Source of the DNA: Curvibacter soli
GTDB taxonomy: Bacteria; Pseudomonadota; Gammaproteobacteria; Burkholderiales; Burkholderiaceae_C
Reading direction: 5' to 3'
Assembly (NCBI RefSeq): GCF_029211125.1
Contig: NZ_JARGEN010000031.1
Span: 1-64,000, forward strand
DNA length: 64,000 nt
Shown here piece by piece: positions 1-64,000 of the stretch. Position 1 is the stretch's first letter. Each line of letters opens with the position of its first letter. The notes under the pieces are model-generated. The model saw only the letters and a program-made list of their open reading frames with translations, had not been told where the DNA came from and did not search any database. The position numbers and the translations under genes are program-made.

Positions 1-327
1 CATGCCCGCCATGACGGCCAGCGCAGGGTCTTGGACGCATGCATGCAGGCAATCCGGGCGACGAAATTCAGAAAATCCAATGAGGTGCGGATTCGTTATG
101 GGGTGGTCACGGATTCAGGTTTTTTCCCATGTCTCCTTGTACCCTTTTATGTGTGAGTGACCGCTTTGCCGCAAGGCCGTCGAGTGCCGCTTGTGGCCGG
201 GAAGAAACCTTGCCAGATACCCCGCCGCTGACACAGGCCACGCTCATCAAGAACTGTGGTGTGCATACGCAGCGAGGGAAGGATTCAACTCCATATACAT
301 CAGGCAGCGAAACGAGAAATCGCCCTC
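1..327. other. No gene recognised (left edge)
   Basis: No reading frame here gives a protein I recognise, and the short open frames on both strands look like chance products of high GC. I see no tRNA, terminator or clear promoter. The stretch lies downstream of the leftward TonB-type lipoprotein gene and could hold the end of a gene outside the window. Confidence 0.4.
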
Positions 328-714
328 CTAGTCGGTAGCCGGTCCCGGAGGCGGCGACGCGATGAGAAAGCGAATCGGCACTTCCCGCCAGACCACGGTG
401 CCATCGTCGGCTGTCGGTTTGAATTGCCACTTCCAGACCGTTTCAACAGCCGAGCGGTCAAGCCGTGCATAGCCGCTCGACTGCTTGATCTCTATGGCCG
501 CCGATCGGCCATCCGGCGTGGTTCGTACGCGCAGCAGCACTGTCCCTTGCTCCCCGTTTGCACGCGATTCGGCCGGATAGGGTGCGTTCGGATTGGGCTG
601 CTTCGGCGCCCATTCGCCGGGTTGCGCAGCAGGCGGCATCGCGCAAGCGATCAGCAGCGTGCTGGCCCCGCTCGCAATGAGCGCCTTCCAGATCTGCCGG
701 GGCCGGCTGTTCAT
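328..714 (-). CDS. TonB C-terminal-domain lipoprotein
   Basis: A 128-residue protein. A hydrophobic N-terminus ends in the lipobox-like LIAC, with Cys24 as the likely lipidated residue, so it is probably an envelope lipoprotein. The rest matches the TonB C-terminal fold: a GEQGTVLLRVRTTPDG strand-turn, then IKQSSGYARLD and VWKWQFKP, which parallel the C-terminus of the tonB gene at 55809-56498 in this window. It lacks the proline-rich linker and membrane anchor of a true TonB. The ATG at 714 has a good AGGAGA ribosome site just upstream; an in-frame extension to 813 lacks support. It follows argF in the same direction with a 49-base gap. Function is unknown; energy transduction is possible but unproven. 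Confidence 0.75.
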   Translation of the reverse strand: MNSRPRQIWKALIASGASTLLIACAMPPAAQPGEWAPKQPNPNAPYPAESRANGEQGTVLLRVRTTPDGRSAAIEIKQSSGYARLDRSAVETVWKWQFKPTADDGTVVWREVPIRFLIASPPPGPATD

Positions 715-763
715 CGGATCTCCTGTTTCCTGGTGAAAACGATCGAGTTTTCCGGACGCCCGC

Positions 764-1690
764 TCACCCCACCCGCCCCAACAGCAGGTATTCCATGAGC
801 GCCTTCTGCGCATGCATCCGGTTCTCCGCCTCGTCCCACACCACCGACTGCGGGCCGTCGATCACGTCGGCCTCCACCTCCTCGCCGCGGTGCGCGGGCA
901 GGCAGTGCATGAACAGCGCGTCGGGCCGGGCGGCCTTCATCATCTCGGTATCGACGCACCAGTCGGCGAAGGCCGCCTTGCGCGCCTCGTTCTCGGCCTC
1001 GTAGCCCATGCTGGTCCACACGTCGGTGGTCACCAGGTCGGCGCCGGCGCAGGCCTGCATCGGGTCCTGGAAGACCTTGTAGCTCTCGGACGAACGCACG
1101 CCGGCCACGGCCTGGTCCACCTCGTAGCCGCTGGGCGTGCTCACGTGCACGGTAAAGCCCAGGATCTCGGCGGCCTGCAGCCAGGTGTTGGCCATGTTGT
1201 TGCCGTCGCCCACCCAGGCCACGGTCTTGCCCTGGATGCTGCCGCGGTGCTCGATGTAGGTGAAGATGTCGGCCACGATCTGGCAGGGGTGGAATTCGTT
1301 GGTCAGTCCGTTGATGACGGGCACGCGCGAGTTGGCGGCGAAGCGCTCGATCTTCTCCTGCTCGTAGGTGCGGATCATCACCAGGTCCACCATGCGGCTG
1401 ATGACCTTGGCGCTGTCGTCGATGGGCTCGGCGCGGCCCAGTTGGCTGTCGCCCGTGGTCAGGTGCACCACGCTGCCGCCCAACTGGTACATGCCGGCCT
1501 CGAAGCTCACGCGCGTGCGGGTGCTGGCCTTCTCGAAGATCATGGCCAGCGTGCGGTCGGCCAGCGGGTGGTACTTCTCGTAGGCCTTGAATTTGCGCTT
1601 GATGACCGCCGCGCGCTCGAACAGGTAGGCGTATTCGTCGGCGCTGAAGTCGTTGAACTGGAGGTAGTGGCGGATCGGTGCGGAGGTCAT
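764..1690 (-). CDS. argF: Ornithine carbamoyltransferase
   Basis: Makes citrulline from ornithine and carbamoyl phosphate, a cytoplasmic step of arginine synthesis. The 308-residue protein has the carbamoyl-phosphate loop EKASTRTRVSFE, the HPCQ motif (FHPCQIVAD) and the C-terminal HCLPAHRGEEV motif with the ornithine-side cysteine. Length is normal. I place the start at ATG 1690 (MTSAPIRHYLQ); the in-frame codon four residues upstream is TTG. It lies 28 bases downstream of argD and shares its direction, so argD-argF is a likely two-gene arginine operon. Confidence 0.96.
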   Translation of the reverse strand: MTSAPIRHYLQFNDFSADEYAYLFERAAVIKRKFKAYEKYHPLADRTLAMIFEKASTRTRVSFEAGMYQLGGSVVHLTTGDSQLGRAEPIDDSAKVISRMVDLVMIRTYEQEKIERFAANSRVPVINGLTNEFHPCQIVADIFTYIEHRGSIQGKTVAWVGDGNNMANTWLQAAEILGFTVHVSTPSGYEVDQAVAGVRSSESYKVFQDPMQACAGADLVTTDVWTSMGYEAENEARKAAFADWCVDTEMMKAARPDALFMHCLPAHRGEEVEADVIDGPQSVVWDEAENRMHAQKALMEYLLLGRVG

Positions 1691-1718
1691 GATGCGCGGC
1701 AATGGTGGGGGCGGAAGG

Positions 1719-2927
1719 TCAGGCGGCGGGTTCGGCCAGGAAGGCTTTGACCAGCGGCGCCAGGCGGGCCACGATCTCGTCGGCCTCGGCTTCGGTGAGG
1801 ATGAGCGCCGGCAGCAGGCGCACCACGTTGTCGGCCGTGACCGAGATCAGCAGGCCGGCCTGTTCGGCGGCGCGCTGTATCAGCACGCCGCAGGGCCGCG
1901 CCAGCTCCACGCCGATCATCAGGCCCTGGCCGCGCACCTCGCGCACGCCGGCCACGCCCTCGAACGCATGGCGCAGCGCGGCCTGCAGGTGCGCGCCCAC
2001 GCGCGCGGCGCTGTCCAGCAGCCGGTCTTCTTCCATGATGCGCAGCGTTTCCACGCCGGCGCGCATGGCCAGCGGGTTGCCGCCGAAGGTGCTGCCGTGG
2101 TTGCCCGGCTGCAGCACGCTGGCGGCCCTGGGGCCCGCCACCAGCGCGCCGATGGGCACGCCCGAGCCCAGGCCCTTGGCCAGCGACATCGCGTCGGGCA
2201 GGATGCCGGCCCACTGGTAGGCGAACCACTTGCCGGTGCGGCCTATGCCGCACTGCACCTCGTCGGCCAGCAGCAGCCAGCCGCGTTCGTCGCACAGGGC
2301 GCGCACCTCGCGCAGGTAGTCCGCGCGCATGGGGTGGATGCCGCCTTCACCCTGGATGGTCTCCAGCAGCACGGCGACGATGTTGGGGTTGCCCTCGGTC
2401 TTGTGCTTCAGCGCGGCGATGTCGTTGAGCGGCACGCGCACGAAGCCATCGACCAGCGGCTCGAAGCCCTGCTGGATCTTGGGGTTGCCGGTGGCCGACA
2501 GGGTGGCGATGGAGCGGCCATGGAAGGCGTGCTCGTACACCACGATCTCGGGTCGGGCGACGCCCTTGTCGTGGCCGTACTTGCGCGCGAGCTTGATCGC
2601 GGCTTCGTTGGCCTCCAGCCCGCTGTTGCAGAAGAACGCGCTGGCAAGGCCCGAGATTTCCACCAGTCTGGCCGCCAGTTGTTCCTGGCCTGGCACGTGG
2701 TAGTAGTTGGAGGTGTGGATGAGCTTGGCGATCTGCTCCTGCAGCGCGGGCACGAGCTTCGGGTGGTTGTGGCCCAGCGTGTTGACGGCGATGCCGCCCA
2801 GGCCGTCGAGGTACTGTTTGCCGTTCACGTCCCACACCCATACGCCCTGGCCGTGCGACAGCGCGATCGGCACGCGGCCATAGGTGTTCATGACGTGGGG
2901 CGAGACGGCTTCGATGAAAGCGCTCAT
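1719..2927 (-). CDS. argD: Acetylornithine aminotransferase
   Basis: PLP-dependent fold-type I class III aminotransferase of arginine synthesis, converting N-acetylglutamate semialdehyde to N-acetylornithine, cytoplasmic. The 402-residue protein shows NSGLEANEAAIKLAR for the phosphate-binding region, LLADEVQCGIGRTG, and SLAKGLGSG with the Schiff-base lysine at about Lys251. Length is typical. The ATG at 2927 follows a GGAGAG ribosome site. It is the first gene of the argD-argF pair; a hairpin lies in its upstream region. It could also act on succinyldiaminopimelate, as some family members do. Confidence 0.96.
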   Translation of the reverse strand: MSAFIEAVSPHVMNTYGRVPIALSHGQGVWVWDVNGKQYLDGLGGIAVNTLGHNHPKLVPALQEQIAKLIHTSNYYHVPGQEQLAARLVEISGLASAFFCNSGLEANEAAIKLARKYGHDKGVARPEIVVYEHAFHGRSIATLSATGNPKIQQGFEPLVDGFVRVPLNDIAALKHKTEGNPNIVAVLLETIQGEGGIHPMRADYLREVRALCDERGWLLLADEVQCGIGRTGKWFAYQWAGILPDAMSLAKGLGSGVPIGALVAGPRAASVLQPGNHGSTFGGNPLAMRAGVETLRIMEEDRLLDSAARVGAHLQAALRHAFEGVAGVREVRGQGLMIGVELARPCGVLIQRAAEQAGLLISVTADNVVRLLPALILTEAEADEIVARLAPLVKAFLAEPAA

Positions 2928-2964
2928 GCGGAACTCTCCAAAAAACCAGATGCGGTGTGCGGTT

Positions 2965-2990
2965 GCCCAGGCGTAAAAAACCGCCTGGGC
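2965..2990. promoter_or_regulatory. 9-bp inverted repeat in the argD upstream region
   Basis: GCCCAGGCG and CGCCTGGGC form a perfect 9-bp stem around an 8-base loop with an A/T run, 38 bases before the argD start. On the argD strand another T run (positions 2941-2945 region) follows the stem. It could be a leader hairpin or attenuator-like element of argD, or a protein site. No ribosome-binding or peptide leader evidence was found. Confidence 0.4.
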
Positions 2991-3099
2991 TCGGGTTCAG
3001 CATGGCACGCGGGCTGCTGAACGGCGATTTTAGGCACATCCCCCGGGGCGTTTTTTGACGAATGCGCATCACTGCGATGCGACCGGTTTTCTTTCCCCG

Positions 3100-3113
3100 G
3101 TCTTATATAAGAC
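3100..3113. promoter_or_regulatory. 14-bp perfect palindrome GTCTTATATAAGAC
   Basis: A perfect 14-bp palindrome in the space between divergent argD and the DUF3579 gene. Its AT-rich centre stands out in very GC-rich DNA, so it may be a dimeric regulator's operator overlapping a promoter (a TATAAG element lies within it). I do not assign a regulator. Confidence 0.45.
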
Positions 3114-3190
3114 TGGTAAAATCGCGCTGCTGCGGCGCAACATGGGGCGATCCCCCCCCCTGCGCGGCGGCGCTCACAATCACGCACCCG

Positions 3191-3514
3191 ATGGTTTCCA
3201 ACTCCGCCAAAGAAGTATTCATCCAGGGCCTTACCTGCGACGGAAAGACCTTCCGCCCCAGCGACTGGGCCGAACGCCTGGCCGGCGTGATGAGTGCTTT
3301 CCGCCCCGGCGGAGCCCGGCCTGGCAGCCACCTGAGCTATTCGCCCTGGTGCATTCCCACCACCGTGCATGGCGTCAAGTGCGTCATCGTGCACCCCGAC
3401 CTGCGCGTGCACGAGCCCATGGCGTGGGATTTCGTCATGAATTTCGCCCGCGACAACAACCTGCAGGTCGCCGAAGCCTGCCTGCTGCCCGACGCGGCGG
3501 CGCCCAAGGGCTGA
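3191..3514 (+). CDS. DUF3579 family protein
   Basis: A 107-residue soluble protein with no signal peptide or membrane segment. The pattern FIQGLTCDGKTFRPSDWAER near the start and VKCVIVHPDLRVHEPMAWDF in the middle match the small betaproteobacterial DUF3579 family. Its function is unknown. It is read away from argD, and ends before the rpsT terminator. The start ATG 3191 was preferred to the upstream ATG at 3062 because the family similarity begins here. Confidence 0.8.
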   Translation: MVSNSAKEVFIQGLTCDGKTFRPSDWAERLAGVMSAFRPGGARPGSHLSYSPWCIPTTVHGVKCVIVHPDLRVHEPMAWDFVMNFARDNNLQVAEACLLPDAAAPKG

Positions 3515-3552
3515 GTCCTTTTTTCTTCCCCCGCCGGCGCGCGGACCCCAAC

Positions 3553-3586
3553 AAAAAACCGCCAGGGCTTGGCGCCGTGGCGGTTT
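3553..3586. terminator. Bidirectional intrinsic terminator between DUF3579 gene and rpsT
   Basis: An AAACCGCC / GGCGGTTT stem is flanked by A6 on the left and T3 with further T on the right. On the minus strand it gives a GC stem followed by six T residues, a good terminator for leftward rpsT; it can also serve the rightward DUF3579 gene. Confidence 0.8.
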
Positions 3587-3669
3587 CTTGCTTTGCTGGC
3601 AGCGCACCCGTTGCAAACGGCGGGGCAGGCGCTCAGGCCCGCTCCGGGCTGTGGTGTGGTGCGTGGCGG

Positions 3670-3972
3670 TCAGGCGGCGGCCAGGGCCAGCGCCTTCACC
3701 TTGGAGGCCAGGCGGCTCTTGTCGCGCGCGGCCTTGTTCTTGTGGAAGATGCCCTTGTCGGCGATGGTGTCCACCACGCTCTGGGCCTTGGCGAAGGCTT
3801 CGGTGGCCTTGGCCTTGTCGCCGGTGGCAACGGCCTTCTCGACGTTCTTCACCGCAGTGCGGTACTTGGAGCGCAGCGAGGTGTTGGCTGCGTTGAGCTT
3901 CACGTCCTGGCGGACGCGCTTGCGGCCCGACGCGAGGCGCGGGTTCTTTTTCTTCGGCTTGGTAGATGCCAT
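3670..3972 (-). CDS. rpsT: 30S ribosomal protein S20
   Basis: A 100-residue, lysine- and arginine-rich protein of the small ribosomal subunit that binds 16S rRNA. The N-terminus [19 protein letters not shown] and the helical body with [15 protein letters not shown] and [15 protein letters not shown] are typical of S20 from beta-proteobacteria. The ATG at 3972 is the family start; an open extension to 4041 is not S20. A strong intrinsic terminator lies downstream. It is divergent from murJ, the usual arrangement in this family of bacteria. Confidence 0.97.
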
Positions 3973-4079
3973 GTGTAGGTTCCTTGGTGTTTGGGGATGA
4001 TGCCAGCAAAGCCTTCCATTATAGCTGCGGCGCCCCGGCATGCCCGGCCCGGGGCGGGTGGGCGGCTACACTGCGCCCC

Positions 4080-5645
4080 GTGTCCCTGTTCAAAGCCGCA
4101 TCCACCGTCTCGCTGCTGACGCTCGCCTCGCGCATCACCGGCCTGGCGCGCGAGCTGCTGATGGCCTCGGTTTTTGGCGCCAGCGCCATGACCGACGCCT
4201 TCAACGTCGCGTTCCGCATCCCCAACCTGTTTCGCCGCCTGTTCGCCGAGGGCGCCTTCAGCCAAGCCTTCGTGCCCATGCTCGCGGCCAGCAAGGAGCG
4301 CAGCGGCGAGGCCGCCACCCGGCTGCTGATCGACCGCGTGGCCACCGTGCTGGCCTGGACGCTGCTGGCCACCTGCATAGTCGGCGTGGCCGCCGCGCCG
4401 CTGCTGGTATGGGCCATGGCCAGCGGGCTGCAGCAGGCGCCGCAGGGCTTCGCTGCGGCGGTGGTCATGACGCGCTGGATGTTCCCGTACATCGGCTTCA
4501 TGTCGCTGGTGGCGCTGGCCGCGGGCATCCTCAACACCTGGAGGCGCTTCGCTGTTCCCGCGGCCACGCCGGTACTGCTCAACGCGGCGATGATCGCCGC
4601 CGCCTGGTGGGGCGCGCCCATGCTGGCCGCGCGCGGCGTCCCGCCCATCTACGCCATGGCCGCAGGCGTGATGCTGGGCGGCGTGATGCAGCTCGCGGTG
4701 CAGGTGCCGGCGCTGCTGCGGCTGGGCCTGCTGCCGCGCATCGGCATGACCGGGGCCGCGCTGCGCGAGGCCTGGGGCGACCCTACGGTGCACCGCATCG
4801 TGGCGCTCATGGGCGCGGCGCTGCTGGGCGTGGGCGTGGCGCAGATATCGCTCATCATCAACACGCAGATCGCCTCGCACCTGGAGCCCGGCAGCGTGAG
4901 CTGGCTGGGTTATGCCGACCGGCTGATGGAGTTCCCCACCGCGCTGCTCGGCGTGGCGCTGGGCGTGGTGCTGATGCCGCAGCTCGCGGCGGCGCGCGCC
5001 GCGCGCGACGACGCGCGCTATTCCGACATGCTGGACTGGGGCCTGCGCCTGGTGGTGCTGCTGGCCGTGCCCAGCGCGGCGGCGCTGCTGGTGTTCGCCC
5101 AGCCGCTGGTGGCCACGCTGTACCACTACGGCGCGTTCAGCGCGCGCGACGTGCAGCAGACCACGCTGGCCCTGACGGGCTACGGCGCGGGGCTGCTGGG
5201 GCTGGTGGCCATCAAGGTGCTGGCGCCGGGCTTCTACGCGCGCCAGGACATCCGCACGCCGGTGCGCATCGCCATCTTCGTGCTGGCGGCCACCCAGCTT
5301 TTCAACCTGGCGCTCGTGCCCTGGCTGCGGCACGCGGGGCTGGCGCTGTCCATCGGCCTGGGCGCGCTGCTGAACGCGGGTTGCCTGCTCGTGGGCCTGC
5401 TGCGGCGCGGCAGCTACCGGCCCGCGCCGGGCTGGGGCGCGTTCGCGCTGCAGGTGGCCGTGGCGACGGCGCTGCTGGCCGCGGCCCTGGCCTGGGCCGC
5501 GCACGGCATCGACTGGGTGGGGCTGCGCGGCCAGGCGCTGCGGCGCGCGGGCACGCTGGCGGTGGTGGTCGCGGGCGCGGCGCTGCTGTACTTCGCGGTG
5601 CTGCGGGCGCTGGGGCTGCCGCTGCGGCAATTGCTGCGCCGCTGA
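4080..5645 (+). CDS. murJ: Lipid II flippase MurJ (MVF family)
   Basis: Moves the peptidoglycan precursor lipid II across the inner membrane. The 521-residue protein is almost entirely hydrophobic helices, consistent with about 14 membrane segments, and carries the family N-terminus SLFKAASTVSLLTLASRITG and the motif FRIPNLFRRLFAEGAFSQAF. I chose the GTG at 4080 because this is where family similarity begins; no ATG is near. Divergent from rpsT across about 107 bases. Confidence 0.95.
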   Translation: MSLFKAASTVSLLTLASRITGLARELLMASVFGASAMTDAFNVAFRIPNLFRRLFAEGAFSQAFVPMLAASKERSGEAATRLLIDRVATVLAWTLLATCIVGVAAAPLLVWAMASGLQQAPQGFAAAVVMTRWMFPYIGFMSLVALAAGILNTWRRFAVPAATPVLLNAAMIAAAWWGAPMLAARGVPPIYAMAAGVMLGGVMQLAVQVPALLRLGLLPRIGMTGAALREAWGDPTVHRIVALMGAALLGVGVAQISLIINTQIASHLEPGSVSWLGYADRLMEFPTALLGVALGVVLMPQLAAARAARDDARYSDMLDWGLRLVVLLAVPSAAALLVFAQPLVATLYHYGAFSARDVQQTTLALTGYGAGLLGLVAIKVLAPGFYARQDIRTPVRIAIFVLAATQLFNLALVPWLRHAGLALSIGLGALLNAGCLLVGLLRRGSYRPAPGWGAFALQVAVATALLAAALAWAAHGIDWVGLRGQALRRAGTLAVVVAGAALLYFAVLRALGLPLRQLLRR

Positions 5646-5828
5646 GAGCGCAAACACGTTCTGAGTGCCCGGCATCCGCGCAGCCTGCGCGACGAACTTC
5701 CGCCGCACTACTGAGGTGGCTGCCTGGCGGCGCGTGGACTTCCGCGCCGCTTTCCTGATCTGGCACAGGGCGCGCGCGCATGCCATGCGCAGAATCGGTG
5801 GCCTGTTCGGCCTTCCCGACTCGTGCCT

Positions 5829-6734
5829 ATGCTCCGCTTCCTGCCGCCGGCCGTGCGCGGCGCCATCGCGCTCCTGCTGCTGGTGGCCAATACCTTGTTC
5901 TGGTGCGCACTGCTGTTCCCGCCGGCGCTGCTCAAGCTGGCGCTGCCGCCCGACGGCTGCGGGCACGTCGACCCGCTGCTCAACGCCCTGGCCGCACGCT
6001 GGGTGCGCTGCAACGGGGCCTGGATGCGGCTCATGCAGCCCACCGTGTGGGACATGCAGGGACTGCGGCCCGGCTGCTGGTACCTGGTGAACTGCAACCA
6101 CCAGTCATGGGCGGACATCTTCGTGCTGCAGCGGGCGCTCGACGGCCACATTCCCCTGCTCAAGTTCTTCCTCAAGCAGCAACTGCTCTACGTGCCGGTG
6201 ATCGGGCTGGTCTGGTGGGCGCTCGATTTTCCGTTCATGAAGCGCCATTCGCGCGCAGCCCTGCGCCGCAACCCCATGCTGCGCGACGAGGATCGCGCCA
6301 CCACGCGCCGCGCCTGCGCCAAGTTCGCACGCGTGCCCACCAGCGTGATGAACTTCGCCGAGGGCACGCGCTTCACGCCGGCCAAGCATGCGGCACAGGC
6401 GTCGCCCTACCGCCACCTGCTCAAGCCCAAGGCCGGCGCGCTGGCCCTGGCGTTCGGCGTGCTGGGGTCGCGCTTCGAGGCGCTGGTGGACGCCACCATC
6501 GTCTACCCCGCGGGTGCGCCCACGTTCTGGCAGTTCCTGTGCGGGCGCGTGCCGCGCATCGTGCTGCGCGTGCGCGCGCTGCCCATCGACGCGGCGCTGT
6601 GCGGTGGCGACTACGAGGGCGACCAGGCGTTCCGCACCCGCTTTCACCGCTGGCTTGCGCAAATTTGGGAGGACAAGGACCAGCAGATCGACGCGCTTGT
6701 GCGCGGCGGCGAGGACGCGCTGCATCCCGCGTGA
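5829..6734 (+). CDS. LPLAT-family acyltransferase (YihG-like)
   Basis: A 301-residue membrane-bound acyltransferase of the PlsC-like superfamily. An N-terminal hydrophobic segment at about residues 8-35 is followed by the catalytic NHQSWAD box (H-x4-D, near residue 90) and a downstream NFAEGTRF motif that binds the acyl-acceptor phosphate in this family. Relatives include E. coli YihG, so the substrate is probably a lysophospholipid, but this is inferred. The start is taken at ATG 5829; GTG 5823 is in frame two codons earlier. It stands between murJ and an MBL hydrolase, all rightward. Confidence 0.85.
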   Translation: MLRFLPPAVRGAIALLLLVANTLFWCALLFPPALLKLALPPDGCGHVDPLLNALAARWVRCNGAWMRLMQPTVWDMQGLRPGCWYLVNCNHQSWADIFVLQRALDGHIPLLKFFLKQQLLYVPVIGLVWWALDFPFMKRHSRAALRRNPMLRDEDRATTRRACAKFARVPTSVMNFAEGTRFTPAKHAAQASPYRHLLKPKAGALALAFGVLGSRFEALVDATIVYPAGAPTFWQFLCGRVPRIVLRVRALPIDAALCGGDYEGDQAFRTRFHRWLAQIWEDKDQQIDALVRGGEDALHPA

Positions 6735-6804
6735 CAGCATGGGCGGGCGATAACCGCTATCCTTGGTGCTTCCGCATCTGCCTAACGCCTGCCCGGCGAT
6801 CCCC

Positions 6805-7899
6805 ATGAGCGACGACACCCTGGTAGCCACGCCCCACGCCAAACCCCGACTCGACTATCCCTGCGGCGAGCCGCCCGCACCGGGGCAGGCGCGCGAAGTG
6901 GCGCCCGGCGTGCTGTGGCTGCGCATGCCGCTGCCGTTCGCGCTCGACCACATCAACGTCTATGCCGTGCGCGATGGCGAGCGTGGCGGCGCGCAGGACT
7001 GGGCCGTGTTCGACACCGGCACCCATACGCCGGAAGTGGAGGCGGCCTGGCGCGATCTCTGGGGCGAGGGCGGCGCGCTGGCGCAGGCGAGGGCGGCGCG
7101 GGTCTTCGTCACCCACATGCATCCCGACCACGTCGGCATGGCGGGCGCGCTGGTGCAGCAGTTCTCCGGCCGGCTCTGGATGACGCGGCTCGAATACCTC
7201 AACTGCCGCGTGCTGGCGGCCGATACCGGGCGCCAGGCACCCGAGGAGGGCGTGGCCTTCTACCGCCGCGTCGGCTGGGACGCCGAAGCGCTGGAGGGCT
7301 ACCGCCAGCGTTTCGGTCGCTTCGGCAAGCTCATCCATGCGCTGCCCGAGAGCTTCCGCCGCCTGCACGACGGCGAGGTGCTGCAAATCGGCGGCCACAC
7401 TTGGCGCGTGGTGGTGGGCCGCGGCCATTCGCCCGAGCATGCGTGCTTTTACTGCCCGGAACTGCGGCTCTTCATCTCGGGTGACCAGGTGCTGCCGCGC
7501 ATTTCGTCGAACGTCTCGGTGTTCCCGACCGAGCCCGACGCCGACCCGCTCGGCGAATGGCTGGCCTCGCTCGACAAGCTGCGGCGCGAGGTGCCCGACG
7601 ACGTGCTCGTGCTGCCCGCGCACAACGAGCCGTTCCGCGGCCTGCATGCGCGGCTCGCGGGCCTGGCGCAGAGCCAGCATGCGGCGCTCGACCGCCTGCG
7701 CGCCGCGCTGAGCGAGCAGCCCCGCCGCGCCATCGACGTGTTCGGCGCGCTGTTCAGCCGGCCCATCGGCAACGACGCCCACCTGCTCGGGCTGGCCACG
7801 GGCGAAAGCATCGCCCATTTGAACTACCTCGTGGCGCGCGACGAGGCCATGGTGGAGCAGGATGCGCAGGGCGTGGCCTGGTACCGCGCCGCAGGCTGA
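6805..7899 (+). CDS. MBL-fold metallo-hydrolase
   Basis: A 364-residue soluble protein of the metallo-beta-lactamase fold. The metal motif HMHPDH (HxHxDH) is at about residue 103, followed by a conserved GHSPEHACF histidine, SGDQVLPRIS with the bridging aspartate, and a late PAHNEPF histidine. A C-terminal helical part (from about residue 285) resembles that of LACTB2-like hydrolases. Substrate is unknown; thioester or glutathione-type substrates are possible. It ends just before a hairpin repeat that probably terminates transcription. Confidence 0.88.
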   Translation: MSDDTLVATPHAKPRLDYPCGEPPAPGQAREVAPGVLWLRMPLPFALDHINVYAVRDGERGGAQDWAVFDTGTHTPEVEAAWRDLWGEGGALAQARAARVFVTHMHPDHVGMAGALVQQFSGRLWMTRLEYLNCRVLAADTGRQAPEEGVAFYRRVGWDAEALEGYRQRFGRFGKLIHALPESFRRLHDGEVLQIGGHTWRVVVGRGHSPEHACFYCPELRLFISGDQVLPRISSNVSVFPTEPDADPLGEWLASLDKLRREVPDDVLVLPAHNEPFRGLHARLAGLAQSQHAALDRLRAALSEQPRRAIDVFGALFSRPIGNDAHLLGLATGESIAHLNYLVARDEAMVEQDAQGVAWYRAAG

Positions 7900-7908
7900 T
7901 CGCTCTTC

Positions 7909-7964
7909 TTTTGATAGCTGTAGGCGCTTTATCCATAAGCGCTGGAGCCATTTTTTGCTATGAA
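7909..7964 (+). repeat. Dispersed hairpin repeat, copy 1
   Basis: Layout: TTTTGATAGCTG, then a GCGCTT / AAGCGC hairpin (7924-7942), then a T6 run and CTATGAA. It sits between the convergent ends of the MBL and FecR-domain genes and looks like an intrinsic terminator. The same layout recurs at 11767, 17228, 36354, 50363 and 53034. Confidence 0.75.
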
Positions 7965-7975
7965 GGCAGCAGACC

Positions 7976-8743
7976 TCAGCGCCCAGGCTCGTGCCGCATC
8001 GCCGCCGGGTGGGCGCGACCCGGATGCTCGTCCATGTAGCCGTAGCCGTCCTTCACGCCCTTGCGGCCCAGGATTTGCCAGGCCGTGCGCTGGTCCAGCA
8101 GCGCGGCCAGGGCCTCGATCTCCTCGTCGGTGTGGTTGATCGCTCTGGCCGGCGTGAGCCACATGCCGCCGCGCGGGGTGGGCTCGCCCCAGAACGCCTG
8201 GTGGTACTCGGCCACGCTCTCCACGCGCTCGATGCCGGCCACCATGTCCACCGTGCCGTAGCAGTTGCAGAAGTAGCTGCGGTTGTCCTGGTCGGCGAAC
8301 ACCTCGGCATACACGCCCGTGCCGCGGATGCCCGCCGTCAGCGTGGGCATGGCGATGGTGTGCCGCATGCCGCGCCCCCACACGCTGGCCACCGCGCCGG
8401 TCACCAGCCGCAGCAGGCTCACGGCGTTGAGCGAGCTGCCGCGTTCCACCGCCAGGCGCGAGTTCTGCCGCACGAGGAAGGAGGCATTGCCGATCACGAA
8501 CACCAGGTGCGCCCCGGGCCCCGTCTCCACCATGTCGCCGGTCTGCACCACCTGGTCGCCCAGCAGGCGCGCGCCGTTGAGCAGCGCGTCGCCGCGCAGC
8601 TCCACGATATTGCCGCGCTGCTGCGCCTGCACCGTGGCGGCGCCGCCCAGCGCGGCCCAGCCGGCGGCGGCCCGCAGAAAGCCGCGGCGGCGCAACCAGA
8701 GGACTTCGTCCTCAGCGCGGCTCGCAAGGAGGTGCTGCGTCAT
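7976..8743 (-). CDS. FecR-domain protein with Tat-like signal
   Basis: A 255-residue protein. Residues 17-40 form a twin-arginine-like signal (LRRRGFLRAAAGWAALGG), so export to the periplasm by Tat is likely. Next comes a FecR-type jelly-roll (GDMVETGPGAHLVFVIG, then IAMPTLTAGIRGTGVYAE), a fold used by envelope sensors and structural proteins. A CNCYGTVDM stretch may bind a ligand or form a disulphide. It overlaps the upstream membrane-protein gene by 32 bases, so the two are probably translated together. No cognate FecI sigma gene is nearby, so classical iron sensing is not supported. Confidence 0.8.
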   Translation of the reverse strand: MTQHLLASRAEDEVLWLRRRGFLRAAAGWAALGGAATVQAQQRGNIVELRGDALLNGARLLGDQVVQTGDMVETGPGAHLVFVIGNASFLVRQNSRLAVERGSSLNAVSLLRLVTGAVASVWGRGMRHTIAMPTLTAGIRGTGVYAEVFADQDNRSYFCNCYGTVDMVAGIERVESVAEYHQAFWGEPTPRGGMWLTPARAINHTDEEIEALAALLDQRTAWQILGRKGVKDGYGYMDEHPGRAHPAAMRHEPGR

Positions 8744-9566
8744 CGTGGGTGGTGCCTGCGGCTTTCTCGGGGGGCTGGAAGCAGTCGCGGAAGGTGAACA
8801 CCACGGAGGTGAAGAACATGGCGGCCATCACCAGCGCGGTGCCGAGCATCACCGCGCCGCCGAAGGCGATGGCGGCCTGCGAGTCGCCCGCGCCCATGCC
8901 CAGCAGCACGATGACCAGCGCCGTCACCAGGCTGGCCAGCAGCCCGCCGCCCAGGAACACGCCGAACCACACCAGCCCGTAGACCGTGAACGCACCCATG
9001 TTGCGCATGCAGGCCACGAGGCTGAAGAACAGGCTCTTGATGGCCGGCACATGGTGCCAGTGCACCAGCGCAGGCGCGTGCCAGAACAGCAGCGAAAGCG
9101 GCAGCGACAGCAGCATGGTGCACCACATGGCGGCCTGGAAGCGCGCGCTGCCCGCCAGCTCGGGCGTGATGCGCCCGCCTTCGAGGTACAGGCGGGCGAA
9201 GTCGCCGCCGTCGATCAGCGCCGAGACGCCCACGATCAGCAGGAAGCCCGCCGCATAGCACAGGCCCAGTGCCGCCATCGACGGCGCGCGCTCCTGGCCA
9301 TGGCGCAATGTCTGCGCCAGCAGCGCGATGGTGGGCGCCTTGCCGTGCATGGCCTGGGCTGATGCCACCATCATCAGCAGCGTGGCCATGGGCAGCAGGC
9401 CCAGCGCCAGCGCGGTGCCCAGCAGCGGCAGCATGGCAGCGACGGAGACCGCCGCCATGCACAGGAAGAACGTGCCCGACAACGCCAGCGGCTGCCGCCA
9501 GAACGTGCGGATGCCCTGCCGCACCCATGTGGCGCCCGTGCGGGCAGGGACGATGTTGAGCTTCAT
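8712..9566 (-). CDS. BPSS1780-family membrane protein
   Basis: A 284-residue inner membrane protein. It starts MKLNIVPARTGATWVRQGI, the usual start of the betaproteobacterial BPSS1780 family, and carries about six hydrophobic segments and a C-terminus FTFRDCFQ. Function is unknown. ATG 9566 overlaps the thrB stop in an ATGA, and its own 3' end overlaps the FecR-domain gene, indicating an operon thrB - this gene - FecR protein. An open extension upstream to 9839 is a shadow of thrB. Confidence 0.85.
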   Translation of the reverse strand: MKLNIVPARTGATWVRQGIRTFWRQPLALSGTFFLCMAAVSVAAMLPLLGTALALGLLPMATLLMMVASAQAMHGKAPTIALLAQTLRHGQERAPSMAALGLCYAAGFLLIVGVSALIDGGDFARLYLEGGRITPELAGSARFQAAMWCTMLLSLPLSLLFWHAPALVHWHHVPAIKSLFFSLVACMRNMGAFTVYGLVWFGVFLGGGLLASLVTALVIVLLGMGAGDSQAAIAFGGAVMLGTALVMAAMFFTSVVFTFRDCFQPPEKAAGTTHDDAAPPCEPR

Positions 9567-10519
9567 GGCAGGTGTACGGGATGGGTGATGCGCTGGCGCA
9601 GCACGCGCTCGAAGTGCGTGGGGTCGTGCGGCTTGAGTATCGACGCCTCGCGCGGCAAGTGATAGTCCCACAGCCGCGAAATCCAGAACCGCAGCGCGCC
9701 TGCGCGCAGCAGGGCGGGCAGCAGGCGGCGCTCGGCGGCGGTCGGCGCGCGCTCCTGCGCGTAGCCCTGCAGGAAAGCGGCGGTGCGCCCGGCGTCGTGG
9801 CTGCCGTCGGGCAGGTGCACGCACCAGTCGTTCAGGCACACGGCGATGTCGAACAGCCAGGTGTCCACGCCCGCGAAGTAGAAGTCGAAGAAGCCCGTGA
9901 GCACGCCGTCCTCGAACATCGCGTTGTCGCGGAACAGGTCAGCGTGGATGGGCCCGCGCGGCAGCGCCGCGTAGGCGGGCGATGCGGCCACGTGGTTCTG
10001 GTAGGCCAGCTCGCTCCTGAGCAGCGCGGCCTGGGCCGCATCGACATGGGGCAACACCACGGGCACGGTTTCGTTCCACCAGGCCAGGCCGCGCAGGTTG
10101 GGCTGGCTGCGCTCGTAGCCGCGGCCCGCCAGGTGCATGCGCGCCAGCATCGCGCCCACCGCGGCGCATTGCGCGGGGCTGGGGGCCAGCTCGCTCCTGC
10201 CGCGCAGGCGATCCACCACGGCGGCGGGCTTGCCGGCCACGGTCTGCAGCAGGTCGCCGCTGGCCGGGTCGCCATGCGGGTCGGGCACGGGAATGCCGGC
10301 CTGCGCCAGGTGCTTCATCAGGTACAGGTAAAAGGGTAGCTGTGCGGCGCTCAGGCGCTCGAACAGCGTCAGCACGTAGGCGCCGTGGTCGGTGGTGGCG
10401 AAGTAGTTGGTGTTCTCGATGCCGCCCTCGATGCCGCGCAGCTCCTGCAGTTCGCCCAGACGCAAATGGCGCAGCAGTTCGCGCGCCTCGTCGAAAGAGA
10501 CTTCGGTGAAAACGGCCAT
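9563..10519 (-). CDS. thrB: Homoserine kinase (APH-like, ThrB2 type)
   Basis: Phosphorylates homoserine with ATP in threonine synthesis. The 318-residue protein starts MAVFTEVSFDEARELL, typical of the aminoglycoside-phosphotransferase-like homoserine kinases found in proteobacteria, and has the Brenner-type motif IHADLFRDNAMF with the following DFYFAG loop that supplies the catalytic and metal-binding aspartates. The ATG at 10519 was chosen because similarity starts there; an open frame continues upstream into a DUF2782 gene. It is followed by the BPSS1780 gene with an ATGA overlap. Confidence 0.93.
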   Translation of the reverse strand: MAVFTEVSFDEARELLRHLRLGELQELRGIEGGIENTNYFATTDHGAYVLTLFERLSAAQLPFYLYLMKHLAQAGIPVPDPHGDPASGDLLQTVAGKPAAVVDRLRGRSELAPSPAQCAAVGAMLARMHLAGRGYERSQPNLRGLAWWNETVPVVLPHVDAAQAALLRSELAYQNHVAASPAYAALPRGPIHADLFRDNAMFEDGVLTGFFDFYFAGVDTWLFDIAVCLNDWCVHLPDGSHDAGRTAAFLQGYAQERAPTAAERRLLPALLRAGALRFWISRLWDYHLPREASILKPHDPTHFERVLRQRITHPVHLP

Positions 10520-10547
10520 GGAAAGCGGAGCGGGCTTGAGGAAAACG

Positions 10548-10877
10548 TCAGAACTTGAAGACCTTCCACACCCGCGGGCCGGTGCCGCCCGTGCTGGTTT
10601 CATCGCCTTCGCGGCGCGTCGGGCTGCTGCGCGCGCCTTGCTGCGGCTGCACTTCGTATTCAGGGGCATTGTTCTTGGGCTGCACCGTGATGCTTTCGGT
10701 CTGGCCGCCGTAGCGGAGCTCGTCGACGCTGCTGCCGGCGTCCTCGATATGGACGCGCTCGATGCGCTGCTCGCCGCGGCGGTCGTCGGCTGCGGCATCC
10801 GTGGTCTGGGCCACGGCGGCCTGGGCACAGGCCAAGGCCAGCAGCAGGGCGGGGGAAAGCAGGAGTACGGGGCGCAT
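10548..10877 (-). CDS. DUF2782 family exported protein
   Basis: A 109-residue protein with an N-terminal signal peptide (MRPVLLLSPALLLALACAQA, probable cleavage after AVA-Q) and a small domain containing RIERVHIEDAGS and an invariant-looking WKVFKF C-terminus, typical of the DUF2782 family that sits next to polA and thrB in betaproteobacteria. Function unknown; periplasmic location inferred. ATG 10877 was preferred to the ATG three codons upstream because it opens the signal peptide. Only 33 bases separate it from the divergent polA start. Confidence 0.78.
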   Translation of the reverse strand: MRPVLLLSPALLLALACAQAAVAQTTDAAADDRRGEQRIERVHIEDAGSSVDELRYGGQTESITVQPKNNAPEYEVQPQQGARSSPTRREGDETSTGGTGPRVWKVFKF

Positions 10878-10910
10878 GGAGGCCATTGTAGGCAATGCAC
10901 AATCGCACGC

Positions 10911-13787
10911 ATGCAAGAAGAACACTCCGGTGCGCCGCAGGCGGCTCCTACAGCAGTTGCGCAGCAGGCCGCCCCTGCGGGAGCGGCGGCGCCCAAGACC
11001 CTGGTGCTGGTGGACGGCTCCAGCTACCTCTACCGCGCCTACCATGCCATGCCCGACCTGCGCGCCGTGCCCGGCGACCCGGCGAGCCCGGCCACGGGCG
11101 CGATACGCGGCATCATCAACATGCTGCAGGCGCTGCGCCGCGAGGTGCGCGCCGACTACGCCGCCTGCGTGTTCGACGCGTCCGGCAAGACCTTCCGCGA
11201 CGACATCTACCCCGAATACAAGGCCCAGCGGGCACCCATGCCCGATGACCTGCGCAGCCAGATTGCGCCCATCCATGAAGTGGTGCGCCTGCTCGGCTGG
11301 CCGGTGCTGGCCGTGCCGGGCGTGGAGGCCGACGACGTGATCGGCACCCTGGCCGTGGCGGCGGCGCGGCAGGGCGTGGAGGTGATCGTCTCCAGCGGCG
11401 ACAAGGACCTGAGCCAGCTCGTCGACGCCCACATCACCATCATCGACACCATGAGCGGCAAGAAGCGCGACGTGGCCGGCGTCGAGGCCGAGTTCGGCGT
11501 GCCGCCCGCGCTGATGGTGGACTTCCAGACCCTGGTGGGCGACCCGGTGGACAACGTGCCCGGCGTGCCCAAGGTCGGCCCCAAGACCGCCGCCAAGTGG
11601 CTGCAGGAATACGGCTCGCTCGACGCGCTGCTGGCGCGGGCCGACGCCATCAAGGGTGTGGCCGGCGAGAACCTGCGCGCCGCGCGCGGCTGGCTGCCCA
11701 CGGGCCGCAGCCTCGTCACCATCCGCACCGACTGCGATCTCGCGGAGCACGTGGCGGGCCTGCCTGCTCTTGATTCGATAGCTGCTGGCGCACAGGATAC
11801 GGGCGCTCTGCGGGTTTTTTATGAAAAGTACGGTTTCAAGAGCCTGGCCCGCGCGCTCGACGCGCAGGCCGTGCCGCCCGAGCTGCTGGAAGACGCCGTG
11901 GCGCGCCAGCAGCACCAGCCCGGCGCCGGCCCCGCGCCGGAGCTGTTCGACGAACCCGCCGCCGTGGCGGCGCGGCAGGTCGGCAACCTGCGCTACGAAA
12001 CCGTGCTGACCTGGGAGGCGTTCGACATCTGGCTTGCGCGCATCGCCGCCGCCGAATTGACGGCGGTCGATACCGAGACCACCTCGCTCGACGACATGCG
12101 CGCCGAGATCGTCGGCATCAGCCTGTCGGTCGAGCCCGGCGCGGCGGCCTACATTCCCGTGGCCCACGCCTACCCCGACGCGCCCGCGCAACTGCCGCGC
12201 GACGAGGTGCTGGCGCGGCTGAAACCCTGGCTCGAAGACGGCGCGAAAAAGAAGCTCGGCCAGCACGTCAAGTACGACCGCCACGTGTTCGCCAACCACG
12301 GCATCGAAGTGCGGGGCTACGCCCACGACACCATGCTGCAGAGCTACGTGCTGGAGGTGCACAAGCCCCACGGCCTGGCCAGCCTGGCCGAGCGCCACCT
12401 GGGCCGCAGCGGCATCCACTACGAGGACCTGTGCGGCAAGGGCGTGAACCAGATCCCCTTCGCCCAGGTGTCGATCGACAAGGCCGCCAAGTATTCGTGC
12501 GAAGACGCCGACCAGGCCCTCGACGTGCACCGCACGCTCTGGCCGCGCCTGCAGGCCCAGCCCGGGCTGGCCGCCATCTACGCGCTGGAGATGCAGACCA
12601 GCGAGGTGCTCTACCGCATCGAGCGCAACGGCGTGCTCATCGACGGCCCCACGCTCAGCAGCCAGAGCCACGCGCTGGGCCAGCGCATCCTGCAACTGGA
12701 GCAGGAGGCCCACGCGCTCGCGGGCCAGCCGTTCAACCTCGGCAGCCCCAAGCAGATCGGCGAGATCTTCTTCAAGAAGCTCGAACTGCCGGTGGTCAAG
12801 AAGACCCCCAGCGGCGCGCCCAGCACCGACGAGGAGGTGTTGGAGCGGCTGGCCGCCGACTACCCGCTGCCGGCCAAGATACTGGAGCACCGCGGCCTGT
12901 CCAAATTGAAGGGCACCTACACCGACAAGCTCGCGCAGATGGCGCTGCCGCGCACGGGCCGCGTACACACGCACTACGCGCAGGCGGTGGCGGTGACGGG
13001 GCGGCTGGCCAGCAACGACCCGAACCTGCAGAACATCCCCATCCGCACGCCCGAAGGCCGCAAGGTGCGCGAGGCATTCATCGCGCCGCCGGGCCGCGTG
13101 ATCGCCAGCGCCGACTACAGCCAGATCGAGCTGCGCATCATGGCCCACATCAGCGGCGACGAGGCGCTGCTGCGCGCCTTCCACGACGGGCTGGACGTGC
13201 ACCGCGCCACGGCGGCAGAGGTGTTCGGCACGACGGTGGACCAGGTCACGCCCGAGCAGCGGCGCTACGCCAAGGTCATCAACTTCGGCCTGATCTACGG
13301 CATGAGCAGCTTCGGCCTGGCGAAGAACCTCGGCATCGAGAACAAGGCCGCCGCCGCCTACATCGAGCGCTACTTCCAGCGCTTCGCGGGCGTCAAGCGC
13401 TACATGGACGAGACGCGCGCCAGCGCCAAGGAGCAAGGCTACGTCGAAACCGTGTTCGGCCGCCGACTCTACCTGCCCGAGATCAACTCGCCCAACGGCC
13501 CGCGCCGGGGCGCGGCGGAGCGCGCGGCCATCAACGCGCCCATGCAGGGCACGGCGGCGGACCTGATCAAGAAAAGCATGGTCGCCGTGCAGCAGGCGCT
13601 AGACGCCGGCAAGCCCGGCATCCTCATGATCATGCAGGTACACGACGAACTCGTGTTCGAGCTGCCCGAGGCCGAGACCGGCTGGGTGCGCAGCGAGATC
13701 CCGCGCCTCATGGCCGGCGTGGCGCAGCTCAAGGTGCCGCTGGTGGCCGAGGTGGGCGTGGGGCCCAACTGGGAGCAGGCGCATTGA
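10911..13787 (+). CDS. polA: DNA polymerase I
   Basis: A 958-residue repair and Okazaki-fragment polymerase. Domains in order: 5'-3' nuclease (residues about 28-300, with LVDGSSYLYRAYHAM and GVEADDVIGTLA), 3'-5' proofreading domain (about 360-550) with an intact DTETTSL exonuclease motif and YSCEDADQALD, then the family A polymerase with SADYSQIELRIMAH, INFGLIYGMS and the late MQVHDELVFE. All three activities therefore look intact. Oddity: a dispersed hairpin repeat occupies residues about 286-306, in the linker between the first two domains. The start ATG 10911 precedes a 25-residue Ala/Gln-rich tail before the first beta strand. Its stop codon overlaps a MITE-like element. Confidence 0.97.
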   Translation: MQEEHSGAPQAAPTAVAQQAAPAGAAAPKTLVLVDGSSYLYRAYHAMPDLRAVPGDPASPATGAIRGIINMLQALRREVRADYAACVFDASGKTFRDDIYPEYKAQRAPMPDDLRSQIAPIHEVVRLLGWPVLAVPGVEADDVIGTLAVAAARQGVEVIVSSGDKDLSQLVDAHITIIDTMSGKKRDVAGVEAEFGVPPALMVDFQTLVGDPVDNVPGVPKVGPKTAAKWLQEYGSLDALLARADAIKGVAGENLRAARGWLPTGRSLVTIRTDCDLAEHVAGLPALDSIAAGAQDTGALRVFYEKYGFKSLARALDAQAVPPELLEDAVARQQHQPGAGPAPELFDEPAAVAARQVGNLRYETVLTWEAFDIWLARIAAAELTAVDTETTSLDDMRAEIVGISLSVEPGAAAYIPVAHAYPDAPAQLPRDEVLARLKPWLEDGAKKKLGQHVKYDRHVFANHGIEVRGYAHDTMLQSYVLEVHKPHGLASLAERHLGRSGIHYEDLCGKGVNQIPFAQVSIDKAAKYSCEDADQALDVHRTLWPRLQAQPGLAAIYALEMQTSEVLYRIERNGVLIDGPTLSSQSHALGQRILQLEQEAHALAGQPFNLGSPKQIGEIFFKKLELPVVKKTPSGAPSTDEEVLERLAADYPLPAKILEHRGLSKLKGTYTDKLAQMALPRTGRVHTHYAQAVAVTGRLASNDPNLQNIPIRTPEGRKVREAFIAPPGRVIASADYSQIELRIMAHISGDEALLRAFHDGLDVHRATAAEVFGTTVDQVTPEQRRYAKVINFGLIYGMSSFGLAKNLGIENKAAAAYIERYFQRFAGVKRYMDETRASAKEQGYVETVFGRRLYLPEINSPNGPRRGAAERAAINAPMQGTAADLIKKSMVAVQQALDAGKPGILMIMQVHDELVFELPEAETGWVRSEIPRLMAGVAQLKVPLVAEVGVGPNWEQAH
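11767..11826 (+). repeat. Dispersed hairpin repeat, copy 2, read in frame within polA
   Basis: The stretch has the same order as copy 1: CTCTTGATTCGATAGCTGC, a GC hairpin region, a T6 run and ATGAAAA. It is translated as LDSIAAGAQDTGALRVF, keeping the polA frame, in the weakly conserved linker after the 5' nuclease domain. Confidence 0.6.
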
Positions 13788-14024
13788 ACCTAGAAACGGC
13801 AGTTGACCGCTTTGTATCCCTTGACAAGCCGCATGAAATCAAGCGTTGCCGGCTTCGATGGCGTTCACCTCATAGGTGAGAGCGCTATGCACCTGCCAGC
13901 ACCGCGCTCGGCGCGCCATGCGGCGTTGCTCCTCCTTGCGGGCAGTAGCCCGCCGCGTCGCCCGGTCTTGCCTGGCACCCCGATCACGGCACCGGCAGGC
14001 GCATCCAACTGCCGTTTCCAGGTT
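13787..14024. mobile_element. 238-bp MITE-like element, copy 1
   Basis: Ends in 19-bp inverted repeats, AACCTAGAAACGGCAGTTG on the left and its complement on the right, matching at 18 of 19 positions. A second copy of exactly the same length lies at 38959-39196 and is nearly identical. No intact gene is inside, although one strand reads a basic Arg-rich fragment that could be the tail of a transposase. The left end begins on the last base of the polA stop codon. Confidence 0.75.
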
Positions 14025-14041
14025 GAACACGACACCCGTGT

Positions 14042-14893
14042 TCAGCACCCCAGCAGCTCCAGCGCCTGCTCCACCGCCGGCACGTAGGCCGCGCCGGTCC
14101 GCTCCACCAGCGCCAGCAGCGGCACCAGGTTGTAGACGTTGCGCCGCACGGTGAAGAAGCCCGGGCGCAGCGGGCGCGCTTCCTGGTAGGCGTCGAGGAA
14201 GCCCATGTCCACGCTGCCGAACAGGGTGGCCATGGCCAGGTCGGCCTCGGCGTGGCCGCGGTGGATGGCGGGGTTGATGAACGCCACCGCGCCGTCGGCG
14301 CGGCCCAGCATGTGGCCGCCCCACAGGTCGCCGTGCAGCAGGCTGGGCGCGGCGGGCTCGTCGATCCATTCGTCCAGGCGCGCGGCCACGCCATCGATGC
14401 GGCGGCGCAGCGCCGGCGGCAGCCGGCCCGCGGCCAGCGCGCCGTCGGCGCGCAGCAGCAGCCGCTGGTCGCGGAAGAAGTCGCGCCAGCGCGGCGTGGC
14501 CGGGTTGGGCTGGGGCAGGCCGCCCAGCGTGGTGTCGTAGCCGTGGCCACTGCCATCGCCGCAGGGCGCGCCGTGCAGTTGCGCCAATGCGCGCCCGGCG
14601 GCGCGCTGGGCCGCGGCGGGCAGGCCGGCGGGGTCGTGGTCGAACCATGCGAGCACCAGCATGCCGTCGTCCACGGCCAGTATGTCCGGCACCGGCAGGC
14701 CGGCGGCGCGCAGGTCGGCCAGCATGCGCGCCTCCAGCCGCGGCGGCTGGCCGGGGCGGGCGCGCTTGGCCATGACGCGATCGCCGCTGGCGAACCGCGC
14801 GCACAGGGCGCGGCTGGCGCCGGCGCCTTGCAGCGGCTGCAGGGCGAGGGGGCGGCGGCCCAGCAGGCGCTCGATGCGCGCGCCGTCGTCCAT
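14042..14893 (-). CDS. Fructosamine-kinase-family protein
   Basis: A 283-residue soluble protein of the fructosamine/ketosamine kinase branch of the protein-kinase-like fold; relatives phosphorylate sugars attached to protein amines, which leads to deglycation. The catalytic motif LLHGDLWGGHM (residue about 190), the metal loop VAFINPAIHRGHAEADLAM and the conserved GFFTVRRNVYNLVPLL C-terminus are all visible. The usual DLWSGN is DLWGGH here, and the usual DPA is NPA, so one metal ligand appears changed to Asn. Overlaps the stop of the upstream GGDEF gene by one base. Confidence 0.85.
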   Translation of the reverse strand: MDDGARIERLLGRRPLALQPLQGAGASRALCARFASGDRVMAKRARPGQPPRLEARMLADLRAAGLPVPDILAVDDGMLVLAWFDHDPAGLPAAAQRAAGRALAQLHGAPCGDGSGHGYDTTLGGLPQPNPATPRWRDFFRDQRLLLRADGALAAGRLPPALRRRIDGVAARLDEWIDEPAAPSLLHGDLWGGHMLGRADGAVAFINPAIHRGHAEADLAMATLFGSVDMGFLDAYQEARPLRPGFFTVRRNVYNLVPLLALVERTGAAYVPAVEQALELLGC

Positions 14894-16050
14894 CAGGAAA
14901 ACCCCGCGCAGCGGTCGCGGCCCGAACTCTTGGCCTTGTACAGCGCGGCATCGGCCGCGTGCACCAGCGTGTCGGGCGACTGCGCCGGGTCGGGCACCAT
15001 GCTGACCAGCCCGATGCTCAGCGTGAGGCGCGACGCGCTGGGCGAGCGCGCATGCGGCACCGCCGCCTGGCGCAGCGCCTCCATGCAGGCCTGCGCGACG
15101 TAGTGGGCGCTCTCGGCATCGCAGTCGGGCAGCAGCAATACGAATTCCTCGCCGCCGTAGCGCGCCACCAGTTCGTCGGCGCGGCGCACGCTGGCGGCCA
15201 GCAGCAGGGCCACGCGGCGCAGGCATTCGTCGCCGCCCAGGTGGCCGTAGTGGTCGTTGTAGAGCTTGAAGTGGTCGATGTCCACCAGCAGCAGCGCCAG
15301 CGGCGCGCGCTGGCGCGCGCTGCGCAGCCATTCGACGGCCAGGCGCTGGTCGAAGCGGCGCCGGTTGCCGATGCCGGTCAGGCCGTCGGTGGTGGAGAGC
15401 AGCGCGAGCTTCTCGTTGGCGTGGGCCAGTTGGCGCTCCTTGCGCACGTATTCGGTCATGTCGGTGCGCAGGCCGACGATGCCGCCGTCGGGCGTGCGGC
15501 GCTCGATCACGCGCATCCAGCGGTCGCCGGCGGTTTCCTGCAGCAGGTGCGATTGCTCGCGCAGGTGCATGGCCACGCGCTGGCGCACCCAGTCGTCGAT
15601 GTGGCCCTGCGCCTCGACCATGGTGCCGGCCTGCGCCGCGTGGCGGACGATGTCCTCGAACCGCGTGCCGGGCACCATGAGGTGCGCGCTCTCGGGGTAC
15701 AGCTCGCGGTAGCGCGCGTTGCACAGCACCATGCGGTCGTCGGCGTCGTAGAACGAGAGGGCGTCGGGCAGGATGTCGAGCGCCGCGTCGAGCTGCGCGC
15801 GCGCCTGGGTGGCGGCGCGCTCGGCCTCGCGTGCGTGGCGCCGCGCGTCGTCGAGGCTGCGGATCAGGCGCCACTGCACCAGCACCGCCGCCAGCAGGCC
15901 CACCAGGCTGGCAACGCCCGCCCACAGCGCCAGCGGCGTGCCGCCGGGCTGGCCGGCGCGCAGCGCGAGCGCCGTGATGCCCGCCACCAGGGCGCCCATG
16001 ACCAGCAGCACGAGCCAGTACAGGTTGTCCTCGTTGCGTCGATGCTGCAT
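14893..16050 (-). CDS. Membrane diguanylate cyclase with PAS domain
   Basis: A 385-residue protein that should make cyclic di-GMP from two GTP. Two transmembrane segments (about residues 10-30 and 40-62), a short coiled coil, a PAS domain (about 88-205, with ALSFYDADDRMVLCNARYR) and a GGDEF domain with the active signature GGEEF and DIDHFKLYNDHYGH. No RxxD inhibitory site is obvious immediately before the GGEEF. One of three GGDEF proteins in the window. It is translationally coupled to the fructosamine-kinase-like gene, though no functional link is known. Confidence 0.92.
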   Translation of the reverse strand: MQHRRNEDNLYWLVLLVMGALVAGITALALRAGQPGGTPLALWAGVASLVGLLAAVLVQWRLIRSLDDARRHAREAERAATQARAQLDAALDILPDALSFYDADDRMVLCNARYRELYPESAHLMVPGTRFEDIVRHAAQAGTMVEAQGHIDDWVRQRVAMHLREQSHLLQETAGDRWMRVIERRTPDGGIVGLRTDMTEYVRKERQLAHANEKLALLSTTDGLTGIGNRRRFDQRLAVEWLRSARQRAPLALLLVDIDHFKLYNDHYGHLGGDECLRRVALLLAASVRRADELVARYGGEEFVLLLPDCDAESAHYVAQACMEALRQAAVPHARSPSASRLTLSIGLVSMVPDPAQSPDTLVHAADAALYKAKSSGRDRCAGFS

Positions 16051-16273
16051 GGATGGATGGCGCTGTCAGGCGCGGGGGAAGGCTTCGTATGGGTGGCCCG
16101 GCATGGATCGCAACAATGTAACAAAACCGACTGTTTTGCAATACTGATTGACTGCGTACACGCTCGCCCCTGCCCGGCGGGCCGGCGGGCCGGCAGGGGG
16201 CCGGCACGGATGCGCGCGGCGTAGACTTGGGCCCACCCCGCCCCTGGCACCTCTTCACACAAGGAGAACACAC

Positions 16274-17176
16274 ATGCTGCGAGACGACCTGCGCAAGGAA
16301 TTCGATGCACTGCTGCCCGGCCACGCCACCGGGGCGGGCGCGAGCCGGCGCGCCCTGCTGCAGACCGCGCTGGGCGCGGCGGGCTACACGGTGGCTGCGG
16401 GGCCGCTGATGGCGCAGACGGCCATCGCCACGCCTGCGGAGGGCTTGACGGCGGGTGCCGTGCACTACGAGGTGGCCGGCTTCCAGGTGCCGGCCTACCG
16501 CGCCGCGCCCGCGGGCAAGACCGCCCTGCCCGTGGTGCTGGTGGTGCAGGAAATCTTCGGCGTGCACGAGTACGTCAAGGACATCTGCCGCCGCCTGGCG
16601 CACCAGGGCTACCTGGCCATCGCGCCCGAGTTGTACGCGCGCCAGGGCGATGCTTCCCAGTACACGGAAATCGGCAAGCTCATGTCCGAGCTGGTGTCCA
16701 AGGTGCCCGACGCGCAGGTGCTGGCCGACCTCGACGGCGCCCTGGCCTGGGCCGGCGCGCATGGCGGCGATATGCAGCGCGCGGCCATCACCGGCTTCTG
16801 CTGGGGCGGGCGCATCGTCTGGCTGTACGCGGCGCAGGGGCCGGTGAAGGCCGGCGTGGCCTGGTACGGGCGGCTGGTGGGCCAGGCCAGCGCGCTCACG
16901 CCCCGGCAGCCCGTGGACGTGGCCGCGCAGCTCAGGGCGCCCGTTCTGGGCCTGTACGGCGGCGCGGACGGCGGCATACCGCTTGACACGGTTGATACGA
17001 TGAAGAAGGCCCTGGCCGCAGGCAGCGCCGCCGCCCGGGCTTCGCAGTTCGAGGTGTACGCGCAGGCAGGCCACGCCTTCCATGCCGACTACCGGCCCAG
17101 CTACCGCAAGGAAGCGGCGGAAGACGGCTGGCAGCGCATGCTGGCCTGGTTCAAGGCCAACGGCGTGGCGGCATGA
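16274..17176 (+). CDS. Dienelactone hydrolase family protein, Tat-exported
   Basis: A 300-residue alpha/beta hydrolase. After a 24-residue leader there is a twin-arginine signal (ASRRALLQTALGAAGYT), so it probably acts in the periplasm. The hydrolase carries a cysteine nucleophile in GFCWGGR, an aspartate in GGADGGIP and a histidine in AGHAFHAD, the Cys-Asp-His triad of this family; EIFGVHEYVKD is also typical. ATG 16274 follows an AAGGAG site. Substrate unknown; carboxymethylenebutenolidase is only the family name. Confidence 0.88.
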   Translation: MLRDDLRKEFDALLPGHATGAGASRRALLQTALGAAGYTVAAGPLMAQTAIATPAEGLTAGAVHYEVAGFQVPAYRAAPAGKTALPVVLVVQEIFGVHEYVKDICRRLAHQGYLAIAPELYARQGDASQYTEIGKLMSELVSKVPDAQVLADLDGALAWAGAHGGDMQRAAITGFCWGGRIVWLYAAQGPVKAGVAWYGRLVGQASALTPRQPVDVAAQLRAPVLGLYGGADGGIPLDTVDTMKKALAAGSAAARASQFEVYAQAGHAFHADYRPSYRKEAAEDGWQRMLAWFKANGVAA

Positions 17177-17227
17177 CCCGCCGCCGCGCGGTCGATGAAG
17201 CAGCAAGCACGGGGCCTGTGTTCAACC

Positions 17228-17276
17228 ATGAAAATGGGCTGTAGCGCCCGTGAATGAATAGGTAGTAGCTATGAAT
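17228..17276 (-). repeat. Dispersed hairpin repeat, copy 3
   Basis: Read on the minus strand: CATAGCTACTACC, a GGGC/GCCC hairpin and a following ATTTTC run, the same order as copy 1. It reaches into the start of the ZIP transporter gene, and its TAGCTATGAA end contains that gene's ATG (17271). Confidence 0.6.
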
Positions 17277-18086
17277 CTGGTAGCAATCATCGTGGCCACG
17301 CTGGCCGCGGGCATCGGCAGCGTCTGGGTGGCGGCCCTGTTGCTGCGCCTGGGCGTGCATGCCGGCGATGCCGCCGCGCCGCGCCACCTGCTGAGCCTGG
17401 CCGCGGGCGCCTTGCTCGCCACGGCCTTCATGCACCTGCTGCCCGAGGCGTTCGAGAGTGGCGTGGAGCCGCACGACCTGTTCGCCGTGCTGCTGGTGGG
17501 CGTGGTGTTCTTCTTCCTGCTCGACAAGGCCGAGCTGTGGCACCACGGGCACGAGCACGCGCACGGCGACGCGGAGCATGACCACGCGCATGGCGATGAC
17601 GGCCACGGGCACCGCCACGCGGCGCGCGGCCCCGGTGGCTGGACGCTGCTGACGGGCGACAGCGTGCACTGTTTCGGCGACGGCATCCTGATCGCCTCGG
17701 CCTTCATGGCCGACCTGCGGCTGGGCACCATCACGGCGCTGGCGGTGCTGACGCACGAAGTGCCGCACCACATGGGCGACCTGGTGGTCATGGCGGGCCA
17801 CGCGGGGGTCAGCCGCCGCGCCGCGCTGGTGAAAGTGTCGCTCGCGGGCGCGGCCACCGCGCTCGGCGGGCTGGCGGGCTGGGGGCTGGTGGGGCGGCTG
17901 CACGGGCTGCTGCCGTACTTCCTGACGGTGGCATCGAGCAGCTTCGTCTACGTGGCGCTGGCCGACCTGATCCCGCAGTTGCAAAAGCGCCTGCCCGCGC
18001 GCCAGACGGCGGTGCAGGTCGCATGGCTGGTGGCGGGCATCGCGGTGGTGACGCTGGCGAGCCGGCTCGCGCACGGCGAGCACTGA
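17271..18086 (+). CDS. ZIP-family metal transporter
   Basis: A 271-residue inner membrane protein with about eight membrane segments. Segments IV and V hold the metal-pathway motifs: HCFGDGILIASAF (normally HSxxDG) and HEVPHHMGD. A His/Asp-rich cytoplasmic loop (about residues 90-120, HHGHEHAHGDAEHDHAHG) should bind zinc. Imports Zn(II) or other divalent metals by family inference. The start lies inside a dispersed repeat. A perfect 9-bp hairpin (18090-18110) follows the stop. Confidence 0.9.
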   Translation: MNLVAIIVATLAAGIGSVWVAALLLRLGVHAGDAAAPRHLLSLAAGALLATAFMHLLPEAFESGVEPHDLFAVLLVGVVFFFLLDKAELWHHGHEHAHGDAEHDHAHGDDGHGHRHAARGPGGWTLLTGDSVHCFGDGILIASAFMADLRLGTITALAVLTHEVPHHMGDLVVMAGHAGVSRRAALVKVSLAGAATALGGLAGWGLVGRLHGLLPYFLTVASSSFVYVALADLIPQLQKRLPARQTAVQVAWLVAGIAVVTLASRLAHGEH

Positions 18087-18242
18087 ACCTGGGCTGAAAA
18101 GTTCAGCCCACCGCGCCATCCGAGCTGGCGCAGCCCGATGCCAGGGATACCGCGCAACCGGCTTTGCCGGGCCGCTGGCATCGCCCCCGGCGAGGGGGTT
18201 GGCGGCCACACGCAGTGGGCGAGCCTGGGGGAGTGTTTCACT
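18087..18242. repeat. Hairpin and GC-rich intergenic repeat after the ZIP gene
   Basis: First a perfect stem TGGGCTGAA / TTCAGCCCA with a 3-base loop (18090-18110), terminator-like but without a T run. Then a GC-rich stretch with CCCCCGGCGAGGGGG symmetry (about 18186-18200) and a GTGGGCGAGCCTGGGGGAG tail, which I recognise as the style of Comamonadaceae REP-like sequences. It separates the convergent ZIP and gcdH genes. Confidence 0.5.
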
Positions 18243-19439
18243 TCAGTTCCCGAACGCCGCGATGCCGGTCTGGGCGCGCCCGAGGATCAGGGCATGCACG
18301 TCGTGCGTGCCTTCGTAGGTGTTCACCACCTCCAGGTTCACCAGGTGCCGCGCCACGCCGAACGCGTCGCTGATGCCGTTGCCGCCCAGCATGTCGCGCG
18401 CCAGGCGGGCGATGTCCAGCGCCTTGCCGCAGTTGTTGCGCTTGATGAGCGAGGTGCCCTCCACGGATGCGATGCCTTCGTCCTTCATGCGGCCGAAGCG
18501 CAGCGCGGCCTGCAGGCCCAGCGCGATCTCGGTCTGCATGTCGGCCAGCTTCTTCTGGATGAGCTGGTTGGCCGCCAGCGGGCGGCCGAACTGCTTGCGC
18601 TCCAGCGTGTACTGGCGCGCCGTGTGCCAGCAGAACTCCGCCGCGCCCATGGCGCCCCAGGCGATGCCGTAGCGCGCGCTGTTCAGGCAGGTGAACGGGC
18701 CTTTCAGGCCGCGCACCTCGGGGAAGGCGTTTTCCTCGGGCACGAACACGTCGTCCATCACGATCTCGCCGGTGATGCTGGCGCGCAGGCCCACCTTGCC
18801 ATGGATGGCCGGCGCGGTCAGGCCCTTGCAGCCCTTCTCCAGCACGAAGCCGCGGATGGGGCCGACGTTGCCGGCGGCGTCCACCTCCTTGGCCCAGACC
18901 ACGAACACGTCGGCTATCGGGGAGTTGGTGATCCACATCTTGCTGCCCTGGAGCTTGTAGCCGCCGTCCACCTTGCGGGCGCGCGTGGCCATGCTGCCGG
19001 GGTCGGAGCCGTGGTCGGGCTCGGTCAGGCCGAAGCAGCCGATCCACTCGCCGCTGGCGAGCTTGGGCAGGTACTTCTGCTTCTGCGCCTCGGTGCCGAA
19101 TTCATGGATGGGCACCATCACCAGCGAGCTTTGCACGCTGGCCATGGAGCGGTAGCCCGAATCCACGCGCTCCACCTCGCGCGCAATCAGGCCGTAGGCC
19201 ACGTAGTTCAGGCCCGGGCCGCCGTACTGCTCGGGGATGGTGGGGCCCAGCAGGCCCACCTCGCCCATCTCGCGGAAGATGGACACGTCGGTGGTTTCGT
19301 GGCGGAACTGCTCCAGCACGCGCGGCGCGAGCTTGCCCTGGCAGTAGGCGCTGGCGGCATCGCGGATGGCGCGCTCGTCGTCGGTGAGCTGCTGGTCGAG
19401 CAGCAAAGGGTCGTCCCAATGGAAGGCGGCATGGGCCAT
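18243..19439 (-). CDS. gcdH: Glutaryl-CoA dehydrogenase
   Basis: A 398-residue FAD-dependent acyl-CoA dehydrogenase that oxidises and decarboxylates glutaryl-CoA to crotonyl-CoA in lysine, tryptophan and glutarate breakdown. The GcdH subfamily is indicated by the substrate-side [13 protein letters not shown] motif, [16 protein letters not shown], and the C-terminal [18 protein letters not shown] with the catalytic glutamate. ATG 19439 follows a GGAGA site; the open frame upstream is an artefact of a tetranucleotide repeat. Divergent from a LysR regulator, which probably controls it. Confidence 0.93.
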
Positions 19440-19459
19440 GGCGTGTCTCCGTAGCGAGG

Positions 19460-19551
19460 AAGGAAGGAAGGAAGGAAGGAAGGAAGGAAGGAAGGAAGGC
19501 TGACTGGCTGGCTGGCTGGCTGGCAGGCTGGCAGGCTGGCAGGCTGGCAGG
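19460..19551. repeat. Compound tetranucleotide repeat: (AAGG)10, then CTGG/CAGG units
   Basis: Ten perfect AAGG units (19460-19499), a 4-base spacer, five CTGG units (19504-19523), and then alternating CAGG and CTGG to 19551. The tract begins 20 bases upstream of the gcdH start and lies between it and the divergent LysR gene. Its length can change by slippage, so it may alter promoter or leader spacing. Confidence 0.92.
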
Positions 19552-19684
19552 AAGAAAGAATGAAATGGAATATGACGTGAATGCGTTCCAGCGCCCCCGA
19601 AAGCGTGGTTGCCGCAATAATACTGCGGTGGCGGCGCGTTTGGCAAACGAGGTTTTTGCACGAAGTCATGCTATTGTGGAATAT

Positions 19685-20596
19685 ATGCACCGCAAAATCC
19701 CCTCCACCCAGGCCCTGGCCTGCTTCGAGGCCGCCGCCCGGCACGAAAGCTACACCCGCGCCGCGCAGGAGCTGGCGCTCACGCAGAGCGCCGTCTCGCG
19801 CCAGATCAACGCACTGGAGTCCTTCCTGGGCGTGGCGCTGTTTCGCCGCACACGCCACGGCGTGGTGCTCACGCCCAGCGGCGCGGGCTACTGGCGGCAG
19901 GTGGCGCGCCGGCTGCAGGGGCTGGAGCGCGACACGCTCGACGTGATGGCCCGCCAGGGCCAGGGCGGCGCGCTGGCGCTGGCGGCAGTGCCCACCTTCG
20001 CCACGCGCTGGCTCATCCCGCGCCTGCCGCAACTGGCCGCGCGCCACCCGGACATCACGGTGCACATCGAGACGCGCACCCGCCCCTTCCTGTTCACCGA
20101 CGCGGAATTCGACGCCGCCCTGTACGCCGGCACGCCCGAGCAGGTGGCCAACTGGCCCGGCACGCGCGCAGTGCAACTGCTGCAGGAAGACGTGCTGCCC
20201 GTCTGCAGCCCCGCGCTGCTGCCGCAAGGGCGCGCGGTGGAGCCCGCCGCGCTGGCGCCCATGCCGCTGCTGCAGCAGAGCACGCGCCCCTACGTCTGGC
20301 GCCAGTGGTTCGACGCCATGGGCGTGGCCCCGGCGCAGGCGCCGAAGGCCATGGACGGGCCGCGCTACGAGCTGTTCTCCATGCTCGCGCAGGCGGCGGC
20401 CTGCGGCATGGGCGTGGCGCTGATTCCGCCGCTGCTCATCGAGGCCGAGGTGGCGCGCGGCGAGCTGGTGGCCGCCTGCGAGCGCCCGCTGCGCGGCGAG
20501 CGCAACTACTACCTGGTCACCCCGGCGCAGGAAGAGACGCCCGTGCTCGCCGCGTTCGGCGCCTGGCTGGCGCAGGCGGCGCGGGCCGCGCAGTGA
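19685..20596 (+). CDS. LysR-family regulator (GcvA type), probable gcdH activator
   Basis: A 303-residue transcription factor: N-terminal winged helix-turn-helix (YTRAAQELALTQSAVSRQINALE, split as AAQELALTQSAVSRQ core) and a C-terminal periplasmic-binding-like effector domain. The start MHRKIPSTQALACFEAAARH is characteristic of GcvA-like LysR proteins. It is divergent from gcdH across about 245 bases, so it probably responds to a glutarate-pathway metabolite; this is inferred from position. ATG 19685 was chosen by the start of family similarity. Confidence 0.9.
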   Translation: MHRKIPSTQALACFEAAARHESYTRAAQELALTQSAVSRQINALESFLGVALFRRTRHGVVLTPSGAGYWRQVARRLQGLERDTLDVMARQGQGGALALAAVPTFATRWLIPRLPQLAARHPDITVHIETRTRPFLFTDAEFDAALYAGTPEQVANWPGTRAVQLLQEDVLPVCSPALLPQGRAVEPAALAPMPLLQQSTRPYVWRQWFDAMGVAPAQAPKAMDGPRYELFSMLAQAAACGMGVALIPPLLIEAEVARGELVAACERPLRGERNYYLVTPAQEETPVLAAFGAWLAQAARAAQ

Positions 20597-20633
20597 TACG
20601 CTGCCTGCCTTCGCGCTTCACCGCATCCGCTCC

Positions 20634-22010
20634 ATGCTCCCTACCATCGAACACCTGGCCGCCGAACTCGCCGCGGGCCGCGCCACATCGCTTGCGCTGA
20701 CCGAGGCCGCGCTGGCCCGCGCCCACGACCCGGCGGGCGAAGGCGCGCGCGTCTTCACCCGCATCGACGCCGCGCGCGCCCTGGCCAGCGCGCGCGCGTC
20801 CGACCTGCTGCGCGGCGCGGGCATCGTGCGCTCGCCGCTCGAAGGGCTGCCCGTCTCCATCAAGGACCTGTTCGACGTGGCGGGCCAGCCCACGCCCGCG
20901 GGCTCGGCGCTGCTGCGCGACGCGGCGCCCGCCCGCCGCAACGCCGCGGTGGTGGACCGGCTGGTCGCCGCGGGCGCGGTGATCGTGGGGCGCACCAACA
21001 TGACCGAGTTCGCCTACTCGGGCCTGGGCCTCAACCCGCACTACGGCACGCCGCGCAACCCCTGGGGCCGCGAGGGCGGCGCGGGCGGGCGCATCCCCGG
21101 CGGCTCGTCGTCGGGCGCGGCGGTATCCGTCACCGACGGCATGGCCGTGGCGGCGGTGGGCTCCGACACCGGCGGCTCGGTGCGCATCCCGTCCGCGCTC
21201 TGCGGCCTGGCGGGCTTCAAGCCCACGGCGCGCCGCGTGCCGCTGCGGGGCGCGCTGCCGCTCTCCACCACGCTCGACTCCATCGGCCCGCTGGCCGCCA
21301 GCGTGCGCTGCTGCGCCATCGTGGACGCAGTGCTGGCCGGCGAGCCCGTGGACGTGCGCGGCGCCGCGCCGCTGGGCCGCGCGCGCCTGGCCGTGCCCGA
21401 GGGCGTGGCGCTCGACGGCCTGGACGCCGCCGTGGCCCAGGCGTTCGACGCCGCCTGCGCCGCGCTGCGGGCCGCGGGCGCGCGCGTGGAGCGCATCGCG
21501 CTGCCGGAGTTCGCAGAGCTGGCGCAGATCAACACGCGCGGCAGCTTCACCGCCGCCGAGGCCTGGGCCTGGCACCGCGGCCACATCGCCACCGCGCGGG
21601 ACGCATACGACCCGCGCGTGGTGTCGCGCATCGAGCTGGGCGCGCGCATGGGCGCGGCGGATTTCATCGACCTGCTGGACGCGCGGCGGCGTTGGATTGC
21701 GGCGGTGGAGGCGCGCATCGCGGGCTTCGACGCGCTGCTGATGCCCACCGTGCCCTGCGTGGCGCCGGCCATCGACCTGCTGGCGCGCGACGAGGCCGCG
21801 TACTTCGCCGCCAACGGCCTGATGCTGCGCAACCCGACCTTCATCAACTTCCTCGACGGCTGCGCGCTCTCGCTGCCCTGCCATGCGCCGGGCACGGCGC
21901 CCGTGGGGCTGATGCTGGCGGCGGCCGGCGGAGCCGACCGGCGCATCCTGGCGCTGGGGCAGGCCGCCGAGGCGGCGCTGCGCGGGCCGGCACCGGCTGC
22001 GGCTACTTGA
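20634..22010 (+). CDS. Amidase signature family hydrolase
   Basis: A 458-residue amidase. The Ser-cisSer-Lys triad is visible: the lysine in PVSIKDLFDV (about residue 79), the cis-serine in PGGSSSGAAVSV and the nucleophile in GSDTGGSVRIPS. Length and order are normal. It could be a GatA-like protein, but there are no gatB or gatC genes next to it, so a free-standing amidase is more likely. It follows the LysR gene by 37 bases in the same direction and ends overlapping a convergent gene by 8 bases. Confidence 0.88.
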   Translation: MLPTIEHLAAELAAGRATSLALTEAALARAHDPAGEGARVFTRIDAARALASARASDLLRGAGIVRSPLEGLPVSIKDLFDVAGQPTPAGSALLRDAAPARRNAAVVDRLVAAGAVIVGRTNMTEFAYSGLGLNPHYGTPRNPWGREGGAGGRIPGGSSSGAAVSVTDGMAVAAVGSDTGGSVRIPSALCGLAGFKPTARRVPLRGALPLSTTLDSIGPLAASVRCCAIVDAVLAGEPVDVRGAAPLGRARLAVPEGVALDGLDAAVAQAFDAACAALRAAGARVERIALPEFAELAQINTRGSFTAAEAWAWHRGHIATARDAYDPRVVSRIELGARMGAADFIDLLDARRRWIAAVEARIAGFDALLMPTVPCVAPAIDLLARDEAAYFAANGLMLRNPTFINFLDGCALSLPCHAPGTAPVGLMLAAAGGADRRILALGQAAEAALRGPAPAAAT

Positions 22011-22656
22011 GCGGCGCGTGCTGCGGCGCGACCTGCCGCGCCGCCTCCAGCAGCGCCACGTCGGGCCGCACGCCCTGGGCGATGCGGGCATCGCGCTCGG
22101 CGATGATCAACCGCATGGCGTCGTGGCCCTGGGCCGTGGCCAGGTAGGGGTATTCGCGCACGATCTTCTCGGCCGCCGCGAGGGTCGGCCCCACCAGGTC
22201 CACGTCGCCCGCCGTGGACCGCGCCATTGGTAGTGTGGGCAGGGTGGGCAGGGGCGCGGAGCGCGTGGATGCGGGCGCGGCGCCGTCGAGCGCCGCGCGC
22301 GCCCACCGTCCGGCCTGCATGAACGACGGCGTGTCCGCCCATGCCACGGCCAGGCTGGCCAGCGCGACGGCCCAGGCCGTGCCCGCCAGCGCCGGCCGCC
22401 ATGCACGGCCCCGCACCGGCGCGAACAGCAGCGCCGCCACGCCGCCCGCCGCGGTGCACGCCAGCAGCATGCCCAGCGTCCATTGCAGGGCCTGGGGGTG
22501 GCCGTCGCGCAGCAGGAACGGGTTGAGGGGCAGGACGAGCGCCAGCAGCGCCAGGTGGCGGGCCAGGAAGACCCCGGTGGAGGCGCGCTTGCGGTATGCG
22601 GCGGGCCGCCGCGCCGCCTCTCGCGGCACGACGTCGATGATGTCGTTGTTCTGCAT
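22003..22656 (-). CDS. Hypothetical membrane protein
   Basis: A 217-residue protein not matched to a named family. It has three hydrophobic stretches: about residues 28-48 (FLARHLALLALVLPLNPFLL), 58-80 and 88-108. The C-terminal third is soluble and contains VREYPYLATAQGHDAMRLII, with a helix-rich tail. The ATG at 22656 begins MQNNDIIDVVPREA. It is the last chromosomal-looking gene before the accessory region at 22733. Confidence 0.6.
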   Translation of the reverse strand: MQNNDIIDVVPREAARRPAAYRKRASTGVFLARHLALLALVLPLNPFLLRDGHPQALQWTLGMLLACTAAGGVAALLFAPVRGRAWRPALAGTAWAVALASLAVAWADTPSFMQAGRWARAALDGAAPASTRSAPLPTLPTLPMARSTAGDVDLVGPTLAAAEKIVREYPYLATAQGHDAMRLIIAERDARIAQGVRPDVALLEAARQVAPQHAPLK

Positions 22657-22732
22657 GTTCCGTTGCCGCAGTGGATGGATGGAATGGGCCTTTGCTTATG
22701 CCCGCTGCGGCATGTCGCGTAGCGCCGACGAT

Positions 22733-22749
22733 GTGCCGGGGCCGGAATC
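22733..22749 (+). other. Candidate attachment-site copy (left boundary of island)
   Basis: GTGCCGGGGCCGGAATC repeats the 3' end of tRNA-Leu at 30419-30436 region (GTGCCCGGGGCCGGAATC), differing by one missing C, in the same orientation. This is what integration at a tRNA 3' end leaves behind. The repeat brackets the accessory genes and the debris. Confidence 0.55.
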
Positions 22750-22983
22750 ACAAATCACAAATCAAACGGTAGGCCGCATGGATGCTGTATTTTTGGAAAT
22801 GGATTTCAAAAGTGCCGTCATTTTTCGACACGTCTTGCTTGCGGCACGGATCAAACGTGGTGGCGCGCCCTCGTGTAGGGTTTGATTATGGAAGAAACTT
22901 ATTCGCACACCGTGACTCCAACGTCTTGCGATTTCATGCGGCTTGTCAAGGGACACAAAGCGGTCAACTGCCGGTTCTAGGTT
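22750..22983. mobile_element. IS or MITE end remnant
   Basis: Ends at 22983 in CAACTGCCGGTTCTAGGTT, the same inverted-repeat end as the 238-bp elements at 13787 and 38959. About 48 bases next to this end match those elements; the rest differs. No intact transposase is visible, and minus-strand frames give only short fragments. Confidence 0.55.
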
Positions 22984-23144
22984 GAAAAGCTCGAAGACAT
23001 CGTGGGCCTGTGCATATCGGGCTGCTTTCGAACACCGCAAGGTGCGCAGAACTACTGCATCATCCGCTCCTATTGCGCCACCATGCACAAACAAGGGGCC
23101 AATATCCTTGAGCCCCTTGTCGGCGCATTCAAGGGGCACGACAC

Positions 23145-23195
23145 CTCAGCCCGGCTTCGCCTGAATCCAGTCCGGCTGCCTAAAGCCGGGCTGAG
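23145..23195. promoter_or_regulatory. 13-bp perfect inverted repeat upstream of arsD
   Basis: CTCAGCCCGGCTT (23145-23157) and its perfect complement (23183-23195) bracket a 25-base loop, 31 bases before the arsD start. It may be an mRNA hairpin or an operator. The usual arsR gene is absent, so I cannot connect it to a regulator. Confidence 0.4.
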
Positions 23196-23226
23196 TAGTT
23201 ACCAACCAAATTTGAAAGGACACCCC

Positions 23227-23586
23227 ATGCCAAACATCCAGATTTTCGATCCGGCGCTGTGCTGCAGCACGGGCGTATGCGGCGTCGAAGTCGATCAAAA
23301 CCTGGTCAACTTTGCCGCCGACGTGGATTGGGCCAAGCAAAACGGTGCGCAAATCGAACGCTTCAACCTGGCGCAGCAGCCGCTGGCTTTTGCCGAAAAC
23401 CCGACCGTGAAAGGCTTTCTGGAGCGCTCGGGTTCGCAGGCGCTGCCTCTGGTTCTGGTCGATGGCGAGGTGGCCCTGGCCGGTCGTTATCCGAGCCGCA
23501 GCGAACTGGCCCGCTGGGCCGGCATCGAGGTGGCCGAAGCCTCGCCGGCGCAAGGCGCTTGCTGCACTGGCAGCCGCTGCTGCTGA
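23227..23586 (+). CDS. arsD: Arsenite metallochaperone ArsD
   Basis: A 119-residue protein that hands As(III) or Sb(III) to the ArsA ATPase. The metal site ALCCSTGVCG supplies Cys12, Cys13 and Cys18; further vicinal pairs occur at GACCTGSRCC near the C-terminus (Cys112-113, 118-119), as in classical ArsD. ATG 23227 follows a GAAAGGA site. It lies 13 bases upstream of arsA. arsR, arsB/acr3 and arsC are not found in the window, so the operon is partial. Confidence 0.93.
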   Translation: MPNIQIFDPALCCSTGVCGVEVDQNLVNFAADVDWAKQNGAQIERFNLAQQPLAFAENPTVKGFLERSGSQALPLVLVDGEVALAGRYPSRSELARWAGIEVAEASPAQGACCTGSRCC

Positions 23587-23599
23587 ACGAGGCGATGCC

Positions 23600-25369
23600 A
23601 TGCATTTTCTGACCGAGCCGCCGCGCTTTCTGTTCTTCACCGGCAAAGGGGGCGTCGGCAAGACCTCCATCGCCTGCGCCACGGCCGTGCAACTGGCAAG
23701 CCAAGGCAAGCGCGTGCTGCTGGTCAGCACCGACCCGGCTTCGAACGTGGGGCAGGTGTTCGGCCAGCCCATCGGCAACCGCATCACGGCGATGGCCGCC
23801 GTGCCGAACCTGTGGGCGCTGGAAATCGACCCGCAGGCGGCGGCGCAGGCGTACCGCGACCGCATCGTCGGCCCGGTGCGGGGCGTGCTGCCCGATGCGG
23901 TGGTGGATGGCATCGAAGAATCCCTGTCGGGTGCCTGCACCACGGAAATCGCCGCCTTCGACGAGTTCACGGCCCTGCTGACCGATGCGGCGCTGGCGCA
24001 GGATTACGCGCACATCGTTTTCGACACGGCCCCCACGGGCCACACCATCCGCCTGCTGCAACTGCCGGGCGCATGGAGCGGCTTTCTGGAGGCGGGCAAG
24101 GGCGATGCCTCGTGCCTGGGGCCGCTGGCGGGCCTGGAAAAACAGCGCAGCCAGTACCAGGCTGCGGTCGAGGCGCTGGCCGACCCCTTGCGCACGCGCC
24201 TGGTGCTGGTCGCCCGTGCGCAGCGCCCGGCGCTGCGCGAGGCGGCGCGCACCCATGAAGAACTGGCCGCCATCGGCCTGTCGAGGCAATACCTGGTCAT
24301 CAACGGCGTATTCCCTGCCGGCGAGGCCGCAAGCGATCCGCTGGCCGCTGCCATCTACGCCCGCGAGCAGGCCGCCCTGGCCGCCATGCCGCAGGCGCTC
24401 GAGGGGCTGCCGCAGGATCGGATCGCGCTCAAGCCCTTCAACCTGGTGGGCGTCGATGCCCTGCGCTGCCTGCTGACCGACGCCGACGACACCCCCCAGG
24501 GCGCCGCTGCCGTCGAGCTGCCTGCGCCGATCGAGGCGCCGCCGTTGTCGGCCCTGGTCGAAGGCATCGCCGCCGACGGGCATGGCCTGGTCATGGTGAT
24601 GGGCAAGGGCGGTGTCGGCAAGACCACGCTGGCCGCCGCCATCGCCGTGGCACTGGCGGACCGGGGGCTGCCGGTGCACCTGACCACCACCGACCCGGCC
24701 GCGCATCTGGCCGATACGCTGGAAGGTTCATTGCCCAACCTGACCGTCAGCCGCATCGACCCGCAGGAAGCCACGGCACGCTACCGCCAGCATGTGATGG
24801 AGACCCGCGGCGCGCAGCTCGATGCCGAAGGCCGCGCCCTGCTGGAAGAGGACCTGCGCTCGCCCTGCACCGAGGAAATCGCGGTGTTCCAGGCGTTCTC
24901 GCGTGCCATCCGCGAAGGCGACAGCAAGTTCGTGGTGATGGACACCGCACCCACCGGCCACACCTTGCTGCTGCTCGACGCCACCGGCTCGTACCACCGC
25001 GACATCGTGCGGCAGATGGGCGAGACGGGCGTTCACTTCACGACGCCGATGATGCGCCTGCAAGACCCCAGGCAGACCAAGGTGCTCATCGTCACCCTGG
25101 CCGAAACCACGCCGGTGCTGGAAGCGGCCAACCTGCAGGATGACCTGCGCCGCGCAGGCATCGAGCCATGGGCCTGGATCGTCAACCACAGCGTGGCGGC
25201 CGCACAGTCGCATTCGCCGCTGTTGCGCCAGCGTGCGCGCAACGAGTTGCGGGAAATCGACGCGGTGGCCACCCGATACGCCCGGCGTTATGCCGTCGTG
25301 CCGCTTCTGACCCAGGAGCCGGTGGGCGTGGAGCGTCTGCGGGCTTTGGCGAGCCGGGAAAAAGCATGA
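23600..25369 (+). CDS. arsA: Arsenite-stimulated ATPase ArsA
   Basis: A 589-residue cytoplasmic ATPase that powers an arsenite efflux pump. Two homologous halves each carry a deviant P-loop (GKGGVGKTS at about residues 15-23, GKGGVGKTT at 335-343) and a DTAPTGHT signature. The metal-site cysteines fall in SGACTTEIAAF, ASCLGPL and SPCTEEIAVF. Full length, so probably functional, but its membrane partner ArsB is not nearby. Next genes are toxin-antitoxin modules. Confidence 0.95.
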   Translation: MHFLTEPPRFLFFTGKGGVGKTSIACATAVQLASQGKRVLLVSTDPASNVGQVFGQPIGNRITAMAAVPNLWALEIDPQAAAQAYRDRIVGPVRGVLPDAVVDGIEESLSGACTTEIAAFDEFTALLTDAALAQDYAHIVFDTAPTGHTIRLLQLPGAWSGFLEAGKGDASCLGPLAGLEKQRSQYQAAVEALADPLRTRLVLVARAQRPALREAARTHEELAAIGLSRQYLVINGVFPAGEAASDPLAAAIYAREQAALAAMPQALEGLPQDRIALKPFNLVGVDALRCLLTDADDTPQGAAAVELPAPIEAPPLSALVEGIAADGHGLVMVMGKGGVGKTTLAAAIAVALADRGLPVHLTTTDPAAHLADTLEGSLPNLTVSRIDPQEATARYRQHVMETRGAQLDAEGRALLEEDLRSPCTEEIAVFQAFSRAIREGDSKFVVMDTAPTGHTLLLLDATGSYHRDIVRQMGETGVHFTTPMMRLQDPRQTKVLIVTLAETTPVLEAANLQDDLRRAGIEPWAWIVNHSVAAAQSHSPLLRQRARNELREIDAVATRYARRYAVVPLLTQEPVGVERLRALASREKA

Positions 25370-25435
25370 ATCAAGACAGCCCCAAGACGGACATCCGATG
25401 AGTGAGTGTCGACAACAGCTACACGTTGCGCGACA

Positions 25436-25464
25436 ATTCGTGTATCTGTCGTGTATGCACGAAT
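25436..25464. promoter_or_regulatory. Operator-like repeats before the tacAT module
   Basis: An ATTCGTG / CACGAAT inverted repeat (25436-25442, 25458-25464) contains two direct copies of TCGTGTAT (25438-25445, 25449-25456), 11 bases apart. It lies 11 bases before the antitoxin start and fits autoregulation by a ribbon-helix-helix antitoxin. Confidence 0.6.
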
Positions 25465-25475
25465 AGGAGAAGCCA

Positions 25476-25751
25476 ATGCGTGACGCCGCCATCAATCTGC
25501 GGGCTTTGCCCGAACAGCGTGACCTGATCGATCACGCCGCCAGTCTGCTAGGCAAGAACCGCTCGGACTTCATGCTCGAAACGGCCTGCGAACGCGCTCA
25601 GGCCGTGGTGCTGGATCAGGTGTTCTTCAGCCTGGACGCCGACAAGTTCAAGCAATTCACGGCAATGCTCGATGCGCCCCCCGGACAGAATCCTGGGCTT
25701 GAACGCCTCATGGCCGTCAAGGCACCATGGAGCAGCAGCGGCGCGGCATGA
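25476..25751 (+). CDS. DUF1778 antitoxin (TacA-like)
   Basis: A 91-residue protein with an N-terminal ribbon-helix-helix (AAINLRALPEQRDLIDHAAS) and a C-terminal toxin-binding tail, as in TacA antitoxins. It should bind the repeats just upstream and neutralise the acetyltransferase toxin encoded next. A GGAG site precedes ATG 25476. The stop overlaps the toxin start in an ATGA, a typical coupled module. Confidence 0.88.
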   Translation: MRDAAINLRALPEQRDLIDHAASLLGKNRSDFMLETACERAQAVVLDQVFFSLDADKFKQFTAMLDAPPGQNPGLERLMAVKAPWSSSGAA

Positions 25752-26242
25752 GCGTGCAACTGAGCGCGCCGCAACCACTCGCTGCCGTCCACGGACTGAA
25801 CGAATTCGCTTGCGGGGAAGCCAGCCTCGATGAATGGCTCAAGCGTCGGGCCCTCACTAACCAGTTGAGTGGTGCAAGCCGCACCTTCGTCGTCACGGAT
25901 CAGGACAGTCGTGTCTACGGTTACTACGCGATGGCCGCAGGTGCGGTTTCACACCAAGCTGCAACCAGCAGCGTGCGACGCAACATGCCCGATCCTGTGC
26001 CGGTGATGGTTCTTGCCAGGCTCGCCATTGACCACCGCGCCCAGGGCATCAAACTCGGCGCGGCACTGCTGCAAGACGCGGTCAATCGATCTGTGGCAGT
26101 GTCGCAGAATGTAGGTGTGCGCGCCCTGCTCGTGCACGCCCTGCACGACCGTGCAAAGCAGTTCTACGCGCACTACGGCTTCCAGGAATCACCACAGCAC
26201 CCGATGACATTGATGCTGCGGTTGAACACGGTAGAGGCTTGA
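25748..26242 (+). CDS. GNAT-family toxin (TacT-like)
   Basis: A 164-residue acetyltransferase of the kind that acetylates charged tRNA and stops translation. It shows LNEFACGEASLDEWLKRRA at the start, the acetyl-CoA loop DHRAQGIKLGAALL, and a C-terminal FYAHYGF with the candidate catalytic tyrosine at about Tyr143. It is a full-length TacT-like toxin, paired with the DUF1778 antitoxin by a 4-base overlap. Confidence 0.88.
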   Translation: MSVQLSAPQPLAAVHGLNEFACGEASLDEWLKRRALTNQLSGASRTFVVTDQDSRVYGYYAMAAGAVSHQAATSSVRRNMPDPVPVMVLARLAIDHRAQGIKLGAALLQDAVNRSVAVSQNVGVRALLVHALHDRAKQFYAHYGFQESPQHPMTLMLRLNTVEA

Positions 26243-26251
26243 AAGGCAAGG

Positions 26252-26485
26252 TTGAAATTTTCCATAATTCTGACGCACCTCACGGAGCGGCGTGAGCCCA
26301 TGGTCATCACCCAAAACGGCGAGGCCAAGGCTGTCCTGCAGGACGTCGCCTCGTTCGAAGAGACGCAAGAAACACTGGCCTTGCTAAAAATCCTTGCGCT
26401 GGGCAATCAGGATGTGGCCGCCGGCAAGGTCAAACCCGTGGCCGACGTTGTTGCCAGCCTCCGCACCAAGCGAGCCACAACCTGA
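26252..26485 (+). CDS. Phd/YefM-type antitoxin, probably N-terminally truncated
   Basis: A 77-residue frame with TTG start at 26252. From LTHLTERREPMVITQNGEAKAV onward (split here: LTHLTERREP, then MVITQNGEAKAV) it matches Phd/YefM antitoxins, but the first 20 or so residues of the DNA-binding domain, normally about 'SxxxAxxxxxL', are missing and replaced by MKFSII. An ATG at 26300 is the other possible start. The C-terminal toxin-neutralising part is intact and overlaps the toxin gene by one base. The deletion may have come with the rearrangements in this island. Confidence 0.7.
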   Translation: MKFSIILTHLTERREPMVITQNGEAKAVLQDVASFEETQETLALLKILALGNQDVAAGKVKPVADVVASLRTKRATT

Positions 26486-26826
26486 TGGCTGGCGCACCTG
26501 CGAAGTTCAAGGTCCTGCTCACCGAGGGTGCGGAGCAGGACTTGGAGTCCATCCACGACTACATCTCCGAATTCGATTGCGTGGCCAACGCCAACCATGT
26601 GTTGGATGAGTTGATGGATACCGTGAAGAGTCAGTCGAAATTCCCGGAACGCGGTAGCTATCCCAAGGAACTCGTTGGCCTTGGGATCAAAGAATATCGA
26701 CAAACCTTCTTCAAACCGTACCGCGTGATCTACCGTGTCACAGGCAGCCAAGTGATCATCTACCTGATTGCTGAAGGGCGCCGTGACATGCAATCCGTGC
26801 TTGCTCGCCGCCTGCTTGGCGCTTGA
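26485..26826 (+). CDS. RelE/ParE-family toxin
   Basis: A 113-residue basic toxin. LLTEGAEQDLESIHDYI at the start and YRQTFFKPYRVIYRV with a final EGRRDMQSVLARRLL match RelE/ParE toxins (Pfam ParE_toxin). ParE acts on gyrase and RelE on ribosome-bound mRNA; the sequence alone does not decide between them. Start ATG 26485 shares one base with the antitoxin stop. Confidence 0.88.
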   Translation: MAGAPAKFKVLLTEGAEQDLESIHDYISEFDCVANANHVLDELMDTVKSQSKFPERGSYPKELVGLGIKEYRQTFFKPYRVIYRVTGSQVIIYLIAEGRRDMQSVLARRLLGA

Positions 26827-26922
26827 CTCGCAGCAACTCGCACCAGTACTCGTAAGCTCGGGAGGCCGGCCGGCACATGGTCAACCACCCGCCAGCGGGC
26901 AATCACCAGCCCAGGAACTCAA

Positions 26923-26940
26923 AACTGCTGTTTCCAGGTT
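26923..26940. mobile_element. Isolated inverted-repeat end of the MITE/IS family
   Basis: AACTGCTGTTTCCAGGTT differs at one position from the right end of the 238-bp elements. It ends exactly at the stop codon of the decayed minus-strand gene, as copy 1 does at polA. The rest of an element is not recognisable. Confidence 0.5.
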
Positions 26941-27310
26941 CAAACTCCCGTCAGCCATTCCGTCGTTGTGGATGTGCCCCAGTTCACCCGGGCCTGCACG
27001 CCGGGCCCCGAAAAGTAGGCACCACTGCCCTTGACCGCGGTGACGCTACCCGGCGTTCCTGCCGGCAACACCAACACATCCTTCTTGCCCCGTCGCTTCA
27101 CCGGCACGTTGTCGAGAAAAACCGTCTGCTGCAACTGCCACCACGCATCCCGGCATGCCGGGAGATTGCCGTCGATCTGCCCGGTCCGGTCAGCCTGTTG
27201 ATCACGACCAACGTTGGCGCGTTCTGCTTGGGCTTGATGTCCCGCAGCGACACCTCATCGGCCACCATCGAGAACTCGCGGCGGGCCGTTCAGTTGTCCG
27301 CCCGGCAAAC
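26940..27310 (-). pseudogene. Decayed gene of unknown family
   Basis: Two minus-strand segments appear to be parts of one protein. The upstream part reads ...VADEVSLRDIKPKQNAPTL, VVINRLTGPG; one missing base near 27180 then shifts to IDGNLPACRDAWWQLQQTV... and on to a TEWLTGV C-terminus and stop at 26940. Joining the frames gives a plausible continuous protein, which suggests a frameshifted remnant. I do not recognise the family. Confidence 0.4.
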
Positions 27311-27426
27311 TGCGCTGACATGGGGCGGGCAATGGTCCGACAGTTCATCCTGGCCGCTTGCCCGTCACGCCTTTGTCAAAGCCCCTGGAAACAATCGCGT
27401 TCTTGCAATCCACCAGGGAACCGGCC

Positions 27427-29571
27427 GTGCTTCGTAATCCATCGACAAAGCGTGATTTCCGTAGCGGTTCGTGCAATCTGCTGCTCCTGAGTGCCCTCCT
27501 GGCCTTGTCGGCCTGCGGAGGAGACGACGATACGGCCCCCGCGCCCGCTTCACAGAGCGCCACCGCCCAAATGGCGCTGCTGGAAACGACCGATCTGCAT
27601 TACTACGCGCGCAGCTATAACTATTACTCTGACAAGGCAGACAACTCCGTCGGCCTGGAGCGCACCGCCACGCTGATCCGCCAGGCGCGCACCGATTTCC
27701 CGAACAACCTGCTGGTGGACAACGGTGACACCATTCAGGGTTCCGTTCTGGGCACCTATGAAGCGCAGGTGGCCCCCATCCCGCCCACCCAGCAACTGAC
27801 CATGTACAAAGCCATGGCGTCGTTGAAGTACGACGCTGGCGTGCTGGGCAACCACGAGTTCAACTTCGGCCTGCCTTACCTGAGCCAGATCCTGGGTGGC
27901 GGACTGGACGTCGATGGCGTTGACCCGACGATCGGCACCAAGGACAAGGGCCCCGGCTTCCCGATCGTGACCGCCAACGTGACCAGCCTGAAGACCGGCA
28001 AGCCGCTGGTCGAGCCCTACATCATCCTGGACCGCAACCTGACGGCCACCCAGGCCGACGGCAAGACCGTCATGCTGCCGATCAAGATTGGCGTCATTGG
28101 CATCACCACGCCCGGCATTCTGAACTGGGACAAGGACAAGCTCGACGGCAAGGTCAGCACGCAGGACGGGCGCGACACCGCCGCAAAATATGTGCCCGAG
28201 GTGCGCGCCAGGGGTGCCGACCTGGTGTTCGTGTTGCTGCACGGCGGCATGAACGCCAATGGCTACTTTGCCAACATGGAAAACCCCGGCTACTACATCA
28301 CCAAGGATGTGAAGGGCATCGATGGCATCGTGATGGGCCACGAGCACAACACCTTCCCCGACCGCGGTACCAACCCGGCCTACAAGTTTGAGGGCGCTGA
28401 CAATGCCAAGGGCACCGTCAACGGCGTGCCTGCCGTGATGGCCAGCTCGTGGGGCAAGGCGCTGGGCGTGATCAACTACGCGCTCAAATGGGACGGCACG
28501 GCCAAGAAATGGTCAGTGGACACCGCCAAGACCGACGTGCAGGTGCGCACCATCCAGACCGGCACCAACCCCAACACCTATGTGGCGTCCGACACGGCCG
28601 TGGTTCAGGCGGCGCAGGAACTGCATGACAAGACCCGCGCCTACGTCGCTTCGCCCATTGGCACCAGCGACTTCCGCCTGAGCTCCATGTTTGCCGACGT
28701 GGGCGATGTGACCGCCCTGCAGATCGTCAACCAGGCGCAGCAGGAGCATGTGGCCAACTACGTCAAGAACAGCCTGCCCCAGTACGCCAGCCTGCCGGTT
28801 CTGTCTGTCACTGCGCCGTTCAAGGCCGGCTTTGCCGGCAGCACTGACTACACCGACGTGAAGGCCGGCACCATGACCGTCGCTGCCGCCGCCGACCTGT
28901 ACCTGTACGATAACAACACCATCAACGCAGTGAAAGTGACGGGCGCGCAGATCAAGCTGTGGCTGGAAAACGCCGCCCATCGTTTCAACCAGATCGATCC
29001 GGCCAAGACGGCAGACCAGTGGCTCATCAACGACAGCAAGACCGGCGTGCAGCCTGGCTCGGCCTTCCCGGGCTACAACTACGACGTGTTCACCTCGCCG
29101 GACATCAGTTACGAAATCGACGTCACGCAGCCCAAGTACAACGTCAACAACCCGAGCCAGGGTGGCGAACGCATCAAGAACCTGCGCTACAAGGGCCAGC
29201 CGATTGACCTCTCGCAAGAGTTCATCATTGCCACCAACAACTACCGCGCCAACAGCAGTGCTCCCTACATCCTGGGCACGGGCAAGAAGTTCGACATCAT
29301 CTGGGCCTCACCCGACGCCAACCGCGAAGTGGTGCTGAACTACGTCAAGGCCAGGAAGGACATCACCCGCGTCGCCAACGGCTCGGTCAGCAGCTGGCGC
29401 TTTGCCAAGGCGGCAACCGCGGGCAAGGTGCTGTTCAAGTCCGGCAAGGACGAACTGGGCCTGGCGCAGGCTGCCGGCCTGACCAACATCAGCGTTGACA
29501 AGGCGGATGACACCGGCGTCAACAACGGCACCGGCACTTACACGGTCTATCGCATCGACCTGAGCCAGTAA
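27427..29571 (+). CDS. 2',3'-cyclic-nucleotide phosphodiesterase / 5'-nucleotidase family lipoprotein (CpdB-like)
   Basis: A 714-residue exported calcineurin-like phosphoesterase plus 5'-nucleotidase C-terminal domain. The lipobox LSAC (LLLLSALLALSACGG) marks an outer- or inner-membrane lipoprotein. Metal motifs: ETTDLHYYAR, NGDTIQGS, GNHEFNFG, VLLHGG and GHEHNTFPD. The C-terminal domain binds the nucleotide (NNTINAVKVTGAQIKLWLE and TNNYRAN). CpdB-type proteins scavenge phosphate from extracellular nucleotides. The start is uncertain: GTG 27427 gives an ordinary signal peptide, but the open frame runs to TTG 27358 in debris, so the native promoter may have been lost. Confidence 0.86.
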   Translation: MLRNPSTKRDFRSGSCNLLLLSALLALSACGGDDDTAPAPASQSATAQMALLETTDLHYYARSYNYYSDKADNSVGLERTATLIRQARTDFPNNLLVDNGDTIQGSVLGTYEAQVAPIPPTQQLTMYKAMASLKYDAGVLGNHEFNFGLPYLSQILGGGLDVDGVDPTIGTKDKGPGFPIVTANVTSLKTGKPLVEPYIILDRNLTATQADGKTVMLPIKIGVIGITTPGILNWDKDKLDGKVSTQDGRDTAAKYVPEVRARGADLVFVLLHGGMNANGYFANMENPGYYITKDVKGIDGIVMGHEHNTFPDRGTNPAYKFEGADNAKGTVNGVPAVMASSWGKALGVINYALKWDGTAKKWSVDTAKTDVQVRTIQTGTNPNTYVASDTAVVQAAQELHDKTRAYVASPIGTSDFRLSSMFADVGDVTALQIVNQAQQEHVANYVKNSLPQYASLPVLSVTAPFKAGFAGSTDYTDVKAGTMTVAAAADLYLYDNNTINAVKVTGAQIKLWLENAAHRFNQIDPAKTADQWLINDSKTGVQPGSAFPGYNYDVFTSPDISYEIDVTQPKYNVNNPSQGGERIKNLRYKGQPIDLSQEFIIATNNYRANSSAPYILGTGKKFDIIWASPDANREVVLNYVKARKDITRVANGSVSSWRFAKAATAGKVLFKSGKDELGLAQAAGLTNISVDKADDTGVNNGTGTYTVYRIDLSQ

Positions 29572-29606
29572 GCCTAGTAGTCAGTCAGCATGAATCGAGA
29601 GAATAA

Positions 29607-29957
29607 TTAATGTGGAAGACACCCCCGAACCGGCGTACCACTGCCTGACCTGAGGCTGGCCGGAACCGCAGAGGCGACGGGGGAGCGAGTCTCAGGTGGC
29701 GGCAGGCGTGGCGATGAAGCCGTGCTTCTCGCAGCATCTTGATCCAGCGCCACGACCGACTTCTTGTGGCCTTTGCGGATGGCCAACGCGTCGAACTTGG
29801 CCTTGAGCGCGCAGCGCGTTCGGGCAGATGCCTGGGCGAACTCGCACAGCAGCCGTCTGACCCAGGCGTTGCCCTTGCGGATGCGCCCGGTTTTGCGCTT
29901 GCCCGCACTCTCGTTGTTGCCCGGACAGATGGCTTGGTGAACATCCAGCGCGATCAC
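29607..29957 (-). pseudogene. IS110-family transposase, C-terminal fragment
   Basis: The minus-strand frame reads ICPGNNESAGKRKTGRIRKG, then NAWVRRLLCEFAQASARTRC and FDALAIRKGHKKSVVAL, the conserved Transposase_20 end of IS110/IS116/IS902 transposases. The N-terminal DEDD domain is missing, and the frame shifts after VALDQD, so it is dead. It marks past IS activity in the island. Confidence 0.8.
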
Positions 29958-30416
29958 GCGCTTTTGTGCATCGGGGTCAAATCCATTGCCTCAGCCCCTG
30001 CCGCTTGAACAACAATCACAAGCGTGCGGGCCCGCGCAGGTGCCGCCGGACCAACGGCCTGCCGGGCAACCCCGGCGGCTCTCTTCAATGTGGGCTGTCA
30101 GGCGCCCGGGTTCCGAAAGGAACTCAGCAGCGCCCGCAGGCAATCCTGGGTACGAGTGGTCGGCAGCGGCTCAAGTTAGCGATCGCGGTCGAGTGCCATC
30201 AAAAATTTGACCGACCTCTACCCGCGCCGGCCCGCACTCCCCAGTGTCTTCCGTCATCTATGGCGAACTACCTTGGTCATGGCAGTTAGCGGGGGAAATA
30301 TGGGGAATGAATTGTGCATAACCGTGCATCCAGCGCACTGCACCACCTTCATGGCTGCTCCTAACCCATTGAAATGTTTGGGTTTGTGCATATGCTGCAA
30401 GCCGTAAACATTTGAG
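29958..30416. other. Debris between IS110 fragment and tRNA-Leu
   Basis: No intact gene. Short frames on both strands do not match families I recognise. GC is lower and codon bias is lost compared with the flanking chromosome, as expected for decayed mobile DNA next to a tRNA. Confidence 0.4.
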
Positions 30417-30501
30417 TGGTGCCCGGGGCCGGAATCGAACCGGCACACCTTTCGGTGGGGGATTTTGAGTCCCCTGCGTCTACCAATTTCACCACCCGGG
30501 C
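30417..30501 (-). tRNA. tRNA-Leu (anticodon CAA)
   Basis: An 85-nt class II tRNA with encoded CCA. Acceptor stem GCCCGGG pairs across 30495-30501 and 30421-30427, with discriminator A. The anticodon stem GGGGA/TCCCC encloses CTCAAAA, giving anticodon CAA, which reads UUG. A long variable arm and a GGTTCGATTCC T-loop are present. The gene is intact and its 3' end points left, towards the accessory region that carries a near copy of this end at 22733. Confidence 0.95.
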
Positions 30502-30542
30502 GGGCTGGAGGCGAGGCCGCAAATTATGGCACAGTGGCGCCT

Positions 30543-31445
30543 ATGAACTACCCCACCATCGAGGCCGCGATCGGCAACACGCCGCTCGTCGCCTTGCAGC
30601 GCATCGGCGCGCAAGAAAATGCCGCGCGCGGCAACGTCATACTGGGCAAGCTGGAAGGCAACAACCCCGCGGGCTCGGTGAAGGACCGGCCCGCCGTGTC
30701 CATGATCCGGCGCGCCGAGGAGCGCGGCGACATCCGGCCCGGCGATACGCTGATCGAAGCCACTTCTGGCAACACCGGCATCGCGCTGGCGATGGCCGCG
30801 GCCATCAAGGGCTACCGCATGCTGCTCATCATGCCGGAGGACCTGTCCATCGAGCGCGCCCAGACCATGAGGGCATTCGGCGCCGAGTTGATCCTCACGC
30901 CCAAGAGCGGCGGCATGGAATATGCGCGCGACCTGGCCGACACCATGGTCAAGCAGGGCAAGGGGGTGGTGCTGAACCAGTTCGCCAACGAGGACAACCC
31001 GCGCATCCACTACGAAACCACGGGCCCCGAGCTGTGGCAGCAGACGGGCGGGCGCATCACCCACTTCGTGAGCGCCATGGGCACCACGGGCACCATCACC
31101 GGCGTGGCGCGGTTCCTGAAGGAGAAGAACCCGGCGGTGCGGATCATCGGCGCGCAGCCCAGCGAGGGCTCGCGCATCCCGGGCATCCGCAAGTGGCCCG
31201 AGGAATACCTGCCGAAGATCTACGACCCGCGCGTGGTGGACGAGCAGGTCAGTGTGAGCCAGGACGACGCCGAGGACATGTGCCGCCGCCTGGCGCGCGA
31301 GGAGGGTATTTTCGCCGGCATCTCCGCCGCCGGCGCGCTGTGGGTGGCGCTGGAAGCCGCCCGCAAGGTAGAGAACGCAACCATCGTCTTCGTGGTCTGC
31401 GACCGCGGCGACCGCTACCTGTCCACCGGCGTTTTCCCCGCCTGA
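30543..31445 (+). CDS. cysM: Cysteine synthase B (O-acetylserine sulfhydrylase)
   Basis: A 300-residue PLP enzyme making cysteine from O-acetylserine and sulphide or thiosulphate. The PLP lysine is about Lys47 in NNPAGSVKDRPA; the phosphate loop TSGNTGIALA and the CysM-type C-terminus GDRYLSTGVFPA with ISAAGALW are clear. Its length of 300 residues suits CysM rather than CysK. It follows the tRNA-Leu gene divergently and leads a NUDIX and a TusA-like gene in the same direction, which suggests a sulphur-linked cluster. Confidence 0.94.
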   Translation: MNYPTIEAAIGNTPLVALQRIGAQENAARGNVILGKLEGNNPAGSVKDRPAVSMIRRAEERGDIRPGDTLIEATSGNTGIALAMAAAIKGYRMLLIMPEDLSIERAQTMRAFGAELILTPKSGGMEYARDLADTMVKQGKGVVLNQFANEDNPRIHYETTGPELWQQTGGRITHFVSAMGTTGTITGVARFLKEKNPAVRIIGAQPSEGSRIPGIRKWPEEYLPKIYDPRVVDEQVSVSQDDAEDMCRRLAREEGIFAGISAAGALWVALEAARKVENATIVFVVCDRGDRYLSTGVFPA

Positions 31446-31459
31446 GGCCGTTCCGCGCG

Positions 31460-31987
31460 ATGGCCGACGGTTTCCGCTTCTGTCCGGCGTGCGCCGCGCC
31501 GCTGGAGTGGCTGGCGCAGATGGAGGATGGCGGCGAAAAGCTGCGCCTGCGCTGCCCGGCCTGCGGCTGGACGCACTGGAACAACCCCACGCCGGTGCTG
31601 GCGGCGGTGGTCGAATACCGCGGGCAGATCCTGCTGGCGCGCAACGCCGCATGGAGCGGCAGGATGTTCGCCCTCATCACCGGCTTCATGGAGGCCGGCG
31701 AGACGCCGCAGGACGGCATCGCGCGCGAGATCAAGGAAGAGACCAACCTCGACGCCAGCGCGCTCGCGCTGATCGGCGTGTACGACTTCCAGCGCATGAA
31801 CCAGGTCATCATCGCCTACCACGCGGTGGCCGACGGCGAGGTGCGACTGTCGCCCGAGCTGGCGGAATACAGGCTCTACGCGCCCGAGGACGTGCGCTGC
31901 TGGCCCTCGGGCACGGGCCAGGCGCTGGCCGACTGGCTGCGCTCGCGCGGGTACGCGCCGCAGTTCATGGAATCCATCCGGTCCTAG
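31460..31987 (+). CDS. NUDIX hydrolase with N-terminal zinc ribbon
   Basis: A 175-residue protein. Four cysteines in two CxxC pairs (CPAC near residue 8, CPAC near 33) form a zinc ribbon, followed by the Nudix box GFMEAGETPQDGIAREIKEE (G-x5-E-x7-REIxEE). This arrangement is like NudC/NADH pyrophosphatase, but the protein is shorter and lacks the SQPWPFPxS tail, so it is only NudC-like. Substrate unknown. It begins 15 bases after cysM. Confidence 0.88.
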   Translation: MADGFRFCPACAAPLEWLAQMEDGGEKLRLRCPACGWTHWNNPTPVLAAVVEYRGQILLARNAAWSGRMFALITGFMEAGETPQDGIAREIKEETNLDASALALIGVYDFQRMNQVIIAYHAVADGEVRLSPELAEYRLYAPEDVRCWPSGTGQALADWLRSRGYAPQFMESIRS

Positions 31988-32019
31988 AATCCAGAAAACC
32001 CCACCCACGAGAGACCGGC

Positions 32020-32247
32020 ATGGAGATCAGCAAGGAAATCGACACCCGCGGCCTGAACTGCCCGCTGCCCATCCTGCGCGCCAAGAAAGCGCTGGCAGAG
32101 CTGGCGAGCGGCCAGTTGCTGAAGGTGGTGGCGACCGACCCCGGCTCGCTGCGCGACTTCCAGGCCTTCGCGCGCCAGACCGGCAACGAGTTGGTGGAGC
32201 AGCAGACCGTGGGCGAGGAGTTCGTGCACGTGCTGCGCCGACGCTGA
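32020..32247 (+). CDS. TusA-family sulfurtransferase
   Basis: A 75-residue small protein with the TusA/SirA/YedF sulphur-carrier motif RGLNCPLPILRAKKAL, in which the cysteine carries persulphide. Full length for the family. It ends before a strong bidirectional terminator. Context with cysM suggests cysteine-derived sulphur transfer. Could be TusA proper (tRNA thiolation) or another carrier. Confidence 0.9.
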   Translation: MEISKEIDTRGLNCPLPILRAKKALAELASGQLLKVVATDPGSLRDFQAFARQTGNELVEQQTVGEEFVHVLRRR

Positions 32248-32265
32248 GCGCAGTTTGCCGCCCGT

Positions 32266-32293
32266 AAAAAAGCCCGCCTGATGCGGGCTTTTT
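32266..32293. terminator. Bidirectional intrinsic terminator between tusA-like gene and galU
   Basis: AAAAAGCCCGC and GCGGGCTTTTT form a stem of about 10 bp with a short loop and T/A tracts on both sides. It serves the convergent TusA-like gene and galU. Confidence 0.88.
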
Positions 32294-32310
32294 GCTGGGC
32301 TGCGCAGCGC

Positions 32311-33192
32311 TCAGATGTCCAGCGCCTTGATGTATTCGCGGAAGCTCGGGCCGAGCTGCGGATGGGTCAGCGCCAGCTCCACGTTGGCCTCCAGGAAGCC
32401 TTCCTTGCTGCCGCAGTCGTAGCGCTTGCCGTCGTAGCGGTAGGCGAACACCTTTTCGCGGCGCATCAGCGCGGCGATGCCGTCGGTGAGCTGTATCTCG
32501 CCGCCCACGCCGCGCGGCAGCGCCGCGATCTGGCGGAAGATGCCCGGCGTGAGGATGTAGCGGCCCGCCACGCCCAGGCGCGAGGGCGCAGCCTCGGGCG
32601 CGGGCTTCTCGACGATGTGCGAAAGCTCCATCAGGCGGTCGTTGACCGGCGTGCCGGCCACGATGCCGTAACGCCTGGTGTGCTCGTCGGGCACTTCCTG
32701 CACCGCCAGGATGGTGGCCTGCCATTCGGCGAACTGCTCCACCATCTGCTTGAGCACGGGCGGCTTGCCGACCATCAGGTCGTCGGCCAGCAGCACGGCG
32801 AAGGGTTCGTTGACCACCACGCTGTGGGCGCAGTACACCGCGTGGCCCAGCCCCAGGGCCTTGGGCTGGCGGATGTAGATGCATTCCATGTCGGCGGGCA
32901 TGATGGAGCGCGTCAGCGCCAGCAGATCCTTCTTGCCCGCGGCCTCCAGTTCGGATTCGAGCTCGTAGGCGGTGTCGAAGTGGTCTTCGATGGCGCGCTT
33001 GCTGCGACCATTGATGAAGATCATCTGCCGGATGCCCGCGGCGTAGGCCTCCTCGACCGCGTACTGGATCAGGGGCTTGTCCACCACGGGCAGCATTTCC
33101 TTGGGCTGCGCCTTGGTGGCGGGCAGAAAGCGCGTTCCGAGGCCGGCAACGGGGAAGACGGCCTTGCGGATCGGGGCAGGGGTATCACTCAT
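32311..33192 (-). CDS. galU: UTP-glucose-1-phosphate uridylyltransferase
   Basis: A 293-residue nucleotidyltransferase making UDP-glucose for envelope polysaccharides. It opens with [20 protein letters not shown], the GalU signature with the nucleotide-binding Gly loop and lysine, and continues with [13 protein letters not shown], typical of GalU. Length normal. ATG 33192 begins [17 protein letters not shown]. It is convergent with the TusA-like gene and lies downstream of valS in the same direction. Confidence 0.95.
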
Positions 33193-33269
33193 GGCTGAAG
33201 GTATTCCTTTCGGGTATGGGGATCATACGGCTGCGCCGCGAGCCGCCGCCGCAAGACCGAGTGCCGTGT

Positions 33270-36200
33270 TCAGCCAAGCCGGGCCAACTGCTCGCGCAGC
33301 CGCGCCAGTGCCTCGCCGAAGTCGGCCACGCGCTTCTTCTCCTGCTCGATCACGGCCGCTGGCGCGCGGGCGACGAAGCCCTGGTTGCCGAGCTTGGCCT
33401 GGGCCTTGACGATCTCGGCCTCCAGCCGCGCGGCCTCCTTGCCGAGCCGGGCCTTTTCGGCGGCCACGTCGATTTCCATGAACAGGCACAGCCGCACGCC
33501 GCCTGCCACGGCCACGGGCGCGGCCTGCGCGGCGGCGGCCCAGGCGGCCTCGTCGTCGAACACCCGGACTTCGCCGAGCTTGGCCAGCGCCTGGAGCACG
33601 GGTGCGGCGGCGCGCAGGAAGCCGGCCCCTTCGGCGGCATCCGCCACGGCGTAGAGCGGCAGCCGCTGCGCGGGCGAGACGCCCATCTCGCCGCGCAGCG
33701 TGCGGCAGGCATCGACCACGGCCTTCAGGCGCGCGACATACGCCTCGGCGGCCTCGTCGATCTTCTCGGGCCGGCTTTGCGGGTAGGCGGCGATGCTGAT
33801 GGATTCGCTGGTCTTTCTGCCGGCCACGGGCGCCACCTTCTGCCACAGCTCCTCGGTGATGAAGGGGATCAGCGGGTGTGCCAGGCGCAGGATGGTTTCC
33901 AGGGTGCGGATCAGCGTGCGGCGGGTGCCGCGCTGTTGTGCCTCGGTGCCGGTTTGAATCTGCACCTTGGCGATTTCCAGGTACCAGTCGCAGAACTCGT
34001 TCCACACGAAGTCGTAGACTGCGTTCGCCACGTTGTCGAGCCGGTATTCGGCGAACGCCTTGGCCACCTCGGCCTCCACTTTCTGCAGGCGCGAGGCGAT
34101 CCAGCGGTCGGCCTGCGAGAAGCGCAGGTAGCCGCCCGCCGCGCATTCCTCTGCTGCATGGTCCTTCAGGCCGCAGTCGAAGCCTTCGCAGTTCATCAGC
34201 GCGAAGCGGGTGGCGTTCCAGAGCTTGTTGCAGAAGTTGCGGTAGCCCTCGCAGCGCTTGCTGTCGAAGTTGATGCTGCGCCCGAGCGTGGCCAGCGCCG
34301 CGAAGGTGAAGCGCAGCGCGTCGGCGCCGTAGGCCGGGATGCCCTGGGGGAACTCCTTCTCGGTGTTCTTGCGCACCGCAGGCGCCGTCTCGGGCTTGCG
34401 CAGGCCGGTGGTGCGCTTGTCCAGCAGGGGCGCCAGCGCGATGCCGTCGATCAAATCCACCGGGTCGAGCACGTTGCCCTCGCTCTTGCTCATCTTCTTG
34501 CCCTGCGCGTCGCGCACCAGGCCGTGGATGTAGACGTGGCGAAACGGCACGCGGCCCGTGAAGTGCGTGGTCATCATGATCATCCGGGCGACCCAGAAGA
34601 AGATGATGTCGTAGCCGGTGACCAGCACGGTGCTTGGGAGGTATAGGTCGTAGTCGCTCGTGCTACCTTGGCTTCCCGTGGATACGTCGCCGCCGGCCCC
34701 GCCAGCGGCTTGAGGCCATCCTACGGTGCTGAACGGCACCAGCGCGCTCGAATACCACGTATCGAGCACATCCTCGTCGCGCACCAGTTTCTTGCCGGGC
34801 GCCTGTTGCTGCGCCTCTTCCTCGCTGTGCGCGACGTAGACCTTGCCGCCCTCGTCGTACCACGCGGGAATCTGGTGCCCCCACCACAACTGGCGGCTGA
34901 TGCACCAGTCCTGGATGTTTTTCATCCACTGGTTGTAGGTGTTGACCCAGTTCTCGGGCACGAACTTCACTTCGCCCGAGGCCACGGCGTCGATGGCCTT
35001 CTGCGCGATGCTCTTGCCCGTGGGGTCGCCCGTGCCCACCTCTGCGGCGCCGGGCCGCCCAAAGCCGGAGACGGCCTCCTCGGGGGGCAGCGAACCACGC
35101 GCAGCGGGGAGCGTGGGGGTCTTGTTCATGGCCACGAACCACTGGTCGGTGAGCATCGGCTCCACCACCTGGCCCGTGCGCGCGCAGCGCGGCACCATGA
35201 GCTTGTGCTTCTTCACTTCCACCAGCAGGCCCATGGCTTCGAGGTCGGCCACGATCTGCCTGCGGGCCGCGAAGCGGTCCAGCCCGCGGTATTTCACGGG
35301 CGCGTTGTCGCTGATGGCCGCGTCCAGCGTCAGCACGCCGATCACCGGCAGCCCGTGGCGCTGGCCCACGGCGTAGTCGTTGTAGTCGTGCGCGGGCGTT
35401 ACCTTCACCACGCCGGTGCCGAAGTCCTTGTCCACGTAGTCGTCGGCGATCACCGGGATCTCGCGGTCCACCAGCGGCAGCTTCACCTTCCTGCCGATCA
35501 GGTGCCGGTAGCGCGCATCCTCGGGGTGCACCATCACGGCCGTGTCACCCAGCATGGTCTCGGGCCGCGTGGTGGCCACCACCAGCGAGCCGGTGTCGTC
35601 GGCCAGCGGGTAGCGGATGTGCCAGAGGAAGCCGTCCTCCTCCTCGCTCTCCACCTCCAGGTCGCTTACCGCCGTCTTGAGCTGCGGGTCCCAGTTGACC
35701 AGGCGCTTGCCGCGGTAGATCAGACCCTGCCGGTACAGGCGCACGAAGGTGTCGGTCACCACTTTCGACAGCTTGTCGTCCATGGTGAAGTACTGGTGCG
35801 TCCAGTCCACACTGTCGCCCAGGCGGCGCATCTGGCCGAAGATGGTGTTGCCGCTCTGCTCCTTCCATTCCCACACGCGGGCGACGAAGTTCTTGCGCCC
35901 CAGTTCGTGCCGGCTGGTGCCCTGGCCCTGCAACTGGCGCTCCACCACGATCTGCGTGGCGATGCCCGCGTGGTCGGTGCCCGGCACCCACAGCGTGTTG
36001 AAGCCGCGCATGCGGTGGTAGCGCGTCAGGCTGTCCATGATGGTCTGGTTGAACGCATGCCCCATGTGCAGCGTGCCCGTGACGTTGGGCGGCGGCAGTT
36101 GGATGGCGAAGGCCGGCTCGCCGGCGCGGGGCTCGCCGGTGCCGCGCCAGCCCGCGCGGGCATAGCCGCGCTGCTCCCAGGCGGGGCCCCAGTGCGCTTC

Positions 36201-36278
36201 CAGCGCGGCGGGCTCGAAGGACTTGGCAAGGCTGTCGAGGCCGGGCTGGGCGGGGCGTGTGGCGGTGGTGTCGCTCAT
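33270..36278 (-). CDS. valS: Valyl-tRNA synthetase
   Basis: A 1002-residue class Ia synthetase. The HIGH equivalent is HMGH in [15 protein letters not shown], and KMSKS is in [13 protein letters not shown]. The editing domain, anticodon-binding domain and the C-terminal coiled coil ([20 protein letters not shown]) are present. It is about 50 residues longer than usual because of two in-frame insertions at about residues 388-415 and 523-543, rich in G, A and S. The first resembles a GC-rich intergenic repeat. Both fall in loops, so function may be kept. Confidence 0.94.
35025..35115. repeat. GC-rich repeat-like insertion within valS
   Basis: On the minus strand it reads [20 protein letters not shown] within ValS. 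The DNA has the GGGGGGCAGCGAACC and GCAGCGGGGAGCGTGGGGG style seen in Comamonadaceae intergenic repeats, and the stretch is absent from usual ValS proteins as I know them. The link to a repeat family is from memory of related genomes. Confidence 0.45.
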
Positions 36279-36353
36279 GGCAAAAAGTGAAACGGCATCC
36301 AGCAGGATGCCGTGGGGTGTGGTGACGCACCGATTTTATCCCGTTCGGCGCTT

Positions 36354-36410
36354 CTCTTTTGATAGCATTCAGAGCAGGAAATATCTGCGCTGGAGGCATT
36401 TTTCGTTCAT
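36354..36410 (+). repeat. Dispersed hairpin repeat, copy 4
   Basis: TCTTTTGATAGCATTC, an AGAGCAG...CTGCGCT hairpin, GGCATTTTTCG, in the same order as copy 1. It lies upstream of valS and before the GGDEF gene at 36614. Confidence 0.65.
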
Positions 36411-36613
36411 ATACCTGGGGCATGGCGTGGCCACGCACGTGCGCGCCAGCAGCGCCTTGCGCTCCGTGGCGTGGAAGCGACGGGCAACCCCGCGCACTAT
36501 CGGGGAAATGGCATGGCGCTGCCGCCAGGGCGGGCATGATGCGGGCTGGCTGCGATTCCCCCGCCCCAGCCCCAGCCCCCGCCCCTTTCTTCTTCCGTAC
36601 TGCGCCATTGTTC

Positions 36614-38176
36614 ATGCCGCGCCTTGACCTGCGCAAGCTCATCCTGGGCCTGGCCCTGCTGTCGCTCGTCCTGGGCCTGGGCAGCGCGCTGTATTCGGCC
36701 CACCGGGTGCAGGAAGACCTGCTGATCCGCAACACGCTGGAGGCCAACCGCACCTACGCGGCCAAGCTGGCGGACACGGCGGATACGTTCATTGCCACCA
36801 TCGAGCGGCGGCTGGCCTATGCGAGCCGCTCGCTCGCCGAACTGATGGGCGAGCCCGCAGCCCTGCAGGCGCAGGCCCGCAGGCTGCAGCAGGATACCAA
36901 CTCCTTCAACGCCGTCGTCATCGTCGACGCACGGGGCGTGGTGCAGGCCTCGTACCCCGACAGCCTGGCGCTCAACGGCGAGCAGTTGCGCTCTGAGGGC
37001 GACGGCCAGAGCCTGCAGCGGCGCGAGCCCTTCGTCAGCGCGCCCTATCGTTCCGCGCGCGGGCGGCTGGTCGTCAGCCTCTCGCAGCCGATCGTCGACG
37101 GCCAGGGGCGCTACCGCGGCTACGTTGCCGGCGCCATCTACCTGCAGGAGCCCAACATCCTGCAGAATATCCTGGGCCTGCACTACTACCAGGACGGCTC
37201 CTACCTCTATGTCGTGGAAGGCCAGCACAGGCTCATCATCTACCACCCCGAACTCGAGCGCATCGGCGAGATGGTGCTGGGCAACCCGGCCATCGAGGCC
37301 GTGATCGCGGGCCAGACGGGCAGCATGCGCATGGTCAACAGCAAGGGCGTGGACATGCTGGCCGGCTACGCGCCGCTGCGCCGCACCGGCTGGGGCGTGG
37401 TGGCGCAGCGGCCCGTACACGCCACGCTGACCGAGTTGGACCTTCTGCTGCGCAGCACGGTGCTGCGCACGCTGCCGCTGCTGCTGGCGTCGATGCTCAT
37501 CGTCTGGGCACTGACGCGGGTCATCTGCCGGCCCCTGTGGCAGCTCGCGCGCCAGGCCCGGCACATGGATGGCATGGGCACGGCCTACGCTGCCATCGAG
37601 AAGCTGCCGGCCTGGTACTTCGAGGCATTCGAGCTCAAGCGTTCCCTGCTGGCAGGCTTGAGCGTGCTCGACAACAAGATCGACCGGCTCAACCGCGACG
37701 CACTGACCGACCCGCTGACCGGCCTGCACAACCGGCGCGGCATGGACGCGGCGCTGGACACCTGGCTGGAGGACGGACGCGGCTTTGCGATCGTGGCGCT
37801 GGACATCGACCACTTCAAGCACGTCAACGACGTTTTCGGCCACGACGTGGGCGACAGCGTGTTGCGCGAGATGGGCGCGCTGATGCGCGAGCATGCCCGC
37901 CCCACCGACCTGCTGTGCCGCCCGGGCGGGGAGGAGTTCAGCATCTTCATGCCCGGCACCTCCGCCGCCGGTGCGCGCGAGGCGGCGGAGCGCCTGCGCC
38001 GGGCCATCGCCGACCATGCGTTCGCCGTGGCAGGCACGGTGACCGTCTCGCTGGGCGTGGCCGAGCTGGAGGCCGGGGACCACGACCTGGAGCGCGCCCT
38101 GAAGCGCGCGGACCGGGCGCTCTACCAGGCGAAGAAGGATGGGCGCAACCGCACGATGGTGGCCGAGCCGGGGTGA
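36614..38176 (+). CDS. Diguanylate cyclase with periplasmic dCache-type sensor
   Basis: A 520-residue membrane protein. One membrane segment at about residues 9-30, a periplasmic sensor of about 260 residues (with VVIVDARGVVQASYPDS, typical of a Cache domain), a second membrane segment at about 285-305, then a GGDEF domain with the active signature GGEEF and LDIDHFKHVNDVFGH. It should make cyclic di-GMP in response to an unknown outside signal. ATG 36614 was chosen because it begins MPRLDLRKL just before the first membrane segment; the longer open frame from 36359 is not supported. Confidence 0.9.
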   Translation: MPRLDLRKLILGLALLSLVLGLGSALYSAHRVQEDLLIRNTLEANRTYAAKLADTADTFIATIERRLAYASRSLAELMGEPAALQAQARRLQQDTNSFNAVVIVDARGVVQASYPDSLALNGEQLRSEGDGQSLQRREPFVSAPYRSARGRLVVSLSQPIVDGQGRYRGYVAGAIYLQEPNILQNILGLHYYQDGSYLYVVEGQHRLIIYHPELERIGEMVLGNPAIEAVIAGQTGSMRMVNSKGVDMLAGYAPLRRTGWGVVAQRPVHATLTELDLLLRSTVLRTLPLLLASMLIVWALTRVICRPLWQLARQARHMDGMGTAYAAIEKLPAWYFEAFELKRSLLAGLSVLDNKIDRLNRDALTDPLTGLHNRRGMDAALDTWLEDGRGFAIVALDIDHFKHVNDVFGHDVGDSVLREMGALMREHARPTDLLCRPGGEEFSIFMPGTSAAGAREAAERLRRAIADHAFAVAGTVTVSLGVAELEAGDHDLERALKRADRALYQAKKDGRNRTMVAEPG

Positions 38177-38185
38177 TGTGGTTTT

Positions 38186-38818
38186 TCAAGCCGTGCCGCC
38201 CCCCGCGGGCACGAACTCCGGACGGTCGTTGGCCTGGGGCTTGAGCGGCGCGGCGGCGGCGCCTGCCGCGCGCTCGCGGCGCCACTGTTGCTTGCGCGCC
38301 GTCCACTCCGCCAGCCGGGCGTGGGCCGTGGCGCTTTCCTTGTGCATCTGCGCCGCGTCGGCCAGTTGCGCGGAGAGTTCCAGCCGAATGCCGTTGGGGT
38401 CGAAGAAGTAGATGCTCTTGAAGATGTGGTGGTCCGTCACGCCCAGCACCTCCACGCCATGGGCCTGCAGGCGCTGCTTGGCGGCCTCCAGATCGGCCAC
38501 CGTATCGACGCGCAAGGCGATGTGGTTGACCCACGCCGGCGTGTTGGGCGAGGGCGCGGCCTGCACGTCGTCGCCCAGGTCGAAGAAGGCGATGAACGAG
38601 CCGTCGCGCAGGCGAAAGAAGATGTGGGTGTAGGGGCAGTACTCGCCCGTGCTGGGCACGTAGTCGCTCTGGATGATGTGGTAGAGCGGCAGGCCCAGGA
38701 TGTCCTCGTAGAAATGCCGCGTCTCCTCGGCGTCGCGCGCCTTGTAGGCATAGTGGTGTAGCTGCTGGATGGGCGCGGGCGCGGGCAGCGCGGCGGTGGT
38801 ATCGGGTGCGGTGGCCAT
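38186..38818 (-). CDS. VOC-superfamily protein (glyoxalase/dioxygenase-like)
   Basis: A 210-residue protein with two vicinal-oxygen-chelate halves. Candidate metal ligands are His in QQLHHYAYKARD, His in WVNHIALRVD and Glu in GIRLELSAQ, the pattern H-H-E of this fold. A 50-residue charged C-terminal helix follows. The substrate is unknown. ATG 38818. The upstream region is AT-rich with operator-like repeats. It converges with the GGDEF gene. Confidence 0.85.
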   Translation of the reverse strand: MATAPDTTAALPAPAPIQQLHHYAYKARDAEETRHFYEDILGLPLYHIIQSDYVPSTGEYCPYTHIFFRLRDGSFIAFFDLGDDVQAAPSPNTPAWVNHIALRVDTVADLEAAKQRLQAHGVEVLGVTDHHIFKSIYFFDPNGIRLELSAQLADAAQMHKESATAHARLAEWTARKQQWRRERAAGAAAAPLKPQANDRPEFVPAGGGTA

Positions 38819-38864
38819 GGTGTCTCCTCGTGTGGGGGTGTGTACGGCACCGATATTAAGCTAT

Positions 38865-38891
38865 TCGAAATCGATTTACTATATCGAAATC
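38865..38891. promoter_or_regulatory. Operator-like repeats upstream of the VOC gene
   Basis: Two copies of TCGAAATC (38865-38872 and 38884-38891) are spaced 19 bases apart, and AAATCGATTT (38868-38877) is a perfect palindrome. They lie about 50-75 bases before the VOC gene in an AT-rich patch and may bind a regulator. Confidence 0.4.
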
Positions 38892-38958
38892 ATGCCGCTA
38901 TGTTTTCAGGAGCTTTCACCGCAGCATATACAAAGGTTTCAGCATGAAAACAGCGTTA

Positions 38959-39196
38959 AACCTGGAACCGGCAGTTGACCGCTTTGTATCCCTTGCCAGG
39001 CCGCATGAAATCGAGCGTTGACGGCGCCGACGGGGTTCACCTCGTGGGTGAGAGCGCCATGCACCTGCCAGCACCGCGCTCGGCGCGCCATGCGGCGTTG
39101 CTCCTCCTTGCGGGCAGTAGCCCGCCGCGTCGCCCGGTCTTGCCTGGCACCCCGATCACGGCACCGGCAGGCGCATCCAACTGCCGTTTCCAGGTT
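38959..39196. mobile_element. 238-bp MITE-like element, copy 2
   Basis: Same length as copy 1 at 13787 and almost identical through its right two thirds, with AACCTGGAACCGGCAGTTG on the left and CAACTGCCGTTTCCAGGTT on the right. It lies between the VOC gene and hemY and holds no intact gene. Confidence 0.78.
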
Positions 39197-39210
39197 AAAC
39201 CATTGAAGAA

Positions 39211-39236
39211 ACTGCGGCGGCAGCTATGAATAGAGG
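39211..39236 (-). repeat. Partial hairpin-repeat copy
   Basis: CTGCGGCGGCAGCTATGAATAG resembles the CTGCGGTAGCAGCTATCAAAAA end of copy 5 at 50390. Only about 25 bases match. Confidence 0.35.
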
Positions 39237-39260
39237 AGCACTGCGCTCCGCGCCTGGGCG

Positions 39261-40541
39261 TCAGCGCGCCAGCGCGGCCTGCTTCCAGGCCGCGGCGGTG
39301 GCCTCGGCGTCGCCGCGCTCCTCGGCCAGTTCGGCCAGGTAGCGCCAGGCGCGGCTGCGCAGTTCGGCGTCCTGCAAGCCGGCGGCGGCGCTGGCCAGCA
39401 ACTGCTGCGCCTTGCCCCAGAGCTGGCGCTTGAGGCAGGCCGTGCCGGCCAGGTACTGCAGCGCGGCGTTGCGCGGGTTGGCCTGCTGCGCGGCCTCGAT
39501 GCGCGCCAGCCAGGCCGGGTCCACCGAGTCCAGGCCAGCCTCCAGCGTGCGTACCATCTTGATTTCCAGCCCGTCCGGCAGGGCCGCCGGGCGCGCCGCC
39601 AGCGCCTCCCACACGGGCAGCAGCCAGGCGCGCACCTGCACGCCGCCACCGCCCAGTTGCGCCAGGCGCTGTGCCGCATGCACGGCCAGCCCGGGCATGG
39701 CGCGCTCGGCGGGCTCCAGGTCGTCGAGCCAGGCGCGCTGCAACTGCTCGGTGTCGCGCGCGCCGTCGATCAGCTCGATGGCCAGGCCGCGCACGATGCT
39801 CTGCGCCGCCGCCTCGGAGAACGCGCGGTGCTTGGCCAGCAGCCGCGCGGTGACCAGCGCCTCCTGCGTCAGCCCGGCCAGGCGCGCGGCCTTCAGGCGG
39901 ATGCGCAGCGCCACCGTGCGCCGCGCCGCGCCCTGTGGCAGTGCGGCCAGGTGCTCCAGCGCGGCGACGCTGTCGCGGTCGTCTAGGCTCCAGCGCGCGG
40001 CGCGCAACTGGGCACCTTCGCGGATCTCCTGCTCCTGCGCCGACACGCGCTGTGCCGTGCCGGCCAGCGCGTGCCGCAGATGCTCCTCGCGCCCGGCGCG
40101 GTCCTGCAGCGCATGGGCGTCGTCGGCGGCCACCAGGTGGGCCAGGGCGCGCAGTTGGCCGGCGTGCGCGGGCTCGGCGCCGGCGCTGATCAGGTCCGCT
40201 TCCTGCGCCAGCGCGGCCTCGGCGGCCTTGCGCGAGCGGATGAAGCGCCCGGCCAGTTGGTGCGCCAGCGCGTCGAGCATGGCCAGGTGCATGGCGCGCT
40301 CCTTCTGCTGCACGCGCCAGCGCCGCGCCTGGTGCGGCAGGCTCAGCAGCGAGCCGATGGCGCGCAGCGCCGCGTACAGCACGGCAAAGCCGCCCAGTAG
40401 CAGCAGCACCACCATGTTGAGCGACAGGTCGAGCCGGTAGGGCGGCCAGAACAGCGTCACCGTGCCCTGGTTGTTGCCCACGAACAGGGCCACCGCCACC
40501 GCGATGGCGAAAAGTGCCAGGAGCCAGAGTGCCGCGCGCAT
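39261..40541 (-). CDS. hemY: HemY protein
   Basis: A 426-residue inner membrane protein of the hemX-hemY group. N-terminal membrane helices at about residues 4-22 and 40-62 enclose the conserved NNQGTVTLFWPPYRLDLSLN loop (the family hallmark), followed by a long TPR-like helical domain in the periplasm or cytoplasm. It is the last gene of hemC-hemD-hemX-hemY. Its role in haem synthesis is not settled; it is not the oxygen-dependent protoporphyrinogen oxidase of Bacillus that shares the name. Confidence 0.9.
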   Translation of the reverse strand: MRAALWLLALFAIAVAVALFVGNNQGTVTLFWPPYRLDLSLNMVVLLLLGGFAVLYAALRAIGSLLSLPHQARRWRVQQKERAMHLAMLDALAHQLAGRFIRSRKAAEAALAQEADLISAGAEPAHAGQLRALAHLVAADDAHALQDRAGREEHLRHALAGTAQRVSAQEQEIREGAQLRAARWSLDDRDSVAALEHLAALPQGAARRTVALRIRLKAARLAGLTQEALVTARLLAKHRAFSEAAAQSIVRGLAIELIDGARDTEQLQRAWLDDLEPAERAMPGLAVHAAQRLAQLGGGGVQVRAWLLPVWEALAARPAALPDGLEIKMVRTLEAGLDSVDPAWLARIEAAQQANPRNAALQYLAGTACLKRQLWGKAQQLLASAAAGLQDAELRSRAWRYLAELAEERGDAEATAAAWKQAALAR

Positions 40542-40569
40542 ACGTGTCGTCGTTCGTCGTCCGTGGGTG

Positions 40570-41691
40570 TCAGCGCGCCGGCATGGCCGCCGCCGCAGTG
40601 GCCAGCGCGTTCAGCGTTTCGTCGGGGCGCGGCAGCTCGGCGGCGCGGGCCTGGGCCATGGTCTGCTGCAGCAGCGTGGCCGCGTTCTGCACGCGCTTGG
40701 AGGCGGGGTCGAAGTACTTGTTGAGCAGGGCGGTGGCGCCGGTCAGATCGGCGCGCGTGGCTTCGTACTGGCGCGCCAGCACGCCCAGGCGCGCGCCCTG
40801 GAGCTTGAGCTTGAGGTTCTCGCGCAGGAAGTAGGTCTGCTCGGGCGCCAGCAGCGCCGCGTCGGGCTGGTCGATGCGCGACACGCGCACCAGGCCGCGC
40901 GCCTCGTCGCGCACCTGCTGCCAGCCCCGGCGCAGCGCGACAAGCCACCAGGCCTCGTCCGCCGCCGGGGCGCCGGGCTGCGCGTCCGCCGTTGCGGGGG
41001 GCGCCAGGCGGCTGGCCGCGGTGCCGATGCCCACCGTGTTGACCACGGGCAGGTCGTCCACCAGGCGCGACAAGTCGTCGAGCCGCCCGAGCAGGCCGGC
41101 GGTGTCGGTGACGTTGGCGCTCTTGATGCGCTCGATGTCGTGGCCGATGGCGCGCGCCAGCGGTGCCAGCCGCGGCTGGGCGGCGCGGGCGATGCGCTGG
41201 TCGGCACCCTTGAGCGCGGCCAGCAGCGGCTCCAGGCTGCCGGTGAGCTGCGTCTGCTGCAGCGCCAGGCGCAGCGCGGAGTCGATGTCCACCACCAGGT
41301 TCTCGTCGCGGCTGCGCGAGACGCTCTGCATCAACTCCTCGATCTGGCTGCGCTGCAGCGCCACGTCGCCCAGGCGGGCCTCGGCCACGCTCTGGCGCGC
41401 GGCGATGTCGCGCGCCAGGTCGCGCGCCTCGCGCGCCGTGGTGCGGGCCTCGATGGCCAGGGAGTTGGCGTCGGCGCTCTGGCGCGCGAGCTGTTCCTGG
41501 ATGCCCGACAGCTTGTGCCACAGCAGGCCGCTGGCGACGGCCCCGCCGCAGGCGATGAGCGCCACCAGCGCCAGGGCTGCGTGGCTGGCGCCGGGCACCG
41601 CCGCGGCATCGTCCGTCGCCGGGCTGCCGGGCTGCGCGGGCAGGGTGGGGGCGGCCTCTGCGGGCGCGTCGTTGCGGGGCTCTGGGCTCAT
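40570..41691 (-). CDS. hemX: HemX-like protein (uroporphyrinogen-III C-methyltransferase family name)
   Basis: A 373-residue protein with one membrane segment at about residues 38-60 (ALALVALIACGGAVASGLLW) and a long coiled-coil region (WHKLSGIQEQLARQSAD onward), then a globular part with WWLVALRRGWQQVRDEA and LLAPEQTYFLRENLKLKL, typical of HemX. No methyltransferase motif is present despite the family name. The start overlaps the hemD stop in an ATGA. It is followed by hemY after 28 bases. Confidence 0.9.
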   Translation of the reverse strand: MSPEPRNDAPAEAAPTLPAQPGSPATDDAAAVPGASHAALALVALIACGGAVASGLLWHKLSGIQEQLARQSADANSLAIEARTTAREARDLARDIAARQSVAEARLGDVALQRSQIEELMQSVSRSRDENLVVDIDSALRLALQQTQLTGSLEPLLAALKGADQRIARAAQPRLAPLARAIGHDIERIKSANVTDTAGLLGRLDDLSRLVDDLPVVNTVGIGTAASRLAPPATADAQPGAPAADEAWWLVALRRGWQQVRDEARGLVRVSRIDQPDAALLAPEQTYFLRENLKLKLQGARLGVLARQYEATRADLTGATALLNKYFDPASKRVQNAATLLQQTMAQARAAELPRPDETLNALATAAAAMPAR

Positions 41692-42476
41692 GCCAGCGAT
41701 TCTATCGAGGCGATCACCGCGTCCTGGCCCGGGGCCGAGAGCGCGACCGCGCCGAAGCCCGCCGCGCGCGCGGCCTCGGCGATGCGCGGGTGCGTGGCCA
41801 GGGCGCGCGCCGCCCGCCAGCCCTGCGCGGGCAGCGCCGCGCGCAGGTGGGCGATGGCCTGCGCGCTGCTGAAGAGCCAGAGCGAGCCATCGTTGGCCGC
41901 CGCCTGGGCCAGCGCGCGCTGCGCGGCATCCAGCACGGGTGGCTGGCGCAGGTAGGCGGCGACGGCTTCCACGCGCGCGCGCGCCGCGGCGATCTGCTGC
42001 GCGAGCCAGTCGCGCCCGTTGCCCGTATCCGCACCCGCGGGGCCGGCGTCCGCACCGTCGCTGCCGCGCACCAGCAGCACCCGGTCGCCGGCCCGCGCCT
42101 GCGGTGCCACCAGCGCCCACAGCGCCTCGGAATCCATGCGCGCGGCGTCGGCGGCGGGCGCGTCGATGCTGCCCACCGGCACGCCGGCTTCGCGCAGGGC
42201 CTGGGCCGTGCCGGCACCGGGCGCCCAGGCGCGTGGCCCGGCGGGCCATGCGGCTGAGAGTGGGCGGGCGGCGAAGAAGTGCGCCACTGCGCTGCGGCTC
42301 ACGAACATCACGGCGCGGTATGCGGGCAGCACGGCCCAGGCGGCGCGCAGCGGCGCGGGGTCGGGTAGCGGGGCGATGCCGATCAGCGGCAGCGCCGCCG
42401 CCGCGATGCCGCGCGCGGCCAGCGCCCGCACCCACGGGCCGGCCTCGGCGGCGGGGCGGGTGACGATGACCTGCAT
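41688..42476 (-). CDS. hemD: Uroporphyrinogen-III synthase
   Basis: A 262-residue enzyme closing hydroxymethylbilane into uroporphyrinogen III. It has the weakly conserved HemD pattern: MQVIVTRPAAEAGPWVRAL at the start, PLIGIAPLPD, FVSRSAVAHFF and a late LWLFSSAQAIAHL. ATG 42476 starts the known N-terminus; the open extension to 42689 enters repeated DNA. Its stop overlaps hemX. About 315 bases, including an inverted-repeat element, separate it from hemC. Confidence 0.9.
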   Translation of the reverse strand: MQVIVTRPAAEAGPWVRALAARGIAAAALPLIGIAPLPDPAPLRAAWAVLPAYRAVMFVSRSAVAHFFAARPLSAAWPAGPRAWAPGAGTAQALREAGVPVGSIDAPAADAARMDSEALWALVAPQARAGDRVLLVRGSDGADAGPAGADTGNGRDWLAQQIAAARARVEAVAAYLRQPPVLDAAQRALAQAAANDGSLWLFSSAQAIAHLRAALPAQGWRAARALATHPRIAEAARAAGFGAVALSAPGQDAVIASIESLA

Positions 42477-42551
42477 GGGCTTTTGCTTATCGATGGCCCC
42501 GCCGCGCATCGCATGACCCCCATGCCTGGAACGGGCGCGGCCAAGGCCAGC

Positions 42552-42740
42552 GAACACTGCGAAGCCGGCTTTGCCTAGTGCAGTGTTCGATGCCTGGCGG
42601 CACCAATAAAAGCGATGCGTTTTGGCGCAGGGCAAGGCGCAAACCACAGCGATGGCCGTCGCTATCGCGCGGATTTGCAACGCCGCCATGCGGCAAAAGG
42701 CGCGGTTTCATGTGCTGCTTCGCGTTGAACACTGCACTAG
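42552..42740. repeat. Inverted-repeat element between hemC and hemD
   Basis: A perfect 14-bp pair, CTAGTGCAGTGTTC (42575-42588) and GAACACTGCACTAG (42727-42740), encloses 138 bases. A nested 9-bp pair GAACACTGC/GCAGTGTTC sits at 42552-42588. The inside has AAAGCGATGCGTTTTGGCG and GGCGCAAACC, and no gene. MITE-like; the rest of 42477-42791 holds no gene. Confidence 0.7.
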
Positions 42741-42791
42741 CCGCTGGCGGCGCGCTCTTGAGGGGGAGCGCCGCAGGCGCTCGGGGGCGTT

Positions 42792-43718
42792 TCACCGCAT
42801 TCCACCGTCGCGCAGCGTGAGCGCTACGCGCTCGCCCAGGGCCTGCGCCTCGGGCTCCGTGGCCACGGCGGCGCCGGCGTCGGCGCGCACCAGCAGGCCG
42901 GGGCGCTCGGGGTCGCCCCAGGCAGCGCGCAGGTGCAGCAGGCCGTCGGTGCCGAAGTGCGCGTGCGCGGCCAGCGGCATGGAGCAACTGCCGCCCAGCG
43001 CGCGACTGACGGCGCGCTCCGCCGCCACGGCGAGCCAGGTGGGCCGGTGGGCCAGCGGCGCCAGCGCGGCCAGCAGGTCGGCGCGGTGCGCGCGCACCTC
43101 GATGGCCAGCGCGCCCTGGCCGGCGGCGGGCAGCATCTGCTCGGGCGTGAAGACGGCGCGGATGCGCTCTTGCAGCCCCAGCCGCTTCAGCCCCGCGGCG
43201 GCAAGCACGATGGCGTCGAACTGGCCGTCGTCGAGCTTGCGCAGCCGCGTGTCGAGGTTGCCGCGCAGCGGCTCGATGCGCAGGTCGGGCCGCGCGTGGC
43301 GCAGCAGCACCACGCGGCGCAGGCTGGAAGTGCCCACCACCGCGCCCTGCGGCAGCGCGTCGAGGTTCGCGTAGCGGGGCGAGACGAAGGCGTCGCGCGG
43401 GTCCTCGCGCTCCATCACGCAGGCCAGCGCGAAGCCCGCGGGCAGGTCCATCGGCACGTCTTTCAGCGAATGCACGGCGATGCCGGCGCGGCCATCCTCC
43501 AGCGCGGCTTCCAGCTCCTTCACGAACAGGCCCTTGCCGCCGACCTTGGAGAGCGCGCGGTCCAGTATCTGGTCGCCGCGCGTGGTCATGCCCAAAAGCG
43601 CGACGGCGTGGCCGCGCGCCTGCAGCAGCGCCTGTACGTGCTCGGCCTGCCACAGCGCCAGCCGGCTTTCGCGCGTGGCGATGACGATGGGGGCGGGGCT
43701 GGGCGTGGAGGCGTTCAA
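42792..43718 (-). CDS. hemC: Hydroxymethylbilane synthase (porphobilinogen deaminase)
   Basis: A 308-residue enzyme that polymerises four porphobilinogens. It shows [48 protein letters not shown] and the dipyrromethane-binding cysteine in [12 protein letters not shown]. The start is doubtful: TTG 43718 gives [18 protein letters not shown], which fits the family length; an ATG in frame at 43775 would add 19 residues. It heads the haem gene group. Confidence 0.93.
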
Positions 43719-43828
43719 TGCGTGTAACCGGCTGGTAATCGGGAGGGCGCGGGGGATGCTAGCATGCGGCGCCATGCGGCCCGGCACGGCATTTTTCTTT
43801 CCTGGTGCGCCCTGCGCCGCCCACCCGA

Positions 43829-44041
43829 GAGACAGCCCCCTGATCGACGACATCCGCCTGCGCGGGCGCATCCTCGGCGACGTGGTCCGCGAGCAGGAGT
43901 AGCAGGACGCCTTCGAGGTCGTGGAGCAGGTGTGCAGGCTCTCGGCGGCCTTCCGCCGCGATGCCGACGCCGATGCCGGCCGCACGCTGAAAAAATTGCT
44001 GAAATCGCTCAACGCCGACCAGACGGTGAGCGTGATCCGCC
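43829..44041 (+). pseudogene. ppc: Phosphoenolpyruvate carboxylase, N-terminal remnant
   Basis: The reading [24 protein letters not shown], stop, [20 protein letters not shown], and [18 protein letters not shown] matches the N-terminal end of bacterial PEP carboxylase, in one frame, with a single TAG at 43900-43902. Similarity stops after VSVIR, before the next conserved YFSHLAN part, so most of the gene is deleted. It is divergent from hemC, which I recall as the usual place of ppc in related genomes. Confidence 0.82.
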
Positions 44042-44359
44042 ATGCAGGCGCTGGCCGCGCGCTCGCAGCGACAGCGACGGCGGCAAGGAGCCTCTGGCCC
44101 CTTGAGTGCCTTGTTGTATGCACGCCAGTTGGTGGTCCGGTATCGACGCCTGTCGGCCTTGTTTGCCGTCTTCTGCTCTCATTTTTCAAGCGCATCAGTC
44201 TCGGCGCATGCGATATCCGGGCGGCTGGCGGCGCAATCGTGGCCTTGCGGGCAGTTCGGGAACAGGCGCACAAAGCCTGCGCAATTCGGCCCACCGCGCG
44301 GCGGCGCTACGGCTACGATGGGCCACCGTCGCAAAGCACTTTCCTCCAGCAGTCTGCCC
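44042..44359. other. No gene; sequence after the ppc deletion
   Basis: No credible gene on either strand. Open frames overlapping the ppc remnant and the FlgO-like gene are not supported. The deletion scar of ppc is probably at the left edge. Confidence 0.45.
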
Positions 44360-44905
44360 ATGCCGCATCCAAGAATCCTGCCCGTCGCGCTGGCGCTGGC
44401 CCTGGCGTTCATGGGCGCCGGCTGCGCGCAGTATTACTACGGCGGCGGCACGCTGCTGCGCCCCGATCCCATCGCCCTGAACTACGAGGCGGCGGACCGC
44501 CTGATGGCCTCCGCCCTATTGGACCCGGGGCGTCCGCTGCTGGTGGCGACGCTGGTGCATGTGGACCAGCTTTCGCAGTCGTCGCGCCTGGGCCGCATCT
44601 TCTCGGAGCAGTTGGCCAGCCGCCTGACGCAGCGTGGCATGCTGGTGCGCGAACTCAAGCTGCATGGCAGCGTGCTGGCCAAGAGCGACGAGGGCGAGCT
44701 GATGCTCTCGCGCGAGGCCCAGAACCTGGGCCAGAGTCAGGACGCGCAGGCCGTGCTGGTAGGCACCTACGCGCCCACCGCCAACACCGTGTACGTGAAC
44801 GCCAAGCTGGTCAACCCTGTTACCGGCACGGTGCTGGCCGCGGTGGACTATGCCGTGCCCATCGATGCCGACATGCGGGGGCTGCTGCAGCGGTATGGGG
44901 GCTGA
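44360..44905 (+). CDS. FlgO-domain lipoprotein
   Basis: A 181-residue envelope protein. The signal peptide ends in a lipobox (MGAGCAQ, lipidation at about Cys22). The rest matches the FlgO domain of flagellar outer-membrane proteins: [29 protein letters not shown] and [20 protein letters not shown] 44360. It is followed by the MASE1-GGDEF gene, and flhDC are close by, so a flagellar or motility role is reasonable but inferred. Confidence 0.8.
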
Positions 44906-44986
44906 CCGCCATCCCGGAAGGGGGATGGGCGGATTGTTACGTCTTATTTCTTCGTGTGTCCGCGGGTCGTGTCCCATTCACCCCCT

Positions 44987-46444
44987 ATGCATTTTCTCGA
45001 CCGGCTGCGCAGTGCCGTCCTTGACCTACGCGGGGTAGCGCTGCTGGGGCTGCTGGTGCTGGGTGCCTGCTACCTGGGCATATGGGCGCGGCCCACGGGG
45101 TTCTTCTCGGCGTTCTGGCTGACCAACGCCATGCTGCTGGGCCTGATGGTGCGCAACCCCGCCTGGGCGCACTGGCCCGGCTGGCTGGCTGCGGCGATCG
45201 GGTACATGCTGGCCGATTTGACGACTGGCGGGGCATTCCTCACGACCCTCTGGCTCACGGCCTCCAATATGGCGGGCGTGCTGGTCGGCGTGGTCATGTA
45301 CAAGCGCGTGGAAGATAAGTTCTGGCGCATGCAACGGCAGTTGTCACCGCTGTACCTGTTCTGCGTGTCCATCTCCTCCGCCCTGGCCTCGGCGCTGGTC
45401 GGCAGCGGGGCCGGGCCGGTGATGTTCCACGCGGACTGGTACGAAACGTTCTGGGTCTGGGTCAGCACCGAATTCATGAACTACGTGCTGCTCATGCCCG
45501 TCATCTTCACCGCCCCGGCCCCGGCGCGCATGTGGCGGGCCGTGGCCGCGCAGAGGCCGTGCTGGCAGGGCTGGCAGGGCTGGGTGCACATGGCCCCGGT
45601 CTTCTCGGTGCTGCTGGCCGTGCTGGCGGGCACGCTGATCGGCGGGCCCGGGGCCATTGCCTTCGTGGTGCCGGCGCTGCTGTGGTGCGCGCTGACCTAC
45701 AGTCTGTTCACCACCTGCCTGCTGGGCATGCTCGTCGGCTATTTCCAGACCTTCGAGATCGCGGCGGGCATGTCCACTTTCACGCCGACGCATATGGAAA
45801 TGGTGCTGTCGGTGCGTGCCGGCGTGGCGCTGCTGTTCCTGGGGCCGCTGGCTACCGCATGCTCCCATGCGGCGCGCAGCGAAATGCTGCGGCGGCTCGA
45901 CCATGCGGTGAACTTCGACCACCTGACGGGCGCCATGGCGCGCGGCGCCTTCATGGGGACGGGCGCAAAGTTGCTGGCGCGCATGGCCGCAGACGCGCAG
46001 TCGGCTGCGGTGCTGATGCTCGACATCGACCATTTCAAGCAGGTCAACGACCGCCATGGCCATGCTGCGGGCGACGCCGTGCTCCAGGGATTCGCGCGCA
46101 TGCTCGCCGGCGAGCTGCGTCCCGGCGACCTGTGCGGGCGGCTCGGCGGCGAGGAGTTCGGGGTCGTTCTGCCCCGCATCACGCGCGGCGATGCGCTGGC
46201 GGTGGCGGAGCGCCTGTGCCTCGAAACGCGGCGCTGCGAAATCCGCGGGCCGGACGGCCAGTGCCTCAACATATCCGTCAGTATCGGGCTGGTGCACCAG
46301 GAGCCGGTTGCCGCGGATACGCGGCTCGACGCCCTGCTCTGCATCGCGGACGCGGCCTTGTACGAAGCCAAGCGCACCGGGCGCGACCGCGTCGCAGTGG
46401 TGGCCGGCGCCGACGGCACCGCTCCGCTTGTCAGTGCAGCATGA
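44987..46444 (+). CDS. MASE1-like membrane diguanylate cyclase
   Basis: A 485-residue protein with about eight membrane segments of the MASE1 type ([19 protein letters not shown] and a conserved [14 protein letters not shown]) followed by a GGDEF domain with GGEEF and [17 protein letters not shown]. It should make cyclic di-GMP. ATG 44987 was preferred to a GTG at 44954. Its 3' end overlaps convergent flhC by 14 bases. Confidence 0.88.
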
Positions 46445-46985
46445 GGGCCCCGGCGCTCTTGCTCTTGCCGGCGCGGGCGGGCGGGTTGCACAGGCCGCAG
46501 GTGTAGTGGCGGGCGTTTTCGTAGGGCTCGGTCACGAAGCGGCCGCCGCACTGCGTGCAGGCGGTCGTGCCGAGCATGGATGCCTCGACGAACTTCACCA
46601 GGCGCCAGGCCCGCGTGAACGACAGCAGCGCGTCGATGCCGGCGGCCTCGACCTGCTCGGCGTAGAGGCGGTACGCCCGGGTGAGCAGTTCCACCGAATC
46701 CAGGCTGGCGCCCTTGGACAGGTATTCGTGGATGTTGAGGAACAGCGAGGAGTGGATGTTCTCCTGCCAGGTCAGGAACCAGTCGGTGGAGAACGGGAGC
46801 TGGCCCTTGGAGGGCGACTTGCCCGCGATCTCCTTGTACAGACGGATCAGGCGCTCGTAGGAGAGCGTGGTTTCCGATTCGAGCACCTGCATGCGCGCAC
46901 CCATCTGGATGAGCATGGCGGCGCGCTCGATCTGCCGGGATTCGTTGAGGACGCTCTTGACGGCGAGGGCGGCTGCGGTGGACAT
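46431..46985 (-). CDS. flhC: Flagellar master activator subunit FlhC
   Basis: A 184-residue subunit of the FlhD4C2 activator that turns on flagellar operons with sigma-70. Conserved FlhC features include RLIRLYKEIAGKSPSKGQLP, FSTDWFLTWQENIHSSLF and the zinc site CTQCGGRF ... CGLCNPP (four cysteines). Downstream of flhD by 10 bases in the same direction. The C-terminus overlaps the MASE1-GGDEF gene tail-to-tail. Confidence 0.96.
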   Translation of the reverse strand: MSTAAALAVKSVLNESRQIERAAMLIQMGARMQVLESETTLSYERLIRLYKEIAGKSPSKGQLPFSTDWFLTWQENIHSSLFLNIHEYLSKGASLDSVELLTRAYRLYAEQVEAAGIDALLSFTRAWRLVKFVEASMLGTTACTQCGGRFVTEPYENARHYTCGLCNPPARAGKSKSAGALMLH

Positions 46986-46995
46986 GGCCTGGCTC

Positions 46996-47325
46996 CTAGA
47001 GGACTTCGCTCACGCGGCCTGCCATGAGGATGCTGGCGTGCAGGCGGTTGGTCGCCTCGTTGCCGACCTTCTTGGGCGTGTTGTGGTTGGTGAGCAGGCT
47101 CCACACCATGTCGTCGTCCACGCGAAAGCGGCACAGCAGCGTGTTCTGCGACGCGAGCTTGAGGACCTGCGCCGACGACAGCGTTGCCAGCAGCTCGGCG
47201 GATTCCTCGTTGATCCCCAGGCGGAATACGGCCTCGGCCTTGTCCTGGCGGATCAGGGTCTGCGCGAGCATCAGGTAGGTCAGATTCGCTTCGCGGATCT
47301 CGGTGAGCAGTTGGTCGCTGGTCAT
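46996..47325 (-). CDS. flhD: Flagellar master activator subunit FlhD
   Basis: A 109-residue partner of FlhC. EIREANLTYLMLAQTLIRQD and FRLGINEESAELL with VLKLASQNTLLCRFR are typical of FlhD. Upstream of flhC by 10 bases. The region upstream (47326-47481) lacks a gene and holds the promoter. A BLUF-like gene follows upstream in the same direction. Confidence 0.96.
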   Translation of the reverse strand: MTSDQLLTEIREANLTYLMLAQTLIRQDKAEAVFRLGINEESAELLATLSSAQVLKLASQNTLLCRFRVDDDMVWSLLTNHNTPKKVGNEATNRLHASILMAGRVSEVL

Positions 47326-47481
47326 GGCGCAATCCTTTCGGTTCGGAGTCGCCTGGATGCGGGAGGCATCTTTTTTGGCTGATCCGTTGAAATGGATTGT
47401 GAAGATCGCCCAATCAGAAATTAAGTCGGGGTTCGACTGCGCCGCGTGTCTGGTTTCGTGCCCGCCGTGTAGGAATCCGCC

Positions 47482-48453
47482 CTACGCGTCCGTCAGCTTG
47501 TGCGGCGGCCGCGCCGGGTGCGCGGCCAGCCAGTCGCGGATGGCGCCCCAGGTGGAGCCGCCGTCGAGCACCGAGCCCGTGTGCTCGGCGCTTTCCATGC
47601 CGGCCTCTGCGGCAATGCGCCGCAGCGTGGCCGACAGCTCGGCGTTGCCGCCGGGCGTGATGAACAGTACGCCGGGCAGCGCGTGCCGCGCTTGCGGGTG
47701 CCGCAGCGCCTGCGCGACGAAGGCCGTGTCGCTGCCGTGGCCGCTGCGGCGCATCAGGAACACCAGCAGCTCCACCTTGCTCAGCAGCGGCGAGGACAGC
47801 GTGGAGCCGACCAGGCTTTCGCTGATGCCCACCAGCCGCGCCAGCCCCACGCCGTCTCCAGCGACCACGTCGGCGTAGTCGAGCGGGAAGGCATCCGCGT
47901 CGCGGCCCGTCTCGGACACCTTGAGCGCGCTGGCCTGGGTGCCGTAGCGCTCGGCCAGGTGGCTGAAAACGGGGTTGAACCACAGCACGGAGTTGCTGCA
48001 CACGGCGATCTGCCGCACCGGTGTTTGCGCGCCGGGCGGGCGGGCTGCGCGGTTGGGCGTGAGGAAGTAGCGGAACGCATCCGCCGCCGAGGCGCTGCCG
48101 TCGGCATGCAGGAAGCCGCGGATGTAGGCCATGCGCCCGGCCATGTCGGCCAGCGTCGCGGGGCGCCGCGCGATGACGCAGCTCCATTGCGCGTAGGCCC
48201 GCACATCCGTGTCGTGCTCGAACAGCACCGTGGGCGATTCGTGGTTCCAAAACACCGCGATGCGCCCCACCAGCCCCTCCACGGCGTCGGGCTCTCCTTC
48301 GACGAGGTGCAGAAAATACCCGTCGGCAACGGCCAGCAGGCCGGTCAGGCCCTGGCGCCGCGCATAGTCGGCGCTGGTGGCCAGCAGGCTTTCAAACGGT
48401 ACGGCAAGGTTGCCGCTGCGGGTCGCCTTGCCGAGATAACAGAGAACTTGCAT
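47482..48453 (-). CDS. BLUF-like domain protein, degenerate, with unknown C-terminal domain
   Basis: A 323-residue protein. Residues 1-95 fit the BLUF flavin-binding fold (MQVLCYLGKAT, GLTGLLAVADGYFLHLVEG, AYAQWSC) but the key flavin-site residues are changed: the second Asn of the usual NN pair is Ala, and the glutamine of FLQ is His. A tyrosine is kept at residue 6. Residues 130-323 match no family I know. It may have lost light sensing but kept a partner role. It lies next to flhDC, in the same direction, 156 bases from flhD. Confidence 0.6.
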   Translation of the reverse strand: MQVLCYLGKATRSGNLAVPFESLLATSADYARRQGLTGLLAVADGYFLHLVEGEPDAVEGLVGRIAVFWNHESPTVLFEHDTDVRAYAQWSCVIARRPATLADMAGRMAYIRGFLHADGSASAADAFRYFLTPNRAARPPGAQTPVRQIAVCSNSVLWFNPVFSHLAERYGTQASALKVSETGRDADAFPLDYADVVAGDGVGLARLVGISESLVGSTLSSPLLSKVELLVFLMRRSGHGSDTAFVAQALRHPQARHALPGVLFITPGGNAELSATLRRIAAEAGMESAEHTGSVLDGGSTWGAIRDWLAAHPARPPHKLTDA

Positions 48454-48507
48454 GGAGCACAGGGGCTGGGGCCGTCGACGGCGGCGGCCCCCGCAGTGTG
48501 TCATGGA

Positions 48508-49407
48508 TCAGCCGCGTTCCACGGGCCGCGCAGGGTCGCTGCACCATTCGCTCCACGAGCCCGCGAACAGGCCCGTGGCGCCCAGGCCGGCCAGTTCCAT
48601 GGCCAGCAGGTTGGGCAGGGCGCTCACGCCGCTGCCGCACTGGTGCACCACGCTGGAGGGCGCGCGGCCCGCCAACAACTGCTCGAACTCGGCGCGCAAC
48701 TGCGGCGCGGGCTTGAAGTGGCCGCTGGCGTCGAAGTTCTCGCTGAACGGGCGGTTCAGCGCACCCGGGATGTGGCCGGCCACCGGGTCCAGCGGCTCCA
48801 CCTCGCCCCGGTAGCGGGGCCGAGCGCGCGCATCGACCAGCGTCTGGCCGGGCTGCCCCAGGCGGGCCAGCACCTCGCCTGCCGTGACCAGTCGCACCAA
48901 CGGCGCGTGAAGCGCGAAGCGGGTCTGGAAGCGCGAGGGCTCCTGCGCGCTGCTCACGGCGCCGCCCGCGGCCTGCCAGGCCTGCAGTCCGCCGTCGAGC
49001 ACGGCCACGCCGGCATGGCCCGCCCACTTCAGCATCCACCACAGGCGCCCGCAGAAGTTGGTGCCGTTGCGGTCGTACACCACGGCCTGCATGGCGTTGG
49101 AAAAGCCGACGTTCGACAGCCACAGCGCGAAGGTCTCGCGGCCCGGCAGCGGGTGGCGCCCGCCGGAGGCGGGCCGGTCGGCCTCGTGCGCGACGATGGT
49201 GCCGCCCGCGCCCGGCACGCCATGCTTGGCGCTCAGGTCGGCGTCGAGGTTGGCGTAGACCGCGCCGGGAATGTGCGCGGCAGCGTATTGCTGCGCCCCC
49301 GCCTCGGGCGCGGCCAGGTCGAAGCTGCAGTCGAACACCATGCAGGGCTGGCCGCCTTGCAGCAGGTCGCGCAGTTGCGCGGCGGAAATCAGTGTGGTGA
49401 AGGCCAT
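48508..49407 (-). CDS. sseA: 3-Mercaptopyruvate / thiosulfate sulfurtransferase
   Basis: A 299-residue rhodanese-family protein with two rhodanese domains. The catalytic loop is HQCGSGVSA with Cys257, the CGSGV form of mercaptopyruvate sulfurtransferases rather than CRxGxR of rhodaneses. AVLDGGLQAW and AVYANLDADL mark the domains. Cytoplasmic; transfers sulphur from mercaptopyruvate to thiols or cyanide. ATG 49407. The next gene upstream is a DMT transporter. Confidence 0.9.
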   Translation of the reverse strand: MAFTTLISAAQLRDLLQGGQPCMVFDCSFDLAAPEAGAQQYAAAHIPGAVYANLDADLSAKHGVPGAGGTIVAHEADRPASGGRHPLPGRETFALWLSNVGFSNAMQAVVYDRNGTNFCGRLWWMLKWAGHAGVAVLDGGLQAWQAAGGAVSSAQEPSRFQTRFALHAPLVRLVTAGEVLARLGQPGQTLVDARARPRYRGEVEPLDPVAGHIPGALNRPFSENFDASGHFKPAPQLRAEFEQLLAGRAPSSVVHQCGSGVSALPNLLAMELAGLGATGLFAGSWSEWCSDPARPVERG

Positions 49408-49435
49408 GTCCTTGTCGCTCCTGCCGTTTCCCGGC

Positions 49436-50347
49436 TCAATGTTCCTCTTCCGGCGCATCGGGCGCCGCGTGCTTGCGCAGCACCGTGGCGGCGATGCCGC
49501 TGCCCACGATGAGCAGCATGCCGGCCCAGCCCATCCACGGCAGCCGGTCGCCGAACAGCGCCATGCCGTAGATGGCGGCGAACACGATGCCCGAATACTG
49601 CAGATTGGCCACCACCAGTGTGCCGCGCTGCGAGCCCGCACGCGAATAGGCCCGCGTCATGCACAACTGGCCCAACGAGGCCAGCAGGCCCAGCGGAACG
49701 ACCCAGATGGCTGCCTTCCAATTCCAGGCCGAAAGGCCGGTCGCCAGCGTGCCGCCCAGGCCGGCCACGGCGGAGCCGGCGGAGAAGTAGAACACCACGC
49801 GCGTCTCGGGCTCGCCGATGCGCGACAGCGCCGTCACCTGCATGTAGGCCAGCGCCGCGCATATGCCCGAGAGCACGCCCACCATCGCCGCGAAGCCCTG
49901 GTGGGGGCCCATGGAGGGGCGCAGCAGCATCACCACGCCCACGAAGCCCACCACCACGGTCAGCACCAGCGAGCCTTGCAGCGGCGGCGTCCTGCGGTCC
50001 GGCGAAGGCCGCCAGGCGATGATGGCGCCGCCGACGATGAACACCGCGATCCAGATGCTGCTCATGTAGTTCAGCGTGACCGCGGTGGCCAGCGGCAGGT
50101 GCGCGATGCAGTAGAACCAGCCGCCCAGCGAGGCCACGCCGATCATGCTGCGCCAGGCATGCATGCCGGCGTAGTGCGTGCCCAGGCCGACACGCTGCGA
50201 GCGTGCCAGCAGCCACATGAACAGCATGCCCAGCAGGCCGCGGTAGAACACCAGTTCGGCGGCATTGAAACCCTGCGACGCGAACTTCACGCACACCGTC
50301 ATGCTGGCGAAGAAGAACGCGGCCAGCACCATCCACCAGGCTTGCAT
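49436..50347 (-). CDS. DMT-superfamily (EamA) transporter
   Basis: A 303-residue inner membrane protein with ten membrane segments in two EamA repeats: FASMTVCVKFASQGFNAAEL in the first and YSRAGSQRGTLVVANLQYSG in the second, each ending in a short helix. It may export a metabolite; the substrate is unknown. Start ATG 50347 (MQAWWMVLAAF) was preferred to GTG 50362, which lies in a dispersed hairpin repeat. It is 28 bases upstream of sseA. Confidence 0.86.
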   Translation of the reverse strand: MQAWWMVLAAFFFASMTVCVKFASQGFNAAELVFYRGLLGMLFMWLLARSQRVGLGTHYAGMHAWRSMIGVASLGGWFYCIAHLPLATAVTLNYMSSIWIAVFIVGGAIIAWRPSPDRRTPPLQGSLVLTVVVGFVGVVMLLRPSMGPHQGFAAMVGVLSGICAALAYMQVTALSRIGEPETRVVFYFSAGSAVAGLGGTLATGLSAWNWKAAIWVVPLGLLASLGQLCMTRAYSRAGSQRGTLVVANLQYSGIVFAAIYGMALFGDRLPWMGWAGMLLIVGSGIAATVLRKHAAPDAPEEEH

Positions 50348-50362
50348 GGGCCGTTTTTTCAC

Positions 50363-50415
50363 AGTAAAAAGTGCCCGCAGCGCTTGTAAATACTGCGGTA
50401 GCAGCTATCAAAAAC
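50363..50415 (-). repeat. Dispersed hairpin repeat, copy 5
   Basis: On the minus strand: CCGTTTTTGATAGCTGCTA, CCGCAG/CTGCGG hairpin, GCACTTTTTAC, the order of copy 1. Its TTTTTGA end supplies the TGA stop of the Rieske gene (50408-50410), and it lies before the DMT gene start. Confidence 0.7.
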
Positions 50416-51547
50416 GGAGTGCATCGGCCCCCATGGCGCGGCGGTACCACTCGTGGAAGTGCTGCATGCCGTCTTCCATCGGGCTCTGGTAGGGGCCGAC
50501 CTCGTTGTCGCCGCGCAGCATCAGGGCCTTGCGGCCCGCGTCCATGCGCTCGGCGATCTCGTCGTCCTCGATGCAGGTCTCCATGTAGGCGGCCTGCTGG
50601 GCCTCGACGAACTCGCGCTCGAACGCGACGATCTCTTCGGGGTAATAGAACTCCACCATGTTGAGCGTCCTGTCCACGCCCAGCGGATGCAGCGTGGAGA
50701 TGGTCAGCACGTGCGGATACCACTCCACCATGATGTGCGGGTAGTAGGTGAGCCAGATCGCGCCGTAGCGCGGCGTCTCGCCGTTGCGGTACTGCAGCAG
50801 CGCCTGCTGCCAGCGGCGGTACACGTCGCTGCCGCAATTGCGCAGCGCGTTGGCGATGCCCACGGTTTGCACAGAAAACTCGCGCTGGAACTCCCAGCGC
50901 AGGTCGTCGCAGGTGACGAAGTTGCCCAGCCCCGGGTGGAACGGGCCCACGTGGTAGTCCTCCAGATAGACCTCGATGAAGGTCTTCCAGTTGTAGTTGC
51001 ACTCGTGCAGCTCCACCCGGTCGAACGCGTAGCCGGTGAAGTCGAGGTCCGCGCGCGGACCCATGCCGGCCAGATCGGCGGCGATGTCGCGCCCGTTGTC
51101 CTCGAACAGCAGGCCGTTCCACTCGCGCAGGCCGTAGTTGTTGAGGTTCAGGCACGGGTCCTGCGCGAAGTGCGGCGCGCCCAGCAGCTCGCCGCCGGGC
51201 GCGTAGGTCCAGCGGTGCAGCGGGCACACGATGTTGCCGCCCGCATGGCCCTTGCCCTGGCCGTGGAGCGAGCCGCGGCCCTTGAGCATCACGGCCTGGC
51301 GGTGGCGGCAGATGTTGGACACCAGCTCTACCCCGCCCTGGGCGTTGCGCACCAGCGCGCGGCCTTCGCCCTCCTGCGGCAAGGCGTAGTAGTCGCCCGC
51401 GTTGGGCACGCTCAGGTTGTGCCCCACATAGCGGGGCCCGCGCTGGAAGATGCTCTCCAGCTCGCGCTGCAACAGCGCCGGGTCGAAGTAGCTGGAAACT
51501 GGAAGTTGGCTTGCGGCCTGCTGCAGTTGAAGACTTAAATCAGACAT
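50408..51547 (-). CDS. Rieske aromatic-ring-hydroxylating oxygenase, alpha-like subunit
   Basis: A 379-residue protein. The Rieske cluster ligands are ICRHRQAV and VCPLHRW (C-x-H ... C-x2-H), with a longer gap between the pairs than usual, including an extra SLHGQGKGHAGG loop. The mononuclear iron site is in EDYHVGPFHPG with an Asp later. It needs a reductase and perhaps a ferredoxin, which are not found nearby. Substrate unknown; choline-monooxygenase-like or aromatic are both possible. Divergent from xseB across about 268 bases. Confidence 0.85.
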   Translation of the reverse strand: MSDLSLQLQQAASQLPVSSYFDPALLQRELESIFQRGPRYVGHNLSVPNAGDYYALPQEGEGRALVRNAQGGVELVSNICRHRQAVMLKGRGSLHGQGKGHAGGNIVCPLHRWTYAPGGELLGAPHFAQDPCLNLNNYGLREWNGLLFEDNGRDIAADLAGMGPRADLDFTGYAFDRVELHECNYNWKTFIEVYLEDYHVGPFHPGLGNFVTCDDLRWEFQREFSVQTVGIANALRNCGSDVYRRWQQALLQYRNGETPRYGAIWLTYYPHIMVEWYPHVLTISTLHPLGVDRTLNMVEFYYPEEIVAFEREFVEAQQAAYMETCIEDDEIAERMDAGRKALMLRGDNEVGPYQSPMEDGMQHFHEWYRRAMGADALRF

Positions 51548-51814
51548 GGGTGACCTGACCTAAAGACTCCCCACAGGGAGGTACGGGAGGTGCGGAAGGC
51601 ATGCAGTGTGCTGCGCGCCGTGGCACGGATGGAAAGAAAAGCCGGCACGCAGGGCCGGCGAGACAATGGCATGCACCAGAGGGAATGGGATTGTACCCAA
51701 CAGGGTTATTCCCGGGCCGCAGGCGCGTGTATTCGGCATGGAACGCGGGGTTCGGCACCCTGGGGTGACACACCCTAGAATCGAGAGTTTTCCCACGCGC
51801 CCGCCACCCACCCG

Positions 51815-52057
51815 ATGCCCAAAGCCGCCCCCCCGCCGACCGCCCCCGCGGAGCCCGCCACCTACGAGGCCGCCATGCAGGAACTGGAGCGGCTCGTGGC
51901 GCGCATCGAGTCGGGCCAGATGCCGCTGGAGGAACTGCTGGCCGGCTACCAGCGCGGCGCGGCGCTGCTGGCGTTCTGCCGCGCCAGGCTCGAAGCGGTG
52001 GAAGACCAGATCAAGGTGCTCGACGGCAATGTGCTGCGGCCCTGGAAAGAAGAATGA
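51815..52057 (+). CDS. xseB: Exodeoxyribonuclease VII small subunit
   Basis: An 80-residue subunit. [20 protein letters not shown] and [16 protein letters not shown] and the C-terminal [15 protein letters not shown] are the family pattern; it forms long helices around the XseA nuclease. It overlaps ispA by 4 bases. This xseB-ispA-dxs order is common in proteobacteria. Confidence 0.93.
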
Positions 52058-53028
52058 GCGCCATCCGGCCGCCTGATGCTGCTGGCGTGGGAGCGCCCGC
52101 GTTCGACCTGCGCCCCTGGAGCGTCTGCTGGCTCGACCGCGTCGAGCAGGCCTTGTCGCGCTGGGTAGCGGCGGATGCGCCCGGCGGCCTGGGCGAGGCC
52201 ATGCGCTACGCGGTGCTCGACGGCGGCAAGCGCCTGCGGCCCCTGCTGGTGCTGGCGGCGCGCGAGGCAGTGGCCCAGGGCCGGCCCGGCGCCGGACCCG
52301 ACGGCGCGGCGCTGCGCGGGGGACTCGACGATGCGGCGCTGCGCGCCGCGTGCGCCGTCGAGCTGATCCATGCCTATTCGCTCGTGCACGACGACATGCC
52401 CTGCATGGACGACGACGTGCTGCGCCGTGGCAAGCCCACGGTACACGTGCGGTTCGGCCAGGCCCGCGCGCTGCTGGCCGGCGACGCGTTGCAGGCGCTG
52501 GCATTCGAGCTGCTGACGCCCGACGACGACGCCATTCCCCCCGCCGTGCAGGCCCGGCTGTGCCGCCTGCTGGCGCGCGCCGCCGGCCACGCCGGCATGG
52601 CCGGCGGCCAGGCCATCGATCTGGCCAGCGTGGGCCTGCCGCTGGCCGAGGACGAACTTCGCCGCATGCACCGGCTGAAGACCGGCGCGCTGCTGCAGGC
52701 CAGCGTGATGATGGGCGCGGCCTGCGGCCATGCGGATGCGCGCGCGCTCGATGCGCTGGCCGGCTACGGCGCGGCCATCGGCCTGGCGTTCCAGGTGGTG
52801 GACGACATCCTCGACGTGACGGCGGATTCGGCCACGCTCGGCAAGACCGCCGGCAAGGACGCGGCGCAGGACAAGCCCACCTATGTATCGCTGCTGGGCC
52901 TGGAGCGCGCCCGCGCCCATGCGCGGAAGTTGCTGGCCCAGGCCCAGCAGGCGCTGGACGGCAGCGGCCTGCGCGACACCCGTGCCTTGCGTGCTCTGGC
53001 GCTGGCGGTGGTTGAGCGCAGCAGTTGA
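52054..53028 (+). CDS. ispA: Farnesyl diphosphate synthase
   Basis: A 324-residue prenyltransferase making C15 isoprenoid diphosphate. The first aspartate motif is DDMPCMDDD (first six of DDxxxxD) and the second is [22 protein letters not shown] and SLVHDDMPC are characteristic. ATG 52054 overlaps the xseB stop. A hairpin repeat (53034) follows, then dxs. Confidence 0.94.
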
Positions 53029-53033
53029 TTCCT

Positions 53034-53091
53034 ATGAATAAAATCGGCCTGCAGCGCAGGCAAATCAAGCTGCTGGAGCTATCAAAAGCAT
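53034..53091 (-). repeat. Dispersed hairpin repeat, copy 6
   Basis: On the minus strand: TGCTTTTGATAGCTCC, a CCTGC/GCAGG hairpin and GATTTTATTCATA, as in copy 1. It fills the 72-base gap between ispA and dxs. Confidence 0.7.
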
Positions 53092-53100
53092 AGTAAATCC

Positions 53101-55011
53101 ATGAGCAACTACCCCTTGCTGGAGACCGTGAACGACCCGGCGGACCTGCGCCGCCTGTCGCGCCCCGAACTGCGCGTGCTGGCCGATGAACTGCGCGCCT
53201 TCGTGCTCGACAGCGTGTCCCGGACCGGCGGGCACCTCAGCTCCAACCTCGGCACGGTGGAGCTCACCGTGGCGCTGCACTACGTGTTCGACACGCCCGC
53301 GGACCGCATCGTCTGGGACGTGGGCCACCAGACCTACCCGCACAAGATCCTCACGGGCCGGCGCGAGCGCATGGCCACGCTGCGGCAGTGGGGCGGCATC
53401 TCGGGCTTCCCGCAGCGCGCCGAAAGCCCCTACGACACCTTCGGCACCGCGCATTCGTCCACCAGCATCTCCGCCGCGCTCGGCATGGCGCTGGCCGCGC
53501 AGCAGAAGGGTGAACAGCGCCATGCCGTCGCGGTGATCGGCGACGGCGCCATGAGCGCGGGCATGGCCTTCGAGGCGCTCAACAACGCCGGCGTGCAGGT
53601 GGGCGAGGGCAGCCGGCTGCTGGTGGTACTGAACGACAACGACATGTCCATCAGCCCGCCCGTGGGCGCGCTCAACCGCTACCTGGCGCAGCTCATGAGC
53701 GGGCGCTTCTACGCGGCGGCCAAGCACATGGGCAAGTCGGTGCTCAAGGCCGCGCCGCCGCTGTTCGCGCTGGCCAAGCGCTTCGAGCAGCACGCCAAGG
53801 GCATGGTGGTGCCGGCCACGCTGTTCGAGCAGTTCGGCTTCAACTACGTCGGCCCGATCGATGGCCACGACCTCGAATCGCTCATCCCCACGCTGGAGAA
53901 CATCAAGCAACTCGAAGGCCCGCAGTTCCTGCACGTGGTGACGAAGAAAGGCCAGGGCTACAAGCTGGCCGAGGAAGACCCCGTGGCCTACCACGGGCCG
54001 GGCAGGTTCGACCCGGCGGTGGGCCTGGTCAAGCCTGCCGTATCGCCTGTCGTGGCGCCCAGGCCCACGTTCACGCAGGTGTTCGGCCAGTGGCTGTGCG
54101 ACATGGCAGCGCAGGACCAGCGCCTGGTGGGCATCACGCCGGCCATGCGCGAGGGCTCGGGGCTGGTGGAGTTCGAGCGACGCTTCCCCGAGCGCTACTA
54201 CGACGTGGGCATCGCCGAGCAGCATGCGGTGACCTTCGCCGCCGGACTGGCCTGCGAGGGGCAAAAGCCTGTGGTGGCCATCTATTCCACCTTCCTGCAG
54301 CGCGCCTATGACCAGATGATCCACGACGTGGCGCTGCAGAACCTGCCCGTGGTGTTCGCGCTCGACCGCGCCGGCCTGGTCGGCGCCGACGGCGCCACGC
54401 ACGCGGGCGCCTACGACATCGCCTTCATCCGCTGCATCCCGAACATGGCGCTGGCCTGCCCGGCGGACGAGCGCGAGTGCCGGCAGCTTCTATCCACCGC
54501 CTTCGCGCAGAACCAGCCCGTGGCCGTGCGCTACCCGCGTGGCGCGGGTGCCGGTGTGGCGCCGCTGCCGGGGCTGGACGCGCTGCCGTTCGGCAAGGGC
54601 GAGGTGCGCCGCACGGGCCACCGCATCGCCATCCTGGCCTTCGGCACCCTGCTGTACCCCGCCTTGCAGGCCGCCGAGGCGCTGGACGCCACCGCGGTCA
54701 ACATGCGCTGGGCCAAGCCGCTCGATGCCGGGCTGCTGCTGCAGGTGGCCGCCCAGCACGAGGCGCTGGTGACGGTGGAGGAGGGCGCGGTGATGGGCGG
54801 GGCCGGCAGCGCCGTGGCCGAGGCGCTGGCCGCCGCCGGCGTGGTGAAGCCGCTGCTGCACCTGGGCCTGCCCGATGCGTTCATCGAGCACGGCGACGCG
54901 GCCAAGCTGCTGGCTCTGCAGGGGCTGGACGCGGCGGGCATGCAGCGCTCCATCGAGGCGCGCTTCGGCGCCGCCGCGAACCGGCCATCCGTGAGCGCCA
55001 CCGGCACCTGA
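53101..55011 (+). CDS. dxs: 1-Deoxy-D-xylulose-5-phosphate synthase
   Basis: A 636-residue thiamine diphosphate enzyme, the first step of the MEP isoprenoid pathway. Conserved features include [20 protein letters not shown] (with the catalytic His), the thiamine site [18 protein letters not shown], and [14 protein letters not shown]. Normal length. ATG 53101. With ispA it supplies isoprenoids. Confidence 0.95.
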
Positions 55012-55269
55012 AGCGGCGGCCCATCCGCCGGATGGCTGCCATCGCCGCCCCATCTTCTGCGCTGGGGATTGCGCAACTGCGGCGCAGGCGTTCAGCGACG
55101 GCGGGCCCCGTTCGGCTCGCGGCATGCGATGCCAGGACTTCTGTGAAGCGATTGCTGGGATTTGGCTCCACCCTCCCCCGTTTCCCCTGAGCCTGTGCCC
55201 GTGGAGCTGGGGTATCGCGCCTACTCGGAAGCACCAAATGCCATGTGGTTCCCTGGACTGTCTTGGCCG
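55012..55269. other. No gene; spacer downstream of dxs
   Basis: A short CCATCC/GGATGG hairpin (55020-55034) lies just after dxs, without a T run. No reading frame here gives a recognised protein. Confidence 0.4.
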
Positions 55270-55375
55270 CCCACCGTTTGCACTGGAAACCATGCTGCGA
55301 GCGCCATCTTTATGCAGCAATGGTTCAGCCTGTCGAACCCAGCCATGGAAGAAGCCTTCTTTGACACGCATTCTT
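55270..55375 (+). pseudogene. IS5-family transposase N-terminal fragment
   Basis: In one frame it reads LETMLRAP, and after a frameshift IFMQQWFSLSNPAMEEAFFD, a pattern typical of IS5-family transposase N-termini (LRxxFMQQWF.LSDPAMEEAL). The rest of the element is missing. It lies immediately upstream of the bfd promoter. Confidence 0.6.
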
Positions 55376-55376
55376 A

Positions 55377-55405
55377 TTCAAATGCGATGAATTCTTATTT
55401 ATAAT
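55377..55405 (+). promoter_or_regulatory. Promoter with overlapping Fur-box-like sequence for bfd-tonB-exbB
   Basis: TTCAAA (55377-55382), a 17-base gap and TATAAT (55400-55405) make a sigma-70 promoter. The AT-rich AATGCGATGAATTCTTATTT between them resembles the GAATGATTCTTATT style of Fur sites in this family. Iron repression of the cluster is inferred. Confidence 0.5.
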
Positions 55406-55442
55406 GGACGCATTCATCAGCCAGCCGTCTGCGTTCCGCTCC

Positions 55443-55715
55443 ATGATCGTCTGCGTATGCCACCGGGCTTCCGACCGCGAGATCGTGCGCCATGCGCATG
55501 CGGGCATGAACTTTGACGACATCCAGTTCGAATTTGGCATGGCCACACAATGCGGGCGCCGCGAGAGTTGCGCCCGCGACGCGGTGGCCCCATGCAGTGC
55601 AACCCGCCCTGTGGCGGCGCTGCACGACACCCCGGCAGAACTTGCGATCCAGCTCGCCGCCTCCAGCACGCAGAGCAAGGCATGGGCTTCCTCGGCACTT
55701 TCGCTGGCAGTCTGA
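55443..55715 (+). CDS. bfd: Bacterioferritin-associated ferredoxin (Bfd-like)
   Basis: A 90-residue protein with a BFD-like [2Fe-2S] domain: CVCHRASDREIVRHAHAG with Cys4 and Cys6, and QCGRRESCARD with the second pair. In relatives Bfd helps release iron from bacterioferritin. An ATG at 55404 overlaps the -10 element, so ATG 55443 is the realistic start. The C-terminal 35 residues are extra to the usual domain. First gene of the bfd-tonB-exbB group. Confidence 0.85.
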   Translation: MIVCVCHRASDREIVRHAHAGMNFDDIQFEFGMATQCGRRESCARDAVAPCSATRPVAALHDTPAELAIQLAASSTQSKAWASSALSLAV

Positions 55716-55808
55716 TGCTGGTTCTGGTCGTGGGCTGTCTCTGGTGGGTCTTCCGCAAGTAAAGTCGCGGGCTGCGTTGCAGCGCAGCAACGGCACCACT
55801 CTGTTTCC

Positions 55809-56498
55809 ATGACATCAGCCGAACAAACCCTGGCGCCTCCGCGCGTTCCCCGCAATCTCGTCATTGCCGGCGTCGTCGTGGCGCTGCATGTGGTCGCGCT
55901 GTGGGCCATGCAGGCCAGCCTGCTGCAGCGCGCGGTGGAGGTGATCGTGCCGGTGCAATTGCTCAGCGAGTTCATCGAGCCGCCCAAGCCCAAGCCTGCG
56001 CCACCCGCCCCCCCGCCGCCGCCCGCGCCGATCAAGCGCCCGACCATCAAGTCGCCGCCGCCCGCCCCCATGCCGCTGGCGATTGCCGACCCTACGCCCG
56101 CGCCCGATGCGCCCGTGGGCGTGACCACGCCGCAACCGCCTGCGCCACCCATCGCCGCGCCCGCGGCGCCGCCCGCCCCGCCACCGGCTCCACCCGCGCC
56201 TCCCGCGCCGCCCAAGATCGAGCTGCCGTCGAGCGCGGCGGACTACCTGCAGAACCCATCGCCACCCTACCCCACCATCAGCCGCCGGCTTGGCGAGCAG
56301 GGCAAGGTCGTGGTGCGCGTGCTCATCGGCACCGACGGGCTGCCGCAGAAGGCCGAGATCCGCCAATCCAGCGGCTACGAGCGTCTCGACCAAGCCGCCT
56401 ACAACACCGTGCTGAAGTGGCGCTACGTGCCGGGCAAGCGCAATGGCGCGCCCGAGGCCATGTGGTTCAACATACCACTCAACTTTGTTCTTGAATAA
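55809..56498 (+). CDS. tonB: TonB energy transducer
   Basis: A 229-residue protein. A single N-terminal membrane anchor (LVIAGVVVALHVVALWAM, about 17-36) precedes a long proline-rich stretch of KPKPAPPAPPPPPAP type and a C-terminal TonB domain (YPTISRRLGEQGKVVVRVLI). It spans the periplasm and powers outer-membrane iron-siderophore receptors with ExbB and ExbD. Starts 94 bases after bfd. Confidence 0.93.
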   Translation: MTSAEQTLAPPRVPRNLVIAGVVVALHVVALWAMQASLLQRAVEVIVPVQLLSEFIEPPKPKPAPPAPPPPPAPIKRPTIKSPPPAPMPLAIADPTPAPDAPVGVTTPQPPAPPIAAPAAPPAPPPAPPAPPAPPKIELPSSAADYLQNPSPPYPTISRRLGEQGKVVVRVLIGTDGLPQKAEIRQSSGYERLDQAAYNTVLKWRYVPGKRNGAPEAMWFNIPLNFVLE

Positions 56499-56515
56499 GC
56501 CTCTGGAGTATTTCT

Positions 56516-57232
56516 ATGGATTCGCAATTCGGTCTCGCACATGTCTGGGCCCAGGGGGATTTCGTCACCAAGGCGGTCGCGGTGCTGCTGCTGGGCATGT
56601 CGCTCGCGTCGTGGATGGTGATCCTCATCAAGGCGATGGACATTGTCCGGTTCAAGAAGTTCGCGCGCAGCTCGGAAGATTTCTGGTACAGCGAAGACTT
56701 GGCTGCGGGCCTGTCCAAGCTGGGCTCGGACGCGAACAATCCGTTTCGCCAGCTCGCGCTGGAAGGCCGCGAAGCCGCCGCCCACCACCGCAACACCAAG
56801 GCGCACCTGCACGACAGCCTCGACGTGAGCGACTGGGTCACACGCAGCCTGCGCAACTCCATCGACGAATTCACCGCACGCCTGCAGTCGGGCCTGGCCA
56901 TCCTGGCCTCGGTGGGCTCCACGGCGCCGTTCATTGGACTGTTCGGCACGGTCTGGGGCATCTACCACGCGCTGCTGAGCATCGGCAGCTCAGGCCAGGC
57001 CACCATCGACAAGGTGGCCGGCCCCGTGGGCGAGGCGCTGATCATGACGGCGCTGGGACTGGCCGTGGCGATTCCCGCCGTGCTGGGCTACAACGCGCTG
57101 GTACGCGGCAACAAATCGATCCTGCTCAAACTCAACAGCTTCGCCCATGAGCTGCATGCCTACTTCGTAACCGGAGCGCGCGTCCACAACGCCAGCCAGG
57201 CCCCCGTGGTCGCCATGAAGAAAGGAGCCTGA
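56516..57232 (+). CDS. exbB: ExbB proton-channel subunit
   Basis: A 238-residue MotA/TolQ/ExbB-family protein with three membrane segments (about 15-37, 130-155, 175-200) and conserved GLAILASVGSTAPFIGLFGT and GLAVAIPAVLGYNALVR. It forms a proton-driven motor with ExbD. Here the expected exbD does not follow; the next gene starts one base after the stop behind the AAAGGAG site. Confidence 0.93.
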   Translation: MDSQFGLAHVWAQGDFVTKAVAVLLLGMSLASWMVILIKAMDIVRFKKFARSSEDFWYSEDLAAGLSKLGSDANNPFRQLALEGREAAAHHRNTKAHLHDSLDVSDWVTRSLRNSIDEFTARLQSGLAILASVGSTAPFIGLFGTVWGIYHALLSIGSSGQATIDKVAGPVGEALIMTALGLAVAIPAVLGYNALVRGNKSILLKLNSFAHELHAYFVTGARVHNASQAPVVAMKKGA

Positions 57233-57233
57233 C

Positions 57234-58013
57234 GTGGCCGGACTCACCGCACTCGTGCTGGCCGGCACACGGCCCGGCGGCGACCCGCTTGCCGACTACG
57301 CTGGCGTCAGCCACAAAGCGTTGATCGAGATCGGCGGCTCGACCATGATCGAGCGCGTCGTTGCCGCGCTGGCTGCCGCACCCGCGGTCGGGCGCATTGT
57401 TATCGCGATCGACCGGCCCGAGTTGCTGAGCAACCTGCCGGGGCTCCAACCCAGCGTCTGCGGCAAGCCGTGGGTCACCATGCCGACGCAGGTAGGCCCC
57501 AGCGCCACCGTATCAGCGGCGATTGCGCGCGAAGGCACGCCGCTGCTCGTGACTACTGCAGACCACGCCCTGCTGCGGTCCGCGTGGATCGACGAGTTCC
57601 TAGCCGCATGCCCACCCGATGCCGACGTAGTTGCCGCACTGGCGCCGCGTCAGGCCGTCGAGGCAGCCGCGCCCGCCACGCGGCGCACCTGGCTGCGCTT
57701 CTCGGACAACGACTTCTCGGGCTGCAATCTATTCCTGCTGGCGCAGCCCAACGCGACCGGCGCGATCGCGTTCTGGGGCGAAATGGAGCGCGCTCGCAAG
57801 GAACCGCTGCGCATGATGCAGCGCCTGGGCTGGCTGTTCGCGCTGCGCTATCGGCTGGGTTGGCTCAGTTCGGCGGCGGCGGCCGATCGGCTGGGCACGT
57901 TGTCCGGCGGTGTGCGGCTGGTGCTGGTGTCGATGCACGATGGACGCGCCGCTATCGACGTGGACAAGCCCGCGGACCTGGACCTGGTGCGCCGGATGGT
58001 GTCGGCGACTTGA
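57234..58013 (+). CDS. MobA-like nucleotidyltransferase
   Basis: A 259-residue NTP-transferase-fold protein. The nucleotide loop is ALVLAGTRPGGDPLA, with the catalytic lysine in SHKALIEIGGSTMIERV, and VTTADHALL holds a metal aspartate. It is of MobA/CMP-transferase type and should attach a nucleotide to a phosphorylated alcohol or sugar; substrate unknown. GTG 57234 uses the AAAGGAG site inside the end of exbB. First gene of a specialised cluster; no exbD is seen. Confidence 0.75.
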   Translation: MAGLTALVLAGTRPGGDPLADYAGVSHKALIEIGGSTMIERVVAALAAAPAVGRIVIAIDRPELLSNLPGLQPSVCGKPWVTMPTQVGPSATVSAAIAREGTPLLVTTADHALLRSAWIDEFLAACPPDADVVAALAPRQAVEAAAPATRRTWLRFSDNDFSGCNLFLLAQPNATGAIAFWGEMERARKEPLRMMQRLGWLFALRYRLGWLSSAAAADRLGTLSGGVRLVLVSMHDGRAAIDVDKPADLDLVRRMVSAT

Positions 58014-58027
58014 ACAAACGCCCCACT

Positions 58028-58819
58028 TCAGGCGGCCGCAGAAACCTCGGCAATGTGTGCCACGGCGTTGCCCTCCAACCAGCCCGACGTCAAGTTCCTG
58101 GCATGGGTCAGATCGGCCGGGAAGTCGAGCTCCCCCCACTGCAGGCCTTCGATCGAGGCCACGCGGATGTCCGCACCGGCGCCCGCCAGACGGTTGATCG
58201 CCGACAGGTACCACAGGCCCGGGCCTTCAGCGGTGCGCATGGTGCGTTCGAGCTCGGCGACGAACAGCGCGGCGCCATCGGCCTCGAAGCGCAGGAAGCC
58301 AATCGATTCACCGTTGACGCGCTCGGCCGACAGCGTCTTGCCGATGGCGCGCAGGCGATCGCCCTCGACCTCGACCTTCATGTCGTCGGCATCGTAGTCC
58401 GGTTTCCGGTCGATCGTGACCGTGATCGGCGCCGCGGGCGCTGCCAGCAGACGGCGGGCGATCTCGGGCTCGAACAAGGTGTCGCCGTTGAGCACCAGGC
58501 AGGGCCGTTGCAGTTCGGCGCGGGCCATCCAGCAGCTCGCGAGGTTGTCGGCCAGCTTGTAGAAGGGGTTGAACAAGGTGCGCACGGTCATGCCGGGCGG
58601 CGTGATGTGTTGCAACGCCTGCTCGACGAGGTCGGAACGGAAACCAGTCACGATGACCACTTCTCCGATGCCCGCCTCGGCTAGTCCGCGCAGTTGCCAT
58701 TCGAGCATGCTGCGGCCGGCGCCCAGGTCGAGCAGACACTTCGGGAGTTGTTCGGTCAGCGGCAACAGACGGCTGCCTTGGCCGGCGCCGAGGATAAGGG
58801 CTCGCTCAGGTCTAGACAC
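58028..58819 (-). CDS. LicC-like nucleotidyltransferase (choline-phosphate cytidylyltransferase-like)
   Basis: A 263-residue sugar/choline nucleotidyltransferase. ALILGAGQGSRLLPLTEQLP (GxGxR-x-P), the KCLLDLGAGRSMLEWQLRGL lysine and NGDTLFEPEIARRLL metal motif are visible. This group includes LicC that makes CDP-choline, and other phospho-alcohol or sugar transferases. It is convergent with the MobA-like gene, 14 bases apart. Probable CTP-dependent head-group activation, by analogy. Confidence 0.75.
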   Translation of the reverse strand: MSRPERALILGAGQGSRLLPLTEQLPKCLLDLGAGRSMLEWQLRGLAEAGIGEVVIVTGFRSDLVEQALQHITPPGMTVRTLFNPFYKLADNLASCWMARAELQRPCLVLNGDTLFEPEIARRLLAAPAAPITVTIDRKPDYDADDMKVEVEGDRLRAIGKTLSAERVNGESIGFLRFEADGAALFVAELERTMRTAEGPGLWYLSAINRLAGAGADIRVASIEGLQWGELDFPADLTHARNLTSGWLEGNAVAHIAEVSAAA

Positions 58820-58893
58820 GATGATTCACCAATCAGAAAAAGAAGAGACGATGGGGATGGATCGGCGATTCGGCGACAGGACGGGTTGGGCAA

Positions 58894-59586
58894 TCACGGA
58901 CGATCAACGCAGAGGTCGTGCTCGAGCCAAGCCCTGGACACCTGCGTCGCGCGCCAGTGCGTGCGCCGGTCTCGAAACGCGAGATGCGCTATGTGGGTGC
59001 ATCCCATTTCGAGCGCCCAAGTCTGCCAGAGTCGGCCCGCGAATACAGCACCCTCACCCGCCGGCCGGGTATCGATGTCGCGGAGATCCGCCAGGCTGTC
59101 GGTTCCGGCCGCCTTGGCCACAGCTTCCTTGCGCGTCCAGACCGTATAGAAGCGCCGCGGGTCGCGACCAACCCAAGAGCGCTCGCTGTCATTGAGATAG
59201 CGCGGCAAGTCGCCGGCCGTCAACGCACCGACCCGCTCGACGTCGATGCCGACCGGTCCGTCCGTCGACACGGCGCAGGCGATGCGTCCATCACAATGGG
59301 AAATGCTGAAGTCGACCGGCAGATCAAGCGATGGCCGGCCGCGCGCGGTGTAACGCAAGGACGCCAGCACGGTGCCGTGGTGACCGAATTGACGAAGCCC
59401 TTCGCACAACAGGCGGCTGGCGATCAGCGACCGATGCCGCGCCCGGACACTGGGCCAGCGTGCGATCTGGGCCTGGCGGGGCTCCGGCAGTTCAGCCATC
59501 CATGCGGCCTCGAGCGCCATGGAAAGCACGGAGTCGTTGGAAATCAAGACGGCTATGGGCATGGACGCAGCATTTGGCGCGCGCAT
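58894..59586 (-). CDS. 4'-Phosphopantetheinyl transferase (Sfp type)
   Basis: A 230-residue protein (or 222 from ATG 59562). The two Sfp motifs are GIDVERVGAL (metal aspartate and glutamate) and WTRKEAVAKAAG. It converts apo acyl- or peptidyl-carrier domains to holo form. Its presence beside the FAAL-ACP gene implies dedicated priming of that carrier. Divergent from the P450 gene. Confidence 0.88.
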   Translation of the reverse strand: MRAPNAASMPIAVLISNDSVLSMALEAAWMAELPEPRQAQIARWPSVRARHRSLIASRLLCEGLRQFGHHGTVLASLRYTARGRPSLDLPVDFSISHCDGRIACAVSTDGPVGIDVERVGALTAGDLPRYLNDSERSWVGRDPRRFYTVWTRKEAVAKAAGTDSLADLRDIDTRPAGEGAVFAGRLWQTWALEMGCTHIAHLAFRDRRTHWRATQVSRAWLEHDLCVDRP

Positions 59587-59628
59587 GACATAAAATCGAA
59601 ACTTCAGCACCAAGGTTAATTTTGGATT

Positions 59629-60942
59629 ATGGCACAGGGAAATTTGGCGCCGGGCCCTAACGAGGGCTACGACCTCGACGCCAATGAAGAAACCTTGCCG
59701 GTGCTGCAGCAACTGCGCTCCAGCTATGGTCCCATCTGCCGCGTTCCGTCGCTGACACGCGCGGGCGATGGCCTCGTCCTCCATGATCCCGAAGACATCC
59801 GCCGCGTACTGCTGACCAACCGCGGCAACTACGTCAAGGGCGCCGGACTCGAACGTGTCCGCGTGCTGCTCGGGAACGGCCTGATCGTCAGCGACGGCGA
59901 CCTGTGGGCACGCCAGCGCCGCATGATCCAGCCCGCATTCCAGGGTCAGGCCACCCGCGGCTTCGCCCCAGTGGTACAGCAGGTCAACGCGGATCTGCTC
60001 ACGCGTTGGAGCGCCCATGCCGACAGCGGCGAACCCATCGACCTGACGCACGAGCTCAGCAGCGTCGCCCTTGAGATCGTGCTGCGTGCGCTGTTCAGCC
60101 AGGACTTCGACCGGATGCTCGAGTCCGAAGGCAGAAACCCCTTCGGCCTGCTGACCGAAGAGAGCCGGCGCGACCTGCAGTTCGCCGCACGCTTCCGCGA
60201 CCTCGCGCGCTTCGTGCGCGCCATCATCGACGTACGTCGCCAGGAAGCGCGCGTCGAATCCGACTGGCTTTCGATGCTGATGCAGGTGCGCGACAAGGCC
60301 AGCGGCGAGCCGATGCCCGACCGCGCCCTTCTCGATGAAGTGATGACGCTCATCGTTGCTGGCCATGAGACCACCGGCAGCACGCTCAACTGGACCTGGT
60401 ACCTGCTGTCCCGGCATCCCGAGGCCGAAGCGGCGCTCCATGCCGCCATCGCACATGCCGCGCCCACCGAAGCCCCGCAGGACCAAGCCCTGACCACACC
60501 CTTCGCCTCTACCGACTACGTCGAGCAAGTGCTGCAGGAGGCACTGCGGCTCTACCCGCCGGTGTGGCTCTTCAGTCGCCGTGCGCTGCAGGACGACACC
60601 CTGGGCGGCTACCACGTGCCGGCCGGCACCGACATCTTCATTTGTCCCTACCTGTTGCACCGCGACACCGCGCAGTGGGACCGCTCCGAGGAATTCTTGC
60701 CGGCGCGCTTCATGCCCGACGCAGCGACGGGGCGGCATCGCTTCGCCTACCTGCCTTTCTCGGCCGGCCCGCGCTTCTGCGTGGGCGCCGGCTTCGCGAT
60801 GGCGGAGATGGCGACGCACCTGACGATGGTCGCGGAGCGCTTTCGATTGGTTCCTGTCAGCACCGAGCCGGCCGAGGCCGAATTCCAGATCAACCTGCGC
60901 ACGCGCCATCCCCTGCGGATGCGGCTCGTGTCGCGCCGATAA
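59629..60942 (+). CDS. Cytochrome P450
   Basis: A 437-residue soluble P450. AGHETTGSTLNW is the I-helix oxygen-activation motif; ALRLYPP holds E-x-x-R; FSAGPRFCVGAGFAMAEM has the haem-binding Cys384. The closest style is of fatty-acid and lipid hydroxylases among bacterial P450s, by my recognition. Needs redox partners not seen here. It is followed 5 bases later by the FAAL-ACP gene, so co-transcription is likely. Confidence 0.92.
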   Translation: MAQGNLAPGPNEGYDLDANEETLPVLQQLRSSYGPICRVPSLTRAGDGLVLHDPEDIRRVLLTNRGNYVKGAGLERVRVLLGNGLIVSDGDLWARQRRMIQPAFQGQATRGFAPVVQQVNADLLTRWSAHADSGEPIDLTHELSSVALEIVLRALFSQDFDRMLESEGRNPFGLLTEESRRDLQFAARFRDLARFVRAIIDVRRQEARVESDWLSMLMQVRDKASGEPMPDRALLDEVMTLIVAGHETTGSTLNWTWYLLSRHPEAEAALHAAIAHAAPTEAPQDQALTTPFASTDYVEQVLQEALRLYPPVWLFSRRALQDDTLGGYHVPAGTDIFICPYLLHRDTAQWDRSEEFLPARFMPDAATGRHRFAYLPFSAGPRFCVGAGFAMAEMATHLTMVAERFRLVPVSTEPAEAEFQINLRTRHPLRMRLVSRR

Positions 60943-60947
60943 GCGGC

Positions 60948-62921
60948 ATGCCTTCCATGCGATTCGACACCCTTCACACCATCCTGCCCGCCACCGCGCG
61001 CGACGACCGCCAGATCACCCTGATCGAGGGCGACAAGGAGCAGCGCGTACTGAGTTTCCAGCGGCTGCGCCAGCGCGCGCTCGTCGTGCTCGGGGCGCTG
61101 CAGCGCCAGTTGATCGGGCCCGGCGACACGGTGATCCTCTGCCTCGGCGACAACGAGCGCTTTCTGGAGATGTTCTGGGCCTGCGTGTTGGGCGGCATCG
61201 TCCCGGTACCCCTGGCCCCTGGCGCCACAGATGCGCACCGTCGGAAGCTACTGCGTGTGTTCGCGCAGCTTGGCCCGAAGACATCGGTCTACATCGACAC
61301 CCCATCGCTGGAGCGCCTCGACGGCTTCGCCACAGCCCAGGGGTTTGCGAAGGAAGCCGCGGCGCTACGCGCCCGCGCCTTGATCCCGGGCGTCCTCGAC
61401 ATCGGCGGCGAACAGGGACAGCCCCTGACGCCGCAGCCGGACGATCTGGCGTTCATCCAGTATTCCTCCGGCTCCACGGGCGAACCCAAAGGCGTGCTGC
61501 TGACGCACCGCAACCTGTGCACCAACATCGCATCGATCATCGAGGCCGGGGCGTTTTCGGCCCGCGACGTGGCGCTTAGCTGGATGCCGCTGTCTCACGA
61601 CATGGGGCTGATCGGCTTCCACCTGAACATGCTGGCCTGCGGCGCCAGCCACGCGATCATGCGAACCGATCTGTTCGCGCGGCGCCCCCTGCTCTGGCTA
61701 GAACAGGCCAGCCAACGCCGAGCCACGGTGCTCTGCTCACCGAACTTTGGCTACCAACATTACCTACGGCAGTTCGCGCTCAAGCCGCCACCCCAAGGGC
61801 TGAACCTCTCGTCTGTACGGCTGATCTTCAATGGCGCCGAACCCATCTCGGCCGAACTGTGCCGACGTTTCACCGCAGCGTTGGCACCCTACGGCCTCAA
61901 GTCGAACGCAATGTTCCCGGTATACGGACTGGCCGAGGCGAGCCTGGCAGTCAGCTTTCCGCTACCGTCGATGACGCTCGAAACCGTCGACCTCGACCGC
62001 ACGGCCCTGCGCATTGGCGCGCCGGTGCACGTTGTCCCGCATGGCTCGGACCACGCGGCCGAATTCGTCAAGCTGGGCCGCGCCGTGCCCGGCTGCACGG
62101 TACGGATTGCGGATGACACAGGCGCTGAACTGAGCGACCGCACAGTCGGCCACGTTCAGATCCGGGGCGATAACGTGTCCAGGGGCTATTTCGGCGACGA
62201 GGCAGCCACCACGGCCTCGCGGTCACCCGGGGGATGGCTCGATACCGGGGATCTGGGGTTGCACATCGATGGACAACTTGTCATCACCGGACGGGCCAAG
62301 GACCTGATCATCGTCAACGGGCAAAACTACTACCCCGACGATTTGGAACTGATCGCTCAGCAGGTTCCGGGCATCGAGGCCAACCGCGTAGCCGCGGTCG
62401 GGGTGCGCGCCACCGGCGAAGACACTGAATCGGTCGCACTTTTCGTGATCCACCGCGGCGAACTGGCGGATTTCGTACCGAAAGTTCGGGCATTGCGGCG
62501 CGCGATCAGCCAGCAAACCGACTTGGAACTAACAGAAGTCGTTCCGGTCATGGCCATCCCGAAGACAACAAGCGGCAAACTTCAGCGGTATGCACTTGCT
62601 CATGCTTTCAAAGAAGGCGAGTTCGATACAATACGCACAGAATTGGCTGAATGTCTATCAGCGGACGCCGCAACGCCCCCTGCTGGGGGCGGGCAGAAGT
62701 CCACGGCCCTGCGCCTCAAGGAGATCTGCGAGCCTTTGATTCCAGACCAGCAGATCACGGTCCAAACCAACCTGCTGGAAATCAACCTCAAATCGCTCAC
62801 CCTGGCGCGTATTCATGAAGCTATCGAGCGCGAATTTCCCCAGCGGATCGAGGTCACCGATCTTTTCGAGTACCCGACGCTGGAGCAATTGGCGAACTTT
62901 CTGGACGAAACCCGAGCCTGA
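60948..62921 (+). CDS. Fatty-acyl-AMP ligase fused to acyl carrier protein domain
   Basis: A 657-residue protein. Residues 1-570 are a FAAL of the acyl-CoA-synthetase superfamily: YSSGSTGEPKGVLLTH (nucleotide binding), LSWMPLSHDMGLIGFH, FPVYGLAEAS and GWLDTGDLG with RAKDLIIVNGQNYYP. The last 80 residues are a carrier domain; Ser616 in INLKSLTLAR should take phosphopantetheine, but the usual Asp before Ser is Lys. It should activate a fatty acid to acyl-AMP and load it in cis. Overlaps nothing; starts 5 bases after the P450. Confidence 0.9.
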   Translation: MPSMRFDTLHTILPATARDDRQITLIEGDKEQRVLSFQRLRQRALVVLGALQRQLIGPGDTVILCLGDNERFLEMFWACVLGGIVPVPLAPGATDAHRRKLLRVFAQLGPKTSVYIDTPSLERLDGFATAQGFAKEAAALRARALIPGVLDIGGEQGQPLTPQPDDLAFIQYSSGSTGEPKGVLLTHRNLCTNIASIIEAGAFSARDVALSWMPLSHDMGLIGFHLNMLACGASHAIMRTDLFARRPLLWLEQASQRRATVLCSPNFGYQHYLRQFALKPPPQGLNLSSVRLIFNGAEPISAELCRRFTAALAPYGLKSNAMFPVYGLAEASLAVSFPLPSMTLETVDLDRTALRIGAPVHVVPHGSDHAAEFVKLGRAVPGCTVRIADDTGAELSDRTVGHVQIRGDNVSRGYFGDEAATTASRSPGGWLDTGDLGLHIDGQLVITGRAKDLIIVNGQNYYPDDLELIAQQVPGIEANRVAAVGVRATGEDTESVALFVIHRGELADFVPKVRALRRAISQQTDLELTEVVPVMAIPKTTSGKLQRYALAHAFKEGEFDTIRTELAECLSADAATPPAGGGQKSTALRLKEICEPLIPDQQITVQTNLLEINLKSLTLARIHEAIEREFPQRIEVTDLFEYPTLEQLANFLDETRA

Positions 62922-63129
62922 CTACTGTGCGCAATAATTATGACGGTTTGAAGTGCGCAGGATTTTTCAATCCTGCAGACCTTGAGTTCCTTCCATAGGG
63001 CACGCAGCTAGCGGTTAGCCCGAATCGTACAGTTCCAAGTTTTAGAGTGAAGCAGTGCATGCCCAAAATATTGTGGTCTAGCGTTCTCCTGAGCGTTCAG
63101 GAACACGAAAAGCAGGGGGGTGCACAGTG
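62922..63129. promoter_or_regulatory. Intergenic spacer with hairpin between the two FAAL genes
   Basis: A perfect 8-bp stem GCAGGATT/AATCCTGC with a 4-base loop (62957-62976) lies 36 bases after the FAAL-ACP stop, without a T run. AT content is higher than in the genes around it. It could be a weak terminator or processing site. The 205-base gap may hold a promoter for the next gene. Confidence 0.4.
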
Positions 63130-64000
63130 ATGGAAGCCACGCTTCTCGGTGCAGTTCCAACGCCGACGATCAGCGGAATTCCGCTGCGCAGTGCCGTCTT
63201 CTCCACCCTCACCGAAGCCCTGGACTACGCCGCCACCGGCGAAAGCGGATTCAACTACTACGACGGGCGCGACAAGCTCTCGGCGGTTTTGCCCTACCGC
63301 GAGTTGCGTCGGCGCGCCCTCGAAATGTCGCGCCGTCTGGCGCCGATCGGTCGCGGCCAGCGGCTAGCCCTGGTCGCGCACACGCATCCCGACTTCGCCG
63401 TGATGTTCTATGCGTGCCAGTACGCCGGGCTTGTGCCCGTGCCACTGCCCGCTGCCGTGCACCTGGGTGGCCGCGACGCCTACGTCCGCCACCTGCGGCA
63501 ACTGATGCGCGACTGTCAGGCGGTGGCCGCCTTCGCCCCGTCCGAATTCATCGGTTTCCTCAACGAAGCGAGCCAGGGCCTGCCACTGACGCTGTCGGGC
63601 ACGTTCGAGGACTTCATGCAGTTGGATGCGCAGGCCGATCTGCCGCCGGCCCCGCTGCCAACCGACCTGGCCTACTTGCAGTACACCTCGGGCAGCACGC
63701 GCTTCCCGCGCGGCACCATGATCACGCAGGCCGCGGTCATGGCCAATCTCAGCGCCATCTTCAACCATGGCTTCACACTCACTGTGAACGACCGCTTCTG
63801 CTCGTGGCTGCCGCATTACCACGACATGGGCCTCGTCGGCATCGTGCTGGGTTGCGTCGCCACGCAGCGCACGGTCGACTACCTGCCAACGCGTGAGTTC
63901 GCGATGCGCCCACGCCTGTGGCTCAAGGTCATCTCGCGCAACCGCTGCACGATCTCCTTCAGCCCGCCCTTCGGCTACACGCTGTGCGCGCGTCGCCTGC
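63130..64000 (+). CDS. Second fatty-acyl-AMP ligase (partial, runs off the window)
   Basis: At least 290 residues of a FAAL-type adenylating enzyme. QYTSGSTRFPRGTMITQAAV is the nucleotide-binding loop, and SWLPHYHDMGLVGIVLGC the FAAL hallmark. ATG 63130 follows an in-frame GTG by one codon and a GGGGGG stretch. It continues beyond the window, so its C-terminal domains (a carrier domain or others) are unseen. The presence of two FAALs suggests two different acyl substrates or an extension system. Confidence 0.88.
   Translation, partial: MEATLLGAVPTPTISGIPLRSAVFSTLTEALDYAATGESGFNYYDGRDKLSAVLPYRELRRRALEMSRRLAPIGRGQRLALVAHTHPDFAVMFYACQYAGLVPVPLPAAVHLGGRDAYVRHLRQLMRDCQAVAAFAPSEFIGFLNEASQGLPLTLSGTFEDFMQLDAQADLPPAPLPTDLAYLQYTSGSTRFPRGTMITQAAVMANLSAIFNHGFTLTVNDRFCSWLPHYHDMGLVGIVLGCVATQRTVDYLPTREFAMRPRLWLKVISRNRCTISFSPPFGYTLCARRL

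Follow-up and report, generated by a model that had tools for sequence, protein, structure and literature searches.

Does the short-repeat tract that stands just ahead of gcdH in Curvibacter soli switch glutarate metabolism on and off between cells, or does it reflect slippage in a stretch of DNA where added units do little harm? A preliminary description of the locus proposed the former, placing a compound tetranucleotide tract in the promoter shared by gcdH and a divergent LysR gene and likening it to contingency loci of host-associated bacteria. We analyzed the whole 64,000-nucleotide stretch containing the locus (hereafter, the window) together with gcdH loci of relatives, and conclude that the second reading is the probable one: a sporadic expansion, close to neutral, rather than an on/off switch. 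The features on which the argument turns are these:

18243 to 19439, minus strand: gcdH, glutaryl-CoA dehydrogenase, 398 aa (PDB phmmer and Pfam).
19447 to 19450, minus strand: Shine-Dalgarno (SD) sequence GGAG of gcdH, its first base 11 nt before the ATG.
19457 to 19499, no strand assigned: perfect tetranucleotide array (AGGA)10.75, 43 bp (TRF, 100% matches, score 86; a run-length script agrees).
19500 to 19551, no strand assigned: a CTGA step and CTGG x5, leading into an octamer array, (CTGGCAGG)x4 (TRF and run lengths).
19617 to 19622, minus strand: predicted gcdH -10 box TATTAT (promoter scan, in by-eye agreement with the TA-box of relatives).
19641 to 19646, minus strand: predicted gcdH -35 box TTGCCA (promoter scan and alignment), with an 18-bp spacer to the -10 box.
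19643 to 19670, minus strand: candidate LysR operator, conserved as gCATnnCTggaTG..AA..TCGtTTGc (alignment), overlapping the -35 box.
19685 to 20596, plus strand: divergent LysR-type regulator, 303 aa, GcvA-like, candidate GcdR counterpart (Pfam HTH_1 and LysR_substrate).

The gene names given at the outset hold. Residues 1-396 of the gcdH product align with the solved enzymes 3d6b and 3eom from residue 1 onward (E 2.6e-230, PDB phmmer), a full-length match that identifies it as a glutaryl-CoA dehydrogenase, and Pfam finds the Acyl-CoA_dh N, M and 1 domains; NF045552, the only GcdH model listed in NCBIfam, scores 210 bits, far below its cut-off of 470. The gene is apparently single-copy, the next best match in the genome reaching 35% identity, and Extensimonas stands first among the named gcdH matches listed, at 88% over residues 1-398; these named matches suggest that the family compared below includes the Comamonadaceae. 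In several Acinetobacter records (L003-L008) gcdH is 87-89% identical to the window gene, and the divergent LysR of L004, L005, L007 and L008 is just 51-54% identical to that of the window, identities that make transfer of gcdH between groups possible.

The divergent gene is a LysR regulator by its Pfam domains and scores 265 bits with the NCBIfam GcvA subfamily model, under that model's cut-off of 288; it shares 51-83% identity with the LysR products of 20 divergent loci. Because the N-termini of relatives begin at the residue matching 19685, both this start and the originally described gcdH/LysR spacer, 19440-19684, stand. With LysR domains and a divergent placement beside gcdH it is a candidate GcdR counterpart, and we regard its regulatory role as putative. 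Farther along the window, at ~23220-25369, open reading frames look, by eye, like genes for an ArsD-like arsenic metallochaperone and then a duplicated ArsA-type ATPase.

The compound tract itself is real, with small corrections to its size and place. TRF and a run-length script delimit it at 95 bp (19457-19551), where 92 bp had been given, and 17 bases (19440-19456), not 20, separate it from the gcdH ATG (19439, minus strand). The units of its 43-bp array can be written AAGG or AGGA, which are rotations of one another; on the strand of the gcdH mRNA leader this array becomes (CCTT)n. Beyond it, the CTGG x5 run spans 21 nt (19504-19524, run-length script) and overlaps a 34-nt run of 8-bp period with the unit CTGGCAGG (19518-19551); TRF treats 19504-19551 as a single period-8 repeat with 97% matches. 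No period-4 run longer than 18 nt arose when the 64-kb window was simulated 200 times with an order-3 Markov model (mean of maxima 12.2). The observed run of 43 nt is thus not due to chance, and it is a long perfect short-unit repeat of the sort that marks simple-sequence repeat (SSR) contingency loci.

That two tetranucleotide arrays coexist with an octamer array, itself apparently an offshoot of one of the two, suggests that slippage has occurred before. The octamers could have arisen when a single CTGG unit changed to CAGG and the resulting pair was then copied, in which case slippage seems to have involved more than one unit. The tract belongs to the kind that changes length by slippage, as first proposed, and it is probably length-variable, known here from one genome of its genus. 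Searches of that genome with exact patterns of four AAGG or four CTGG copies match the gcdH tract alone, and a repeat common to several genome sites was rejected on that ground. The string CTGGCAGG is also found in a GCTGGCAGG x2.6 tandem array at 45561-45583 of the window.

It was the placement of the tract in the promoter that did not survive. A promoter scan of 19400-19800, independent of the alignment of relatives, returned the TTGCCA/TATTAT pair as its sole site, which agrees with the consensus at 10 of 12 positions (50 shuffles gave a mean of 0.0). Upstream of the TA-box seen by eye, an alignment of 20 rows, counting the window and 19 of the 20 divergent relatives (L012 anchored on a variant string; L002, which has no anchor, dropped), contains a conserved block, gCATnnCTggaTGnnaAAnncTCGtTTGc, whose core columns are shared by 17-20 rows and its other columns by 12-16. 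A regular expression for this operator matches once across both strands of the window, and it matches 16 of the 20 divergent loci versus 3 of 89 other loci, the expression having been built from those same sequences. The operator-like block is kept in divergent gcdH/LysR spacers, Acinetobacter records included, and is not the published Pseudomonas putida GcdR site.

Because the conserved operator and the -35/-10 boxes occupy about 19670-19617, the tract lies downstream of them, in the 5′ leader of gcdH. With transcription beginning at a point that we infer to be near 19610, the tract is predicted to be untranslated leader between that point and the Shine-Dalgarno sequence at 19450-19447, its edge standing 6 nt from the GGAG; of the 20 divergent relatives, 16 have a GGAG, AGGA, GAAG or GGAA string no more than 25 nt away from the start of gcdH. 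The TCGTTTG anchor and the gcdH start are 204 nt apart in the window versus 51-140 nt in 19 relatives, as measured to a tblastn-derived start that in some rows misses the ATG by a few codons. Without the 95-bp tract the window distance becomes 109 nt, so the tract looks like an expansion inside an otherwise ordinary leader.

Given this predicted start, the locus has the arrangement known from uspA2, in which a tetranucleotide array follows the promoter and precedes the start codon. Its repeat, downstream of the -10 box and in a predicted leader free of start codons, lies neither within a reading frame nor between promoter elements, the places where a contingency locus would have it. A promoter-spacing switch was rejected because the tract is downstream of both boxes. 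A switch by frameshifting, using the frame that stays open ahead of gcdH (ORF 18243-19661), was rejected as well: its GTG is upstream of the promoter boxes, a start-codon search found no ATG, GTG or TTG in the predicted leader, and the solved homologues align from the 19439 start.

We compared 109 gcdH loci, 80 named and 29 unnamed (the latter drawn from the family and order; the two sets may overlap), of which 20 have a recognizable divergent LysR gene. A perfect tetranucleotide run of at least four copies is present at none of the 80 named loci, and a run of at least three copies near gcdH at none of the 29 unnamed ones, the exception being a GCTG x3 about 1 kb from the gene. The gcdH of genome G018, 92% identical to that of the window, has no tract. 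Among the titles and abstract openings listed, a coverage mostly outside subscription papers, none mentions a repeat at gcdH.

Comparable tracts are scattered through the family at other genes. AAGG runs of at least 4.5 copies occur in 6 of 399 family genomes, C. soli included, and two of the other runs, (CCTT)4.5, stand shortly before a start codon, one of a substrate-binding-protein-like gene (L129) and one of a glutaredoxin-like gene (L131), both named by eye. A probe made of all 33 tetranucleotide units gave matches at E<=1e-4 in at least 30 of 165 family genomes, and the units matched were diverse; since at most three candidates were scored per genome, these counts are lower bounds. At the 38 loci holding the other AAGG and probe tracts, gcdH was not found.

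These tracts lie outside coding sequence. A frame that is open and coding-like for 150 nt on both sides accompanies 0 of 28 tracts (two loci with short flanks were skipped), versus 294 of the 300 control points, a favorable control in that these points were placed in window genes and the codon table was trained on those same genes. A crude gene caller left 27 of 30 tracts not wholly within a called gene, an unreliable count, as the caller over-extended starts (the three tracts placed inside a gene are the gcdH tract, L173 and L187), had four tracts overlapping a gene edge and left long stretches uncalled; in four of the 30 loci (L175, L180, L187 and L189), moreover, the longest perfect run is just 11-19 nt. 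Several tracts immediately precede genes or fall between them, the genes concerned having no shared theme, and others stand at gene ends. Examples are a 77-bp CGAA run before a solute-binding protein gene (L161, 1499-1575), a compound (GACT)/(GATT) tract before a short-chain dehydrogenase gene in G018 (L163, 1526-1583), a (GCCT) tract before prmA (L166, 1500-1558) and a (GACT) tract before a histidine kinase gene (L182, 1501-1529; L170 likewise concerns a histidine kinase). The C. soli genome itself carries (TGAC)8 with an imperfect continuation (L147, contig C89:294-333) and (AGTC)5.5 (L149, C9:31293-31314). Runs of 14 nt with a GACT unit also occur there on C30 (L157) and at C9:113004 (L160), so that this unit recurs in the genome. 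Each genome having its own unit and its own place, the pattern fits slippage that is tolerated where no frame is broken.

Folding of the leader was modeled with ViennaRNA, whose equilibrium structures are a weak proxy for expression. Predicted exposure of the Shine-Dalgarno sequence stays at 0.34-0.40 across 0-20 AAGG units and at 0.39-0.41 across 0-8 octamers, and masking of that sequence by the CCUU array was rejected because the unit-number series is flat. Removal of the whole tract lowers exposure from 0.40 to 0.19. Shuffled tracts average 0.27, with 29 of 200 reaching the natural value, and random 95-mers from the window put in its place average 0.49, with 137 of 200 reaching it. With a flat unit series and a drop on full removal, AAGG unit number is predicted to have no effect on exposure, and the presence of some unstructured spacer before the Shine-Dalgarno sequence may matter.

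The account that we favor, and consider reasonably probable, is a lineage-specific microsatellite grown by replication slippage in the untranslated gcdH leader, with a length nearly neutral for the gene. Slippage would expand the array between the transcription start and the ribosome-binding site, and the tract would gain and lose units; because a change of unit number alters neither promoter geometry nor frame, its length would be nearly neutral, and control by glutarate would stay with the LysR regulator at the conserved operator. The observations behind this account are the place of the tract relative to the conserved promoter, its perfect repeats, its absence from the relatives examined and the sporadic occurrence of like tracts. 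Several points count against neutrality: the perfect 10.75-copy array, free of decay, looks like an actively mutating tract; the drop in modeled exposure on removal of the whole tract means that its presence may matter even if its unit number does not; and in Moraxella catarrhalis a leader tract about as long does tune expression (PMC4679880), an analogy that may carry over.

That analogy gives weight to a leader rheostat, which we hold possible though unlikely, in which repeat number would set GcdH level modestly through mRNA stability, through ribosome standby or S1 binding on an unstructured CCUU run, or through pausing. The tract has the position class and unit size of uspA2, its CCUU array is predicted to be 88% unpaired (ViennaRNA), and the 40 nt before the Shine-Dalgarno sequence are somewhat pyrimidine-rich in relatives too (0.50-0.70 in the 16 rows, out of 20, that have a Shine-Dalgarno match, the other four having been dropped, versus 0.95 in the window). 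Against it, exposure is predicted to be constant over unit numbers, the tract is not conserved at gcdH, and like tracts precede unrelated genes; equilibrium folding leaves out mRNA decay, S1 binding and pausing, however, so the rheostat remains a live rival. A broader version, in which the family repeatedly grows leader tetranucleotide tracts at metabolic and housekeeping genes, gene and unit differing by species, as evolvable length-tuned rheostats outside host-contingency biology with gcdH as one case, strikes us as doubtful.

The on/off contingency locus of the preliminary description, with slippage toggling glutarate use between cells, draws on a long perfect array able to slip and on a gene without an apparent second copy, and only its slippage-prone character stands. 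The tract is outside promoter spacing and, given the predicted start, outside any frame, in a leader free of start codons and with flat predicted exposure; gcdH is metabolic and encodes no surface antigen; and none of the 80 named or the 29 unnamed loci holds such a tract at gcdH, while comparable ones are scattered through noncoding DNA elsewhere in the family, in some cases ahead of unrelated genes. We judge such a switch very improbable. Equally hard to credit is an action on the LysR gene, with the tract as an upstream element or as part of an extended LysR leader or N-terminus beginning at the ATG at 19565: ORF 19565-20596 is open, and the plus strand is purine-rich with a Shine-Dalgarno-like string just before 19565, but the LysR of relatives starts at the residue matching 19685, an in-frame stop lies within a few codons ahead of the equivalent position in 7 of 20 relatives, and the tract ends 133 bp short of 19685. 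Least likely of all, the repeat number could be an artefact of a draft assembly of 3.36 Mb in 99 contigs, where the copy number of a short-read array is a consensus; the 95-bp array, though, is bordered by unique sequence in the interior of a contig longer than 64 kb, and its mixed internal structure would not be expected from simple collapse.

Should leader repeat number prove to tune expression, the locus would offer a fast and reversible adjustment of catabolic genes outside the well-studied host-bound pathogens, and would extend a mechanism that PMC4679880 (2015), in the part available, lists for two M. catarrhalis surface-protein genes only. Should it not, the locus would be a clean example against naming a contingency locus before placing the promoter, despite a long microsatellite beside the gene. 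A 2014 survey found tetranucleotide repeats to be generally not suppressed in prokaryotes and, citing earlier work, associated long SSRs with dependence on a eukaryotic host (PMC4060949, in the portion available).

Among known systems, P. putida has a gcdH beside a LysR gene: there, the LysR-type GcdR activates gcdH with glutarate as effector, and gcdH has -35/-10 boxes and a short leader, with transcription starting 37 bp before the ATG (PMC6667623). As in the window, a LysR gene adjoins gcdH and the boxes lie upstream, but the P. putida GcdR site, GTGACAAAATATCAC, differs from our candidate operator motif, and the available portion of that paper mentions no repeat tract at gcdH. In Neisseria meningitidis nadA, a simple-sequence repeat at a repressor-regulated gene, NadR operators flank the repeat and its length alters the spacing of promoter elements (from the accessible part of PMC2791445), whereas the gcdH tract is downstream of all promoter elements found. 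According to PMC4679880, experimental work up to 2015 covered two tandem repeats lying after a bacterial promoter and before the start codon, the G-tract of M. catarrhalis uspA1 and the AGAT tract of uspA2. The first resembles the gcdH tract in position only, between promoter and start codon, the unit size being that of uspA2. The second, (AGAT)n in the 5′ UTR, ranges from 6 to 23 copies among strains, and copy number affects expression (same source); it belongs to a surface-protein gene of a respiratory pathogen, where variation among strains is known, whereas gcdH is catabolic and its tract known from one genome. As a tetranucleotide array that likewise lies between promoter and start codon, uspA2 is the closest working analogue of the gcdH tract.
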